Part shown: positions 1-64,000 of the stretch, piece after piece | How positions within the stretch are numbered: the stretch's first letter is position 1 | Layout: the number at the start of each line of letters is the position of its first letter | Origin: Bradyrhizobium sp. 1 | GTDB taxonomy: Bacteria; Pseudomonadota; Alphaproteobacteria; Rhizobiales; Xanthobacteraceae | Assembly: GCF_023073315.1 (NCBI RefSeq) | Contig: NZ_JADPJH010000014.1 | Coordinates: forward strand, 186,001-250,000 | Direction of reading: 5' to 3' | DNA length: 64,000 nt | Notes under the pieces: model-generated | Told to the model about the DNA's origin: nothing | The model's input: only the letters and a program-made list of their open reading frames with translations | The model's database searches: none | Position numbers and translations under genes: made by a program

Positions 1-640
<640 letters not shown>

Positions 641-644
<4 letters not shown>

Positions 645-1462
645 GACCGCCGGCTCCGCGACTGTGGATCGAGAATGTCGCGCAGGCCGTCGCCGAGCAG
701 ATTGAGGCCGAGCACCGTGAGGAAGATGGCAAGGCCCGGAAACACCGAGAGCCACGGCGCCGTCGTGATCTGGTCGCGGGCGTCCGACAACATGCTGCCC
801 CAGCTTGGAAACGGCGGGCGAACGCCGAGACCCAGGAACGACAATGCGGCTTCGGACAGGACCGCGCTGCCCATGCCGAGCGTCCCGATGACGATGATGG
901 GCCCGAGCATGTTCGGCAACAGCTGCGTGATCATGATGCGCAGATCGCCGTAGCCGAGCACGGTGGCCGCCTGCACATAGCCCTGGCTCCTGAGCGACAG
1001 CGCCGAGGCCCGCGCGATCCGGCACGTAAAGGACCAGTTGGTCAGCCCGAGCGCGATCAGCAGGCTGGTCAGGCCGGGTCCCAGCACCGCCATGATGGCG
1101 AGCGCAAAGATCAGCGAGGGGATCGCGAGCATGAGATTGGTGAGGCCGTTGACGACATCATCCCACCAGCCGCCCCAATAGCCGGCGCTCAGCCCCAGCG
1201 CCACGCCGATGACGCTGTTGATCAGCTGCGAGACGATGCCGACGGTCAGCGAGACGCGTGCGCCGTACACGACGCGGGAATAGATGTCGCGGCCCTGGTC
1301 GTCGGTGCCGAACCACCAGGTCCAGCTCGGAGGCTCCTCCGCATTCATGAGGTTGGCGTCCAGGACGGGATCGGTGTGCGCCAGCCAGGGCGCCAGCAGC
1401 CCGACCAGGATGGCCAGCGCGAACAGCGCGCCGCCGATGATGAGATTGGCGCGGAGCTTCAT
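641..1462 (-). CDS. dppC: Peptide ABC transporter permease DppC-like
   Basis: Inner-membrane permease of the DppC/OppC family, 273 residues. It has the usual N-terminal transmembrane segment followed by the short periplasmic motif FGTDDQGRD that marks this family, then a core of about five further helices with the ABC-contact EAA region near the C-terminus. The open frame extends upstream, but the ATG at 1462 is the right start: it overlaps the dppB stop in an ATGA and gives the expected hydrophobic N-terminus MKLRANLIIGG. It sits between dppB and dppD in the same transcription unit. Confidence 0.93.
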
Positions 1463-2382
1463 GCGTATCTGATCCTGGGATCGATCACCCCGTAGAGCAC
1501 GTCGATCAGCAGATTGATCGCGAGAAAGGCCAGCACCACCACGAGAATGGAGCCCTGGACGGCGGGAATGTCGCGCTGCAGGACGCTGTCGACGAGCAGC
1601 GATCCGATGCCCGGCCAGGAGAACAGTTTCTCGACCACGACCGCCTGCCCCATCAGCGCGCCGAACTGCAGGCCGACCGTGGTGAGAATGATGACGAGCG
1701 CGTTGCGCATGACGTGCCACTTCACGACCCGCGTTTCGCTCATGCCCTTGGAGCGCGCCGTGCGGACGAAATCAGCGGTCATGATCTCAAGGACGGCGGC
1801 GCGCGTCGTCCGGGCAAACAGCGCCATCGGCGAGACGCCGAGCGTCACAGCCGGCAGGACCAGATATTTCAGGCCGCCATCGCCATAGCCGAAACTCGGC
1901 AGCCAGCCGAGCTTCAACGCAAACAGATACATCAGCACCAGCCCGAGCCAGAATTTGGCGATGGAAAGGCCCGACACCGCGACGATCATTGCAAGCGTAT
2001 CGACGATGCCGCCGGGTTTCAGCGCTGCGATAAAGCCAAGCGGCACACCGATCACGACGGAAAACGCCATGGCTGCGAAGATCAGCTGCAGCGTCGGCCA
2101 TATCCGTTTGGCGATCATGGCCGTGACAGGCTCGCGGGTCCGGAACGACGTCCCGAAATCACCGGTCGCGAGCTTGGCGATATAGGCGCCGAAACGCACA
2201 TAAAGGGGATCGTCGAGGCCGAGCTGCTTCTTCATGCGCAGCTCGACCTGCGGATCGCTGTCGTCGCTCATGGAGGAGACGATGCTGCCGGGAACGACGC
2301 TGAACAACACGAAGACCAGCAGCACGACGGCAAGCACGGTCGGAATGGTCTGCAGGAGACGGCGGATCAGGAAGGAGAGCAT
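1459..2382 (-). CDS. dppB: Peptide ABC transporter permease DppB-like
   Basis: Inner-membrane permease of the DppB/OppB family, 307 residues, the usual length. Six hydrophobic segments are visible. The N-terminus (FLIRRLLQTIPT) and the motif DDPLYVRFGAYI before the second helix are typical of this family, as is the C-terminal DPRIRYA. It should form the membrane channel with DppC. It overlaps dppC by four bases and lies 60 bp after dppA, so dppA-B-C-D reads as one operon. Confidence 0.94.
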   Translation of the reverse strand: MLSFLIRRLLQTIPTVLAVVLLVFVLFSVVPGSIVSSMSDDSDPQVELRMKKQLGLDDPLYVRFGAYIAKLATGDFGTSFRTREPVTAMIAKRIWPTLQLIFAAMAFSVVIGVPLGFIAALKPGGIVDTLAMIVAVSGLSIAKFWLGLVLMYLFALKLGWLPSFGYGDGGLKYLVLPAVTLGVSPMALFARTTRAAVLEIMTADFVRTARSKGMSETRVVKWHVMRNALVIILTTVGLQFGALMGQAVVVEKLFSWPGIGSLLVDSVLQRDIPAVQGSILVVVLAFLAINLLIDVLYGVIDPRIRYA

Positions 2383-2442
2383 CTCAACTTTTCCTCGCTC
2401 CCTCCATTACTCGTCGTGATGAAGGGAGCGCGAGAGCGCGTG

Positions 2443-4032
2443 TCACTTCGCGGGCGAGGTCTCGTCGACCCAGAGGTCTTCGACGCTCTGATGGGTCAGC
2501 TCCGTCGCATTCAACTGAATCCCCCTGAGCCAGGGCTGCACGGCCATGACCGCCTTGTTGTAGTTGAAGAACCAGACCGGCGCCTCCTCATAGAGCAGCG
2601 CATTGGCCTTTTGCAGCAGCTGGGTGCGCTTTGCGGCGTCGTCGACCTGCCCTGCCTCGTCGATCAGCTTGTCGAACTCGGCATTGCTGAATTTCATGTA
2701 ATTGCAAGCCGGCTGCGGCGTCGACGAGTGGAAGCATTTGAGCGCGGCCTGGGGATCCGGGCCGGTGGCCTGGGAATAGATGAAGGCCTGATAGTCGCCG
2801 CTGCGCACCACCTCCGCCAGCACGGCGGTCTCGACCTGCTTGACCTTCGCCTTGATGCCGACCTTGTCCAGCATCGGGATCACGGCCGAGACGATCGGCA
2901 GGCCCCAGCTCTCGTTCTGGCTGGTGGTCCATTCGAATTCGAAGCCTTGGGGATAGCCGGCCTCCGCGAGCAGCTGCTTGGCCTTGGCCGGATCGTAGGC
3001 GTAGGGCTTCATGGCCTTGTCGTAGGCGGGCGAGGTCAGTGGCAGCCAGCTGGTGGCGCGATAGGCCTTGCCCTTGACCAGCTTGTTGATGATCAAATCG
3101 GTATCGATCGCGTAGTTGATCGCCTGCCGGACGCGTTTGTCGGCGAACGGCTTGAAAGCGGTATTCATCCCCATGTAACGCGTGAAGACCTCGGCGACCT
3201 CGACGACGGTGCCCTTGAGATTGGCGTCGGCCTGATAGGCGACGTACTGCGCCGGCCCGAGCACCGAGGTGTCGATCTCCTTGTTGCGGAAGGCGACATC
3301 GCGTGCCGCGGCCTCGCCCATGACCAACACGATGACCTTGTCGGCATAGGGCTTGCCGGGCTTGTAGAACCGGTCCCACCGCTCCAGGACGATGCGCGAT
3401 CCCGGCACGTGCTCGACGAATTTGAACGGACCAAGACCGATCGGCTTCTGGATGAAACTGTCCTTGGCGGCCTCGTCGGCAGGATAGATCGAGGTCAGCG
3501 CGGTGAAGAAATAGAAGCCGGGATCGACTTTCTCGGTCAGCTTCATCTCGATGGTGAAGTCGTCGATCTTCTTCAGGCCGGAGATCTCCTTGGCCTGGCC
3601 CTTTTCCACCGCAGCCGCGCCTTCGATCACGCGGACATAGCGCGCGCCGGGATAGGCCTTGGTGCCGTCCATGATGCGGTTGTAGGACCAGATGACGTCG
3701 TCGGCCGTCATCTTGCGGCCGTTGTGAAAATAGGCGTCGTCGCGCAGCTTGAAGGTGTGAACGAGACCTTCGTCCGAGATCACGTCCTCCTTCGCGAGTT
3801 CCAGAACCGGTTTGCCTTCCGCGGAATTCCAGATGTAGAGCGAGCGATGCAGGGCCTTGGCGTAGATCTCGTCCTGGGCGCGCTGGGTGGTGTGAATGTC
3901 CAGGCTGGTGAAGCTCGAACCATAAGGCGCGGTCATGCGGATGGTTCCGCCCTTGCGCGGCGTCTCCGCCTGCGCCGTGGCGACGAGCGCCAGTCCCAAA
4001 CCGGCGACGATCGCCACTGTTCTCAACATCAT
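2443..4032 (-). CDS. dppA: Periplasmic peptide-binding protein (SBP family 5)
   Basis: Solute-binding protein of bacterial extracellular family 5, 529 residues, which delivers the ligand to the DppB/DppC channel. A Sec signal peptide (MMLRTVAIVAGLGLALVATAQA) precedes the mature start at ETPRKGGT. Family features include the early GGTIRM strand and the LRDDAYFHNGRKMTADDV region. The start at 4032 is chosen because GGAGGG lies just upstream; the frame stays open further upstream, but with no signal peptide. It is the first gene of the dpp operon. The cargo is not defined by the sequence, since this family also binds nickel, heme, opines and sugars. Confidence 0.92.
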   Translation of the reverse strand: MMLRTVAIVAGLGLALVATAQAETPRKGGTIRMTAPYGSSFTSLDIHTTQRAQDEIYAKALHRSLYIWNSAEGKPVLELAKEDVISDEGLVHTFKLRDDAYFHNGRKMTADDVIWSYNRIMDGTKAYPGARYVRVIEGAAAVEKGQAKEISGLKKIDDFTIEMKLTEKVDPGFYFFTALTSIYPADEAAKDSFIQKPIGLGPFKFVEHVPGSRIVLERWDRFYKPGKPYADKVIVLVMGEAAARDVAFRNKEIDTSVLGPAQYVAYQADANLKGTVVEVAEVFTRYMGMNTAFKPFADKRVRQAINYAIDTDLIINKLVKGKAYRATSWLPLTSPAYDKAMKPYAYDPAKAKQLLAEAGYPQGFEFEWTTSQNESWGLPIVSAVIPMLDKVGIKAKVKQVETAVLAEVVRSGDYQAFIYSQATGPDPQAALKCFHSSTPQPACNYMKFSNAEFDKLIDEAGQVDDAAKRTQLLQKANALLYEEAPVWFFNYNKAVMAVQPWLRGIQLNATELTHQSVEDLWVDETSPAK

Positions 4033-4237
4033 AGGCCCTCCGGCAACGCGTATTCCGATCAGGGAGTTGACCATTCGTCGCCCGTCGAAAGCAAGCTTCG
4101 TTTGATGGCAATTGACGGCGGTTCCTGAGGCAGTGACGGCCGCATGGGTGAGGTTGCCGGCTCCAGCGATGCGAGTCGCCGATTGACGCGGTGCGTCATA
4201 GAAGGGACGGCCTGCCGCTCCCCGGCGGCTGGGCCTG

Positions 4238-4615
4238 ATGACCGCGAACAACTCGCCCTTCATCCGCTCGGCTCACGTCGAGACGCGGCTCGATCTCACG
4301 ATTGTGCTCGGCTTCTATCCCGCCGCACTCGCCAAAAGCGGCTGCAACAAGACGGACGACGCGGCAGTCGTCACCGTCAACGAGCGGACCACCAAGCTGG
4401 CGGCGCACGCCGGAGAGAATTTGGCGAATTCAGACAACACAGCCGGCGAATTGCCGGACGGCCAAAAGCTCGATCTACCGCCGGGCAAGTACAAGGTCAG
4501 CCTGACGGTGAACGGCAGCGTGGCACGCAGCCGGGAGTTCGAGGTTGCGGCCAACGAGACCTGGGGTCTGCTGGTCGAGACGAATGGCGTCTTGTTGCCG
4601 GTACGGCTGTTTTGA
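4238..4615 (+). CDS. Hypothetical protein, 125 aa, possible beta-sandwich C-terminus
   Basis: I do not recognise this protein. Third codon positions are strongly GC-biased, as in neighbouring real genes, which supports coding. The C-terminal half reads like a small beta-rich domain, with a PPGKYKVSLTVNG strand-turn pattern reminiscent of PEGA-type folds. There is no signal peptide or transmembrane helix. The ATG at 4238 has only a weak ribosome-binding site, so the start is uncertain. It diverges from dppA and is followed 11 bp later by a palindromic repeat. Confidence 0.55.
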   Translation: MTANNSPFIRSAHVETRLDLTIVLGFYPAALAKSGCNKTDDAAVVTVNERTTKLAAHAGENLANSDNTAGELPDGQKLDLPPGKYKVSLTVNGSVARSREFEVAANETWGLLVETNGVLLPVRLF

Positions 4616-4626
4616 CGTCCTCTCCT

Positions 4627-4713
4627 CGTCATTGCGAGGAGCTCTTGCGACGAAGCAATCCAGAGTCCCTCCGCGGAAAGACTCTGGATTGCTTCGCTCC
4701 GCTCGCAATGACG
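4627..4713. repeat. Palindromic intergenic repeat (REP-like)
   Basis: A long imperfect inverted repeat. The outer arms CGTCATTGCGAG (4627) and CTCGCAATGACG (ending 4713) are exact complements. The inner arms CGAAGCAATCCAGAGTC and GACTCTGGATTGCTTCG are also exact complements around CCTCCGCGGAAA. From memory, elements with this core recur many times in Bradyrhizobium and Rhodopseudomonas intergenic regions. Short frames through it are not genes. It lies between the convergent hypothetical gene and mtnK and could also end transcription. Confidence 0.85.
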
Positions 4714-4732
4714 GAGCGCGGAAGCGCGCTCC

Positions 4733-6022
4733 TCAGCCGGTCAGTTCCGGCATCCAATCCCGCAATTTTCGTGCGGCGCCGGTGACGTCAGCGATCGTCC
4801 GAAACGCCGCAGCCTCCACCATCAATCCCCGCGCAAGCCGCACGGCGCGGGCTTCGCTGACGGCTCGCCTCTCCGGATCCTCGATCAGCTCGAAATCGAT
4901 GTTGTGGGCAAGGCCGAAGATACGACGGATGGTTTTGGCGGCGGCGAAGCCGACCGTGTCCATGAACAGCCGTTGCATGTAGGCTTGCCGCTCGGCCTCC
5001 AGCCGCGCGGCGCCCTTCTCGCCGGCAAAGAGCGAGACCGGATATGCATCGCCGCGCGCGTCCGACCGCCAGAGGTCGAGGAATTTTCGCGCGAACTCGT
5101 TCCAGACCTGCTCGACCGTCCCGAGCACCCAGCCCTCGAAGACCTGCCGGTCGCCCGGCGCGCGCTCGTGACCGGCGGAGGCAAAATAGGCCATCAGCAG
5201 GTTCGCCAGCACGGCGCCGACGTCGAATCCCATCGGACCGTAGAACGCGAATTCGGGATCAATCACCCGCGTCTGGCTCTCCGTGACCATGATCGATCCG
5301 GTATGAAGGTCGCCATGGAGCAGCGCTTCCGGGCTTGCCATGAATTTCAGCTTCAGCCGGGAGACCGCGACATGCAGGTCCATGTCATCGCGGAGGTTAG
5401 CTGCCAGGCCGTCGAGATACGGCGCGGTCCAGCGGTTCTGCTCGGCGATCCGGTAGGGATCGGTGAAGATCAAATCTTCGGTAATCTTGCAGAGCGCATG
5501 GTTGCCGGCGAAGGCCGCGATGGCCTCCTTCTTCTCGACCGCCGAGAGCGCGAGGTCGGAGGTGAAGAACAGGGTGCGCGCCATGAAGGTGGTGATGTCG
5601 TCCACGAAGCGCGGATATTGCGCTGCCGCGACCAGCCCCCTGCGCATGATGATGTGGGGCTCGAGCAGCTCCATCACCGTCAGCGCCAGCGCTTCGTTGT
5701 GGTGCAGCAGCGCCGGCACGAGGCCGGGGGCGAGCTCGGCCTGCCGGGACAGGGCGAGGTGCTCGTAATGGGCTCGCGACAGCGGCAATGGCCAGCTCTC
5801 GCCGACGAGGCGGACGTAAGGCAGCGCCTGCTTCACGGCGACGCCGCCCTTCGCGCCCTTGACGATAAAGACGAGGTTGAGATTGCCGTCGCCGACTTCG
5901 GTGATCGGCCACGCGGCAGGGTCGCCACCAAGAATCGCCTTGAGGTCGGGGATGCCTGCGAGATAGTCCCGCAAGGCCGCCTCATGCAGAATCCGATAAT
6001 CCCCTGCCCGGTCTCCGGCCAT
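4733..6022 (-). CDS. mtnK: S-methyl-5-thioribose kinase
   Basis: Phosphorylates 5-methylthioribose to the 1-phosphate in the methionine salvage pathway. The protein has 429 residues, close to the family norm of about 400-430. Kinase-fold motifs are visible: an N-terminal ATP loop (EVGDGNLNLVFIV), the catalytic HGDLHTGSIMV loop and a DFG-like metal-binding motif (VIDPEFAFYGPMGFD) characteristic of MtnK rather than other aminoglycoside-phosphotransferase-like kinases. The usual partner gene mtnA is not in this window, so the rest of the pathway must be elsewhere. It ends close to the palindromic repeat. Confidence 0.92.
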   Translation of the reverse strand: MAGDRAGDYRILHEAALRDYLAGIPDLKAILGGDPAAWPITEVGDGNLNLVFIVKGAKGGVAVKQALPYVRLVGESWPLPLSRAHYEHLALSRQAELAPGLVPALLHHNEALALTVMELLEPHIIMRRGLVAAAQYPRFVDDITTFMARTLFFTSDLALSAVEKKEAIAAFAGNHALCKITEDLIFTDPYRIAEQNRWTAPYLDGLAANLRDDMDLHVAVSRLKLKFMASPEALLHGDLHTGSIMVTESQTRVIDPEFAFYGPMGFDVGAVLANLLMAYFASAGHERAPGDRQVFEGWVLGTVEQVWNEFARKFLDLWRSDARGDAYPVSLFAGEKGAARLEAERQAYMQRLFMDTVGFAAAKTIRRIFGLAHNIDFELIEDPERRAVSEARAVRLARGLMVEAAAFRTIADVTGAARKLRDWMPELTG

Positions 6023-6053
6023 GACGATCCCATCCCATGTATGGGCCGGATCG

Positions 6054-6401
6054 TTACTCCCGCTCCAGGAAGCTCGAGCCGATCTCGACCTTTCTTTTGA
6101 TGGGATCGTAATCGCAATAGACGCTATCCGCCACCAGCGTGTAGCTGGCGCTGACAGTGTATTTGTCCAGCTTGACAGAGTTCAGGCCGATCACCGAGGT
6201 GCTCTTGCCGCCGTTCCATTTGAACGGCGTCGAGCTCTTGGCCTGTTCGCAGGCCAGCACGGCCTCGTTGAAGACATAGCCCTCGACGAACGCCTTCAGC
6301 GTCCGCACCTGCACCGCCATCCTCCACTCGACATAGCCGATGGCGCCAAGACCGGCGACGATCAGCACCAGAAGCGCGATGACGATCCTCTGAAAAGTCA
6401 T
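6054..6401 (-). CDS. Hypothetical membrane-anchored protein, 115 aa
   Basis: No family recognised. An N-terminal hydrophobic helix (residues about 6-23) anchors a soluble domain of about 90 residues, probably periplasmic. That domain holds two cysteines (in LACEQAK and VYCDYDP) that could form a disulfide. The ATG at 6401 directly precedes the hydrophobic segment. It lies on the same strand between the DUF1467 gene and mtnK. Confidence 0.7.
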   Translation of the reverse strand: MTFQRIVIALLVLIVAGLGAIGYVEWRMAVQVRTLKAFVEGYVFNEAVLACEQAKSSTPFKWNGGKSTSVIGLNSVKLDKYTVSASYTLVADSVYCDYDPIKRKVEIGSSFLERE

Positions 6402-6447
6402 TTGTTTCCCTCAACAACGACGCAACACCGAAATTCCAGCAACAAAC

Positions 6448-6723
6448 TTAGAACGGCATTCCCATCAGCTTCGACAGGCGCTCGATCGAGAGATAGCCGG
6501 CGTGATAGGCGACCATGGCGATCCCGTAGATGACCGCCGAGATGATCGTGGTCCAGATCAGCTTGCTCCTCATCCGCGTCAGGATCGGCGCGCCGGGATC
6601 GGTGCCGGGGGCACCGACGCCGTCCTCATGCTGGCTGCGCACGCCGAACGGCAGCGTCAGGAACAGTGCGATCCACCAGATGACGAAGTAGATCGCGATC
6701 GCGGTCGATATCTGGATGGCCAT
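6448..6723 (-). CDS. DUF1467 family small membrane protein
   Basis: A 91-residue protein with two transmembrane helices (residues about 7-25 and 56-75). They are separated by a loop with LPFGVRSQHEDG and a GTDPGAP motif, which I recognise as the DUF1467 pattern of alphaproteobacteria. Function unknown. It follows the methylmalonyl-CoA epimerase gene by 9 bp on the same strand. From memory, DUF1467 genes commonly sit at the end of the nuo-birA-rnj-mce cluster in this class, which agrees with the position here. Confidence 0.85.
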   Translation of the reverse strand: MAIQISTAIAIYFVIWWIALFLTLPFGVRSQHEDGVGAPGTDPGAPILTRMRSKLIWTTIISAVIYGIAMVAYHAGYLSIERLSKLMGMPF

Positions 6724-6732
6724 GGGGCGGCC

Positions 6733-7137
6733 TTATGCCTGCTCGATTTCGACGAGCGCGCCGGAAAAATCCTTCGGGTGCAGGAACAGCACCGGCTTGC
6801 CGTGGGCGCCGATCTTCGGCACGCCGTCGCCGAGCACCCGCGCGCCCTCCTTCACCAGCGTGTCGCGCGAGGCGATGATGTCGACGACCTCGTAGCAGAT
6901 GTGGTGGATGCCGCCGTCGGCATTGCGCTCGAGGAATTTTGCGATCGGCGAAGTCTCGCCGAGCGGCTCGATGAACTCGATCTTGGTGTTGGGGAGCATG
7001 GCGAACACGGTGATCACGCCGTGGTCGGGCAGCGGGACCGCCTCTGAAATCTGCGCCCCGAACGCGGCGCCGTAAATCCTGGCGGCCTTGATGGCATCCT
7101 TTGTGGCGATCGCCACATGGTTGAGCCGACCCAGCAT
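6733..7137 (-). CDS. mce: Methylmalonyl-CoA epimerase
   Basis: Interconverts the (R) and (S) forms of methylmalonyl-CoA in propionyl-CoA metabolism. The 134-residue protein is a vicinal-oxygen-chelate fold enzyme: it opens with LNHVAIAT, carrying the first metal-ligand His, has GGIHHICYEV in the second half, and ends with HPKDFSGALVEIEQ, carrying the terminal Glu ligand. The start at 7137 is preceded by AAGGGAGAA at good spacing; an upstream extension lacks similarity. It follows rnj by 50 bp. Confidence 0.93.
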   Translation of the reverse strand: MLGRLNHVAIATKDAIKAARIYGAAFGAQISEAVPLPDHGVITVFAMLPNTKIEFIEPLGETSPIAKFLERNADGGIHHICYEVVDIIASRDTLVKEGARVLGDGVPKIGAHGKPVLFLHPKDFSGALVEIEQA

Positions 7138-7151
7138 GTTCTTCTCCCTTA

Positions 7152-7182
7152 GAGCATGATCCGGAAAAGTGTGATCATGCTC
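7152..7182. repeat. Short inverted repeat GAGCATGAT...ATCATGCTC
   Basis: Nine-base perfect arms (7152-7160 and 7174-7182) enclose CCGGAAAAGTGTG. The same core occurs, in my recollection, as a dispersed intergenic element in Bradyrhizobium. It lies between the rnj stop and the mce ribosome-binding site, where a hairpin could affect mRNA processing or partial termination. No U-tract follows. Confidence 0.6.
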
Positions 7183-7187
7183 AAACT

Positions 7188-8861
7188 TCATACTGTCAGG
7201 ACGTGTACCAGACAGGGGGGCTTTTTGCCCCAATGTTCGTTGATGACGGACCGGACAGCGCGTCGCACCGACTCGGCCAGGGCATCCGGATCGCGGCGGC
7301 GCGCCTTCGGCAGTCCCTCGATGGTGGAGACCACGGCGTCGAACACGAGGTCGTCGAAAGGCTCGCCGGCCTTGTTTTTCTCGGGGATTCCGACCAGATC
7401 GACCTCGGGATCGTCGGCGAGCTCGCCTTGCGCGTTCATGGCGAAGGCGACGAAGGCACAGCCGGAGAACGCCATGCGGCGCCGCTCAGTCACGGCACGG
7501 GACTTGGAATCCTCCAGGATGTTGCCGTCCTTGTAGAGACGGCCCGATGGCACCTCGCCGACCACACCGGGATCGCCGGGGCCGAGCTTGACCAAGTCGC
7601 CATTGCGGACGACCAGCACGCGCGGCACGCCGGCGGCGCGCGCGAGTTTGGCGTGCTCGTGCAGATGCAGCGCCTCGCCGTGGACCGGGATCAGGAGCTG
7701 CGGCTTCACCCAGGAGATCATGTCGCGCAACTCGTCGCGGCGGGGATGGCCGGAGACGTGGACCAGATGGTCGCGATCGGTGATCACCTCGACGCCCTGG
7801 AGCACCAGATTGTTGATGATCGCACCGACCGCCTTCTCGTTGCCGGGAATGGTGCGCGAGGAGAAGATCACGCTGTCGCCGCGGTTCAGCGTGATCTCGG
7901 GATGGTCGTCATTGGCGATGCGGGCGAGCGCGGCGCGGGCTTCGCCCTGACTGCCGGTGCACAGCGCCAGCACCTTGTCCTGCGGCAGATGGCCGTAGAC
8001 CTCGGCCGAGCGAAAGTTCTGCACGCCGTCGAGAAAACCGGTCTCGCGCGCGACCTGCGTGACGCGCTCCATGGCGCGGCCGACCACGACGACCTCGCGG
8101 TCGGCGGCCTTGGCGGCGTCGGCGACCGCCTTGATGCGGGCGACGTTGGAAGCAAAGGTCGTGACCGCGACGCGGCCCTTGGCGGCCTTCACGAGGTCGA
8201 TGATGGTCCGGGCAACCTCGGCTTCCGAGGGCGAACGGCCGTCGCGCACCGCGTTGGTGGAATCGCCGATCAAGGCGAGGACGCCCTCCTCGCCGAGCTC
8301 GCGCAGCCGCTTTTCATCGGTCGGCTTGCCCAGCGTCGGGGTCGGGTCGATCTTCCAGTCGCCGGTGTGCAGCACGATACCGACTTCGGTGTGGATCGCC
8401 AGCGCGTGCGCTTCCGGAATCGAATGCGCGACGGGGATGAACTCGACATTGAATGGGCCGATATCGACGCGGCCGCCCGATTGCACCACCGTCACCGGGA
8501 TTTTTGGCGCATTGCGCTCGGCCGCAAGTTTGGCCTCGAACAGCGCCGCGCTGAACTGTGTCGCATAGATCGGACATTTCAGCCTGGGCCAGAGGTCGAT
8601 GATGGCGCCAAAGTGGTCCTCATGGGCGTGCGTCAGCACCAGGCCCATCAGGTTCTTGCGTTCCTTCTCCAGGAAGCTGATGTCGGGCATGATCAGATCG
8701 ATGCCCGGCAGATGCTCCTCGTCGCCGAAGGAAACGCCGAGATCGACCGCCAGCCAAGACCGCTGCTGGCGATTGCCGAGGCCATAGATCGACAAATTCA
8801 TGCCGATCTCGCCGACGCCGCCAAGCGGCGCAAATACCAGTTCGTCAGGCTTCGCCATCAC
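7188..8861 (-). CDS. rnj: Ribonuclease J
   Basis: A beta-CASP metallo-beta-lactamase nuclease for mRNA turnover and rRNA 5' maturation, 557 residues. The metal-binding motif HAHEDH lies near residue 77, with later family motifs GDSTNA, SGHPRRDE and PVHGE. The start overlaps the birA stop by four bases, so it is coupled to the end of the complex I transcript. RNase J is the usual 5'-3' exonuclease in Rhizobiales. The position after birA matches a conserved alphaproteobacterial arrangement known to me. Confidence 0.95.
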   Translation of the reverse strand: MMAKPDELVFAPLGGVGEIGMNLSIYGLGNRQQRSWLAVDLGVSFGDEEHLPGIDLIMPDISFLEKERKNLMGLVLTHAHEDHFGAIIDLWPRLKCPIYATQFSAALFEAKLAAERNAPKIPVTVVQSGGRVDIGPFNVEFIPVAHSIPEAHALAIHTEVGIVLHTGDWKIDPTPTLGKPTDEKRLRELGEEGVLALIGDSTNAVRDGRSPSEAEVARTIIDLVKAAKGRVAVTTFASNVARIKAVADAAKAADREVVVVGRAMERVTQVARETGFLDGVQNFRSAEVYGHLPQDKVLALCTGSQGEARAALARIANDDHPEITLNRGDSVIFSSRTIPGNEKAVGAIINNLVLQGVEVITDRDHLVHVSGHPRRDELRDMISWVKPQLLIPVHGEALHLHEHAKLARAAGVPRVLVVRNGDLVKLGPGDPGVVGEVPSGRLYKDGNILEDSKSRAVTERRRMAFSGCAFVAFAMNAQGELADDPEVDLVGIPEKNKAGEPFDDLVFDAVVSTIEGLPKARRRDPDALAESVRRAVRSVINEHWGKKPPCLVHVLTV

Positions 8862-9664
8862 GCAGCTCCCACGGAGGCGGCCGAGCCAAAGAACACCTCG
8901 CCGGCCGCCACCGGCAGGCGTCGGCCGTCAGCGGTGCGGACGATCAGGCAACCGCTGTCGTCGATGGTGTCAAAAATGCCTTCCAGCGTCATCGTCCCCG
9001 TGTTGATTGCGACCCGCTCGCCGAGGCCCGCGGCGCGCTCCAGCCAAAGTTTACGGATCTCGGCAAAACCGCGGCCGTTGTCCCAGATGCCGCGGAACTC
9101 GACCCAGGCATCCGATAGCGCCGAGAACAGCTCTTCCGCGCTGATCTGGACGCCGAGTGTAGCCAGCGACACGGCGGGCGTGGGCGTCCCCTCGGGCGCC
9201 GCCACGACGTTGGTGCCGATGCCGACGACGATGGCCAGGCGATCGCCGACGGCCTCCGCTTCCAGGCCGATACCAACGAGTTTCCTGCCGTTGGCGAGGA
9301 CGTCATTCGGCCATTTCAGGGCGTAGCGGGGCCTGTCAGGACCGAGCCGCAGCGCGGCCTCGAGGCTGACCTTCTCCAGGGCGGCCTCTTCCGCCAGCCC
9401 CGCCGCAAAACCGATGGTGGCGGCGACCGCAGGCGCCACGTCCATGACCTCGAGGAGGCTGGCCGCTAAATTTCCCTTCGGCGCGATCCAGGGGCGCTGG
9501 CGACGGCCGCGGCCGGCGGTCTGCTCGGACGTGACGAACCACATCGGCCCGCGTTCGCCGGCCCGAGCGTGTTCGATCGCATCGGTATTGGTCGAGCCGG
9601 TCCGTTCGAAAGCCGCGAGCTTGTAGCCCGCCGACAGGGCGCGAGGACCGAGCGCGAATCCCAT
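8858..9664 (-). CDS. birA: Biotin--[acetyl-CoA-carboxylase] ligase
   Basis: Activates biotin with ATP and attaches it to the carboxyl-carrier protein of biotin enzymes. The 268-residue protein has the GRGRRQRPW biotin/ATP loop, the KWPNDV motif and a GIGTNV strand, followed by the small C-terminal SH3-like domain. There is no N-terminal winged helix, so it is a monofunctional class I ligase rather than an E. coli-type repressor. It begins one base after the nuoN stop and overlaps rnj. Confidence 0.94.
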   Translation of the reverse strand: MGFALGPRALSAGYKLAAFERTGSTNTDAIEHARAGERGPMWFVTSEQTAGRGRRQRPWIAPKGNLAASLLEVMDVAPAVAATIGFAAGLAEEAALEKVSLEAALRLGPDRPRYALKWPNDVLANGRKLVGIGLEAEAVGDRLAIVVGIGTNVVAAPEGTPTPAVSLATLGVQISAEELFSALSDAWVEFRGIWDNGRGFAEIRKLWLERAAGLGERVAINTGTMTLEGIFDTIDDSGCLIVRTADGRRLPVAAGEVFFGSAASVGAA

Positions 9665-9665
9665 C

Positions 9666-11102
9666 CTAAAACAGCGACTTTGCCGCGGCGGAGGCGACGC
9701 TCACCACCGGCCCTGCAAACAGCGCGAACAGAATGTTGAACAGGCCAAAGACCGCCAGCACCGTCTTCACCTCGACCCTGACAGAATCGACCTGGCCGGC
9801 CGGCTCGTCGAAATACATCGTCTTGACGATGGTGAGGTAGTAGTAGGCGCCCACGACGCTGGAGAGCACGCCGACCACGGCCAGCGTGAACAAATTCGCC
9901 TTGATGGCGGCGACGAAGACGTACCATTTGGCGAAGAAGCCGGCGAGCGGCGGGATACCGGCCAGCGAGAACAGCAGCATCGCGAACATGAAGGCGAGCA
10001 GCGGATTGGTGCGCGACAGGCCAGCGAAATCGCTGATCTGCTCCACGGCATGGCCGTTGCGCTTCATCGACAGGATGACCGAGAACGAGCCGAGCGTCAT
10101 CGCGACATAGATTACGATATACATCAGCACGCCCTGCGCGCCCTCGACCGTGCCGGCGGCAAGACCGACGAGCGCGAAGCCCATGTGGCCGATCGAGGAA
10201 TAGGCCATCAGACGCTTGATGTTGCTCTGGCCGATCGCGGCGAACGAACCCAGCACCATCGAGGCGATCGCCACAAACACCAGGATCTGCTGCCACTGCG
10301 AGACGATGCCCGGGAATGCGGTCAGCGTGACGCGGGTGAAGACGGCGAGAGCCGCGACCTTCGGCGCCGAGGCGAAGAAGGCGGTGACCGGGGTCGGGGC
10401 GCCCTCATAGACATCCGGCGTCCACATGTGGAACGGCACGGCCGAAACCTTGAAGCAGAGGCCGGCGAGCAGGAACACCAGGCCGAACACCAGACCGACA
10501 TTCGACGCCGTGGCCGCCGCGGCGATGCCGGTGAAGCTCACCGTGCCGGTAAAGCCATAGATCAGCGAGGAACCGTACAGCAGCATGCCCGAGGACAGCG
10601 CGCCGAGCACAAAGTACTTCAGGCCGGCTTCGGTCGACTTGGCGTTGTCGCGGTTCGAGGCCGCCACGACGTAGAGCGCGAGCGACATCAATTCGAGACC
10701 GAGATAGAGCGAGATCAGATCGCCCGCCGAGATCAGCACCATCATGCCGAGCGTCGAGAGCAGAACCAGGATGGCGTATTCGAAGATGCGGCGGGACGGA
10801 TCGGACAGGAATTCGGTCGACAGGACCAGCGTCACCGCCGAGCCGATCAGGGCAAGGATCTTCATGAAGCGGGCAAAATCGTCGACGATGAAGCTGCCGC
10901 CGAAGGTCACCTGCTTGCCCGAGGGCAGCATGTATTCGAGCACGCCGACCACGACCATGAGCAGCACCGCAAGCGAGGTGACCGCCTTGGTGGTCTCCTG
11001 CCCGCGATAGGCGCCCAGCATCAGGAGCGCCATGGCGCCGATCGCGAGCACGAGCTCGGGCAGCACCGGCGCCAGTTGATAACCTGCAGTCGAAAAGCTC
11101 AT
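9666..11102 (-). CDS. nuoN: NADH-quinone oxidoreductase subunit N
   Basis: Antiporter-like membrane subunit of respiratory complex I that takes part in proton pumping, 478 residues with about 14 hydrophobic segments. Typical features include the [14 protein letters not shown] helix with the conserved charged residue, the [14 protein letters not shown] motif and the lysine helix region [14 protein letters not shown]. It is the last nuo gene, 22 bp after nuoM, and is followed almost directly by birA. Confidence 0.96.
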
Positions 11103-11124
11103 GGCGATATCCTGACCTGCCCGA

Positions 11125-12633
11125 TCAATGGAGCAGTGCGGCGGCCTTCACGGCCGTCACAGCGGTGTTGTAATTGTTGACGAGTTGCTGGACCGAGGCG
11201 GCCGACATGTCGAGCACCGGCTTCGGATAGACGCCGAACAGGATCGTCAGTGCGATCATCGGGAACAGCGTCACGCATTCGCGCAAGGTGAGATCCTTCA
11301 TGCTCGCCAGCGACGGCTTGACCAGCGCTCCGAACACGACCTTGCGGTAGAGCCACAGCGCGTAGCACGCCGACAGGATCACGCCGAAAGTGGCGAAGAA
11401 TGCGGTCGGGACCGAAACCTTGAAGGTGCCGAGCAGCGTCATGAACTCGCCGACGAAGCCGCTCGTGCCGGGCAGACCGACATTGGCCATGGTGAAGACC
11501 ATGAAGGTCAGCGCGTAGAGCGGCATCCGGTTGACGAGGCCGCCATAGGCCGCGATCTCGCGGGTGTGCAGGCGGTCGTAGACGACGCCGACGCAGAGGA
11601 ACAGCGCGCCGGAGACGATGCCGTGCGAGATCATCTGGAATACGCCGCCGGCGACGCCCTGCATGGTGCCGGCGAAGATGCCCATGGTGACGAAGCCCAT
11701 ATGCGCCACTGACGAATACGCGATCAGCTTCTTCATGTCCTCCTGCATCAGCGCCACCAGCGAGGTGTAGACGATGGCGATGGCCGAGAGCGTGAACACC
11801 AGCGGCGCGAAGTCGTGCGAAGCCAGCGGGAACATCGGCAGCGAGAAGCGCAGGAAGCCGTAGCCGCCCATCTTCAAGAGGATCGCGGCGAGGACCACGG
11901 AGCCAGCGGTCGGCGCCTCGACGTGCGCGTCGGGAAGCCAGGTGTGCACCGGCCACATCGGCATCTTCACCGCAAACGATGCGAAGAAGGCCAGCCACGC
12001 CCAGGTCTGCAACGACCGCGGCACGGCGGTGTGCATCAGAGCCGGGATATCGGTGGTGCCGCCGTTCCAGTACAGCGCCATGATGGCAAGCAGCATCAGC
12101 ACCGAGCCGAGCAGCGTGTAGAGGAAGAACTTGAACGATGCATAGACCCGGCGCGGACCACCCCAGACTCCGATGATCAGGAACATCGGGATCAGGCCGC
12201 CTTCGAAGAACAAATAGAACAGCACGAGATCAAGCGCCGAGAAGGTGCCGATCATCAGCGTTTCCAGGATCAGGAACGCCATCATGTATTCGCGGACGCG
12301 GTTGGTGATCGCCTTCCAGCTCGCGATGATGCAGAACGGCATCACGGCGGTGGTGAGGATCACGAGCGGCAGCGAAATGCCGTCCACGCCCATGTGGTAG
12401 GTGATGCCGGTGGCGAGCCAGTTCGCCTTCTCGACGAACTGGAAGTCGGCGTTGTTGGGATCGAAGCGCATGACCAGGATCACCGACACCGCGAAGGTGA
12501 TCAGCGTGGTCCAGAGCGCGATCCAGCGCGAATTGCGCTTGGCCGCCTCGTCATCGCCGCGGCTCAGATACACGATCAGCGCACCGACCAGCGGCAGGAA
12601 CGTCGTGACCGAAAGGATGGGCCAGGTTGTCAT
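11125..12633 (-). CDS. nuoM: NADH-quinone oxidoreductase subunit M
   Basis: Antiporter-like complex I membrane subunit, 502 residues, about 14 transmembrane helices. The central [19 protein letters not shown] motif and the following [16 protein letters not shown] helix are diagnostic for NuoM. Its start abuts the nuoL stop directly. In the assembled complex it should lie between NuoL and NuoN in the membrane arm. Confidence 0.96.
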
Positions 12634-14739
12634 TTACTGGCCTCCAAAGCCGAACATGAACCAGGTGATCAGGCCGGCGGCGCCGATCAGCATGGCAAAG
12701 GCGTAGTGATAGAGATAGCCGGTCTGGATCTTCACGACGTTGCGGGTGATGTCCAGGACGCGGGCCGAGACACCGTCGGGGCCGAGACCATCGATGATGA
12801 AACCGTCACCCTTCTTCCAGAGCTGGTAGCCGATCCACTTCGCCGGGCGGACGAAGATGAGATCGTAGAGCTCGTCGAAGTACCATTTGTTGAGCAGGAA
12901 CTTGTAGAGCATCGGCTGCGTGTTCGCGAGCTCGACCGGCAGATAAGGCCGGCGGATGTAGAACAGGTACGAGACGAGGAAGCCCAGCACCATCATCACC
13001 GTCGGCAGCAACGCGATGGTCTCGGGGATGTGGTGCATCTCCTCGATGATGTGCGGGTTCATCTTCACGGACTCGCGGAAGAACTCTTCGATGCCGTGGC
13101 CGGCGAACAGCTCCTTGAACGGGAAGCCGGCGAAGATGGAGCCGACCGCGAGCACGCCAATCGGGATCAGCATCCAGACCGGCGCCTCATGCGCAGCTTC
13201 GTAGTGCTGCTCGTCATGCGCCTCGCCGTGGAAGGTCTTGAAGATCAGGCGCCAGGAGTAGAACGAGGTCAGGCCGGCCGCGACGACCGTCATCAGGAAG
13301 CCGTAGGTCGCGAACGGATTGTGCGAGGCGTAGGCCGCTTCGATGATCGCGTCCTTGGAGAAATAGCCGGCAGTGAGCGGGAAGCCGGTGAGCGCCAACG
13401 TGCCGATCACCATCACCGCGTAGGTGTACGGGATCTTCTTCCACAGGCCGCCCATGTTGCGGATGTCCTGCTCGTGGTGCATCGCGTAGATCACCGAGCC
13501 GGAGCCCAAGAACAGCAGCGCCTTGAAGAAGGCGTGCGTGAACAGATGAAACATGCCGACGGAGTAAGCCCCTGCTCCCATCGCCACGAACATGTAGCCG
13601 AGCTGCGAACAGGTCGAGTAGGCGACGATGCGCTTGATGTCGTTCTGGACGAGGCCGATGGTCGCCGCGAAGAACGCCGTGGTGGCGCCGAAGAACATCA
13701 CGACGGCCTGCGCGTTCGGCGCGAGCTCGAACAGCGGTGACAAGCGCGCCACCATGAAGACGCCGGCGGTGACCATGGTCGCGGCATGGATCAGCGCCGA
13801 CACGGGCGTCGGGCCTTCCATCGCGTCCGGCAACCAGGTGTGCAGCAGGAACTGCGCCGACTTGCCCATCGCGCCCATGAACAGCAACAGGCAGGTCAGG
13901 GTCAGCGCATCGGCATGCCAGCCGAGGAAGTCGATCGTCTTGCCGGTGAGGCTGGGAGCCGCATGGAAGATGGTCTCGAAATCAGTCGAGCTGGTCAGCA
14001 GGAAGATCGCGAAGATGCCTAGCGCAAAACCAAAGTCGCCGACGCGGTTGACCACGAAGGCCTTGATGGCTGCGGCGTTCGCCGACGGCTTCTGGTACCA
14101 GAAGCCGATCAGCAAATAGCTCGCCAGACCCACGCCTTCCCAGCCGAAGAACAGCTGCACGAGGTTGTCCGCAGTCACCAGCATCAACATGGCGAAGGTG
14201 AACAGCGAGAGATAACCGAAGAAGCGCGGCCGGTTCGGATCCTCGTCCATGTAACCGATGGAATAGAGGTGCACGAGCGAGGACACGGTCGTCACCACCA
14301 CCAGCATCACGGCGGTGAGCGTGTCGACGCGCAGCGTCCACCAGACCTGGAGGTCGCCGGAGAAGATCCAGGGCATAAGCTGGATCCTGATGTCGTGATG
14401 CATGAAGCCGACATCGACCAGCGTCATCCAGGACAGCGCCGCAGAGACGAACAACAGCGCGGTCGTGATCAGCTCGGCGCCGCGCGAGCCCGCGGCGGCC
14501 GGCTCGACCGGGCCGTGGCCATGGTCGTCGTGTCCGTCGCCCGGCTCGTGGTGGCTCTCGTGGATGACGGAGACATCCTCGTTGATCGTATCGGACGCAT
14601 GAGCATGCGCGCCATGGCCGTGATCGCCGTGATGCTCCACCTCGTCGCCCGAGGGGTTGCGGGCATGCGCGCCGAACAGCGCGATCAGGCCGGCCAGAAT
14701 GGCGCCCAGCAGCGGCAGAAAAACGATTGCCTGAACCAT
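12634..14739 (-). CDS. nuoL: NADH-quinone oxidoreductase subunit L, with a His-rich N-terminal loop
   Basis: Distal proton-pumping subunit of complex I, 701 residues, longer than the roughly 610-residue E. coli protein. The core motifs are present ([18 protein letters not shown] and the [16 protein letters not shown] helix), as is the C-terminal lateral helix region. The odd part is a hydrophilic loop between the first two helices, at about residues 33-80. It contains 12 histidines with many Asp/Glu/Gly residues (such as [13 protein letters not shown] and GHDDHGHG). It looks like a metal-binding segment inserted in the loop. Confidence 0.95.
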
Positions 14740-14747
14740 GACTGAGC

Positions 14748-15056
14748 TCAGCCCTTCATCAAATTGACGTCCTCAACCGCGATCGAGCCGCGGTTGCGGA
14801 AATAGACCACCAGGATGGCGAGACCGATCGCGGCTTCAGCGGCAGCGACCGTCAGCACCAGAAGCGCGAAGACCTGGCCGACGATGTCGCCGAGGAAGGT
14901 CGAGAACGCGACGAGGTTGACGTTGACCGAGAGCAGGATCAGCTCGATCGACATCAGGATGACGATGATGTTCTTGCGGTTCAGGAAGATGCCGAGGATC
15001 CCGAGCGTGAACAGGATCGCGCCGACCGCCAGATAATGTCCGAGCCCGACCGTCAT
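14748..15056 (-). CDS. nuoK: NADH-quinone oxidoreductase subunit K
   Basis: Small three-helix membrane subunit of complex I, 102 residues, the expected size. The second helix carries the conserved acidic residue in [13 protein letters not shown] and the third that in [11 protein letters not shown]. The ATG at 15056 overlaps the nuoJ stop as ATGA. A GTG three codons upstream is in frame but less likely. Confidence 0.95.
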
Positions 15057-15691
15057 TTCACCCACTCCGCCGCATCGCTGTCCTGCAGCCCCTGCCCCGG
15101 CGCCACCTTGCGCATCGCCATCGCCATCTCGGGCGTGCGCGCGTTCTGAACGTTGATGTCCTGCCGCTTCACGCTCGCCTTGTGGCGCAGCGTCAGCACG
15201 ATGGCACCGATCATGGCGACCAGCAGCACCATGCCCGAGAGCTGGAAGTAGTGGACATACTTCGTATAGAGCACCAGCCCGAGCGCCTCGGTGTTCGAGA
15301 CGTTGGTCGGGATCGGCGCCGTGATGGTCTTGCTGATACCGGGATTGATGACCCAGGCGCCGACGGTGAGCAGCAGCTCGAACAGGAAGATGCCGCCGAT
15401 CACGACACCGACCGGCAAGTACTGGATGAAGCCCTCGCGCAGCTCGAGGAAGTCGACGTCGAGCATCATGATCACGAACAGGAACAGCACCGCGACGGCG
15501 CCGACATAGACGACGATCAGGATCATCGCCAGGAATTCGGCTCCCATCAGCACGAACAGGCCGGAGGCGTTGACGAAGGCGAGGATCAGGTACAGCACGG
15601 AGTGCACGGGATTGCGCGAGACAATCACCATCACCGCCGAGGCGACGCAGACGCCGGCGAAGAGATAGAAGAACAGCGCGGGAAGGATCAT
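15053..15691 (-). CDS. nuoJ: NADH-quinone oxidoreductase subunit J
   Basis: Five-helix membrane subunit of complex I, 212 residues. The conserved third-helix region ([24 protein letters not shown]) that forms the pi-bulge helix in solved structures is clear. The C-terminus is a hydrophilic tail. It starts 9 bp after the nuoI stop and overlaps nuoK by four bases. Confidence 0.95.
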
Positions 15692-15700
15692 GCTCTCATC

Positions 15701-16195
15701 TCACCGGTAAGGCGCGTCGAGCTCGATCGCCTTCGCGATCTCGCGTTCCCAGCGGTCGCCATTGGCGAGCAGCTTGGCCTTGTCATAGAACAGTTCCTCG
15801 CGGGTCTCGGTCGCGAACTCGAAGTTCGGACCTTCGACGATGGCGTCGACCGGACATGCCTCCTGGCAGAGGCCGCAATAGATGCACTTCACCATGTCGA
15901 TGTCGTAGCGCACGGTACGGCGGGTGCCGTCGTTGCGGCGCGGGCCGGCCTCGATGGTGATGGCCTGCGCCGGGCAAATCGCCTCGCACAGCTTGCAGGC
16001 GATGCAGCGCTCTTCGCCGTTCGGATAGCGGCGCAGCGCGTGCTCGCCGCGGAAGCGCGGCGAGATCGGGCCCTTCTCGAAGGGATAGTTCAGCGTCGGC
16101 TTCGGCTGGAAGAAATAGCGCATGGCGAGGAAGAACGCCGAAACGAACTCCGACAGCAGAAGCGAGCGTGCAGTGGCGTTGATGTTGATACCCAT
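15701..16195 (-). CDS. nuoI: NADH-quinone oxidoreductase subunit I (2 x [4Fe-4S])
   Basis: Hydrophilic subunit that carries clusters N6a and N6b towards NuoB, 164 residues. Two complete ferredoxin motifs are present: [12 protein letters not shown] (about residues 64-75) and [12 protein letters not shown] (about 104-115). An N-terminal amphipathic segment docks on the membrane arm. The frame is open far upstream, but the start at 16195, 8 bp after the nuoH stop, gives the normal family length. Confidence 0.96.
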
Positions 16196-16203
16196 GATGG
16201 CCC

Positions 16204-17271
16204 TCACTTCGGCGCGATGTCGGCGAAATGCAGCACGCCGGCCACCACGATCACCATCGCCAGCGACAGCGGCAGGAACACCTTCCAGCCGAGGCGCATC
16301 AGTTGATCGTAGCGGTAGCGCGGCACGATCGCCTTTGCCATCGCGAACAGGAAGAACATGAAGAACAGCTTCAGCGAGAACCAGATGATCCCCGGCACCC
16401 AGTTGAAGGGCGGCAGGTCGACCGGCGGCAGCCAGCCTCCCAGGAACAGGATGGTCGCCATCGCGCACATCGTGGCAATCGCGACATACTCGCCGAGCAT
16501 GAACAGCAGATACGGCGTCGAGCCGTACTCGACCATGAAGCCGGCGACTAGCTCGGATTCCGCTTCCACGAGGTCGAAGGGCGGACGGTTGGTTTCCGCC
16601 AGCGCCGAGACGTAGAAGATCACGAACATCGGGAACAGCGGCCAGACGTACCAGTTCAGGATGGTCAGCTGCGGCAAACCGATCAGGCTGGCAAAGCCGC
16701 GGACATGCTGGGCTTCGACCACGCCCGAGAGGTTCAGCGTGCCGGCGCAGAGCAGCACGGTGATGATGACGAAGCCGATCGAGACTTCGTAGGACACCAT
16801 CTGTGCCGCCGAGCGCAGTGCTGCCAGGAACGGGTACTTCGAGTTCGACGACCAGCCGGCCATGATGATGCCGTAGATCGACAGCGACGAAATCGCGAAG
16901 ATGAAGAGGACGCCGACATTGATGTCGGAGATCACCCAGCCGAGATTGGTCGGGATCACAGCCCAAGCCGCGAGCGCGAGCACGCATGACACCAAGGGAG
17001 CAAGGAGAAACACGCCCTTGTTGGCGCCGGCCGGAATGATCGGCTCCTTCAGCACGAACTTGAGAAGGTCGGCGAAGGATTGCAGCAGGCCCCAGGGGCC
17101 GACCACGTTCGGGCCGCGGCGGATCTGCACCGCCGCCCAGATCTTGCGGTCGGCGAGCAGGATGTAGGCGATCGCGATCAGCAGGACCACGAGCACCAGC
17201 ACGCTCTCCGCGATCATGATGATCAGCGGCCAGAGGAAACCGGTCCAGAATGCGCTTGCGAAGAATTCCAT
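16204..17271 (-). CDS. nuoH: NADH-quinone oxidoreductase subunit H
   Basis: Membrane subunit at the quinone-entry junction of complex I, 355 residues with eight or more hydrophobic segments. Family motifs include [13 protein letters not shown] near the first helix, the acidic loop [22 protein letters not shown], and the [10 protein letters not shown] motif near the C-terminus. It begins four bases after the nuoG stop. Confidence 0.96.
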
Positions 17272-17275
17272 CGGC

Positions 17276-19351
17276 TCACTCCGCTGCGGTCAGCATCTGC
17301 CCGGAGGCAAGCCGCGAGCATTCCGCCATCACGGCGGACGCACGCGCGATTGGGTTGGTCAAATAGAAGTCCTCGACGAGGGTCTTGAACGGCGCCTTCT
17401 CGGGCGAGCCGCCCTTCCCCGCCAGCTTCTTGATCTGGTCGGCGGAGCCGGCCTCGATCTGGTCGAGACGGATCAGATGCGGCACGGCCTTGAAGAGCGC
17501 CTGGCGCAGCGCCGACAGCGAGTCGTAGCCGAGCTTCTTGCCGAGCGCTTCCGAGAGCGCACGCACGACCGCCCAGTCTTCGCGAGCTTCGCCCGGCGGG
17601 AATGCGGCGCGGCCCGTCATCTGCACGCGGCCTTCGGTGTTGACGTAGATCGCGGATTTCTCGGTATAGGCGGCGGCCGGCAGGATGACGTCGGCGCGAT
17701 GCGCGCCGCGGTCACCATGGGTGCCGATATAGACGACGAACGTCCCGTCCGCCGGCTTGATTTCGTCGGCGCCGAGCAGGAACAGCAGATCGAGCGTGCC
17801 GAACGTCGTCATCTGCGCGGCGTTCAGACCACCGGCAGCGGCCGTGAAGCCGATATCGAGCGCGCCGACGCGCGAGGCAGTCTCGTGCAGCACGCCAAAA
17901 CCGTTCCAGCCGTCCTTGAGCGCGCCGACATCGAGCGCGAGTTTTGCTGCGGCGGCGAGAATGGCGGCGCCATCGTGACGCGACGCCGCGCCCGCGCCGA
18001 CCAGGATGATCGGGTTCTTGGCGTTCTTCAACACGTCCATGAAGGAGTGCTTGCCCGCCGCGAGCTCGCCGAGCGTCTCGGTGCCCGCACCGAGATGGTC
18101 ATAATCGTAAGTGAGATCGGCCTTGGCGCCGATCACGCCGACCTTGAAGCCGCCGATGCGCCAGCGCTTGCGGATGCGGGCGTTGAACACGGCCGCTTCC
18201 TTGCGCGGATTGGCGCCAATGATGAGCAGCGCGTCGGCCTGCTCGACGCCCGCCAGCGTCGGATTGAAGATGTAGGAGCCGCGGCCGAGCGCGGGATCGA
18301 AGGCGTCGCCGCCCTGCACCGCCAGATTGCCCGAGCCGTACTTCGACAAGAGATCCTTCAGCGCGAACATCTCCTCGACACCGGCGAGGTCGCCGGCGAT
18401 CGCGCCGATGCGCTTGCCGTCAGTGCGCGCGGCCTTGGACGCGATCGCGGCGAAGGCTTCAGGCCAGCTCGCCGCGCGCAGCTTGCCGGCTTCGCGGATA
18501 TAAGGACGGTCGAGACGCTGGGTGCGCAGGCCGTCGACGACGTGGCGTGTCTTGTCGGAGATCCACTCCTCGTTCACGGCCTCGTTGATGCGCGGCAGCA
18601 CGCGCATCACTTCACGGCCGCGGGTGTCGACGCGGATCGCAGATCCCAGGCCGTCCATGACGTCGATCGACTGGGTCTTGCCGAGCTCCCACGGGCGCGC
18701 GGCGAAAGCATAGGGCTTCGAGGTCAGCGCACCGACCGGGCAGATGTCGACGAGATTGCCCTGCAATTCCGACGTCAGCGCGTGCTCGAGATAGGTCGTG
18801 ATCTCCATGTCCTCGCCACGGCCGGTGGCGCCCATCTCGGGCGCGCCGGCGACTTCCGCCGAGAAGCGGACGCAGCGCGTGCACTGGATGCAGCGGTTCA
18901 TCGAGGTCTTGACCAGCGCGCCGAGATATTTGTCCTCGACCGCACGCTTGTTCTCGGCGAAGCGGCTGGTGTCGACACCATAGCCCATCGCCTGGTCTTG
19001 CAGGTCGCACTCGCCGCCCTGGTCGCAGATCGGGCAATCCAGCGGATGATTGATGAGAAGGAATTCCATCACGCCTTCGCGTGCCTTCTTCACCATCGGC
19101 GAACGCGTCGAGATTTCCGGCGGCTCGCCCTTCGGGCCCGGACGGCAGTCGCGCACGCCCCAGGCGCAGCTTGCGACCGGCTTCGGGCCGCCCTTCACCT
19201 CGACGAGGCACATCCGGCAATTGCCGGCGATCGACAGCCGCTCGTGATAGCAGAAGCGCGGAATCTCGGCGCCAGCCGCCTCGCACGCCTGAAGCAGCGT
19301 GTACTCGGCGGGGACATCGATCTCTTTGCCGTCGATGATGAGCTTGGTCAT
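17276..19351 (-). CDS. nuoG: NADH-quinone oxidoreductase subunit G
   Basis: Large iron-sulfur subunit of the NADH arm, 691 residues. This matches the short, mitochondrial 75-kDa type rather than the roughly 900-residue enterobacterial form. The N-terminal part holds the [2Fe-2S] motif ([15 protein letters not shown]), the His/Cys motif of N5 ([17 protein letters not shown]) and the N4 motif ([10 protein letters not shown]...DICPVGAL). The remainder is a molybdopterin-oxidoreductase-like domain without a cofactor role in this family. Spacing to nuoF and nuoH is 5 and 4 bp. Confidence 0.96.
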
Positions 19352-19356
19352 TCTCT

Positions 19357-20682
<1,326 letters not shown>

Positions 20683-20697
20683 ATCAGTGCTTTCCGA

Positions 20698-20904
20698 TCA
20701 ACGATTGGCTTGCTTGTAGGCAAGCCCGGCGGCGCAGACGGCGAAGGTCAGCGCCCAGAGCAGACTGGTTTCCTGCGATTCATGCATCGCGAAGCGCTGC
20801 AACAGGAACATGAAGACGGCCGCGGCCGCGGCGTGCATCGCGATGAAGCCCCACTTCTGCACGGTGCCGCTCTCCTCCACGATTGATGACGAAAGATCAC
20901 GCAT
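20698..20904 (-). CDS. Small membrane protein (68 aa) inside the nuo operon
   Basis: Not recognised as any complex I subunit. A short hydrophilic N-terminus is followed by two hydrophobic segments (about residues 18-37 and 46-62) and ends YKQANR. Its ATG overlaps the nuoE stop in a TGATG, so it should be translated by coupling to nuoE, and nuoF follows 15 bp later. It could be an accessory subunit or assembly factor. The neat coupling argues against a chance open frame. Confidence 0.75.
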   Translation of the reverse strand: MRDLSSSIVEESGTVQKWGFIAMHAAAAAVFMFLLQRFAMHESQETSLLWALTFAVCAAGLAYKQANR

Positions 20905-21515
20905 CAGGAGGTCTCCTTCAGCGTGGTCGGTCCGCCCGCCGGCGCCGAGAACTGGCGGCCGTTCTGCGGACCGGGCTTTGGCGGATTGCCGGAAGCAAAG
21001 CCGTCGAGCACCTTGCCGAAGCTTTCCCTGGTCAGGTCCTCATAGGTGTCCTTGCCGATCATCACCATCGGCGCGTTCACGCAGGCGCCCAGGCACTCGA
21101 CCTCTTCCCAGCTGAAATCGCCGTCCTTGGAGAGATGGAAGGGATCGTGATGGATGCGGCTCTCGCAGACGTGGATCAGATCCTCGGCGCCGCGCAGGCG
21201 GCACGGCGTGGTGCCGCAAACCTGGACGTGGGCCTTCTTGCCGACGGGAGCGAGCTGGAACATCGTATAGAAGGTCGCGACCTCAAGCACGCGGATATAG
21301 GGCATGTCGAGCATGTCGGCGACGACGCGGATGGCGGCTTCCGACACCCAGCCATCGTGCTGCTCCTGCGCACGCCAGAGGATGGCGATCACCGCGGAGG
21401 CCTGGCGCCCGGCCGGATATTTCGCGATCTGCTGCTTCGCGAACGCGACGTTCTCGTCCGTGAACGCAAAGCTCGCGGGCTGGACTTCCTTCGGTGCTAA
21501 TCGGCGAACGGACAT
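20904..21515 (-). CDS. nuoE: NADH-quinone oxidoreductase subunit E
   Basis: 24-kDa-type subunit with the N1a [2Fe-2S] cluster, 203 residues. A thioredoxin-like fold carries the cysteines in [13 protein letters not shown] and [10 protein letters not shown], in the family arrangement. An extension at each end is typical of alphaproteobacterial forms. It lies 10 bp after the FkbM-type methyltransferase gene that interrupts the usual nuoD-nuoE junction. Confidence 0.95.
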
Positions 21516-21525
21516 ATCTTATCTC

Positions 21526-22488
21526 TCACTGCATACGGCGCGCGGATTTGGCATTCAGGGCTTCGATCCTGTCCTGCCAGAATGCGCTTGCGGTGCCGAA
21601 AACGTTGTAGCCGACGTGGGTCGAGACCTTGATGCGATCGAGAATCGACAGCTCGGTCACGGTCTCCAGCCGGTTGGTGCGCGGATCGAGCACGATCAGC
21701 TTCATCGGGGTCTGCTCGAGGATGTAGCGCGACACCGCATGAGAGCGGTCGCTGCCGTGCTCCTCGCACATGATGACGCTGTCGGCCTGGAGCAGCCGGG
21801 CGCCGCCCTTGATCGCCTCGATCTCGACGCCCTCGACGTCGAGCTTGATCAGGTACTTGCCGCTGGCGGAGACCTTGCCGTCGTCGATGAGGTTGTCGAG
21901 CGCCAGCACGGGCACGTCCTCGCCGCCGTCAGACGGAGCGCCAGCGATGCTGAAGGCTTCGTGCTTGGTGCCTGACAGCCGCGCGGTGCCGCGCGAGGCG
22001 CCGATCGCGCATTTCAGGGTCTCGAAGCGGTTGCCGTTGACGCGGGCGTTGTTGGCGAGCTTCGGATAGTTCTGCCCCGACGGCTCGATCGCGATCGCCT
22101 TGTGCGAGCCGAACGGCTTGCTCGACACCAGCACCGACCAGTAGCCGTAATTGGCGCCGCAATCGAGCAAGGTGTAGTCGACGTCGATGGAGTCGGCGAA
22201 CAGCAGCTCCAGCTCGTCCTCGTAGCTGTAGGAACGGTTGAGCAGCTTGCTCCAGTAACCGTCGCCGTAAGGGAATTCGAACACGGCGTCGGGGTTGAGC
22301 TTGATCGCAATGTCGCGCTTGGGCAGCGTCTTCGCCAGCAGATTGGCGCAGGCGATGTAGCCCATATGCGAGAAGTGCGAGGAGATCTTCGATCCCGTCA
22401 CCAGCGCCAAGGCAGCCGTCCGCTCCCACAGGTTGGCCCCTTCAAGGGCCCCCGAGGCACGGTCAAACTGGATTGGCGCCTGCGCCAT
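21526..22488 (-). CDS. FkbM-family SAM-dependent methyltransferase embedded in the nuo operon
   Basis: A 320-residue protein with the SAM-binding motif LLDCGANYGYWS (about residue 108) and the later FkbM signature IKLDVEGVEIEAIKGG. The N-terminal 90 residues resemble nothing I recognise, and there is no signal peptide. The ATG at 22488 overlaps the nuoD stop in a TGATG, so it is coupled to nuoD, and nuoE follows 10 bp later. The context suggests that it acts on a complex I subunit, but FkbM enzymes mostly methylate small molecules or glycans, so the substrate is unknown. Composition matches the neighbours. Confidence 0.88.
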   Translation of the reverse strand: MAQAPIQFDRASGALEGANLWERTAALALVTGSKISSHFSHMGYIACANLLAKTLPKRDIAIKLNPDAVFEFPYGDGYWSKLLNRSYSYEDELELLFADSIDVDYTLLDCGANYGYWSVLVSSKPFGSHKAIAIEPSGQNYPKLANNARVNGNRFETLKCAIGASRGTARLSGTKHEAFSIAGAPSDGGEDVPVLALDNLIDDGKVSASGKYLIKLDVEGVEIEAIKGGARLLQADSVIMCEEHGSDRSHAVSRYILEQTPMKLIVLDPRTNRLETVTELSILDRIKVSTHVGYNVFGTASAFWQDRIEALNAKSARRMQ

Positions 22489-23684
22489 CACCGATCGACC
22501 TCTCCGAACACGATGTCGAGCGAACCGAGGATCGCCGAGACGTCGGCGAGCAGATGACCCTTGCAGATGTGATCCATGGCCTGGAGATGCGCAAAGCCGG
22601 GCGACCGGATCTTGCACTTGTAGGGTTTGTTGGTGCCGTCGGAGACGAGATAGACGCCGAACTCGCCCTTTGGCGCTTCGACCGGCGCGTAGACCTCGCC
22701 GGCCGGCACATGGAAACCTTCGGTGTAGAGCTTGAAATGATGGATGAGCGCTTCCATCGAGCGCTTCATCTCACCGCGCCGGGGCGGCAATACCTTGTTG
22801 TCCTGGACCAGCACCGGGCCCTGCCCGTCCGGCGATTTGAGCTTCTGGATGCACTGCTTCATGATGCGCACCGACTGACGCATCTCTTCCATGCGGATCA
22901 GATAGCGGTCGTAGCAGTCGCCGTTCTTGCCGATCGGAATGTCGAAGTCCATTTCGGCGTAGCAGTCGTAAGGTTGGGCCTTGCGCAAATCCCAGGCGGC
23001 GCCGGAACCGCGCACCATCACGCCGGAAAAGCCCCAGGCCCACGCCTCCTGCAGCGACACCACGCCGATATCGACGTTGCGCTGCTTGAAGATGCGGTTG
23101 TTGGTGAGCAGCCGGTCGAGATCGTCGACCACCTTCAGGAACGGATCGCACCAGGCTTCGATGTCGTCGATCAGTTTCGGCGGCAAATCCTGATGCACGC
23201 CGCCCGGCCGATAATAGTTGGCATGCATACGGCTGCCCGACGCGCGCTCGTAGAACACCATCAGCTTCTCGCGCTCTTCGAAACCCCACAGCGGCGGGGT
23301 CAGCGCACCGACGTCCATCGCCTGCGTGGTGACGTTGAGAAGATGCGACAGAATGCGGCTGATCTCATGGTAGAGTACGCGGATCAACTGGCCGCGGCGC
23401 GGCACCTCGATGCCGAGCAGCTTTTCGATCGCGAGGCAGAACGCATGTTCCTGGGTCAGGGGCGCAACGTAATCCAGCCGATCGAAATACGGCACCGCCT
23501 GCAGATAGGTTTTGGCCTCGATCAGCTTCTCGGTCCCACGATGCAGCAGGCCGATATGCGGGTCGACGCGCTCGACAACCTCGCCGTCGAGTTCCAGCAC
23601 GAGACGTAGCACGCCGTGTGCCGCCGGATGCTGCGGGCCGAAATTGATGGTGAAGTTACGGAGATGTTGCGGTTGCTCGGTCAT
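22488..23684 (-). CDS. nuoD: NADH-quinone oxidoreductase subunit D
   Basis: 49-kDa-type subunit that forms the quinone site with NuoB, 398 residues. It opens with [18 protein letters not shown], the conserved loop with the quinone-contact histidine, and contains the hydrogenase-like core and the C-terminal DIVFGEVDR ending. The start follows the nuoC stop by two bases. The stop is shared with the start of the methyltransferase gene. Confidence 0.96.
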
Positions 23685-23686
23685 GA

Positions 23687-24301
23687 TCAGCTCTTCGGCT
23701 CCGCCTTTTCATCCCCCGGAAGCACCGGATAGTCGGCGCCCTCCCAGGGAGAGAGAAAGTCGAACTTGCGGAATTCCTGGCTGAGCCGGACCTCCTCGTA
23801 CACCACCCGCTTCTCCCCGTCGTCGTAGCGGACTTCGACGAAGCCGGTGAGCGGAAAGTCCTTGCGCAGCGGATGGCCCTCGAAACCGTAATCGGTGAGG
23901 ATGCGGCGCATGTCGGGATGGCCGACGAAGAACACGCCATAGAGGTCGTAGGCCTCGCGCTCGAACCAGTCCGCACCGGGAAACACCTCGATCAGCGACG
24001 GCACCTGGGTGGTCTCGTCGGCCTGAAGCTTGACCCGGACACGCGCGTTCAGCGTCGGCGACAGCAGGTGATAGACCACATCGAAGCGCTTCTCGCGCTG
24101 CGGATAGTCCACCGCGGTGATGTCGGTGAAGCTGACGAACCGGCAATTCGGGTCGTCGCGCAGATATCTTGCCACCTCGACGATCTTGCTGACCTCGACG
24201 TCAACCGTGAGCTGGTTGAAGGCCACCGAATGACCGAGAGCGGCGCCCGGAAGCGCGCTCACGATCGTCTGCCCCAGGGCGTCGAGCTTGGCGTCGTCCA
24301 T
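23687..24301 (-). CDS. nuoC: NADH-quinone oxidoreductase subunit C
   Basis: 30-kDa-type subunit of the peripheral arm, 204 residues. The conserved stretch [20 protein letters not shown] and the C-terminal [19 protein letters not shown] are diagnostic. NuoC and NuoD are separate genes here, as in mitochondria-like complexes, not fused as in E. coli. The start at 24301 gives the normal family N-terminus; the frame is open further upstream inside nuoB. Confidence 0.95.
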
Positions 24302-24312
24302 GACGTAAAACC

Positions 24313-24900
24313 TTAGCGTTCGATGGTGCCGGTGCGGCGGATTTTCTTCTGCAGCAGCAGCACGCCGTAGAGCAGCGCTTCCGCCGTGGGCGGGCAGCCC
24401 GGCACGTAGATGTCGATCGGCACGATGCGGTCGCAGCCGCGCACGACCGAGTAGGAATAGTGATAATAGCCGCCGCCATTGGCACAGGAGCCCATCGAGA
24501 TGACGTAGCGCGGCTCCGGCATCTGGTCGTAGACCTTGCGCAGCGCAGGCGCCATCTTGTTGGTCAGCGTGCCCGCAACGATCATCACGTCGGACTGGCG
24601 CGGCGAGGCGCGCGGGGCGAAGCCGAAGCGCTCGACGTCGTAGCGCGGCATCGACACCTGCATCATCTCGACCGCGCAGCAGGCGAGACCGAAGGTCATC
24701 CACATCAGCGAACCGGTGCGGGCCCAGGTGATGAGGTCATCGGTCGCGGCCGTGAAGAAGCCCTTGTCGGACAGCTCGGAATTGACCTCGAGGAAGAACG
24801 GATCATTGGCCCCGACCGGACGGCCGGTCGACGGATCCAAAATGCCCTTGGGAGCCGGCGCGATCACCGGACCAGCGGACGATGCAGGGTTCAATCCCAT
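24313..24900 (-). CDS. nuoB: NADH-quinone oxidoreductase subunit B
   Basis: Carries terminal cluster N2 next to the quinone site, 195 residues. The tandem cysteines ([10 protein letters not shown]), the third ([11 protein letters not shown]) and the fourth ([11 protein letters not shown]) are all present. The ATG at 24900 is chosen because AAAGGAG lies about eight bases upstream. An in-frame ATG at 24921 has no such site. The start lies inside the last codons of nuoA, a 10-bp overlap. Confidence 0.95.
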
Positions 24901-25256
24901 TCCAGTGCTCCTTTCTTCCATTCATAGGCGAACCCGACGGTCAGCACGCCGAGGAACACCACCATGGACCAGAAGCCGGTCGCGCCAAGCTTGCCGAACG
25001 CCACGGCCCAGGGAAACAGGAACGCCACCTCGAGATCGAAGATGATGAAGAGAATGGCGACCAGATAGAAGCGAACATCGAACTTCATGCGGGCGTCGTC
25101 GAAGGCGTTGAAACCGCACTCATACGCCGACAGCTTTTCCGGGTCCGGCTGCTGGAACGCCACGATGAAGGGCGCGATCAGCAGCACCAGGCCAATGAGG
25201 CCCGCTACCCCTATAAAGACGACGAGTGGAAGATAGTTCTGTAGAATGCCGCTCAT
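24891..25256 (-). CDS. nuoA: NADH-quinone oxidoreductase subunit A
   Basis: Three-helix membrane subunit, 121 residues, first gene of the operon. The loop between helices 1 and 2 has the conserved [25 protein letters not shown] with its quinone-site cysteine. Helix 2 has the acidic [13 protein letters not shown]. Transcription should start in the 268-bp region upstream (25257-25524). Confidence 0.95.
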
Positions 25257-25524
25257 TGACGAGCCCTTTTTCCCGCGGCCTCGGGACAGCCACGGATTCG
25301 TCCAGTTTGGAATTGTTCTGAGCCTTAGCGCAGTGCACCAATGGGCGCAAGACACGCTCTTTTTAGGCCCTTTGCTGCTCCCAGACCGGTGGAAATCCCG
25401 GAATCACCCCGCGCTGGTATGGAGCAGATCGGAAAAGCCAGCAAGGGCGGCCACAGTTTTGCAGGGCAGCGCTTCCGAGATTGCGGCGCACGCGCCGAGG
25501 CAGCTATCTGCTGCGCATCCCCGG
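25257..25524. other. Intergenic region with the nuo operon promoter
   Basis: The 268 bp between nuoA and the small iron-uptake membrane protein gene must hold the promoter of the long nuo-birA-rnj transcript and the end of the iron-uptake transcript. I see no convincing -35/-10 pair and no strong terminator hairpin. Confidence 0.5.
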
Positions 25525-25734
25525 TCAAAATGCCCGGATTTTTTGCGTGCGGCGGCGCACCCAAACCCATGAGACGACCAGCACCGGGGCCCCCACCGTC
25601 ACCCAGGCGACATACTGGCCGACCGTTCCCCACAGCAGCGCCGCCAAGAGGCCGGTGATGGTCGCGGCCGCGAGCACGATGGGTGCAGCAAAGACACGTA
25701 TCCACAGGCGCGAGCGGTCAGAGGAGCCATGCAT
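25525..25734 (-). CDS. Small membrane protein (69 aa) at the end of the iron-uptake operon
   Basis: Two hydrophobic segments (about residues 13-35 and 40-58) and a basic C-terminus (RRRTQKIRAF). The ATG at 25734 overlaps the stop of the PepSY gene in a TGATG, which fixes the start and indicates coupling. From memory, small two-helix proteins of this kind often follow PepSY-type membrane proteins in siderophore-uptake operons. Function unproven. Confidence 0.72.
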   Translation of the reverse strand: MHGSSDRSRLWIRVFAAPIVLAAATITGLLAALLWGTVGQYVAWVTVGAPVLVVSWVWVRRRTQKIRAF

Positions 25735-26870
25735 CAAGACGGGACCGGGGTTCGCCGGGCGAATGCGTCGGTCCGGCCGGGCGCGCGCTTGCGCCGCCGC
25801 GCCAGCCAGAGATAGAGGCCGCTGCCGATCACAACGATGGTGAGCCCGTCGAGCGCGGCCCAGATCACCTTGAGCGGCATCCCGCCATAGTCGCCGAAAT
25901 GCAGCGGCTGCGAGATCAGCAGCGCCTGGAGATAGACCGGCAGCGCCCGGCTGTCGGCGACCTCCCCGGTCTCGCCGTCGAGCAGCACCGGCTTGAGCAG
26001 CCGCGCGGTCAAAGCCGTGTCGCCGCGCATAAACGCGGCAAAGTGGTGCGAGGAGGTGAACGGCGTGCCCGGAAACGCGATGAAGGCGACCTCCATCCCG
26101 GGCGCGGTCTGCCTGACGCGCGCGACGACATCGTCGAGTGAGGCGAGATGCGTCGGCGGCGGCTTGCCGGCATAGGGCGCGACCATGCTGGCGAGCTCGG
26201 TCGTCTTCCACTGGTTGAGCATCAGCTCGGCCCAGGTGTTGACGACGCCGGTCAGGCCCACCACCAGCGCCCAGGCGACCGTCACGACGCCGATCAGATT
26301 GTGCCAGTCGAGCCAGCGCACCCGGCGCGAGGTGCTGTCGCGGATGGTGGCAAAGCGCAGGCGGCGGGTGAATGGCCAGTACAGCACCACGCCGGAGACG
26401 ATGGCGACGGCAAACAACAGGCCCATTCCGCCGAGGAACAGCTTTCCGGGCTGGCCGAGGAACATGTCGGTGTGCAGCTTGAGCACGATCAGCATCGGCC
26501 CGACGCCGACCGGTCCGAGCAGTTTTGTCGAGACCGCATCGAAGGCGCGCACGGTGGTATTGTCGGGCAGCCCGTCGACCGCACTGTTGGTGAAGGCGGT
26601 GACGATCCCGGGCTCGTCCTTGTCCCAGGAGATATATTGCAGCACACGGCCGGGATCGGCGGCGAGCGCGGCGTCGGCGACGGCCTGGGTCGTCGCGCGC
26701 GCCGCGCCCGCATGAGCTTCGGGCTGGGGGGCATAGCCCAGGAGCTCATCGATCTCGTGATGGAAGATCAGCGGCAGGCCGGTCAGGCAGAGCAGCAGCA
26801 GGAACACGGTCGAGATCAGGCTGGTCCAGGTGTGGACCACGGACCAGAGCCTGACCGTGCGCGCCTTCAC
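25734..26870 (-). CDS. PepSY-associated transmembrane protein, putative siderophore-iron reductase
   Basis: A 378-residue inner-membrane protein of the PepSY-TM (PiuB-like) family, thought to reduce or release iron from siderophores after uptake. Four long hydrophobic segments are visible, at about residues 10-32, 139-161, 186-208 and near 340-358, with histidines suited to heme (HTWTSL, FHHEID, LKLHTDMF, LDWHNLIG) and periplasmic PepSY stretches between. The GTG at 26870 is chosen because GGGGAGGA sits about five bases upstream; an in-frame ATG at 26900 would overlap the receptor gene but lacks a site. It lies between the TonB receptor and the small membrane protein. Confidence 0.87.
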   Translation of the reverse strand: MKARTVRLWSVVHTWTSLISTVFLLLLCLTGLPLIFHHEIDELLGYAPQPEAHAGAARATTQAVADAALAADPGRVLQYISWDKDEPGIVTAFTNSAVDGLPDNTTVRAFDAVSTKLLGPVGVGPMLIVLKLHTDMFLGQPGKLFLGGMGLLFAVAIVSGVVLYWPFTRRLRFATIRDSTSRRVRWLDWHNLIGVVTVAWALVVGLTGVVNTWAELMLNQWKTTELASMVAPYAGKPPPTHLASLDDVVARVRQTAPGMEVAFIAFPGTPFTSSHHFAAFMRGDTALTARLLKPVLLDGETGEVADSRALPVYLQALLISQPLHFGDYGGMPLKVIWAALDGLTIVVIGSGLYLWLARRRKRAPGRTDAFARRTPVPS

Positions 26871-26893
26871 GACGTCCTCCCCTCGCCCGGCCC

Positions 26894-29158
26894 TCACCAT
26901 CTGTAGGATACGCTGGCGGTGACACGGCGCCGGTCGCCGTAGAAGCATGACGTGGCCGTAGAGCAGCTGGCGACATAGATCTTGTCGGTCAGGTTGATGA
27001 CATTGAGGGCCGTGCGCCAGTTCTGCCATTCGTAGTGGAGCGCGAGGTCGCCGAGCACGACCGCGGGAACTTCGAGCGTGTTGGCAGTGTCCGCCCAGGA
27101 CGACCCGATGTAACGCACGCCGCCACCGAAGCCGAAGCCCTCCAGCGGCCCGTCTTTGAAAGTGTAGTCCGCCCAGCCCGACACCAGCATTTCAGGCGTG
27201 TTGGTCGGCGTCTTGCCGACCAGCGACGGATCGAGATCCTTGCTGGTGAAGAGATGATAGGCCGTGAAGGCGCCGATCAGCTTCAGCTCCTTGGTAGCGT
27301 TGGCCACCGCTTCGAGCTCGATGCCGCGTGAGGTCACCTCGCCGGTCTGGTTCTGCAGCAGCGCATTCGACGGATCAGTGGTGGCCACGTTCTGGCGCTT
27401 CAGGTCGAACAGCGAGGCGGTGAAATATCCGTCGAACCCCTTCGGGGCGACCTTTACGCCGACCTCGGCCTGCTTGCCGGTTTCCGGCAGGAACAACCGA
27501 TTGGTTGCACTATTGATGCCGATGATCGGATTGTAGCTGGTCGCGTAAGAGACGTAGGGCGCGATGCCGTTGTCGAAATTGTAGATCAGTCCGGCGCGCC
27601 CGCTGAACCTGCTGTCGTTGCGTTGATTGACAGTCGCGCCGGTGTCCCGGGCGGCCTGCGTCGTCTCGACCCAGTCGTTGCGGCCGCTCAACACCAGCGT
27701 GAAGTTACCGAGCTTCATCTGGTCCTGGAGATAAGTGCCGGCCTGCTTCTGCGTCATCCGGAAGTTCCGGAACGGAGCCCCCGTGAACGGAATGTCGCTA
27801 AGGCCATAGACCGGATTCAGGACGTTGATCGAGGGCACGCCGCTCCCGAACAGTTGGAAATCGTCGATCTGGTAGCCCTTCAGATCCACCCCGAACAGCA
27901 TCGTGTGCTTCACGGGGCCGGTGTCGACGCGGTACTCGAGTTGATTGTCGAGATCAGCCTGGTTGGCGGTGTTCTTCGCATACCAATTGTAGCGGTTGAG
28001 AGTTGCCGTGTTCACGTCGGCCCAACCATTGCCGACGTAGCCGCGATAGGTCACATCGACATGGGCAAAGCGCGCATTCTGCCGGAACGTCACATCGTCG
28101 GTGAGATTGCGTTCGAACTGATAGCCGAGCATCTCCTGCTCGCGCGTAAACTTGTCGACGTTGGGATCGCCCGTGAAGAAGCTGGTCGAGATCTTGCCGA
28201 ACGGCGCGTTGGTCACCGTGCCCTGGTAGGGCAAGAAGTTGATGCCGCGAGTGTCCTGCTTCGAGGCCGACGCCAGCACCGTGAACGTGGTGTCGGCATC
28301 CGGCTTCCAGGTAACCGACGGCGCGATGAAGTAATTGTTGTCGGGCGTGAAGTTGACTTGCGTATTGCCGTTCTGGACCTGGCCGACGACGCGATAGAAC
28401 AGCTTGCCGTCCTGCTTGCCGTTCCCGGGCTGCGTCGCGACGGGACCGCCGACATCGAAGCTGACATAGGCGTTGCCGAAATTGTTGACGCCGGTCTCGA
28501 CATAGCGGATCGGCTCGGCCGGCGGCAGCTTGCTGATGACGTTGACGATGCCGCTCGGGCTCGATCCGCCATAGAGCACCGCCGACGGGCCGCGCAGCAC
28601 CTCGACCCGCTCCATGTTGGGCGTCTGGAGCTTCCAGCTCGCATAGGACGTGTAGAACAGCTGCATGCCGTCGAGGAACAGACCGATGTCGTCGGACTTG
28701 AAGCCGCGGATCAGCCACCAGTCATTGCGCGTATCCGCACCAAATGTTCCGGCGCGCACGCCGGCTGTGTAGCGCAGCACCTCGTCGAGCTTGTTCGGCT
28801 TCTGGTCGCGGATCTGCTCGGCGCCGATCACCGACACCGACTGCGGCGTCTCCATGATCGGCGTGTTGGTCTTGGTGCCCGACGAGCTGCGACCGGCGAC
28901 GTAGCCGTTCACCGGTCCACGCGGTGTTTCGACGAAGCCGGCATTGCGCTGCGGCAGCGGTTTGCGGCTTGCGCTTTGCACCGTCCGCCTCGGCGCGATG
29001 CGCGTGGCCGCAGCAGGTGCGCGACGGCGCGCTTCCGGCACGACAACGGTCACCGACGGCAGGTTCTGCGCGCCGCTCTGCGGAGACGATTGTGCGAGCG
29101 ATGCCTGCGGCACCAATACCAAAGCGGACGCGGTCGCCAATACGGCAGACCGCAGCAT
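26894..29158 (-). CDS. TonB-dependent siderophore receptor
   Basis: An outer-membrane gated channel for ferric siderophore uptake. A signal peptide (ending in PQASLAQ) leads into a low-complexity linker, a plug domain (TPQSVSVIGAEQI, then YTAGVRAGTFG and GLFLDGMQLF) and a barrel ending in SYRW, with the terminal aromatic needed for outer-membrane insertion. With the ATG at 29158 it has 754 residues; in-frame TTG codons extend to 29185, and no start has a good ribosome-binding site, so the 5' end is uncertain. The plug resembles the FhuA/FoxA type for hydroxamate siderophores, but the ligand is not established. Confidence 0.92.
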   Translation of the reverse strand: MLRSAVLATASALVLVPQASLAQSSPQSGAQNLPSVTVVVPEARRRAPAAATRIAPRRTVQSASRKPLPQRNAGFVETPRGPVNGYVAGRSSSGTKTNTPIMETPQSVSVIGAEQIRDQKPNKLDEVLRYTAGVRAGTFGADTRNDWWLIRGFKSDDIGLFLDGMQLFYTSYASWKLQTPNMERVEVLRGPSAVLYGGSSPSGIVNVISKLPPAEPIRYVETGVNNFGNAYVSFDVGGPVATQPGNGKQDGKLFYRVVGQVQNGNTQVNFTPDNNYFIAPSVTWKPDADTTFTVLASASKQDTRGINFLPYQGTVTNAPFGKISTSFFTGDPNVDKFTREQEMLGYQFERNLTDDVTFRQNARFAHVDVTYRGYVGNGWADVNTATLNRYNWYAKNTANQADLDNQLEYRVDTGPVKHTMLFGVDLKGYQIDDFQLFGSGVPSINVLNPVYGLSDIPFTGAPFRNFRMTQKQAGTYLQDQMKLGNFTLVLSGRNDWVETTQAARDTGATVNQRNDSRFSGRAGLIYNFDNGIAPYVSYATSYNPIIGINSATNRLFLPETGKQAEVGVKVAPKGFDGYFTASLFDLKRQNVATTDPSNALLQNQTGEVTSRGIELEAVANATKELKLIGAFTAYHLFTSKDLDPSLVGKTPTNTPEMLVSGWADYTFKDGPLEGFGFGGGVRYIGSSWADTANTLEVPAVVLGDLALHYEWQNWRTALNVINLTDKIYVASCSTATSCFYGDRRRVTASVSYRW

Positions 29159-29283
29159 ACCAAGACTGTTCAACGCGCACCCCAAAGCTGCATGTTTGTT
29201 ACGTCATGCCGTCGTTCCCCCAAACGGCATGCGCTTGCGGTGACGCTTATGGGAGGGTGCGCGAAATCCCTAATTGAAAAGGT

Positions 29284-29313
29284 CTTAGAAAGACTCTTAG
29301 AGAGTCTCTTAGA
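29284..29313. promoter_or_regulatory. Three direct CTTAGA repeats, 12-bp period, with a central palindrome
   Basis: CTTAGA occurs at 29284, 29296 and 29308, exactly 12 bp apart, and GACTCTTAGAGAGTC (29292-29306) is a perfect dyad around TAG. The array lies about 130 bp upstream of the receptor start, in the marR-receptor gap. It is probably an operator for an iron or MarR-type regulator. This is inference from position and symmetry only. Confidence 0.5.
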
Positions 29314-29346
29314 AGCGATCCAACATTTCCGAAGATTGCTGCGAGA

Positions 29347-29862
29347 TCAGCGCGGAGTCTTCTCGGCTTCGAGCAGTTTTTCGGCCGTTGCCGTGAGACG
29401 ATCGATCTGCGCCAGCAGCGTCTGGAACTCGTCCTTGCTCAACTGTTCCAGCAATTGTCGATTGCGCTCCTGCGCGCCTTCGACGATCGCGTCATGCGCG
29501 GCGAGCCCTGCCGGTGTGAGCGAGACCAGCACCTCGCGGCTGTCCTTCGGGTTCGCCGATTTCGCGATCAGCTTGCGCGAGACGAGTTCCGCAAGCGCGC
29601 GGCTGATCTGTCCCTTGTCCTGCCCGACGGCTTCGGCGAGCCGCGCCACGCTCATCGGCGGACGGCGGCCGAGCGAAGCGACCAGGCCGAACTCGACCGA
29701 GGATAATCCGGCAAGCCGCTTGTAGCGGAGGATGGCGCCGCGCTTGAGCAGATTGGCCAGCACCATCAGCCGCGACGACAGCATCACGGTGATCGGCGCC
29801 GGCGAGTGGCTTTCGTCCGCATCGGACGATGTGCGCCCGTCCCTGCTCGATGTATGGCTCAT
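29347..29862 (-). CDS. MarR-family transcriptional regulator
   Basis: 171 residues with the MarR winged-helix pattern. A helical dimerisation N-terminus precedes the recognition region (LSSVEFGLVASLGRRPPMSVARLAEAVGQDKGQISRALAELVSRKL), and the wing (NPKDSREVLVSLTPAG) follows. It is upstream of the iron-receptor operon on the same strand and divergent from the Rieske oxygenase gene across 182 bp. It could therefore control either or both. The adjacent oxygenase/MFS pair is the classical type of MarR target. Confidence 0.9.
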   Translation of the reverse strand: MSHTSSRDGRTSSDADESHSPAPITVMLSSRLMVLANLLKRGAILRYKRLAGLSSVEFGLVASLGRRPPMSVARLAEAVGQDKGQISRALAELVSRKLIAKSANPKDSREVLVSLTPAGLAAHDAIVEGAQERNRQLLEQLSKDEFQTLLAQIDRLTATAEKLLEAEKTPR

Positions 29863-30044
29863 GATCCACCTCTGCCAAGAAAGCCGAGGCGTGCCAAGTG
29901 TTGGTAGCGCAACCTCCCCAGTCTCATCGAAATGCGACGAAGAAGCATTTAGAAGATCGTTGACATTGTCATCGAACTATTTTTCATTGGGGCACCGCAT
30001 CTAGAAGCGACCCGGCCACCAAGGCCCGCGGCGGGAGGAACAAC
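29863..30044. promoter_or_regulatory. Divergent promoter region marR / Rieske oxygenase
   Basis: This 182-bp region holds TTGACA (29961-29966), a good -35 match for the plus-strand gene, although the -10 is not clear. Overlapping it is TGACATTGTCA (29962-29972), a dyad with 5-base arms that would suit a regulator blocking the promoter. A strong GGGAGGA ribosome-binding site precedes the ATG at 30045. Confidence 0.45.
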
Positions 30045-31235
30045 ATGACGATGACCGAGCGGGATCGCGATCTCGGCACTGGCTATGCGATGAAGCCGGC
30101 ACACACGCGCAGCGAGCTCACCTCGGTCGTGCGGGGAACGCCGATGGGAGAATTGCTACGCCGCTACTGGCATCCGGTCGGGCTTGTCAGCGATGCCACC
30201 GACACGCCGAAGAAGGTGCGTGCCCTCGGCGAAGACTTGGTTTTGTTCCGCGACAGGAACGGCCGCGTCGGCCTCCTGCATGCGCGTTGCTGCCACCGCG
30301 GCACCACGCTCTATTACGGCAAGGTCGAGGAAGACGGCATCCGCTGCTGCTATCACGGCTGGAAGTTCGACACCGAGGGTCACTGCCTCGAACAGCCATG
30401 CGAGCCCGACGGCGGCCAGTTCAAGGACAAGGTGCGCCAGCCCTGGTACCCGGTCGAGGAGCGCTACGGGCTGATCTTCGCCTATATGGGCCCGGCCGAG
30501 AAACGCCCGGTGCTGCCGGCTTACGAGTGCCTGGAAAACATGGACGACGGCGAATTCGTCGAAGCCGACGATTCCTCGATCGGCGGCGGCGGGCCAGCCA
30601 TCATCCCCTGCAACTGGCTGCAGCATTTCGAGAACGTGGTCGATCCCTATCACGTGCCGGTGCTGCATGGCTCGTTCTCGGGGCCGCAATTCACCAACAT
30701 GATGGCCTCGATGCCGGAGGTGACCTTCGACAAGACGCCGCGCGGCATCGCCGTGCGCTCGATCCGCAAGCAGGATGACGGCCGTGTGTTTTATCGCGTC
30801 ACCGAAGCGGCCCTCCCCACCCTGCGCGTCGTGCCGAACCCGCGCGTGGCGCAATTCGCCCGCGTCGAGTCGATCGGCTGGACGCTGCCGATCGACGATA
30901 CGTCGTTCCGCATCTACGTCGCCGGCCGCGTGAAAAATTCCGGCGACATCGGCCGCATGCGCTCGAAGTTCAACGGAAAATTCTGGTGGGACATGACGGA
31001 GCAAGAGCACCAGCAGTTTCCGGGCGATTACGAAGCCCAGGTCGGCCAGGGCGAGGTAACGGTTCATTCCGAGGAGCATTTCGGCCAGAGCGATCGCGGC
31101 ATCCTGATGATCCGGCGCATGCTGAGCGAGCAATTGGAAGCGATGGAAGCGGATCGCGATCCTGCCGGCGTCTCGTTCGACGCAAGCGCGGCTCCAGTCG
31201 AATTCGAAGCGGGGAATTACATCCGCGACGCGTGA
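30045..31235 (+). CDS. Rieske [2Fe-2S] aromatic-ring-hydroxylating oxygenase, alpha subunit
   Basis: A 396-residue oxygenase of the phthalate/vanillate-type group. The Rieske motif is complete: C82-x-H84 in CCHRG and C101-x2-H104 in CCYHGW. The mononuclear iron site is seen as the NVVDPYHVPVLHGS motif, with D200, H203 and H208. It needs a reductase, which is not encoded nearby. Substrate unknown. An MFS transporter gene follows 61 bp later, suggesting uptake and first attack on an aromatic compound, probably under the divergent MarR regulator. Confidence 0.92.
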   Translation: MTMTERDRDLGTGYAMKPAHTRSELTSVVRGTPMGELLRRYWHPVGLVSDATDTPKKVRALGEDLVLFRDRNGRVGLLHARCCHRGTTLYYGKVEEDGIRCCYHGWKFDTEGHCLEQPCEPDGGQFKDKVRQPWYPVEERYGLIFAYMGPAEKRPVLPAYECLENMDDGEFVEADDSSIGGGGPAIIPCNWLQHFENVVDPYHVPVLHGSFSGPQFTNMMASMPEVTFDKTPRGIAVRSIRKQDDGRVFYRVTEAALPTLRVVPNPRVAQFARVESIGWTLPIDDTSFRIYVAGRVKNSGDIGRMRSKFNGKFWWDMTEQEHQQFPGDYEAQVGQGEVTVHSEEHFGQSDRGILMIRRMLSEQLEAMEADRDPAGVSFDASAAPVEFEAGNYIRDA

Positions 31236-31296
31236 AGCGACCAGCTCCAATAAGGGCTGGACCGACAACGATAACAAAGACAAATTGGGGGATGCG

Positions 31297-32589
31297 ATGG
31301 TCGACGTGACGTCACAGATGTCGGTGCAAGCGACTGCGGCGGAAAAGCCGTCGGCGCGGCGCTATTACGTGCTGGGCCTGCTCACGATCATCTACGCGCT
31401 GAACTTCCTCGACCGCACGATCTTCAACGTCCTGATCGAGCCGATCAAGAAAGAGTTTCAACTCAGCGACACCATGATGGGCCTGCTCGCAGGCTTCGGC
31501 TTCGCGCTGTTCTACTCCCTGCTCGGCATTCCCATCGCGCGCGTCGCCGACCGGCTCAACCGGCGCAACATCGTCGCCGCCGCCCTTGCGTTCTGGAGCG
31601 CGATGACGGCGCTGTGCGGCGCGGCTTCGAGCGTGACCTCGCTGGCACTGGCGCGCATCGGCGTCGGCATCGGCGAATCCGCGGGCTCGCCGGCCTCGCA
31701 GTCGATCGTTGCCGATCTCTTCGCCAAGAACGAGCGCCCGCGCGCGCTTGGTATCTACGCAATCGGCACCTATCTCGGCGTCTTCCTCGGCTATTTCATC
31801 GGCGGCTACGTCAACCAGCACTATGGCTGGCGGATGGCGTTCTATGTCGCGGGCCTGCCGGGCATCCTGCTCGCAATCGTGCTGTGGCTGACGGTCTCCG
31901 AGCCGAAGCGCGGCGCGATGCAGGAGAGCTTCGTGCCCGAACCGCTCGGCCCGACGCTGCGGTTCCTCGCCTCGCAGCAGAGCTTCATCATCGTCCTGAT
32001 CGGCTTTTGTCTCACGACCTACACCAATTACGCGACGGCGGCGTGGATCCCGCCATTTCTGGCCCGCGTGCATCATCTGTCGAGCGCCGAGATCGGCACC
32101 TATGCCGGCACCTTCAAGGGGCTCGCCGGCATGGCCGGCACCCTGCTCGGCGGCATCGTGGTGGCGCAGATCAGCCGCCGCGACGACCGTTGGAAGCTGT
32201 GGGCGCCTGCGATCACCTCAGGGCTGGCCGGTCCGGTGTTCGCGCTGTGCATGCTGACGCAGGACTTCAAGATGATGGTCGCCATGCTGGCGCTGACCTC
32301 GTTCCTGGTCGGCTTCCATCTCGGGCCGATTTTTGCGATCGCGCAAACGGTGGCGAAGCCCAGCATGCGGGCGCTGGCCTCCGCGCTGATCGCACTCACC
32401 GCCACCTGCTTCGGCCAGGGCGTCGGCCCGCTTGCCGTGGGTGTCGTCAACGACGCCCTGAAGGGCGCTTACGGCGCGGATGCCGTGCGCTATTCCTTGC
32501 TGTCGGCGGCGGTCACGACGACGCTGGGCGCCCTGCTGTTCGTCTGGGCCGCCCGCTCGATCCGGGATGATATCGGCCGGGCCGCCTGA
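31297..32589 (+). CDS. MFS transporter, probable aromatic or organic acid uptake
   Basis: A 430-residue permease with 12 hydrophobic segments. The cytoplasmic loop between helices 2 and 3 carries the MFS motif in modified form (GIPIARVADRLNRRN), and helix 1 has LNFLDRTIFNVL, a pattern seen in spinster-like and aromatic-acid transporters. The ATG at 31297 is preceded by GGGGGA. A TTG four codons earlier is in frame but lacks a site. Downstream of the Rieske oxygenase, it most likely imports that enzyme's substrate. Confidence 0.9.
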   Translation: MVDVTSQMSVQATAAEKPSARRYYVLGLLTIIYALNFLDRTIFNVLIEPIKKEFQLSDTMMGLLAGFGFALFYSLLGIPIARVADRLNRRNIVAAALAFWSAMTALCGAASSVTSLALARIGVGIGESAGSPASQSIVADLFAKNERPRALGIYAIGTYLGVFLGYFIGGYVNQHYGWRMAFYVAGLPGILLAIVLWLTVSEPKRGAMQESFVPEPLGPTLRFLASQQSFIIVLIGFCLTTYTNYATAAWIPPFLARVHHLSSAEIGTYAGTFKGLAGMAGTLLGGIVVAQISRRDDRWKLWAPAITSGLAGPVFALCMLTQDFKMMVAMLALTSFLVGFHLGPIFAIAQTVAKPSMRALASALIALTATCFGQGVGPLAVGVVNDALKGAYGADAVRYSLLSAAVTTTLGALLFVWAARSIRDDIGRAA

Positions 32590-32732
32590 GCCCGTCGCGG
32601 CGAGGCAAGCCCGGCGCAACCAACCACGCGTAGAAATGAAACCATTTTGCGGAACCCGCGAAACCATCCGGAAACAGATGGTCCTTAAGACATGAGCCTA
32701 CAGACGGCGCCAAAGCCCGTCGGGAGGCTCGG

Positions 32733-32936
32733 ATGAACCACTCAATTCACTCAGCAGACCGTGGTACCCACCTGAAGATCGTGGTGGTGGCGCTGGTGGC
32801 CGGCATCGCAGTGGCCGCCTTCGGGATCGCAGCCCGCACCGGTGCCGATTACAGCCAGACCGCGCAGTCGACCCACATCATCAAGGCCGGCAAGCCGGTG
32901 GCGGTGACCAGCGCGGGCACGTCGGAGATACGCTGA
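32733..32936 (+). CDS. Small single-pass membrane protein, 67 aa
   Basis: A hydrophilic N-terminus (MNHSIHSADRGTHLK), one transmembrane helix (about residues 15-34) and a short tail rich in Ala/Thr/Ser. The ATG is preceded by CGGGAGG and the gene is followed by a textbook terminator, so it is a complete monocistronic unit. I recall similar small proteins with a THLKIVVVALVAGI core in several copies in Bradyrhizobium genomes. Function unknown. Confidence 0.75.
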   Translation: MNHSIHSADRGTHLKIVVVALVAGIAVAAFGIAARTGADYSQTAQSTHIIKAGKPVAVTSAGTSEIR

Positions 32937-32960
32937 TACGCCCAGTTTCGGGTTGACCAG

Positions 32961-32990
32961 AGGCCGCCGCCGGGCGGCCTTTTTCGTTTT
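32961..32990 (+). terminator. Rho-independent terminator of the 67-aa gene
   Basis: Perfect 8-bp stem AGGCCGCC/GGCGGCCT with GCCG loop (32961-32980), followed by TTTTCGTTTT. It lies 25 bp after the stop codon. Confidence 0.9.
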
Positions 32991-33083
32991 GCAGTTGGCG
33001 ACCGCGGACCGCCCTTCCAAACGCGACAGATGCCCGCCGGGCATGGCGGGCATCTCCAGACGTCTCAAAGACCTCGAAGCGCG

Positions 33084-34208
33084 CTACCAGGTGTAGCGAA
33101 GGCCCGCTTGCGTACCCACGATCGAGGTTCCAGCGCCGCCGACCGCGGGAAGGCCCGTCTTCGGTGCGGTGATGCTGCTGCCATGTACCTCGAGGTAGGA
33201 CGACAACTGCGGTGTCCACAGCACGTTGATCTTGCCTGAGCCACGGACGCCGTACGTGCCGACCGTACCTCCGAAGGGAACGCCCCCGACGACAACCGCG
33301 CCGGCGGCGCCGCTTGCGTCGACGATCTCATAATACTGGCCCGAGATCGACGGCTGGACTGTGTAGCCCAACCACTTCGTCTCAAAGCCTGCGCGCGCAC
33401 CGCCGTGGACTTCCGTCGAGTCGCCGGTCTTGGTGCCGAAATTGCCCGTGTAGCTCTCCGAATAGGTCACGCCAGCCGTCGGCTCGATCCACACCGTGTA
33501 GGGGAAGTCGAAGCGGTACTGACCATTCAGAGTGTAGGCCAAGCCGCTGGCGTCGCCGGCCACGCCAACAACGGCCACGTTGGTGGTGTTGTGGGTCCAG
33601 CTTGCGAGGGTCGTGAAGTCAGCCGAGAAACCGCCGTTGATGTAGGACAGGGTGCCGGAGGTTGATGGAATGGAGCCATCAGTAATGGTCGCTGCGCCTC
33701 CGAGACTGGAGAAGCTGTGCGCCCATGAATGCGACCCCGTGCCGATGAAGGTCAACGCGTCGGTCGCGGTGAAGATGCCGATCTTGGTCACATCGACCGC
33801 GCCGGTCACCGTCGCAACGCTGACATCGACCCCGGTGGATTGCGCCCTGTCGCCGCTGCCGACCAGGTTCACGCCGTAGAGCCAGGCTGCCGGGGGCGGT
33901 GCCGCAAGCGGCGGAGCCTTGGCGTAGGCCAGTGCGCTGAACGGATTGCTTACACCCTTCGAAGCGAAGGGATCGCGGTTATCGAAGTTCGCCTCCTCGC
34001 CGCTGAAACGCAGCGTTCCCGGAGGGGCAATGACCCTGCGGTGCTGAATCTGGTCACGAACATTCTGGATGATGTTCTGGATGACATTGTTGATGACTTC
34101 CTGCGGAATATTGGGGCCCGACTGGGCCGCTGCAGGCCGGACCGCAAACAAAGAAAGAACAGCAAGCAAAGCAACGGCAAAGCCGTGACGGAAAAATCCT
34201 AGCTTCAT
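33084..34208 (-). CDS. Outer-membrane beta-barrel protein, autotransporter-domain type
   Basis: 374 residues: signal peptide (cleavage after VRPAAAQ), an unusual Gln/Asn/Ile-rich helix (QEVINNVIQNIIQNVRDQIQ), a short passenger-like part, and from about residue 110 a region of alternating strands (for example FPYTVWIEPTAGVTYSES and GLRYTW at the end). The C-terminal aromatic and strand pattern fit an autotransporter barrel. With so short a passenger it is more likely a porin-like or adhesin-like barrel than a classical secreted toxin. It is divergent from the LuxR-type regulator across 279 bp containing palindromes. Confidence 0.8.
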   Translation of the reverse strand: MKLGFFRHGFAVALLAVLSLFAVRPAAAQSGPNIPQEVINNVIQNIIQNVRDQIQHRRVIAPPGTLRFSGEEANFDNRDPFASKGVSNPFSALAYAKAPPLAAPPPAAWLYGVNLVGSGDRAQSTGVDVSVATVTGAVDVTKIGIFTATDALTFIGTGSHSWAHSFSSLGGAATITDGSIPSTSGTLSYINGGFSADFTTLASWTHNTTNVAVVGVAGDASGLAYTLNGQYRFDFPYTVWIEPTAGVTYSESYTGNFGTKTGDSTEVHGGARAGFETKWLGYTVQPSISGQYYEIVDASGAAGAVVVGGVPFGGTVGTYGVRGSGKINVLWTPQLSSYLEVHGSSITAPKTGLPAVGGAGTSIVGTQAGLRYTW

Positions 34209-34315
34209 GATATTTCAATATGCCCCCAATCCGAATTTGGCTCAGCCTGTCCCGGGATGGATCAATCCTGCGAGACGCCATGCCGCAAAGCTATTTGCGC
34301 GTAGGCTAGGCGTCT

Positions 34316-34331
34316 TGACCCAATTGGGTGA
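34316..34331. promoter_or_regulatory. Palindrome TGACCCAATTGGGTGA upstream of the LuxR-type gene
   Basis: A dyad with arms ACCCA/TGGGT around AT in the divergent region between the barrel protein and the regulator. Nearly the same motif recurs just after the regulator gene at 35592. Candidate operator; the binding protein is unknown. Confidence 0.45.
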
Positions 34332-34432
34332 TTCTTAACCATCTGTTTCCACCTGTTGCTTATTTGCAACATTCATCGGGATCAAAGATGGGGCGTGTGC
34401 TCTGGGACACACTTCGCCGGTCGAAAACGGAT

Positions 34433-34448
34433 AAACTACCTGTAGTTT
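34433..34448. promoter_or_regulatory. Perfect palindrome AAACTACCTGTAGTTT, candidate LuxR-family operator
   Basis: Seven-base perfect arms with a two-base centre, ending 39 bp before the ATG of the PAS/LuxR-type regulator. Size and position suit autoregulation by a dimeric HTH protein. No consensus for this subfamily is available to me. Confidence 0.45.
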
Positions 34449-34487
34449 TCGAATTTTCATTCCACACGAATTTTGAGATCAGTTTGC

Positions 34488-35582
34488 ATGCCGCAATGGG
34501 ATTTGAGTGCCGTTGAGCGCGGCTTCGGAGAAGCTGCCGTAAACCCCGCCGCCTGGAAGAAGGCCCTGGAAACAACCGTCTCGACGACCCACAGCCACGG
34601 GGCGGTGCTGCTCCCCGTCAAGGGCGGCGTTCTTCGCACGTTACCTTTCACGGATTCGATGTCCGGTGCATTCGACAGCTTCGTCCGGGACGGGTGGCAC
34701 CTTCGCGACGAGCGGAACCGCGGCGTGCCGCTGATGCAAAGATCTGGCGTGGTCGACGATCTCGACATCTTCAGTCCAGAAACCATTGCCTCTCATCCCT
34801 ACTATCAAGAGTTCTTGGCGCCGCACGGGTTGCGTTGGTTTGCCGGCGTCGGAATTTTCTTCGACGACGACATCTGGTGTCTATCGATCCAGCGAACGAT
34901 CGATCAGGGTCCCTTCTCTGCCGCGGAAAAAAATGAACTTGCGAAGCTGTCCAGATCGCTTGGCACGGGCGCGGCCACGGCCCGGATCCTGGGCGAAGCC
35001 ACAACCGCCGGAGCTCTGGAAGCTTTTGCAGCAAGCAGCACGGCGGCGGTCCTTGTCGACCGCTACGGCAAGATATTCGAGGCCAACGCATCTGCCGAGC
35101 AACTCCTGTCGGGCGAAATCCGCCTCAAGAACGGGAAACTCGTCCACGACCCAGAGGTGTCATTCCCCGGCCTTGATCGAGCGCTTGCTCGAATCTTGAA
35201 CCAGCCTGAGGCGGGATTGCACTTCCCCGTGCCTCTGCCACGAAAAGAGCGGGGACCGCTGCTGGCTTATCCATCGCGGCTGCAGCGTGCGGTGAGCAAT
35301 GCCTTCGCCGATTGCCAGGCCATCATCATTCTTGTCGATCCCGATGCCAGAAAGAACCCGACCGAGACCACACTCCGCTCGGTCTACAAGCTGAGCGGCG
35401 CAGAGGCGCGCCTGGCTATTCTACTATCGACGGGCGAATCGCTGGACACGGTCGCCGAGCGGCTGAACATCTCGAAGGAGACGTCGAGAACGCAGCTCAA
35501 GAGCATTTTTGCGAAACTGGGCGTACATCGACAAGCCGAGCTCGTAGCCGTGCTTTCGACCCTCCTGAACGGTATTATTTAG
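34488..35582 (+). CDS. PAS/LuxR-type HTH transcriptional regulator
   Basis: 364 residues. The C-terminal 65 residues form a LuxR HTH (LSGAEARLAILLSTGESLDTVAERLNISKETSRTQLKSIF). A central PAS-like segment (AAVLVDRYGKIFEANASAEQLL, about 186-207) precedes it. The N-terminal 160 residues look like a sensor domain but lack the homoserine-lactone-binding signature, so this is probably not a quorum-sensing receptor. The ATG at 34488 follows a weak site; a TTG at 34473 is in frame. It is divergent from the barrel-protein gene and upstream of the small secreted protein and caspase genes. Confidence 0.85.
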   Translation: MPQWDLSAVERGFGEAAVNPAAWKKALETTVSTTHSHGAVLLPVKGGVLRTLPFTDSMSGAFDSFVRDGWHLRDERNRGVPLMQRSGVVDDLDIFSPETIASHPYYQEFLAPHGLRWFAGVGIFFDDDIWCLSIQRTIDQGPFSAAEKNELAKLSRSLGTGAATARILGEATTAGALEAFAASSTAAVLVDRYGKIFEANASAEQLLSGEIRLKNGKLVHDPEVSFPGLDRALARILNQPEAGLHFPVPLPRKERGPLLAYPSRLQRAVSNAFADCQAIIILVDPDARKNPTETTLRSVYKLSGAEARLAILLSTGESLDTVAERLNISKETSRTQLKSIFAKLGVHRQAELVAVLSTLLNGII

Positions 35583-35591
35583 AGGGCACCA

Positions 35592-35609
35592 TTCACCCAG
35601 TTGGGTGAA
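35592..35609. promoter_or_regulatory. Perfect palindrome TTCACCCAGTTGGGTGAA after the LuxR-type gene
   Basis: Eight-base perfect arms around GT, 9 bp after the regulator stop codon and 20 bp after the end of the convergent gene at 35630. No U-tract follows, so a terminator is less likely than a binding site. It matches the motif at 34316 in ACCCA-RT-TGGGTGA. Confidence 0.45.
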
Positions 35610-35629
35610 GACGGCTGATGCCAAACAGA

Positions 35630-35914
35630 CTAGTTTTGGGGCGATCGTAGTTCGCTATCGCCCGGTCCGAGCCTACTTCGCTTCTTCGCGGCACGACGAG
35701 TGATTGCTTGGTTGACCTCGGCTCTTTGAGAGCGCGCGGCCTCTTCGCGCATCGCCTTCTCCCGAATGTGCCGCCGCACGTCGTCCCGAACGCCCTGAAT
35801 GATGGACTCCCGCGACGCTTCGGCAGGGTCGTCGCAGCGGGCTGCGCCGGACAACGTCAAAAGCAGCCCGAAGGCCAGAACAAGCGTGCGAAGGGGCCGA
35901 GATAATTGCGTCAA
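35630..35914 (-). CDS. Small secreted highly charged protein, 94 aa
   Basis: No family recognised. A signal peptide (LRTLVLAFGLLLTLSGAARC) is followed by a helical, charged domain rich in Arg, Glu and Ala (ESIIQGVRDDVRRHIREK, then AMREEAARSQR). The TTG at 35914 is proposed as start because GGAGAAG lies about seven bases upstream; an upstream extension to 35977 has no site. It shares the short motif IIQ-x-VRD with the N-terminus of the nearby barrel protein. It is convergent with the regulator gene. Confidence 0.6.
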   Translation of the reverse strand: MTQLSRPLRTLVLAFGLLLTLSGAARCDDPAEASRESIIQGVRDDVRRHIREKAMREEAARSQRAEVNQAITRRAAKKRSRLGPGDSELRSPQN

Positions 35915-36146
35915 TTTGACTTCTCCGAAACATTTGGTCCGGCCGAGGCTACTCACGTCAACCCGGCCGCAGCGCAATTGGTTTCACTGCTTATGGCCCG
36001 CTCCTTCGTCAAAGCGAGACCGGCATTGGTTCACAGAACCGTCGTGGAAACGCCTTTGATGTCGTCACCCACCTCATATTGCGATAGAATGAGCCGTTGG
36101 GGTTGGCTCGTGCGCCGATTGGTATTTTTCGACTTCCGAGATCTTG

Positions 36147-38393
36147 ATGTTTGAAATTGGTCGTTTCGGAATCCGCGCCCGTGGAAAACGGCGTGACATT
36201 TCCCATTGCCTGAGCTTCGTGCGGCGCATTGCTCTCTTCGGGCTTGCGACCCTCTCGATCCCTGGCGCAGTGCACTCGCAGGCCGTGGCCGGAGAGAAGA
36301 TCGCGCTGGTGGTCGGCAACAACGACTACCGCAAGGCGCCGAAACTGATCAATCCGGCCAACGATGCGGCCGACATGGCCACGTCGCTGGGGCGGCTCGG
36401 ATACAACGTCAAACACCTCGCCGACCTCGACTACAACCACTTTCGCCAGGCCCTGATCGAGTTTGGCAACGCCGCAAAGACGGCTGACAAGGCTGTGATC
36501 TTCTTCGCGGGCCATGGCGTCGAGATCGACGGAAAGAATTGGCTGATTCCGGTGGACGCTCAGATCAAATCCGAGATCGATGTCTACGCCGAGGCGATCA
36601 ATCTGGAGACCCTGATCGATATTTCGGTGATACCGAAGGTCATTGGGCTCGTGGTGCTCGACGCCTGCCGCAACGACCCCTTCGAGACGACCAAGGTCGC
36701 AGCCGCCGGACGCGCGCTCTCTGCGCGATCCCCGCCGGCAAAGGGAGCGGCCGAGCCGGTCTCCCGCGCATCAGGCGCCCCGACGCTGGCCTCCGCCGGC
36801 GCGCGCGGACTCGCTCCCGTCGAGGTCAACGACAACGTGCTCGTTGCATTCGCGGCCGCCGCCGGCACGACCGCCAGCGACGGCTCAGGACGCAACAGCC
36901 CCTACTCCGGTTCGCTGTTGCGCCACGTCGAAACGCCTCAGCTCGAGATCAACTATCTCTTCCGGATCGTTCACGACGAAGTCTGGAAGGAGACCGGGAC
37001 CCAGGAACCCGCAATCTACGGGACCCTTCCAAAGGGAGACATCTATCTCAATGGCGATGCCGCCACCGCAACGAGCGATGGCGGGGCAGATGCCGAGCAG
37101 GTCGCCTGGGAGTTCGTCCGCTCGACCAACGAGATCGCAACGCTGCGCCGGTTCGCCGAACAGTTTCCGGCCGGTTCGCATACGGCCGAGATCAACGAGC
37201 GCATTGCGCAGCTGACGTCAGCCGAAGCAAACGCATGGACGATCGTCGAGCGGCAGAAATCGCTTGCGGCCTACCGTGCCTATCTGGACCTCTATCCGTA
37301 CGGCGAGCATGTGGAGAACGCCCGCGTCACCTTAGCCTCGCTCGACAAATCAGCCAGGCCTGGTCAGGCCGGTGGACCGATCGAGATGCCCGGCCCGCCG
37401 CCGCCGAGCTATCAACTCGCTTCAGCCGATACGACCACCAGCAACTCGGGGTCGGTCGAGAAAGCGTGGGATGTCCTGAAGGAGTCGCATGATCAGAGCG
37501 TGGTCGGCCGGTTTGCCGATCGCTATCCAAGCATGCGTCGCAATCGCCTGCCGCCGGGAAGCGACCTTACGCTGCGCCCCGTCAATTCCACCGAATTGAT
37601 GCTAAGCACCGCACAGGATGGCGACGTGAACTCCTGCTTCGACGGCGATGCCGGGGCTTGCGCCAGGTCCATCAAGAAATACCCGGACTACGTCCAGCTT
37701 CAGTTCCAGCTCTGCCGCTCCAAGGGCAATCCCAAGGGATGCATGCTCAATGCGGTGACCGAGGCGCGCAAGCGAGGCCTGTTGGTGTCGGCTTACACCC
37801 GCTCGGAACAGGAGAAGGTTCGCAATCGCGAATATCGGCGCGTGGTTGCCCGCGTGAACCAGAACGTCGGCAATGTGGTGAGCGGGGTGGTCAGCAATGT
37901 GGTCGGCAACGTGGTCAGCAATGCCGTTTCGACCGCGGTCAGCAACGCTGCAGCAACCGCGGCATCGAGCGCCGCCAGCCGGGCTGCTTCGCAGGCCGCC
38001 TCATCGGCGGCCAGCAGAGCCGCCTCCTCCGCGGCTTCAAACGCGGCCAGCAGGTCGGCATCGAGCGCAGCCTCGAGTGCGGCCAGCAGGGCAGCATCCG
38101 CGGCCGCTTCGAATGCCGTCAGCCGCATCCCGATCCCCTCCGATGTTCGCCTCAAGGAGGACATCACCGCACTGGGCCGGACCGGCAGCGGCCTTCGTCT
38201 CTATCGCTACAGATACAAGGGTGATGCAACGTACTATGTCGGCGTGATGGCGCAGGACGTGGCACAGCGCCTGCCTGCGGCGGTTTCGCCAGCACCGGAT
38301 GGATACCTGCAGGTCGACTACGGCCGGCTCGGTCTCGAATTCCTCACCTACCACGACTGGATCGCCCGACATTCCGCGTCAGAACTCAACTAA
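36147..38393 (+). CDS. Exported caspase-like (C14) protein fused to an S74-type self-cleaving chaperone domain
   Basis: A 748-residue multidomain protein. Residues 1-44 are a long signal peptide (hydrophobic RRIALFGLATLSIPGAVHS). Residues 50-300 are a caspase-like domain with the catalytic dyad in FFAGHGV (His123) and LDACRNDPF (Cys174). Residues about 320-455 contain three Trp-anchored helical repeats (W321, W364, W441). A four-cysteine segment lies near 497-545. Residues 575-660 are about 21 Ala/Ser/Val tetrapeptides. The C-terminus resembles peptidase S74, the intramolecular chaperone of phage tail spikes: SDVRLKEDI, then YRYRYKG and YVGVMAQDV. Ser665 and Lys670 have the S-x4-K spacing of the known autoproteolytic dyad. 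It is followed 15 bp later by a paralogue lacking both catalytic residues. Domain calls are by motif; the whole architecture is unusual to me. Confidence 0.88.
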   Translation: MFEIGRFGIRARGKRRDISHCLSFVRRIALFGLATLSIPGAVHSQAVAGEKIALVVGNNDYRKAPKLINPANDAADMATSLGRLGYNVKHLADLDYNHFRQALIEFGNAAKTADKAVIFFAGHGVEIDGKNWLIPVDAQIKSEIDVYAEAINLETLIDISVIPKVIGLVVLDACRNDPFETTKVAAAGRALSARSPPAKGAAEPVSRASGAPTLASAGARGLAPVEVNDNVLVAFAAAAGTTASDGSGRNSPYSGSLLRHVETPQLEINYLFRIVHDEVWKETGTQEPAIYGTLPKGDIYLNGDAATATSDGGADAEQVAWEFVRSTNEIATLRRFAEQFPAGSHTAEINERIAQLTSAEANAWTIVERQKSLAAYRAYLDLYPYGEHVENARVTLASLDKSARPGQAGGPIEMPGPPPPSYQLASADTTTSNSGSVEKAWDVLKESHDQSVVGRFADRYPSMRRNRLPPGSDLTLRPVNSTELMLSTAQDGDVNSCFDGDAGACARSIKKYPDYVQLQFQLCRSKGNPKGCMLNAVTEARKRGLLVSAYTRSEQEKVRNREYRRVVARVNQNVGNVVSGVVSNVVGNVVSNAVSTAVSNAAATAASSAASRAASQAASSAASRAASSAASNAASRSASSAASSAASRAASAAASNAVSRIPIPSDVRLKEDITALGRTGSGLRLYRYRYKGDATYYVGVMAQDVAQRLPAAVSPAPDGYLQVDYGRLGLEFLTYHDWIARHSASELN
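37869..38126 (+). repeat. 12-bp-period coding repeat (about 21 tetrapeptides)
   Basis: An in-frame repeat encoding units such as VVSN/VVGN at the start, changing to AASS, AASR, AASN and AASQ. The 12-bp unit is degenerate at the DNA level, so it is not a recent pure expansion. It forms the linker between the caspase part and the S74-like domain. Confidence 0.85.
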
Positions 38394-38408
38394 GGGACGA
38401 GACTCGCC

Positions 38409-39914
38409 TTGCGCCTGCCGGGTCTGCTCATTGCCGTCGCCGCAATTCTCCTTGGAACGGATGCAAAGGCCGCCGGCGGCCGCGTCGCCCTTGTCGTCGG
38501 AAACTCCAACTACCTCAATGCGCCGCGGATCGTCTCGCCTGTCAACGATGCCGACGACATCGCGACCACCCTGGTCGGCCTCGGGTTCGACGTTGATCTG
38601 CGAAAAGATGCGACGGCCGAGGATCTGCGGACGGGGATCCGCGCGTTCACCGAAAAGTCCGCAGGGGCCGACATTTCGATTTTCTATTTTGCGGGGTACA
38701 GCGCAGCCGCCGGCGTCGGCGGCCATTTAATCCCGGTCGACGCGGGGCTCCCGGTACCATCATCCCGCCCCGATACGATTCCGTTGCCCATAGCGATCGC
38801 GGGAGCCGCCCGCGCCCGTCGGCTCGGGCTGGTGATCCTGGATGCCATGAGGGAAAATCCCTTCCCGGCCAAACCCGACGGCCGCAATGGCGGCGATCGC
38901 GTCGCCGCTCCCGCAGGCGCGCCGAGCCGCAACACGCTGGTGTTCTTTCCGACAGAGCCGGGCCGGACCGCGGAAGAAGGCGAAGGCCGCAACAGTGTGT
39001 TCGCTGCGGCGCTGCTGAAATATCTCCCTCAGGCCGATCTCGAGATCAACTTCGTGTTTCGCAACATCCGCGACGACGTGCGGGCGGCAACGCAGCAGAA
39101 GCAAACGCCATACATGTATGGCCAGCTCTCCAAGGACAGAATCTATCTCAATCCGGTCAAGCAGGCCGCCATCGTGCAGGCCGATCCCACGGTGGCGCGG
39201 CGCTGCGACAGCCTCGCCTCCGCGTTGGCGGACGCAAGGAAACACACTGCCGGCCAGGATGACGTGCGCGAGGCTACAAAGGCGGCGGAGGCGGCTGCGG
39301 CCTGCTCGGATGCAGTCAATCAGTCTCCCGGAGCCGATCAGTTGCACTACCAGCTCGGACGTTCGCTCTTCGCCGCGCGTGACTTCACCGGGGCCTTGGC
39401 GAGCTACAGGACGGCGTCCGAACTCGGCAACGCGCGCGCGATCTACGAACTAGGCTGGATGTACGACAGCGGCAATGGCGTCGAGAAAGACCCCGCGCGC
39501 GCGCGATTCTATTACGAGATGGCAGCCGAGAAGAAGATCGCCCCGGCGATCTTCAGTCTCGGCATGCAGCAAGAGCGTGGAATAGATGCGGCCGGCGATC
39601 CCGCAAAGGCCTATGCGCTCTACAAGCGCGCGGCCGATCTCGGCGATCCGGCCGCCATCAACAAGATGGGCGAGCTTGCCGAGAAAGGACTGGGGATCCC
39701 ACAGAACCTGAAACAGGCCCGCGCCTTTTACGAAAAGAGCGCAACCATGGGTGCGCTGGAGGCCATGGTCAATCTCGCCCGATGCAACGCCAACGGTATC
39801 GGCGGACGGCAAGACCTTGCCGCGGCAAGGCGACTCCTGGCCAAAGCGGCGGAGGCCGGAAGTGCGGACGCAAGGCGCATACTTGCCCATATCGGAGATG
39901 CCAGGCCAAAATAG
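38409..39914 (+). CDS. Exported pseudo-caspase with Sel1-like repeats
   Basis: 501 residues: signal peptide (LIAVAAILLGTDAKA), a caspase-like fold (about 24-260) and four Sel1-like repeats (about 315-495, such as GNARAIYELGWMYDSGNGVEKDPARA). Aligned with the upstream caspase, the His motif FFAGHG is FYFAGYS (Tyr97) and the Cys motif LDACRNDPF is LDAMRENPF (Met147), so it should not be a protease. Conserved framework motifs (ALVVGNSNY, PVNDADD, EINFVFRNIRDDV) remain. The TTG at 38409 begins 15 bp after the caspase stop, so both genes are probably co-transcribed. It may act as scaffold or regulator of the active partner. Confidence 0.87.
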   Translation: MRLPGLLIAVAAILLGTDAKAAGGRVALVVGNSNYLNAPRIVSPVNDADDIATTLVGLGFDVDLRKDATAEDLRTGIRAFTEKSAGADISIFYFAGYSAAAGVGGHLIPVDAGLPVPSSRPDTIPLPIAIAGAARARRLGLVILDAMRENPFPAKPDGRNGGDRVAAPAGAPSRNTLVFFPTEPGRTAEEGEGRNSVFAAALLKYLPQADLEINFVFRNIRDDVRAATQQKQTPYMYGQLSKDRIYLNPVKQAAIVQADPTVARRCDSLASALADARKHTAGQDDVREATKAAEAAAACSDAVNQSPGADQLHYQLGRSLFAARDFTGALASYRTASELGNARAIYELGWMYDSGNGVEKDPARARFYYEMAAEKKIAPAIFSLGMQQERGIDAAGDPAKAYALYKRAADLGDPAAINKMGELAEKGLGIPQNLKQARAFYEKSATMGALEAMVNLARCNANGIGGRQDLAAARRLLAKAAEAGSADARRILAHIGDARPK

Positions 39915-39954
39915 CATGGTACCGGGCGAACGGGCGCGACGGCTTCGAGATCGC

Positions 39955-39990
39955 CGCCGGCAGCAACCATTGGCCGGGCCTTTTTCGTTT
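39955..39990 (+). terminator. Possible terminator of the caspase unit
   Basis: Short arms CCGGC and GCCGG flank an 11-base loop and are followed by GCCTTTTTCGTTTT. The stem is weak but the T-rich tail is good. Confidence 0.4.
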
Positions 39991-40097
39991 TCCAGAGCAA
40001 TGCTTAGCCGAGATATCCCGGCGAAGCGCAACGTCCTTGACTTCACCCAGCCCCGCCTTTAAGTCCCCCCTCGTTCCGCGCGCTTTGAGCGAACCAC

Positions 40098-40174
<77 letters not shown>

Positions 40175-40372
40175 TTTTGGCAATCCCTTCATAGTCTTAG
40201 CCCGAACTTCTCAAGGTCCTGCGTATTTGCGCCGGCCATTGATGACGTTTGTTGGGCCCGATCCGCGGCATAGTCAGCCCACGCCCGAATCGTCTAGGCC
40301 TGCCAGGACTTAGAGGGATCCCCATGCTTTCCCGATTTTTCCGGGGCGTCCCTGTCATTGAGGAGGCCACAC

Positions 40373-40687
40373 ATGGCTAAGAAGGATTCGGCGAAGAAGG
40401 CACCCGCTCCCGCCACCATCACGCTCAAGCACCTCGCCGCCGACATTGCAGAGAGCCAGGATCTCTCCAAGAAGCATGCCGAGGCAGTCCTGACCGACAT
40501 GGTCGATTTGATCACCAAGCACCTGAAGAAGGGCGACCGGGTCCGGATCGTGGGCTTGGGCATCCTCCAGGTCCGCAAGCGCGCCGCCCGTACCGGCCGT
40601 AATCCCGCCACCGGCGAAGCCATCCACATCAAGGCCAGCAAGAAGGTCGCCTTCCGCCCGGTCAAGGAACTGAAAGAGGCGATCTGA
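40373..40687 (+). CDS. HU/IHF-family DNA-binding protein
   Basis: 104 residues. A lysine/alanine-rich N-terminal tail (MAKKDSAKKAPAPA) precedes an HU fold: the helical part (AEAVLTDMVDLITKHLKKGDRV), the GLGILQVRKRAARTGRNPATGE arm motif, and the C-terminal KKVAFRPVKELKEAI. The ATG at 40373 has an excellent AGGAGG seven bases upstream. HU proteins bend and compact DNA. The basic tail is an addition to the usual 90-residue form. Confidence 0.92.
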   Translation: MAKKDSAKKAPAPATITLKHLAADIAESQDLSKKHAEAVLTDMVDLITKHLKKGDRVRIVGLGILQVRKRAARTGRNPATGEAIHIKASKKVAFRPVKELKEAI

Positions 40688-40788
40688 GGTGACTTTTCGT
40701 TAAGCTTGATCCGCGTCGTTCCGGCCGCATCCTGGCCCGCTTTTCTGGTATACCGCCAGCTTCCCTGACCCCGGCGGTTTGACCAGAA

Positions 40789-42039
40789 ATGTCCTCTCTC
40801 ACTTTCACGCACACCGTGACCGAGCGCTTCCTGCGCTACGTCACCATCGACACCCAGTCCGATCCGGCATCCCCTCGCTCGCCCTCGACCGAGAAGCAGA
40901 AAGACCTCGGCCGCGTGCTCGCGGCGGAGCTGAAGGCCATGGGCGTCGCGGACGCCCATCTCGACGATTACGGCTATGTCTACGGAACGATCCCGGCCAA
41001 CACACCCAAGAAGGTGCCGGTGATCTGCTTCTGCTCGCACATGGACACCTCGCCCGACGTCACCGGCAAGGACGTCAAGCCGCAGATGGTGAAGAACTAT
41101 CGCGGCGGCGATATCACGCTGCCGGGCGACACCAGCCAGGTGATCCGCTTCGCCGAGCATCCCGCGCTGAAGAACCAGATCGGCAACGACATCGTCACCA
41201 CCGACGGCACTACGCTCTTGGGGGCCGACAACAAGGCCGGCGTCGCCGAGATCATGGATGCCGCGTATTTCTTCATCAACAATCCCGACGTGATGCACGG
41301 CACCATCAAGATCCTGTTCACGCCCGACGAAGAGATCGGCCGCGGCGTCGACAATGTCGACATCAAGAAGCTGGGCGCCGAGTTCGGCTACACCATGGAC
41401 GGCGAGAGCGCGGGCTGCATCGAGGACGAGACGTTCTCGGCCGACGGGGCCACCATCACCATCAACGGCGTCAGCGCCCATCCGGGCTACGCCAAGGGCA
41501 AGATGGAGCACGCGATCAAGATCGCGGCTGCGATCGTCGAGCGGTTGCCCAAGGAAGGCTGCTCGCCGGAGACGACGTCAGGCAAGCAGGGTTTTCTGCA
41601 TCCGATCGGCATCGAGGGCGCGCTGGAGCAGGCAAAGCTGTCCTTCATCGTGCGCGACTTCACCGAGGAAGGGCTGAAGGAGAAGGAGGATCTGCTCGAA
41701 GGTATCGTCAAGGACGTGATGAAGGACTACCCGCGCTCGACCTACACCTTCGAGGTGCGCGAACAGTACCGCAACATGAAGCAGGTGATCGACCGTCACC
41801 CGCACATCCTCGAATACGCCATCGAGGCGATCCGCCGCGCCGGCCTGCGCCCGATGCGCACCGCGATCCGCGGCGGCACCGACGGCTCGCGCCTGTCCTT
41901 CATGGGCCTGCCCTGCCCCAACATTTTTGCCGGCGAGCATGCGTTCCATTCGCGGCTCGAATGGGTGAGCCGGCAGGACATGGAGAAGGCGGTGCAGACG
42001 ATTGTGCATCTGGCGATGATCTGGGAGGAGAAGGCTTAG
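40789..42039 (+). CDS. pepT: Peptidase T (tripeptide aminopeptidase)
   Basis: A zinc metallopeptidase of the M20B family that removes the N-terminal residue of tripeptides, 416 residues, the family length. Metal-binding motifs are seen in order: SHMDTSPD (first His/Asp), GADNKAG (bridging Asp), TPDEEIGRG (catalytic Glu pair), MDGESAG, and GEHAFHSRLEWV near the C-terminus. No signal peptide, so it is cytosolic. It is followed by a strong terminator. Confidence 0.95.
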   Translation: MSSLTFTHTVTERFLRYVTIDTQSDPASPRSPSTEKQKDLGRVLAAELKAMGVADAHLDDYGYVYGTIPANTPKKVPVICFCSHMDTSPDVTGKDVKPQMVKNYRGGDITLPGDTSQVIRFAEHPALKNQIGNDIVTTDGTTLLGADNKAGVAEIMDAAYFFINNPDVMHGTIKILFTPDEEIGRGVDNVDIKKLGAEFGYTMDGESAGCIEDETFSADGATITINGVSAHPGYAKGKMEHAIKIAAAIVERLPKEGCSPETTSGKQGFLHPIGIEGALEQAKLSFIVRDFTEEGLKEKEDLLEGIVKDVMKDYPRSTYTFEVREQYRNMKQVIDRHPHILEYAIEAIRRAGLRPMRTAIRGGTDGSRLSFMGLPCPNIFAGEHAFHSRLEWVSRQDMEKAVQTIVHLAMIWEEKA

Positions 42040-42137
42040 GGCTGCGGCGTCACGTAAATAATTCCGGCGATCGACGGAACGATCCGGTAGTCGGCGCGTT
42101 CCTAGTTCAAGTCCCAAGGATTGAGATTGTGAGCACA

Positions 42138-42177
42138 AAAGGCCTCAGCCGGTCAGCCCCCGGCTGGGGCCTTTTCG
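42138..42177 (+). terminator. Rho-independent terminator downstream of pepT
   Basis: A long stem, AAAGGCC-T-CAGCCGG with CCGGCTG-G-GGCCTTT (one T-G wobble), with TCAGCCC loop, followed by TCGTGT. It lies about 100 bp after pepT. Confidence 0.85.
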
Positions 42178-42246
42178 TGTCTGGCGCGTGCGACATCGAG
42201 TTCCCCATACGTAACACTATTGCAGGTCGACACCGTTCCGGCCGCC

Positions 42247-42648
42247 ATGCTACCGCAGGCGGATCAGGAACCGAGTGACCTCGTGACTTCGACCCGCCGC
42301 CCCTACAGCATTCGCACCCTGCGCCATTGGCGCGGGCTGCTGGCTGTGCTCGCCGCGGTCATGTATCTGCTGTCGGGCGTGCTGCACGGTGCGCACGACA
42401 TCGATGTCACCAGCCCCTCCGGCGGCTCGGAGATCGCCTCGATCCTCGATGAGGGCGCAGCCGGCCATGGCGATCACGGGGCGATCGGCGGGCATCACTG
42501 CCATGGTTGCTTCTCAATCGCCGTTGTGCAGCCGCTTTACGCGGGCGCCGCGGCCGATATCATTGCCGCACCGGTCGCGCAGCAGCAGCCGACGCTCGTC
42601 GGCATCGCGGCCGACACGACGTCCCCGCCTCCCAAAGATCTGACCTGA
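42247..42648 (+). CDS. Small His/Cys-containing protein at the head of the metal-efflux operon
   Basis: About 133 residues. One hydrophobic segment (GLLAVLAAVMYLLSGVLHG) precedes a probably periplasmic tail with a histidine/cysteine cluster (HGDHGAIGGHHCHGCFS). Similar short proteins, often called CzcI-like or DUF2946-like, precede czcCBA genes in other bacteria, so a role in metal sensing or chaperoning is plausible. The start is uncertain between ATG 42247, an upstream TTG and an internal GTG. The czcC gene begins 55 bp later. Confidence 0.65.
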   Translation: MLPQADQEPSDLVTSTRRPYSIRTLRHWRGLLAVLAAVMYLLSGVLHGAHDIDVTSPSGGSEIASILDEGAAGHGDHGAIGGHHCHGCFSIAVVQPLYAGAAADIIAAPVAQQQPTLVGIAADTTSPPPKDLT

Positions 42649-42703
42649 AACGATCAGCCGGGCGCTCGCGCGCCCACGATGCTTTTGTTCACAGGTCATC
42701 TTC

Positions 42704-43978
42704 ATGTCTTGCAGACGGACTGCCGCGCGCCTTGCGTGCGCGATGGCGATTTTCGTTGGCCCCTGGCTGACGCGGCACGCGCACGCCCAGACCCTGACGA
42801 TGCGCGCGGCGCTGTCGCGCGCACTGGCCGCAAGCCCGCGCCTGACGGCGGCGGAGCGCGATGTCGGCATCGCGACGGGCCAGCGCATCCAGGCGGGCGC
42901 CCTGCTCAATCCGGAACTGTCCTATGAGCAGGATAATTCGTTCGGCTCGGGCAACTATCGCGGCACCAGATCGGCCGAGACCACGCTCCAGATCAGCCAG
43001 GCCTTTGAGTTGTTCGGCAAGCGCGACGCGCGGATTGCCGCGGGCGCGGCCGGCATCGAGGTTGCCGCGATCCAGCGCAAGGCCGTCAGGCTTGAGGTGC
43101 TGTCGGAAACCGCGATCGCCTTCCTCAGCGTGCTCGGCGCACAGCGGCGGATCCAGATCCTCGACGAGCAGATCACCGCGATCGACCGGTTGACGCCGCT
43201 GCTGCGCCGCCGCGTCGAAGCCGGCGCCTCCTCACCGGCCGAGACCGGTCGCGCCGAGGTGGCGTCCGCGCTGGTGAAAGCCGATCGCGAACGCTTCAAG
43301 GCGACGCTGGCGAGCGCCCGGCGCGAGCTTGCGGTGCTGATGGGCGATCCCGCCGCGAAATTCGGCGAGGTCTCCGGCCGGCTCGACATCATGGGTAAGA
43401 CGCCGACATTCCAGTCGGTCGTCGCCGCCATCGACGCCAATCCGCAGCTTGTGCGCTGGACTGCCGTCTATGCCCAGCGCAATGCCGAGCTGCTGATGGC
43501 AAGGCTCAGGCCCTATCCCGACGTGCGGATCGCGGCCGGCTGGCGCCATTTCAACGAGACCAATGGCGACGCGATGCGCCTCACCGTCTCGGTGCCGATT
43601 CCTGTATTCGATCAGAACCAGGGCAACATCCTCTCGGCCCAGGAGAGCCTCGCGAAAACCAAAGCCGAGCGCGAGGCCAACCGCAACACGCTGATCGTGG
43701 TGGCAGGCCGCGCCTACGACTCGCTGCAAGGCTCGCTACGCGAGCTCGCGGTGCTGCGCGAGACTGCAATTCCCAAGGCCACGGAAGCTTCGGACGCAAT
43801 CGCGCAGGGCTACGGACAGGGCCGCTTCACCCTGCTCGAAGTGCTCGACGCCCAGGCCAGCGTGACCCAGGCGCGGCTGCGCGAGCAGGAGGCGCTCCAG
43901 AACTTCCACGCGGGCGTCGCCACCATCGAAGGCCTCGTCGGCAATCCCTTTGCGCTGGCCCGGGAGGGCGCACGATGA
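42704..43978 (+). CDS. czcC: Outer-membrane efflux protein (CzcC/TolC family)
   Basis: Forms the outer-membrane exit duct of the tripartite metal pump, 424 residues. A signal peptide ending AHAQ precedes two long helical repeats of the OEP family, each starting with an ALxxALxxxP-like motif (MRAALSRALAASPRL), with an internal turn GNYRGTRSAET. The stop overlaps the czcB start in ATGA. Confidence 0.92.
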   Translation: MSCRRTAARLACAMAIFVGPWLTRHAHAQTLTMRAALSRALAASPRLTAAERDVGIATGQRIQAGALLNPELSYEQDNSFGSGNYRGTRSAETTLQISQAFELFGKRDARIAAGAAGIEVAAIQRKAVRLEVLSETAIAFLSVLGAQRRIQILDEQITAIDRLTPLLRRRVEAGASSPAETGRAEVASALVKADRERFKATLASARRELAVLMGDPAAKFGEVSGRLDIMGKTPTFQSVVAAIDANPQLVRWTAVYAQRNAELLMARLRPYPDVRIAAGWRHFNETNGDAMRLTVSVPIPVFDQNQGNILSAQESLAKTKAEREANRNTLIVVAGRAYDSLQGSLRELAVLRETAIPKATEASDAIAQGYGQGRFTLLEVLDAQASVTQARLREQEALQNFHAGVATIEGLVGNPFALAREGAR

Positions 43979-44944
43979 AGACATCCTCCACCATCCTCGT
44001 CGCTATCGTTGCCGCCGCGCTCGGCGCTTACGGCACTTCCCTGCTCGCTCCGGCCAAGGTGACGCACACCGAGCACGCCGAGGAGAAGAAGCCGGAGAAG
44101 CCGAACGACCACGTCGAGCAGGACGAGCACGGCGCCGACCGCATCCGCATCTCCGACGTCAAGCTCGCCGCCGCCGGCGTTGTGCTGGCGGAGGCCGCGA
44201 GCGCGACGCTGACTGATACGCTGTCCTTCAACGGCATCTTGCGCGCCAACCAGGAGGCAGTCGTTCAGGTCACGCCGCGCTTTCCCGGAATTGCAAAATC
44301 GATCCAGAAGCGCATCGGCGACAGGGTTGGCAAGGACGATCTGCTCGCCACCATCGAGAGCAACCAGAGCCTGACCGTCTATGAGCTGAAGGCGCCGATC
44401 GCGGGCACCGTCATCGAGCGCCAGATCTCGCTCGGCGAATACGCCTCCGAGCAGAAGCCAGCCTTCGTCGTCGCCGACCTCTCCTCCATCTGGGTCGACC
44501 TCTCCATCTACCGGCAGGATCTCAGGCGCGTTCGCCTTAACGACGAGGTGCTGATCGATCCCGACGACGGCCGCGGCGAGATCAAGGGCACGATCTCTTA
44601 TATCGCGCCGATCGGCTCGAGCGACACCCAGACCGCGCTCGCGCGCGTCGTGCTTCCAAATCCCGACGGCCGGCTGCGGCCCGGCCTGTTCGTCACGGCA
44701 CGGCTGATCCTGGCCGCCCGCAACGTCGCGGTCGCCGTGCGCAAAAGCGCAATCCAGACGCTGGAGAACCGGACCATCGTGTTTGTCCGCGAGGACGGCG
44801 ACAAGATCGAGGCGCGCCCGGTCGAGCTTGGCGATTCCGATCCGCGCCATGTCGAGATCAAGGCGGGCCTTTCGGCCGGCGAGCATTACGTCGCGGAAAA
44901 CAGCTTTGTCGTGAAGGCGGAGATGGGCAAGGGCGAGGCCGAGC

Positions 44945-44952
<8 letters not shown>
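43975..44952 (+). CDS. czcB: Metal-efflux membrane fusion protein (CzcB family)
   Basis: The periplasmic adaptor linking CzcA to CzcC, 325 residues. An N-terminal membrane anchor is followed by a Glu/His-rich stretch (TEHAEEKKPEKPNDHVEQDEH), the lipoyl half-motifs (APIAGTVIERQISLGEYAS) and beta-barrel domain. The charged stretch probably handles metal. The last codons overlap the czcA start by 8 bp. Confidence 0.93.
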
Positions 44953-48157
<3,205 letters not shown>

Positions 48158-48159
48158 GT

Positions 48160-49137
48160 TTGGGCAGCCACGACCACCACAGCCATGAGCATGCCGGCCA
48201 CAGGCATGATCATGGTCACGACCACAGCCATGCTCTTGGTCCTGGCCACGGGCATGTCCATACGCCGGCCAATTTCGGCAAGGCCTTTGCGATCGGCATT
48301 GCCCTCAACACCGCGCTGGTCGTGGCGGAAGCCGTCTACGGCTATCTCGGCAACTCCACCGCGCTGCTGGCAGATGCCGGCCATAATCTGTCCGACGTGC
48401 TCGGGCTGATCGTAGCCTGGTGCGCATCGATCGCGGCGAGGCGCGCGCCGAGCGGCCGCTTCACCTATGGACTGCGCGCCTCCACGATCCTGGCGGCGCT
48501 TGCGAATGCCGTGTTCCTGCTGGTCGCTACCGGCGCGATCGGCTGGGAGGCAATCCTGCGCCTGCGCGAACCGGAGCCGGTCGCCGGCGTGACCGTGATG
48601 GTGGTGGCCGGCATCGGCATCCTCATCAACGGTTTTACCGCCATGCTGTTCGCGAGCGGACGCAAGGACGACATCAACATCGAAGGCGCTTATCTGCACA
48701 TGGCCGCTGACGCTGCGGTCTCGCTTGGTGTCGCGGTCTCGGCGGCGCTGATCATCTGGACCGGCTGGCTCTGGCTCGATCCCGTCACCAGCCTCGTCAT
48801 CTGCGTCACCATCCTCTGGAGCACCACCAGCCTGCTGCGCGGCTCCATCGACATGTCGATGGCAGCCGCCCCCAAGGGCACCGATCTTGCCGCGATCAAG
48901 GCGTTTTTGCTCGCGCGTCCCGGTGTGAGCGCGATCCACGATCTCCACGTCTGGCCGATCTCGACCACCGAGACGGCGCTGACCTGCCATCTCGTGATCC
49001 CCGCAGGTGGCGGCGATGCTTTCCTGATGGAAACCGCGCAGCTGCTGAAGACGTCCTTCCGCATCGGCCACACTACGCTTCAGGTTGAGACCCATCCCGA
49101 CAATGGCTGCGCGCTGGCGCCGGATGATGTGGTGTGA
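48160..49137 (+). CDS. czcD: Cation diffusion facilitator (CzcD/ZitB-like)
   Basis: A zinc/cobalt exporter of the CDF family, 325 residues. The N-terminal 40 residues contain a His-rich metal-binding tail (HDHHSHEHAGHRHDHGHDHSH). Six helices follow, with the metal-site pairs HNLSD in helix 2 and HMAAD in helix 5, then a cytoplasmic C-terminal domain. The TTG start is supported by GGGGAG upstream, and the gene begins 2 bp after czcA. It likely feeds the periplasm for the CzcCBA pump. Confidence 0.93.
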   Translation: MGSHDHHSHEHAGHRHDHGHDHSHALGPGHGHVHTPANFGKAFAIGIALNTALVVAEAVYGYLGNSTALLADAGHNLSDVLGLIVAWCASIAARRAPSGRFTYGLRASTILAALANAVFLLVATGAIGWEAILRLREPEPVAGVTVMVVAGIGILINGFTAMLFASGRKDDINIEGAYLHMAADAAVSLGVAVSAALIIWTGWLWLDPVTSLVICVTILWSTTSLLRGSIDMSMAAAPKGTDLAAIKAFLLARPGVSAIHDLHVWPISTTETALTCHLVIPAGGGDAFLMETAQLLKTSFRIGHTTLQVETHPDNGCALAPDDVV

Positions 49138-49143
49138 GGGGAG

Positions 49144-50004
49144 CTACCCCGCCTTCGCCGTCACGATCCAGATCGCGCCCTGGAGCGCCACCGACTGTCC
49201 CTTCAGAAACGGCGCGAGCATCTCGCGGATCGAGGCCTTTGCCGCTGCGTACGTCTCCGGCGGATGGCCCTGCAGCGCGCGGCTGGCGGGGCCGATCTGT
49301 AGCGAGCCTTCGACGGCAGCGTCGAGGCCGCCGCCGATGGCGACATCCATCGGAAGATTCTGCGGCTCCATCGCCACGTCGACGAAACCAGCGCCTTTCA
49401 AAATGCGCGTCACGCGCTCTTCCGAGGCGAAAGCGAACGGGCCCGGCTCCTCCGGCCCGACCGGCGGCATTTTCGGCACGTGTTTGTAGACCGCCATCAG
49501 CGGCGCCATCATCCACGGATTTTCCTTCGGCTCGCGCCAGCAGGCGAAGGCGAGTCGTCCGGTCGGCTTCAGTGCCCGGCGGAGATTGGTGAAGGACGCG
49601 ATCGGATCGGCGAAGAACATCACGCCGAAGCGCGAGGCAAGCAAGTCAAAGCTCGCCGGCTCGAACGGATGCACCGTTGCATCCGCCAGCGCGAAATCCA
49701 GCGGCAGCCCTTTTGGCGCAAACGCGCGCGCCTGCGACAACATCGGCTCGAAGACGTCGAGGCCCAGTGCGAATCCATCAGGCGCGACCGCCTTCGCGAA
49801 CGCGAACGTCGTCGCACCAGAGCCGCAGCCGACGTCGATCACGCGCTCGCCCGGCCTTGGTTTCGCGCGCGCGATAAGGGCGTCCGCGATCGGCCCAAGC
49901 AGACTTTCCTGCGCCGTCGCACGATCAGCCCAGCGCTGCCCGCTCGGTCCGTTCCAGTAAGCGATCTGGTCGGCGTTCTGCTCGTGTCCGCTTGGCTGTT
50001 CCAT
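49144..50004 (-). CDS. Class I SAM-dependent methyltransferase
   Basis: 286 residues with the SAM-binding motif VIDVGCGSGATT (about residue 55), an acidic GLDVFEPML strand end and the later FALADATVHPF and FGVMFFADP motifs of UbiE-like enzymes. The substrate cannot be inferred. It is convergent with the CDF gene, six bases apart. No SAM-dependent pathway partner is adjacent. Confidence 0.87.
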   Translation of the reverse strand: MEQPSGHEQNADQIAYWNGPSGQRWADRATAQESLLGPIADALIARAKPRPGERVIDVGCGSGATTFAFAKAVAPDGFALGLDVFEPMLSQARAFAPKGLPLDFALADATVHPFEPASFDLLASRFGVMFFADPIASFTNLRRALKPTGRLAFACWREPKENPWMMAPLMAVYKHVPKMPPVGPEEPGPFAFASEERVTRILKGAGFVDVAMEPQNLPMDVAIGGGLDAAVEGSLQIGPASRALQGHPPETYAAAKASIREMLAPFLKGQSVALQGAIWIVTAKAG

Positions 50005-50135
50005 TGGGGCTTCCCTCGCTCGAAGTCGACACTCATCGCGAAGGCTGGCTTGCCGCGCCGGAGCTTGCGGCGGGAAGCCCGCCTCCGCCCGTTGGGCTCC
50101 GGCGTGGCAGCCTGCTCCGCTTCGCGAGCGCGGGC

Positions 50136-50211
50136 TGGTGGGCGATCACGGATTCGAACCGCGGACCCTCTCGGTGTAAACGAGATGCTCTAACCGCTGA
50201 GCTAATCGCCC
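50136..50211 (-). tRNA. tRNA-Val (TAC)
   Basis: A 76-nt cloverleaf on the minus strand with encoded CCA. Acceptor GGGCGAT pairs with ATCGCCC, the D-loop is TAGCTCAGCGGTTAGAGC, the anticodon stem-loop TCTCG-TTTACAC-CGAGA gives TAC, and the T-arm is GCGGTTCGAATCCGT. Confidence 0.96.
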
Positions 50212-50260
50212 CACGGCGCCTCTTTATCCCCACCCGCCCTTGGTCGGCAAGTCCGGAACA

Positions 50261-50665
50261 TCAATCCCCCGGCCGGCCCGGCAGCAACGGCACTGCGTCG
50301 ATCCACACCGCGGCCGACTGGCACCAGATCTGCCTCACGGGGCGCAATGTGTCGCGCTGGCGGATCGATCCCCAACGGATACCCCAATCGTCGGCCTGGT
50401 CGCCCTCACCGCTGGTGAACAGCGGGGAACCGCAATCGGCGCAAAAATGCTGGAAGCGCGTCCGGCCGTTGTCGCCGCGCTTGCCGTAGACTTTTGGCGT
50501 GCCGGCGGTCAGCCTGACGTCGGCCTCGGTGCAGATCGCGGTGACCCGGAACGGCGATCCGGTCAGGCTCTGGCAGTCGGTGCAATGGCACACCGAGACC
50601 GCCTCGGGATCGACCTCGGCCTCGAAGGTGATCTGCCCGCAATGGCATTGCCCGTCGATCTGCAT
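50261..50665 (-). CDS. GFA-family zinc-binding protein
   Basis: 134 residues of the glutathione-dependent formaldehyde-activating (GFA) fold. Zinc-ligand cysteines are in CHCGQ (N-terminal), CHCTDC and CADCGSP, in the expected order. Most family members have unproven activity, so formaldehyde handling should not be assumed. It precedes the lon terminator on the same strand. Confidence 0.87.
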   Translation of the reverse strand: MQIDGQCHCGQITFEAEVDPEAVSVCHCTDCQSLTGSPFRVTAICTEADVRLTAGTPKVYGKRGDNGRTRFQHFCADCGSPLFTSGEGDQADDWGIRWGSIRQRDTLRPVRQIWCQSAAVWIDAVPLLPGRPGD

Positions 50666-50682
50666 CGCTAGCCCTCAAAACA

Positions 50683-50708
50683 AAAACGGCGCCCGAAGGC
50701 GCCGTTTT
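50683..50708 (-). terminator. Terminator of lon
   Basis: A perfect 11-bp stem AAAACGGCGCC/GGCGCCGTTTT with a four-base loop. On the minus strand it is followed by TTGTTTT. It lies 22 bp after the lon stop. Confidence 0.9.
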
Positions 50709-50730
50709 ATCATCTTTTCCGATTGCGATC

Positions 50731-53154
<2,424 letters not shown>

Positions 53155-53479
53155 GGCCTTTTCCTTTTGCTTTGCCCCCTTGCACGCAGCCCGCCATGCT
53201 CATGCGCAACCGCCACAAGGTGCCGAGGTGATCTAAAAGACCGGTCTACCATTCGCAGGTTGGACCAAGCTTGCCAGATCGGAACTGAGGCGAATCTTGA
53301 ACAGAATTCTCGCTCGCCACCGACATTAGGTGGCTATCGACCGGGGGGGTGTCAAGTCATTGAAAGACGCGCGCCATCAGGCGCTTACGCACGCGAACAA
53401 GCGACGCAACACCGGCTGCGGAGAACCTTTCCGCAGCCGCTACTATCAAAGACGATTGGAGCGTTCCAGCGCCGAGAAA
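53155..53479. other. Intergenic region clpX / lon
   Basis: 325 bp. It holds the lon promoter, which I could not place: no clear sigma-32 type CTTG...TAT pair was found. An SD-like AGGAAAAGG precedes the lon ATG. A strong hairpin after clpX is listed separately. Confidence 0.5.
53413..53439 (-). terminator. Hairpin downstream of clpX
   Basis: A perfect 9-bp stem CGGCTGCGG/CCGCAGCCG with a nine-base loop, 41 bp after the clpX stop. No U-tract follows on the minus strand, so it may protect the mRNA end or act as a weak terminator. Confidence 0.5.
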
Positions 53480-54751
<1,272 letters not shown>

Positions 54752-55208
54752 TCATGTCTCCGTCCGCGGTTCGATCCCGCTCGATCGTCCCGTCCCGATA
54801 CGTCGGCGGGCAAGGGATTCAAATAGAGCAAATTCCGTACCAAAAAAGACCCTACGCGTTACATCCCGTGCGAATCACGGTCACTTATTCTCCCGCGATC
54901 ATAGCCGATCATTCGTAGCCAACCATGCTGTCACCCGACTATCAAGAATTCGCTAATCGGGGGTCGCCGGCTACCCGTGACAATACCGTGATTTCCGGTC
55001 TTGGCACGGGCGAAGTGATCGAAATCACCCCGACGTTGCTGGATTGCCACGAAAAACAAGCACGAAAGCGGAACTTTCTGCCTGTCGCAGGGCGCAAAAC
55101 TCCGTTTTGCAATGCGCGCACACGTACCTAACGTGAACGCGCCCCTGACGGTCTCTTACGGGATCCCCAAAAGTTTTCAGGAGGGATCGCCGTAACAGAC
55201 CAGTAGTG
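54752..55208. other. Intergenic region clpP / clpX
   Basis: 457 bp without a supported gene. A plus-strand open frame of 68 codons (54925-55131) has no ribosome-binding site or recognisable product. GCAAAAC-TCC-GTTTTGC (55094-55110) is a perfect dyad after clpP and may be the end of its message. GGAGACATGA precedes the clpX ATG. No promoter was recognised. Confidence 0.5.
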
Positions 55209-55841
55209 CTACGGGGCCTTCGCCGCAGGCTCTTCGATGCGCTTGTCGATGACCTTGTCGACCAGGCCGAACTCCTTGGCGTCGTTCGCGGTCAGGAACT
55301 TGTCGCGTTCCAGCGCGTCCTCGATCGTCTTGTAGGTCTGGCCGGTATGCTTCACGTAGATCTCGTTGAGCCGCTTCTTCAGGTTCAGGATTTCCTGGGC
55401 GTGCAGCATGATGTCGGTGGCCTGGCCCTGGAAGCCGCCGGAGGGCTGGTGCACCATGATGCGCGCGTTCGGCAGCGAGAAGCGCATGTCCTTCTCGCCG
55501 GCGCAAAGCAGCAGCGAGCCCATCGACGCGGCCTGGCCCGTGCACAGGGTCGAGACCGGCGGGCGGATGAACTGCATGGTGTCGTAGATCGCAAGGCCCG
55601 ACGTCACCACGCCACCCGGCGAGTTGATGTACATCGAGATTTCCTTCTTCGGATTTTCCGCCTCAAGGAACAACAGCTGCGCGACGATCAGCGTCGACAT
55701 GCCGTCCTCGACCGGACCGGTCAGGAAGATGATGCGCTCTTTCAGAAGGCGCGAGAAAATGTCGTAGGCGCGCTCGCCACGGTTGGTCTGCTCGACCACC
55801 ATGGGCACCAGGTTCATGTAGGTTTCAACCGGATCGCGCAT
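55209..55841 (-). CDS. clpP: ClpP protease subunit
   Basis: A serine protease that forms the double-heptamer chamber, 210 residues. The catalytic triad is readable: Ser106 in GQAASMGS, His131 in MVHQPSGG and Asp175 in TIEDALERD. The N-terminus ([19 protein letters not shown]) contains the processing region. It works with the downstream ClpX. Confidence 0.96.
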
Positions 55842-56035
55842 GAATCACCTAGGGTTTAGAGGCGGACATCGCCAGTCTGGCTGGATTTGCCGGAAGGCGG
55901 ATGGACGTCCCGTGATGCAGGAAGTTGGTAGAGGCAGAACGCATTAGGTACCGACAGATATAGCCCAATTCACGCCAGACAAGTGCGGAACGAATTAAGG
56001 CTTAATCGACCGGGCACTTGAAGCTGATTCTCGCG

Positions 56036-56072
56036 AAAAGGCCCAGCCAACCACATGGCTAGCCGGGCCCTT
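56036..56072 (-). terminator. Probable terminator of tig
   Basis: On the minus strand GGGCCCGGC...GGCTGGGCC forms a GC-rich stem with a four-base bulge, followed by TTTTCG. It lies about 40 bp after the tig stop. Confidence 0.6.
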
Positions 56073-56110
56073 CCGCTGATCATCCTTAATGGAAGGCTTG
56101 TTCAAAGCCT

Positions 56111-57472
56111 TCAGGCAGCGGTCTTTTCCGCCTCGTCGTCCTTGTAAAGATCCTCGCGCGAAACCTTCTTCTCGGTCACGTTGGCGAGCTCGAGGATGAA
56201 GTCGACGACCTTGTCCTCGTAGATCGGTGCACGAAGCTGGGCCAGCGCCTGGGCGTTGCTGCGATAGTAGTCCCAGACTTCCTTCTCGCGGCCGGGCATC
56301 GAGCGCGCGCGTTCGATCACGGCGCGGCCGACCTCGTCGTCGGTCACGGTGATCTTGTTCTTCTCGCCGATCTCGGAGAGCACGAGGCCGAGGCGGACGC
56401 GGCGGTCGGCGATCTTGCGGTACTCTTCCTTGGCCTTGTCCTCAGTGGTGTCCTCGTCGGCAAAGGTCTTGCCGGCGGAGTCCATCTCGGCCTTGACCGA
56501 GTTCCACATCAGGTTGAACTCTTCGTCGACGAGCGAGGGCGGCGCCTCGAAGCGATGGGCCTCGTCGAGTTGGTCGAGCAGCGCGCGCTTGACGCGCTGG
56601 CGCGTTGTACCCGCGAACTCGGCCGAGAGACGCTCGCGTGCGGCTTCCTTCAGCTTGTCCAGCGATTCGAGGCCGAGGGTCTTGGCGAACTCGTCGTCGA
56701 TCGCGACGTCCTGCGGCGATTCGATCAGGGTCGCGGTGGTCTCGAACTCGGCCGGCTGGCCGGCGAGCTTGTCGTTCATGTAATTCTTGGGGAACGACAC
56801 TTTCAGCGTGCGCGTCTCGTTGACGCCGATGCCGACGAGTTGCTCCTCGAAACCCGGGATGAAGGTGTTGGATCCGATCGCAACCTGGATGCCTTCGCCG
56901 GTGCCGCCCTCGAAGAGCTCGCCGTTGATGGAGCCCTTGAAGTTGATGGTGACGCGGTCACCCGATTCGGCCTTCGCGCCTTCTGCCTTCGCGGCATAGC
57001 CGCGGTTGGTGTCGGCGATGCGCTTGATCGCCTCGTCGACGTCGGTGTCGGAGACATCAGCGACGGGCTTCTCGACCTGGAAGGCCTTGAAGTCGGCGAG
57101 CGCGATCGCGGGCACCACCTCGATCGCGACCGTGTAGGTCAGATCGGTTTTGCCGTTCAGCAGCTCCTCGACCTCGGCCTGCTCGCTCGGCATGGTGATC
57201 TTCGGCTCGGTCGCGAGCTTGAAGCCGCGCTCGGAGAACAGCTGCGTGTTGGTGTCGCGAATGGTCTGGTCGATGGTCTCGGCCATCACCGAACGGCCAT
57301 AGACCTTCTTGAGATGCGCGACCGGCACCTTGCCGGGACGGAAGCCGTTGATTTTGACCTTGTCCTTGAGGTCGACGAGCTTGGCGCCGGCCTTGGCGTC
57401 GAGATCAGACGCGGAAACGCTGATCTTGAACTCGTGCTTCAAACCTTCCGAGAGGGTTTCTGTGACCTGCAT
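56111..57472 (-). CDS. tig: Trigger factor
   Basis: A ribosome-associated chaperone and peptidyl-prolyl isomerase, 453 residues. The ribosome-binding signature appears as GFRPGKVP near residue 45, then an FKBP-type isomerase domain (about 160-250, [11 protein letters not shown] and [11 protein letters not shown]) and a helical C-terminal arm. The ATG at 57472 gives the usual start [10 protein letters not shown]; a TTG three codons earlier is in frame. It begins the tig-clpP-clpX-lon series. Confidence 0.95.
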
Positions 57473-57651
57473 GGCGTCCAATCTTCTTCTCGTTCGGTCC
57501 CGGCACGCTATCGCGTCGGGACGCTGTCATTAATCGATCCGGCGCGAAGCAAACGCCTCAACGACGGTGGCTCATCGAACCCGGCCCCAGGCGGACAAAC
57601 ATCCGCGCGGAGCGAGGCCCCTCAGTAATCCGTGCAAACGCTGAAAGCGCT

Positions 57652-57736
57652 TGGTGCGGGCGGAGGGACTCGAACCCCCACAACTTTCGTCACTGGAACC
57701 TAAATCCAGCGCGTCTACCAGTTCCGCCACGCCCGC
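57652..57736 (-). tRNA. tRNA-Leu (TAG)
   Basis: An 85-nt class II tRNA on the minus strand with encoded CCA. Acceptor GCGGGCG pairs with CGCCCGC, the anticodon stem-loop CTGGA-TTTAGGT-TCCAG gives TAG, a long variable arm is present, and the T-arm is GGGGGTTCGAGTCCCTC. Confidence 0.97.
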
Positions 57737-57889
57737 GTAAATTTGCATCAAGACCGGCCGCGATGCCGCGGGCGGCGGGCTTATAGCATGTGCCCGCCTG
57801 TTCGCAGCAAAAAAATGGCCGTGTGGACGCCTGCTCGAGGTAAGCATCGCGGCTGGACTTATCCAGCGCCACATGGTCCGCATTGCCGC

Positions 57890-59203
57890 ATGAAAACGCG
57901 GATTTTTGCCCCGACGAGACGTGAGGTTTTAGCCGGGCTCGGAGCCTCCGTTGGAGCCTCGTCGGCCGGGCTGATGGCCGGCGGCGCGGGCCCGCTCGTG
58001 ACCGCCCAGCTTGCGCTTCAGGCAAGGGCGGCGACCCTGGATCTGAGGCCGGGTCAGCCGGCTACACCAATCTGGGAGCTGGCCGCCGTAAGCCACCTTG
58101 GAGACGTCCGTCTCAAGCGTTTTGACAGCTACCAATTGGTCTTCCGGAACGAGTTGCCTGTGCCGCTTGCGCCAGTCTGGTACGGCCTGAATGCTCCGGC
58201 CGTGACCGACCAGTTCCGGGGCCGCGCGCCGGTGGCCCCGGACAAGACTGAAACATCAATGATTTCAACGCCAAACGCAGGGACCCTGCTGGCTGACTTC
58301 CGGCTCTTCGAGGACGGCCAGAAGGCGCCCGCGCGACCGCTTCCGATCATCGTCGCCGAGTCCAGCCGGGTCGCCGTCGATCGTGACGTGATCCTCCTGA
58401 TCGAGGAATGGCGCCTGCGGCCGGATGGGACCGCGCTTCCTCCGGGGCGAGACCCGAAGGACACGACGGCGCTCTATACAATCAACGGCAAGACTTCATT
58501 CGAACTTTCAGCTTCGGCCGGCGAGCGGCTGCGGCTGCGCTTTATCAATGGCTCCCAACGCTCTGTTCTGGCGATCAAATTGGAGAACCACGAGGTCCAG
58601 ATGATGGCCCTTGACGGACAACCGGCAGAGCCATTCCCGGCGCGCAACGGCGCCTTGGTGCTGGCCCCCGGCGCGCGTGCCGATGCCTTTGTGGATGCGA
58701 CCACGTCGGCCCCATTCCTGCTCCATGACGGCAAGAAGGCATACCAGATCGGAAGCCTCACGATATCAGGCAAGCTGGAGCGCCTGCCGCTGTTGCCTCC
58801 TCAGCCCCTCCCTTTGAACGACATGCCCGAGAAGCTCGATCTGAGAGGCGCCCTGCGGTTCGACGTCGCGCTCGGGGTGCCCGAGGCCGGCTGGACGCGG
58901 CCAGCGAACGTCTCGACCGCCTCCGCCCCGACGTTCCGCGCCAAGGCCGGCCGCACCGTGGTGCTGGCCCTCAAGAACCCCGGCCCGGTCGCGACCGTCT
59001 TCCATCTTCACGGCCACCATTTCCGCCTGCTCGACAAGCTCGACGATGGCTGGAAGCCTTATTGGCTCGATACGCTCGCGATCGAGCCCGGCCAGACCCA
59101 GCGCATCGCGTTCGCGGCGACCTCCCCCGGACGATGGCTGCTCGAATCAGTCGTGACCGACTGGGCCGCGCCCCGGCTGGTGCGCTGGTACGGGGTGGAG
59201 TGA
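57890..59203 (+). CDS. Tat-exported multicopper-oxidase-like protein lacking most copper ligands (SufI/FtsP-like)
   Basis: 437 residues. A twin-arginine signal (TRREVLAGLGAS) and three cupredoxin-like domains are visible. The domain-1 HWHG motif is VWYG (residues 96-99), so its His ligands are missing. In the last domain VFHLHGHHFRLL is kept, but the final HCH motif is replaced: GRWLLESVV instead of W-x-x-H-C-H. Without the type 1 Cys and most trinuclear ligands, oxidase activity is unlikely. E. coli SufI/FtsP, a divisome-associated Tat substrate, shows the same kind of loss. A shielding or structural role is inferred. Confidence 0.85.
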   Translation: MKTRIFAPTRREVLAGLGASVGASSAGLMAGGAGPLVTAQLALQARAATLDLRPGQPATPIWELAAVSHLGDVRLKRFDSYQLVFRNELPVPLAPVWYGLNAPAVTDQFRGRAPVAPDKTETSMISTPNAGTLLADFRLFEDGQKAPARPLPIIVAESSRVAVDRDVILLIEEWRLRPDGTALPPGRDPKDTTALYTINGKTSFELSASAGERLRLRFINGSQRSVLAIKLENHEVQMMALDGQPAEPFPARNGALVLAPGARADAFVDATTSAPFLLHDGKKAYQIGSLTISGKLERLPLLPPQPLPLNDMPEKLDLRGALRFDVALGVPEAGWTRPANVSTASAPTFRAKAGRTVVLALKNPGPVATVFHLHGHHFRLLDKLDDGWKPYWLDTLAIEPGQTQRIAFAATSPGRWLLESVVTDWAAPRLVRWYGVE

Positions 59204-59205
59204 CG

Positions 59206-59649
59206 CTATCGATTGGCACGCGTCCAGAGGTAGCGGGCGTCAGGCTCTTTCTCCTCGTTCAGCGCCCCGTCGGTCTGCTCGACCAGCGCAAATCCGCGCC
59301 CTTCATAGAAGCGCCGTGCCGGCGCATTGCGCTGGAAGGTCCAGAGCTCCAACCGTTCGCAGGCGTCTTTGGCGACGTTGAGGAGTTCGGTGCCGACGCC
59401 GCGGCCTTGGGCCGCCGGACGCACGTAGAGCTGCTCGACCCAGTCGTCGCGGAAGGCGATGATCCCGCTCAGGGCGTCATCATCGAAACGTCCCCACACG
59501 CGGCACGCCGGAAAGACACGCTCGCGATAGAACCAGCGGTCCTCTTCCGGCGTATGCAGCCCGACGAGCCACGGCATCGCATGGTCGAACGCCGTCCGGT
59601 GGACCTGCGCGGCTGCGCCCATGTCGGCGAGCGCGAGCTGTCTGAGCAC
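59206..59649 (-). CDS. GNAT-family N-acetyltransferase
   Basis: 147 residues with the acetyl-CoA-binding motif VRPAAQGRGVGTELL (about 76-90) and the following RFYEGRGFALVE strand. The acceptor substrate is not predictable. The GTG start overlaps the stop of the NAD(P)HX repair gene by one base (TAGTG), so it is probably co-translated with that gene. It is convergent with the SufI-like gene. Confidence 0.88.
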   Translation of the reverse strand: MLRQLALADMGAAAQVHRTAFDHAMPWLVGLHTPEEDRWFYRERVFPACRVWGRFDDDALSGIIAFRDDWVEQLYVRPAAQGRGVGTELLNVAKDACERLELWTFQRNAPARRFYEGRGFALVEQTDGALNEEKEPDARYLWTRANR

Positions 59650-61148
59650 TAATACTCCACCCCGAGCGCACCATAGATCCGCCGGTGCACGGCCGGCAGC
59701 GTCTCGGTCAGATCCTCCGCGATCAGTCCCGGGCCTGCTTCACTTCCCGCCTCGCCATGCATCCATACACCGATGCTGGCGGCCTCGAAGGCCGGCACGC
59801 CTTGCGCCAGGAGGCCTGCAATGATGCCGGCGAGCACGTCGCCGGCGCCGCCCGTGGCCAGCCATGGCGGCGCGTTGGCGGCGATGGTGGCGCGGCCGTC
59901 GGGCGCGGCGATGGTGGTGTCCGGGCCCTTCAGCAGCACCACCGCGCCACAGCGCTCGGCGGCGGCGCGGACGCGCTCGAGCTTGGAGCGGCCCGGATTC
60001 TTGTTGCTGAGATCGGAGAACAGGCGCGGAAACTCGCCCTCATGCGGCGTCAGCACCACAGCACTGTCGCCAGAGGATTTGATCGACTCAAACAGCCGCT
60101 CGGGATTCGCGGCAAAGCTCGTCAGCGCATCCGCGTCCAGCACCAGATGCCGCTGCGCGTTAAGCGCGGTATGGACCATGTCGCAGGTGCGATCACCGAC
60201 GCCTGCACCGGGGCCGATGATGCAGGTGTTGTAACGCTTGTCGCCGAGCAGCTCGCCGAACTCGATCGCGGTATCGACGGGGCGTACCATCACCGCGGTG
60301 AGCGCAGCCGCATTGATGGCAAGCGCATCGCGCGGACTCGCGAGCGTCACCAGGCCCGCGCCCGCACGCAACGCCCCGCGCGCGGCAAGCCGCGCAGCTC
60401 CGGTCGCGGCCATATCACCTGATACCGCGAGTACATGCCCTCGCGCGTATTTATGGCCGTCGATACGTGGCACCGGAAAGGCCGCGCCCCAGAAATCCGG
60501 ATCGTTCTCGAAGATCTCAGGCCTGATCTCGTCCAGCACCTGCGCGTCGATGCCGATGTCGGCGACGCGTACATGCCCGCAATGCATCCGGCCCGGCAGC
60601 AAGAGATGCGCCGGCTTCTTGCGGAAGAAGGTGACGGTCTCGGTCGCGTTGACCGCAACGCCGAGCACGGCGGCGCTGGTGCCGTTGATGCCGCTCGGCA
60701 GGTCGACCGCAAGGACCGGCGCGCCATTGGTGTTGATCGCCTCGATCATTGCGCGCGCCTCGCCCTCGACGGGACGGCTGAGGCCCGCGCCGAACAGCGC
60801 ATCGATGATCAGCGCCGGCTTGCCGATCGCCTGCGGATTGAACGGGAGCACCGGGTGCTTCCAGCCGCGCGCTGCGGAGGCCGCATCGCCCTGGAGCTGG
60901 TCGCGCTCGCACATCAGGATGATCGAGACCTCCCGCCCCTGGGCGGCGAGCTCGGCGGCTGCGACAAAACCGTCGCCGCCATTGTTGCCGGGGCCGGCCA
61001 CGATCAGGATCGGCCCCTCCTCCACCAGCGCATTGGCGGCCTCAGCGACCGCCTGGCCCGCGCTCAGCATCAGCTTGAAGCCGGGCGTGCCGGCCGCAAT
61101 CGAGAGCTGGTCGGCCCGCTGCATTTCAGCGTTGGTCAGAACTTCCAT
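59649..61148 (-). CDS. nnr: Bifunctional NAD(P)HX epimerase / dehydratase
   Basis: Repairs hydrated NADH and NADPH. 499 residues in two domains: an N-terminal YjeF-type epimerase (VAGPGNNGGDGFVAA at about 53-67) and a C-terminal ribokinase-like dehydratase (TPHEGEFPRLF and TGGAGDVLAGIIAGLL). The ATG at 61148 is chosen because AGGGAAG lies upstream; the open frame goes six codons further. It is divergent from glnB. Confidence 0.93.
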   Translation of the reverse strand: MEVLTNAEMQRADQLSIAAGTPGFKLMLSAGQAVAEAANALVEEGPILIVAGPGNNGGDGFVAAAELAAQGREVSIILMCERDQLQGDAASAARGWKHPVLPFNPQAIGKPALIIDALFGAGLSRPVEGEARAMIEAINTNGAPVLAVDLPSGINGTSAAVLGVAVNATETVTFFRKKPAHLLLPGRMHCGHVRVADIGIDAQVLDEIRPEIFENDPDFWGAAFPVPRIDGHKYARGHVLAVSGDMAATGAARLAARGALRAGAGLVTLASPRDALAINAAALTAVMVRPVDTAIEFGELLGDKRYNTCIIGPGAGVGDRTCDMVHTALNAQRHLVLDADALTSFAANPERLFESIKSSGDSAVVLTPHEGEFPRLFSDLSNKNPGRSKLERVRAAAERCGAVVLLKGPDTTIAAPDGRATIAANAPPWLATGGAGDVLAGIIAGLLAQGVPAFEAASIGVWMHGEAGSEAGPGLIAEDLTETLPAVHRRIYGALGVEY

Positions 61149-61867
<719 letters not shown>

Positions 61868-61910
61868 GCCGGGTGCTATCCCGCATTTTGCGACACTCTG
61901 ACAAGAAATA

Positions 61911-61937
61911 AGGCTGCTTCGGCGGCCTGATTTTGTT
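61911..61937 (+). terminator. Hairpin between glnB and glnA, probable partial terminator
   Basis: AGGCTGC-TTCG-GCGGCCT (one T-G pair), a stem with a stable UUCG-type loop, followed by GATTTTGTTT. It lies 44 bp after glnB and 84 bp before glnA. It may limit read-through so that glnB and glnA are made in different amounts. Confidence 0.6.
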
Positions 61938-62020
61938 TGTGCGATCGTGCGCGAACTCGCCAAAAGCGAGAACAATCCTGCTCACCTGGAAACCGACCCG
62001 CAGAGCCAAAAGGGGTATGC

Positions 62021-63430
62021 ATGAAGACCGCCAAAGACGTCCTGAAATCGATCAAGGACAACGACGTCAAATACGTCGACCTGCGCTTCACCGATCCGCG
62101 TGGCAAGTGGCAGCATGTGACGTTCGACATCAGCATGATCGATGAAGATATCTTCGCCGAAGGCACGATGTTCGACGGCTCCTCGATCGCCGGCTGGAAG
62201 GCGATCAACGAGTCCGACATGTGCCTGATGCCGGACCCGGTGACCGCGACGATCGATCCGTTCTTCGCCGAGACCACCATGGTCATCACCTGCGACGTGC
62301 TCGAGCCGACCACCGGCGAGCCCTACAACCGCGACCCCCGCGGCATCGCCAAGAAGGCGGAAGCCATGGTGAAGTCGATGGGCGTGGGCGACAGCGTGTT
62401 CGTCGGCCCCGAAGCCGAGTTCTTCGTGTTCGACGACGTGCGCTTCTCCGCCACCCCCTACAACACCGGCTTCCGCCTCGATTCCTCGGAGCTGCCGACC
62501 AACTCCGACACCGAATATGAAGGCGGCAATCTCGGCCACCGCGTCCGCACCAAGGGTGGCTACTTCCCGGTCCCGCCGCAGGACTCGGTGCAGGACATGC
62601 GCTCGGAAATGCTCGGCGCCATGGCCAAGATGGGCGTCAAGGTCGAGAAGCACCATCACGAAGTCGCTTCCGCCCAGCACGAGCTCGGCATGAAGTTCGA
62701 CACGCTGACACTGATGGCCGACCACATGCAGATCTACAAATACTGCATCCACCAGGTCGCGCACATCTACGGCAAGACCGCCACCTTCATGCCGAAGCCG
62801 GTCTATGGCGACAACGGCTCGGGCATGCATGTGCATCAGTCGATCTGGAAGGACGGCAAGCCGGTGTTCGCCGGCAACAAATACGCCGACCTGTCGGAGA
62901 CTTGCCTCCACTATATCGGCGGCATCATCAAGCACGCCAAGGCGATCAACGCCTTCACCAACCCGTCGACCAACTCCTACAAGCGTCTGGTCCCGGGCTA
63001 TGAGGCCCCCGTGCTGCTCGCCTATTCCGCGCGCAACCGCTCGGCCTCCTGCCGCATCCCCTACACGGCGAACCCGAAGGCCAAGCGCGTCGAGGTCCGC
63101 TTCCCCGATCCGCTCGCCAATCCCTATCTCGGCTTCGCCTCGATGCTGATGGCCGGCCTCGACGGCATCAAGAACAAGATCGATCCGGGTCCGGCGATGG
63201 ACAAGGACCTCTACGATCTGCCGAAGGAAGAGCTGAAGCAGATCCCGACGGTGTGCGGCTCGCTCCGCGAGGCGCTGGAAAACCTCGACAAGGACCGCGG
63301 CTTCCTCAAGGCCGGCGGCGTGTTCGACGACGACTTCATCGACGCTTACATCGAGCTGAAGATGACCGAAGTCGCCCGCTTCGAAATGACCCCGCATCCG
63401 GTCGAGTTCGACATGTACTATTCGGGCTAA
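62021..63430 (+). CDS. glnA: Glutamine synthetase type I
   Basis: Makes glutamine from glutamate and ammonia, 469 residues, the dodecameric GSI type. Motifs include the early [15 protein letters not shown] loop, [32 protein letters not shown] and the adenylylation site Tyr398 (397 after Met removal) in [10 protein letters not shown]. Regulation by GlnE and PII is therefore expected. A TTG-rich upstream extension is open, but the ATG at 62021 with AGGGG is the accepted start. Confidence 0.97.
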
Positions 63431-63456
63431 GCCGCCTGAACAGGACACGACACACG

Positions 63457-63487
63457 AAAGGCGCCCCTCGGGGCGCCTTTTTGTTTT
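63457..63487 (+). terminator. Rho-independent terminator of glnA
   Basis: A perfect stem AAAGGCGCCCC/GGGGCGCCTTT with TC at the tip, followed by TTGTTTT. It lies 26 bp after the glnA stop. Confidence 0.93.
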
Positions 63488-63677
63488 GGGCGCAGGATGC
63501 GAAGATTGAAAGCCATCAACTTTCGTTCTGCATCTGACTCCACTTCGTTCTCAAAGAACGAATCGGAATCGCGAAAACCGGCACGCACCAATTCTTGCCG
63601 ATTGGTTTATTCCGTTCGGGATATTGCGAGCGCGGTTCGCAGGACGGGTTTCGCAAGGGTCGACCCATGCTGCCGCT

Positions 63678-63941
63678 CTACGCCTTCGGCCTTGCGACCC
63701 GCACCCCATCGGCTCCGATCGCTCCGAATGTACTCGCGATGATCTCGCTGGTCGGCTGCATGCCGCCGAGCGACCAGTGCGAGGGCTCCTGCTCCTCGAT
63801 CCGGACCCAGATATTTTTGCGAAACTCCGGGCTGCCGTGCCCTTCGACCTCGACCACGAGGTCGGTGACGCGTTCGAGCAGCGTCTTCTTCTGCGCGGCG
63901 TCCAGAATGCCGCGGACGGTTGAAATGGTGATGTAAGGCAT
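63678..63941 (-). CDS. Tautomerase-superfamily protein (4-oxalocrotonate tautomerase-like)
   Basis: 87 residues, starting MPYITI so that Pro1, the catalytic base of this family, is exposed after Met removal. The fold pattern (TVRGILDAAQKKTLLERVTDLVVEV, then NIWVRIEE) is clear. The ATG at 63941 follows GGAGAG. The natural substrate is unknown; no catechol pathway genes are adjacent. Confidence 0.85.
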   Translation of the reverse strand: MPYITISTVRGILDAAQKKTLLERVTDLVVEVEGHGSPEFRKNIWVRIEEQEPSHWSLGGMQPTSEIIASTFGAIGADGVRVARPKA

Positions 63942-64000
63942 GTCTCTCTCCAATGATGTCGTGTGACGACGGAGCGAATTTGGACCTGGCGAGCCCGGTC

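What the first reader, a model, noticed from the sequence alone, without database searches (positions are those of the whole stretch)
36147..38393. Exported caspase-like protease fused to a phage-tail-spike-type self-cleaving chaperone
Seen: a signal peptide, a caspase dyad (His123, Cys174), three helical repeats, an Ala/Ser tetrapeptide rod, and a C-terminal S74-like domain with S-D-x-R-L-K (Ser665/Lys670) and a GVMAQDV motif. Known: S74 domains trimerise phage tail spikes and then cut themselves off at the Ser. Inference: three caspase heads may be assembled on a rod, and the 84-residue C-terminal domain released after folding. I know of no described bacterial system with this arrangement.
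Basis: partly seen in the sequence, partly recalled or inferred. Interest (0 to 1): 0.87.

Follow-up and report, generated by a model that had tools for sequence, protein, structure and literature searches.

The report
Exported caspase with phage-derived end cap
Soil bacteria related to Bradyrhizobium carry an exported-looking caspase-type protease whose tail end is a short self-cutting domain known from phages, next to a dead sister caspase; the cut itself has not been tested.

Summary
Window 36147-38393 encodes 748 aa: signal-peptide-like start, caspase domain (C14, E 4.8e-34; His123/Cys174), helical repeats, a four-residue Val/Ala/Ser repeat, and a C-terminal S74 domain (E 4.3e-8; Ser665/Lys670). 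It is not a one-off: 16 distinct orthologous cassettes in Bradyrhizobium and relatives keep the layout and these residues. Each is followed by a Sel1-type sister caspase that has lost both catalytic residues, and each has the same outer-membrane-like gene nearby. The S74 part is under purifying selection.

This is a short S74: the chain ends 83 residues past Ser665, too soon for the four-heptad coiled coil that trimerises MyRF, and the phage relatives scanned are mainly virion/ejection or unnamed proteins rather than tail spikes. Three caspase heads on a rod is unproven; self-cleavage at Pro664-Ser665 is plausible but untested. The same short cap ends unrelated exported-looking proteins across Hyphomicrobiales (DUF3300, FecR, poly-Gly lipoproteins, peptidoglycan-binding proteins), so it looks like a recurrent envelope-protein cap. 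I found no such arrangement in the papers searched. New variant of known kinds.

The parts
36147..38393 (+). caspase with export-like start, tetrad rod and S74 cap, 748 aa
   Evidence: 16 distinct orthologous cassettes
36147..36290 (+). N-terminus with signal-peptide-like hydrophobic stretch (residues 1-48, end approximate)
   Evidence: hydropathy in orthologs; inference
36297..37034 (+). caspase domain (Peptidase_C14), residues 51-296; His123 codon 36513-36515, Cys174 codon 36666-36668
   Evidence: invariant residues
37083..37523 (+). three helix-pair repeats, residues 313-459
   Evidence: AF2 model, block pLDDT mostly 65-86, 46-59 at joints
37854..38135 (+). four-residue-repeat rod, residues 570-663 (V-S-N-V tetrads, then A-A-S-x tetrads)
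   Evidence: AF2 helix at pLDDT under 50
38139..38390 (+). short S74 domain, residues 665-748; Ser665 codon 38139-38141, Lys670 codon 38154-38156; predicted cut Pro664/Ser665
38409..39914 (+). sister caspase with both catalytic residues replaced (Tyr for His, Met for Cys) and Sel1 repeats
33084..34208 (-). divergent outer-membrane-like protein, signal-peptide-like start, N-terminal [VI]xN[VI] tetrads, ends ...AGLRYTW
   Evidence: beside 16 of 16 distinct cassettes; only a sub-threshold Autotransporter hit, E 0.038, none in NCBIfam
35630..35977 (-). small protein between them, matched beside some Bradyrhizobium cassettes only

Best explanation
This is a conserved exported orthocaspase / pseudocaspase pair. 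The active partner crosses the inner membrane, folds with its caspase head and helical repeats at the N-terminal end of a long four-residue-repeat rod, and is closed at the C-terminus by a short, phage-related S74 auto-processing domain. I think the S74 domain acts as an assembly cap: once the rod has packed (with copies of itself or with envelope partners), Ser665, activated by Lys670, cuts the Pro664-Ser665 bond and frees the 84-residue cap, leaving a rod-anchored protease in the envelope. The Sel1-type dead caspase made from the next gene is the likely regulatory or substrate-presenting partner. Shown: domain identities, residue conservation, gene pairing, purifying selection, one S74 branch for the caspases. 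Inferred: export, packing of the rod, the cut, the role of the partner. Trimerisation is left open.
For: C14 and S74 matches over curated cut-offs. The S74 profile finds solved S74 domains by sequence: MyRF E 4.9e-7, a long tail fibre subunit 1.7e-6, a neck appendage protein 1e-4. The predicted S74 fold (pLDDT 91.5) matches phage 'intramolecular chaperone auto-processing' models, TM 0.71-0.72, rmsd 1.1-1.2 A for the two best. Ser-Asp and Lys in 147 of 147 distinct short S74 domains tallied. dN/dS 0.19-0.38 in S74. Same layout in 16 distinct orthologs; rod length 3 modulo 4 in 13 of 14 rows measured. Dead sister caspase beside all 16. Self-cleavage at the SDxxxK serine was shown for a bacterial S74 protein of Bdellovibrio (PMC10769870, passages read).
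Against: No full coiled-coil helix after the S74 core, although in MyRF mutations that disrupt it affect trimers and cutting (PMC8326128, passages). In T5 and endosialidase residues of the upstream beta-helix (Arg; in T5 also an Asp) take part in the cut, and no such stalk is seen here. No cleavage, export or expression data. PDB fold comparison gave no significant match. Conserved Ser and Lys could be structural. S74 dN/dS is higher than that of the caspase head in 7 of 7 pairs. In Rhodoplanes a related caspase/sister pair exists without S74 (L090).
Confidence: 0.45

Rival explanations
1. Full tail-spike-like mechanism: the S74 domain trimerises the chain, templates a trimeric rod carrying three caspase heads, then cuts itself off.
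For: S74 family membership and intact dyad; MyRF shows that an S74 domain can trimerise a non-phage protein (PMC8326128, passages).
Against: No room for the coiled coil: 84 residues counting Ser, against 119 in MyRF to the end of helix alpha4 (S587 to K705) and 133 in T5 (PMC8326128, PMC4690869, passages); the model has one 12-residue helix at the end, so a short helical bundle is not excluded. Relatives carry the same cap behind poly-Gly or Pro-rich linkers.
Confidence: 0.2
2. The S74 domain is a retained, non-cutting C-terminal module (folded plug or ligand-binding head); Ser and Lys are kept for structure.
For: No full trimerising helix; an LG[LI]..W end is found in its place in 16 of 16 caspases and 26 of 27 DUF3300 proteins, suggesting a new surface; it follows flexible-looking linkers in relatives.
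Against: The two catalytic residues are invariant in 147 of 147, in phage and host copies alike; two very divergent membrane-anchored relatives (L272, L275) still have Ser and Lys by eye.
Confidence: 0.28
3. The caspase itself trims its own rod or cap after Arg residues, and the S74 domain only protects the end until then.
For: Orthocaspases cut after positively charged residues (PMC6426788, abstract); the rod carries several Arg.
Against: No cleavage data; Arg positions in the rod differ between orthologs.
Confidence: 0.06
4. Chance read-through, assembly error or pseudogene fusion.
For: The rod is a DNA tandem repeat.
Against: Same layout in 16 distinct orthologs from different assemblies, with low dN/dS in the 7 pairs computed.
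Confidence: 0.01

Closest known systems
Orthocaspases and pseudo-orthocaspases of Rhizobiales (PMC6426788: passages and section 13 read)
   Same: Caspase domain with His-Cys dyad; dead variants are common in Rhizobiales, where Tyr is a frequent replacement of His.
   Different: Section 13 names YS, YA, FS, QC and HA as the most common dyads, with TPR, trypsin-like or DUF4384 partners. Here the dead partner is Tyr-Met or Tyr-Leu with Sel1 repeats, and the active partner ends in rod plus S74; 'S74' and 'Sel1' have 0 occurrences in the main text. Its figures and supplements were not seen.
Bdellovibrio MAT fibres (PMC10769870: passages read)
   Same: Exported bacterial proteins ending in S74 with SDxxxK; self-cleavage at the Ser shown for Bd3182.
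   Different: Adhesive trimeric beta-helical fibres with no caspase described in the passages; Bd3182 has 141 residues from S782 to the construct end at 922, against 84 here.
MyRF ICA domain (PMC8326128: passages read)
   Same: Ser-Lys dyad five residues apart (S587/K592; here S665/K670), used on a non-phage protein; sequence match E 4.9e-7.
   Different: MyRF has a four-heptad trimer-forming C-terminal helix and a beta-helical stalk; not seen here.
[quoted passage not shown]
   Same: C-terminal S74 domain with the same dyad (T5 Ser1264, Lys1269).
   Different: 133-residue chaperone with long hairpins and coiled coil in T5; residues of the upstream beta-helix take part in the cut.
Short S74 of phage virion/ejection proteins (phrog_6121, phrog_4287, phrog_598)
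   Same: Same length class and fold; viral rows of A5 are 32-56% identical to the window's S74.
   Different: No caspase in the same frame in the 80 viral loci kept; only 1 of 78 tallied phage domains has the LG[LI]..W end.

Membership tests
Orthocaspase (C14) | C14 catalytic domain | tested here: met
   118.5 bits, cut-off 21.4
Orthocaspase (C14) | His-Cys dyad | tested here: met
   His123 and Cys174 invariant in 10 of 10 and 14 of 14 rows
Orthocaspase (C14) | no separate p10 domain | not tested
   Pfam C14 spans the whole match; p20 and p10 were not scored apart
Orthocaspase (C14) | cuts after Arg/Lys | not testable with these tools
   needs protein assay
Peptidase_S74 (Pfam domain) | profile match over curated cut-off | tested here: met
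   33.8 bits against 22; 9 of 10 distinct caspases scanned reach it, L085 has no S74 row at E<=0.001
Peptidase_S74 (Pfam domain) | SDxxxK Ser-Lys dyad | tested here: met
   16 of 16 caspases; 147 of 147 distinct short domains tallied
Peptidase_S74 (Pfam domain) | shared fold with phage S74 proteins | tested here: met
   23 viral models at E<=0.001; ranks 1, 2, 4, 5, 7 are named auto-processing chaperones
Peptidase_S74 (Pfam domain) | match to solved S74 structures by fold | tested here: inconclusive
   Foldseek: none at E<=0.001; VIA-align best row MyRF ICA, Z 3.4, rmsd 6.0, 60 aligned, tied with unrelated rows
Trimeric intramolecular chaperone (endosialidase/MyRF/T5 type) | full C-terminal coiled-coil helix | tested here: not met
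   chain ends 83 residues past Ser; model shows one 12-residue helix, residues 735-746, low confidence at its end; MyRF alpha4 is N670-K705, four heptads (PMC8326128)
Trimeric intramolecular chaperone (endosialidase/MyRF/T5 type) | upstream triple beta-helix | tested here: inconclusive
   rod modelled as helix at pLDDT under 50
Trimeric intramolecular chaperone (endosialidase/MyRF/T5 type) | self-cleavage and trimer | not testable with these tools
   no multimer prediction or bench work
Pseudo-orthocaspase (downstream gene) | C14 domain with dyad replaced | tested here: met
   C14 93 bits; His to Tyr and Cys to Met/Leu in 15 of 15 sisters of S74 caspases aligned and in L274 by reading

The most novel reading that the evidence does not exclude
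The short S74 domain is a general self-removing cap of the envelope in Hyphomicrobiales. It was captured from phage virion proteins, joined to at least five unrelated exported protein types, and couples assembly of repeat rods or linkers to release of the mature protein. In this cassette it builds a multi-headed exported caspase array that is controlled by a dead caspase partner and docked at the outer membrane through shared four-residue repeats.
Probability: 0.2. Interest if true: 0.85.

Novelty: new variant of a known kind. Interest (0 to 1): 0.6.

Why it matters
If the cut is real, a phage auto-processing domain has been turned into a maturation switch for an exported bacterial caspase, a protease class whose bacterial roles are mostly unknown (own knowledge). 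It would also give a reason why exported proteins of rhizobia and relatives end in a phage-type S74 domain, and would make those proteins easy to test: one point mutation, one gel. The fixed pairing of an active and a dead caspase offers a natural two-protein system in which to study pseudoenzyme control in bacteria.

Tried and rejected
Full-length AF2 with 14 orthologs: mean pLDDT 48, so no claim on the caspase head or rod fold. Foldseek against PDB with the S74 model: nothing at E<=0.001; VIA-align rows tied and weak. Defence-system library: no match for the caspase or its sister at E<=0.01. Promoter and terminator scan: 1 promoter-like and 6 terminator-like sites, within the range of the shuffles. 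Paper searches for the combination: 'Peptidase_S74' with caspase, 0 papers; 'Peptidase S74' with Bradyrhizobium, 0; broader searches listed no paper with this arrangement in title or abstract start (only top listings seen of 39, 76, 8643, 168, 153 and 1085 papers). Four papers were opened, passages or one section each. Only openly licensed PMC papers are held, so absence from print is not shown.

Considered and weakened: that the outer-membrane-like neighbour is an obligate partner. It sits beside 16 of 16 cassettes, but 6 of the 11 genus genomes that have it (98 searched, E<=1e-25) lack the caspase head at E<=1e-60, and no caspase match at E<=1e-4 was found in the stretches fetched around those 6 (L290 and L294 are cut by contig ends). 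The shared tetrad motif ([VI]xN[VIA] three times in register) was found in 13 of 5185 open frames: 9 caspase rods and 4 copies of this neighbour, no other. But only 9 of the 14 S74 caspases in that set show it under this strict pattern, the pattern was chosen after seeing both sequences, the frames come from loci picked around caspases, and orthologs are not independent. A looser form (two tetrads) persists in 3 of the 6 caspase-less copies. So it is a lead only.

The first two pattern scripts had wrong regular expressions and their negatives are void; one search replaced them. In one search two rows (L085, L088) were measured from the wrong start and were dropped from the rod-length statement; of the other 14, 13 are 3 modulo 4 and L056 is not. 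In one search the L034/L089 row was mis-anchored. In the tree every second viral row was dropped (148 rows to 109). The dyad tally rests on rows that match a profile starting at the Ser; I therefore looked at three family matches that began later: G051 has the full dyad, G535 is a long coiled-coil S74 reading S-S-A-R-Y-K, and in G001 the short profile found nothing. L272 and L275 (Ser-Glu) are also outside the tally. The poly-Gly lipoproteins were called by a lipobox seen by eye, and some rows of the tree were labelled prophage by resemblance only.
Full report
WHAT IS THERE. The gene at 36147-38393 (+) encodes 748 aa. Pfam gives Peptidase_C14 at residues 51-296 (E 4.8e-34) and Peptidase_S74 at 665-713 (E 4.3e-8), both over their curated cut-offs. 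The AF2 model of the full chain is poor overall (mean pLDDT 48.1; caspase head below 50) but shows helices through 313-402 and 434-459, with block pLDDT mostly 65-86, and further helices at 482-542. The rod is a four-residue repeat: V-[SG]-[NGT]-[VA] tetrads followed by A-A-S-x tetrads. Its A/V pattern peaks at a period of 3.98, and its length runs from 83 to 163 residues, 3 modulo 4 in 13 of the 14 rows measured correctly. Steps of four can come simply from slippage of the 12/24/72-nt DNA repeat, so they do not prove a structure.

IT IS A CONSERVED FAMILY. In 98 genomes of the genus, S74 is found at E <= 0.001 in 74, and the caspase head at E <= 1e-60 in 5; in those 5 the caspase frame carries the S74 domain. 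In 248 genomes of the family, 23 have a match to the caspase head at E <= 1e-40, 25 places in all. A two-strand scan of the 25 loci finds S74 in the same frame only in the six best by E-value, which are 67-100% identical. The seventh, G243 (72% over residues 118-302), lacks it and is frame-broken; the other 18 are 37-50% identical. The loci hold only about 1.5 kb beyond the match, so a distant S74 could be missed. A scan of genome contigs kept the best 80 of 212 relatives (79 loci); 13 of the 79 have caspase plus S74 in one frame: Bradyrhizobium yuanmingense (2), sacchari, betae, cajani, lablabi, jicamae, sp. S69, one Bradyrhizobium MAG, and four MAGs named Hyphomicrobiales (2), Xanthobacteraceae and Pseudomonadota. 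With the window, G062 (L033) and G189 (L056/L274) that makes 16 distinct cassettes, matching the 16 distinct caspase-borne S74 domains.

THE S74 PART IS SELECTED. dN/dS against the window copy is 0.19-0.38 for S74 in the 7 orthologs I computed (of 15), against 0.08-0.24 for the caspase head. It is thus constrained, though less than the head in 7 of 7. Ser-Asp at the start and Lys at position 6 are present in 126 of 126 distinct short domains and in 147 of 147 in the wider, overlapping tally. Two very divergent membrane-anchored relatives, read by eye and outside those tallies, have Ser-Glu but keep Ser and Lys (L272, L275).

WHAT KIND OF S74. A profile of 81 short domains finds MyRF (E 4.9e-7), a long tail fibre distal subunit (1.7e-6) and a neck appendage protein (1e-4) among solved structures, with Ser aligned in the last two and Lys in all three. 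The domain alone is predicted at pLDDT 91.5 and matches phage models, the two best being named 'intramolecular chaperone auto-processing domain' (TM 0.71 and 0.72, rmsd 1.1 and 1.2 A, 72 columns; 23 models at E <= 0.001). Against the PDB the fold comparison is inconclusive. Eight phage or prophage proteins scanned have as best PHROG a virion structural (5), DNA ejection (2, phrog_598) or DNA ejection protein family (1, phrog_4287). The window protein's best is phrog_6121 (E 2.6e-20), which may be helped by the low-complexity rod that the match includes; tail fibre phrog_5668 is second (1.2e-10) and phrog_4287 close behind. The two viral proteins of the most host-like kind, L157 and L164, are mostly phrog_358, of unknown function. 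The chain has 84 residues counting Ser665. In MyRF the trimer-forming helix alpha4 spans N670-K705, from 83 residues past Ser587, and mutations that disrupt it affect trimers and cutting (PMC8326128, passages). T5's chaperone has 133 residues and ends in the same kind of coiled coil (PMC4690869, passages). Loops of the short core are shorter too, so some 24 residues follow the V-D-Y motif here; they are modelled as one short helix (735-746). A four-heptad coiled coil does not fit, but a small helical bundle is not excluded. The host-encoded domains share an LG[LI]..W end: 16 of 16 caspases, 26 of 27 DUF3300 proteins, 2 of 2 FecR, 4 of 6 lipoproteins, 5 of 6 peptidoglycan-binding-type, 2 of 4 small proteins, 0 of 1 other; but 1 of 78 phage and 0 of 7 prophage-labelled domains (one search pattern, variants may be missed).

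A WIDER CLASS. The window's own genome has a second S74 protein over the cut-off, an exported-looking DUF3300 protein. Across 297 genomes of the order, 46 have the short domain at E <= 1e-6 (30 loci fetched of 58 matches). Read examples include FecR-domain proteins (L247, L248), lipoproteins with poly-Gly linkers (L249, L251, L253, L254, L257, L262; lipobox by eye) and proteins with a peptidoglycan-binding domain (L250, L255); phage-like frames are among the matches as well. A tree of 109 domains puts the caspase domains on one branch (support 92/83), DUF3300 on one (100/95), lipoproteins on one (89/90) and FecR on one (100/100). Host and phage domains are mostly separate, but the deepest split is weak (64/73) and few columns limit it.

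THE NEIGHBOURS. Directly downstream (TTG 38409) lies a Sel1-repeat caspase whose His is Tyr and whose Cys is Met or Leu in 15 of 15 S74 cassettes aligned and in L274 by reading. In Rhodoplanes piscinae (L090) the caspase lacks S74 and is frame-broken in that MAG, and the sister keeps His but has Ser for Cys: so the pair can exist without the cap. A divergent outer-membrane-like gene lies upstream in 15 of 16 cassettes and on the other side in one (L274). HU, PepT, MFS and LuxR neighbours are matched only beside part of the Bradyrhizobium cassettes (many loci are cut by flank or contig ends), so the cassette rather than the region looks conserved. I saw no prophage genes among the named neighbours, by eye only. 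The outer-membrane-like gene also occurs without the caspase (6 of 98 genus genomes).

MECHANISM. Best supported: an exported, rod-mounted orthocaspase with an auto-processing cap and a dead partner. The cut at Pro664-Ser665 is inferred from the dyad and from shown cases (Bdellovibrio Bd3182, blocked by S782A; MyRF, blocked by S587A and K592A; PMC10769870 and PMC8326128, passages). The lack of a full coiled coil argues that oligomerisation, if needed, comes from the rod or a partner, or that cutting works without a trimer, or that there is no cutting.

NOVELTY. The two main domains and the dead sister belong to known families. The combination, the active/dead pair with Tyr-Met/Leu dyads, and the recurrent cap on unrelated exported proteins were not found in the papers searched (mostly listings; and a text search of PMC6426788).

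Noticed in passing
L185, L197, L200, L206, L211, L213, L215, L216, L220, L224, L229, L231, L232, L236 (viral contigs): In 14 of 80 viral frames the short S74 lies inside a long open frame with 249-1326 residues after its start, as if it split a phage polyprotein.
   Followed up: no
L247, L248; L249, L251, L253, L254, L257, L262; L250, L255: Short S74 caps on FecR-domain proteins, poly-Gly lipoproteins and peptidoglycan-binding proteins in other Hyphomicrobiales.
   Followed up: partly
window 33084-34208 and 37854-37950: The mature N-terminus of the divergent outer-membrane-like protein and the start of the caspase rod share in-register [VI]xN[VIA] tetrads; 3 of 6 caspase-less copies of the neighbour have two of them too.
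   Followed up: partly
L090 (Rhodoplanes piscinae): Caspase/sister pair without S74; the caspase frame ends in Pro/Val-rich repeats and is frame-broken in this MAG; the sister has His-Ser.
   Followed up: partly
L157, L164 (viral contigs): Phage proteins of 1332 and 1339 aa with DUF4815 and a C-terminal S74 of the host-like kind, L164 with the W end.
   Followed up: partly
L272, L275: Small membrane-anchored-looking proteins with little besides a divergent S74 domain (Ser-Glu-x-x-Ile-Lys).
   Followed up: no
window 48176-48256: 21-24-nt tandem repeat just after the long open frame at 44945-48157 that looks like an RND efflux pump (by eye).
   Followed up: no
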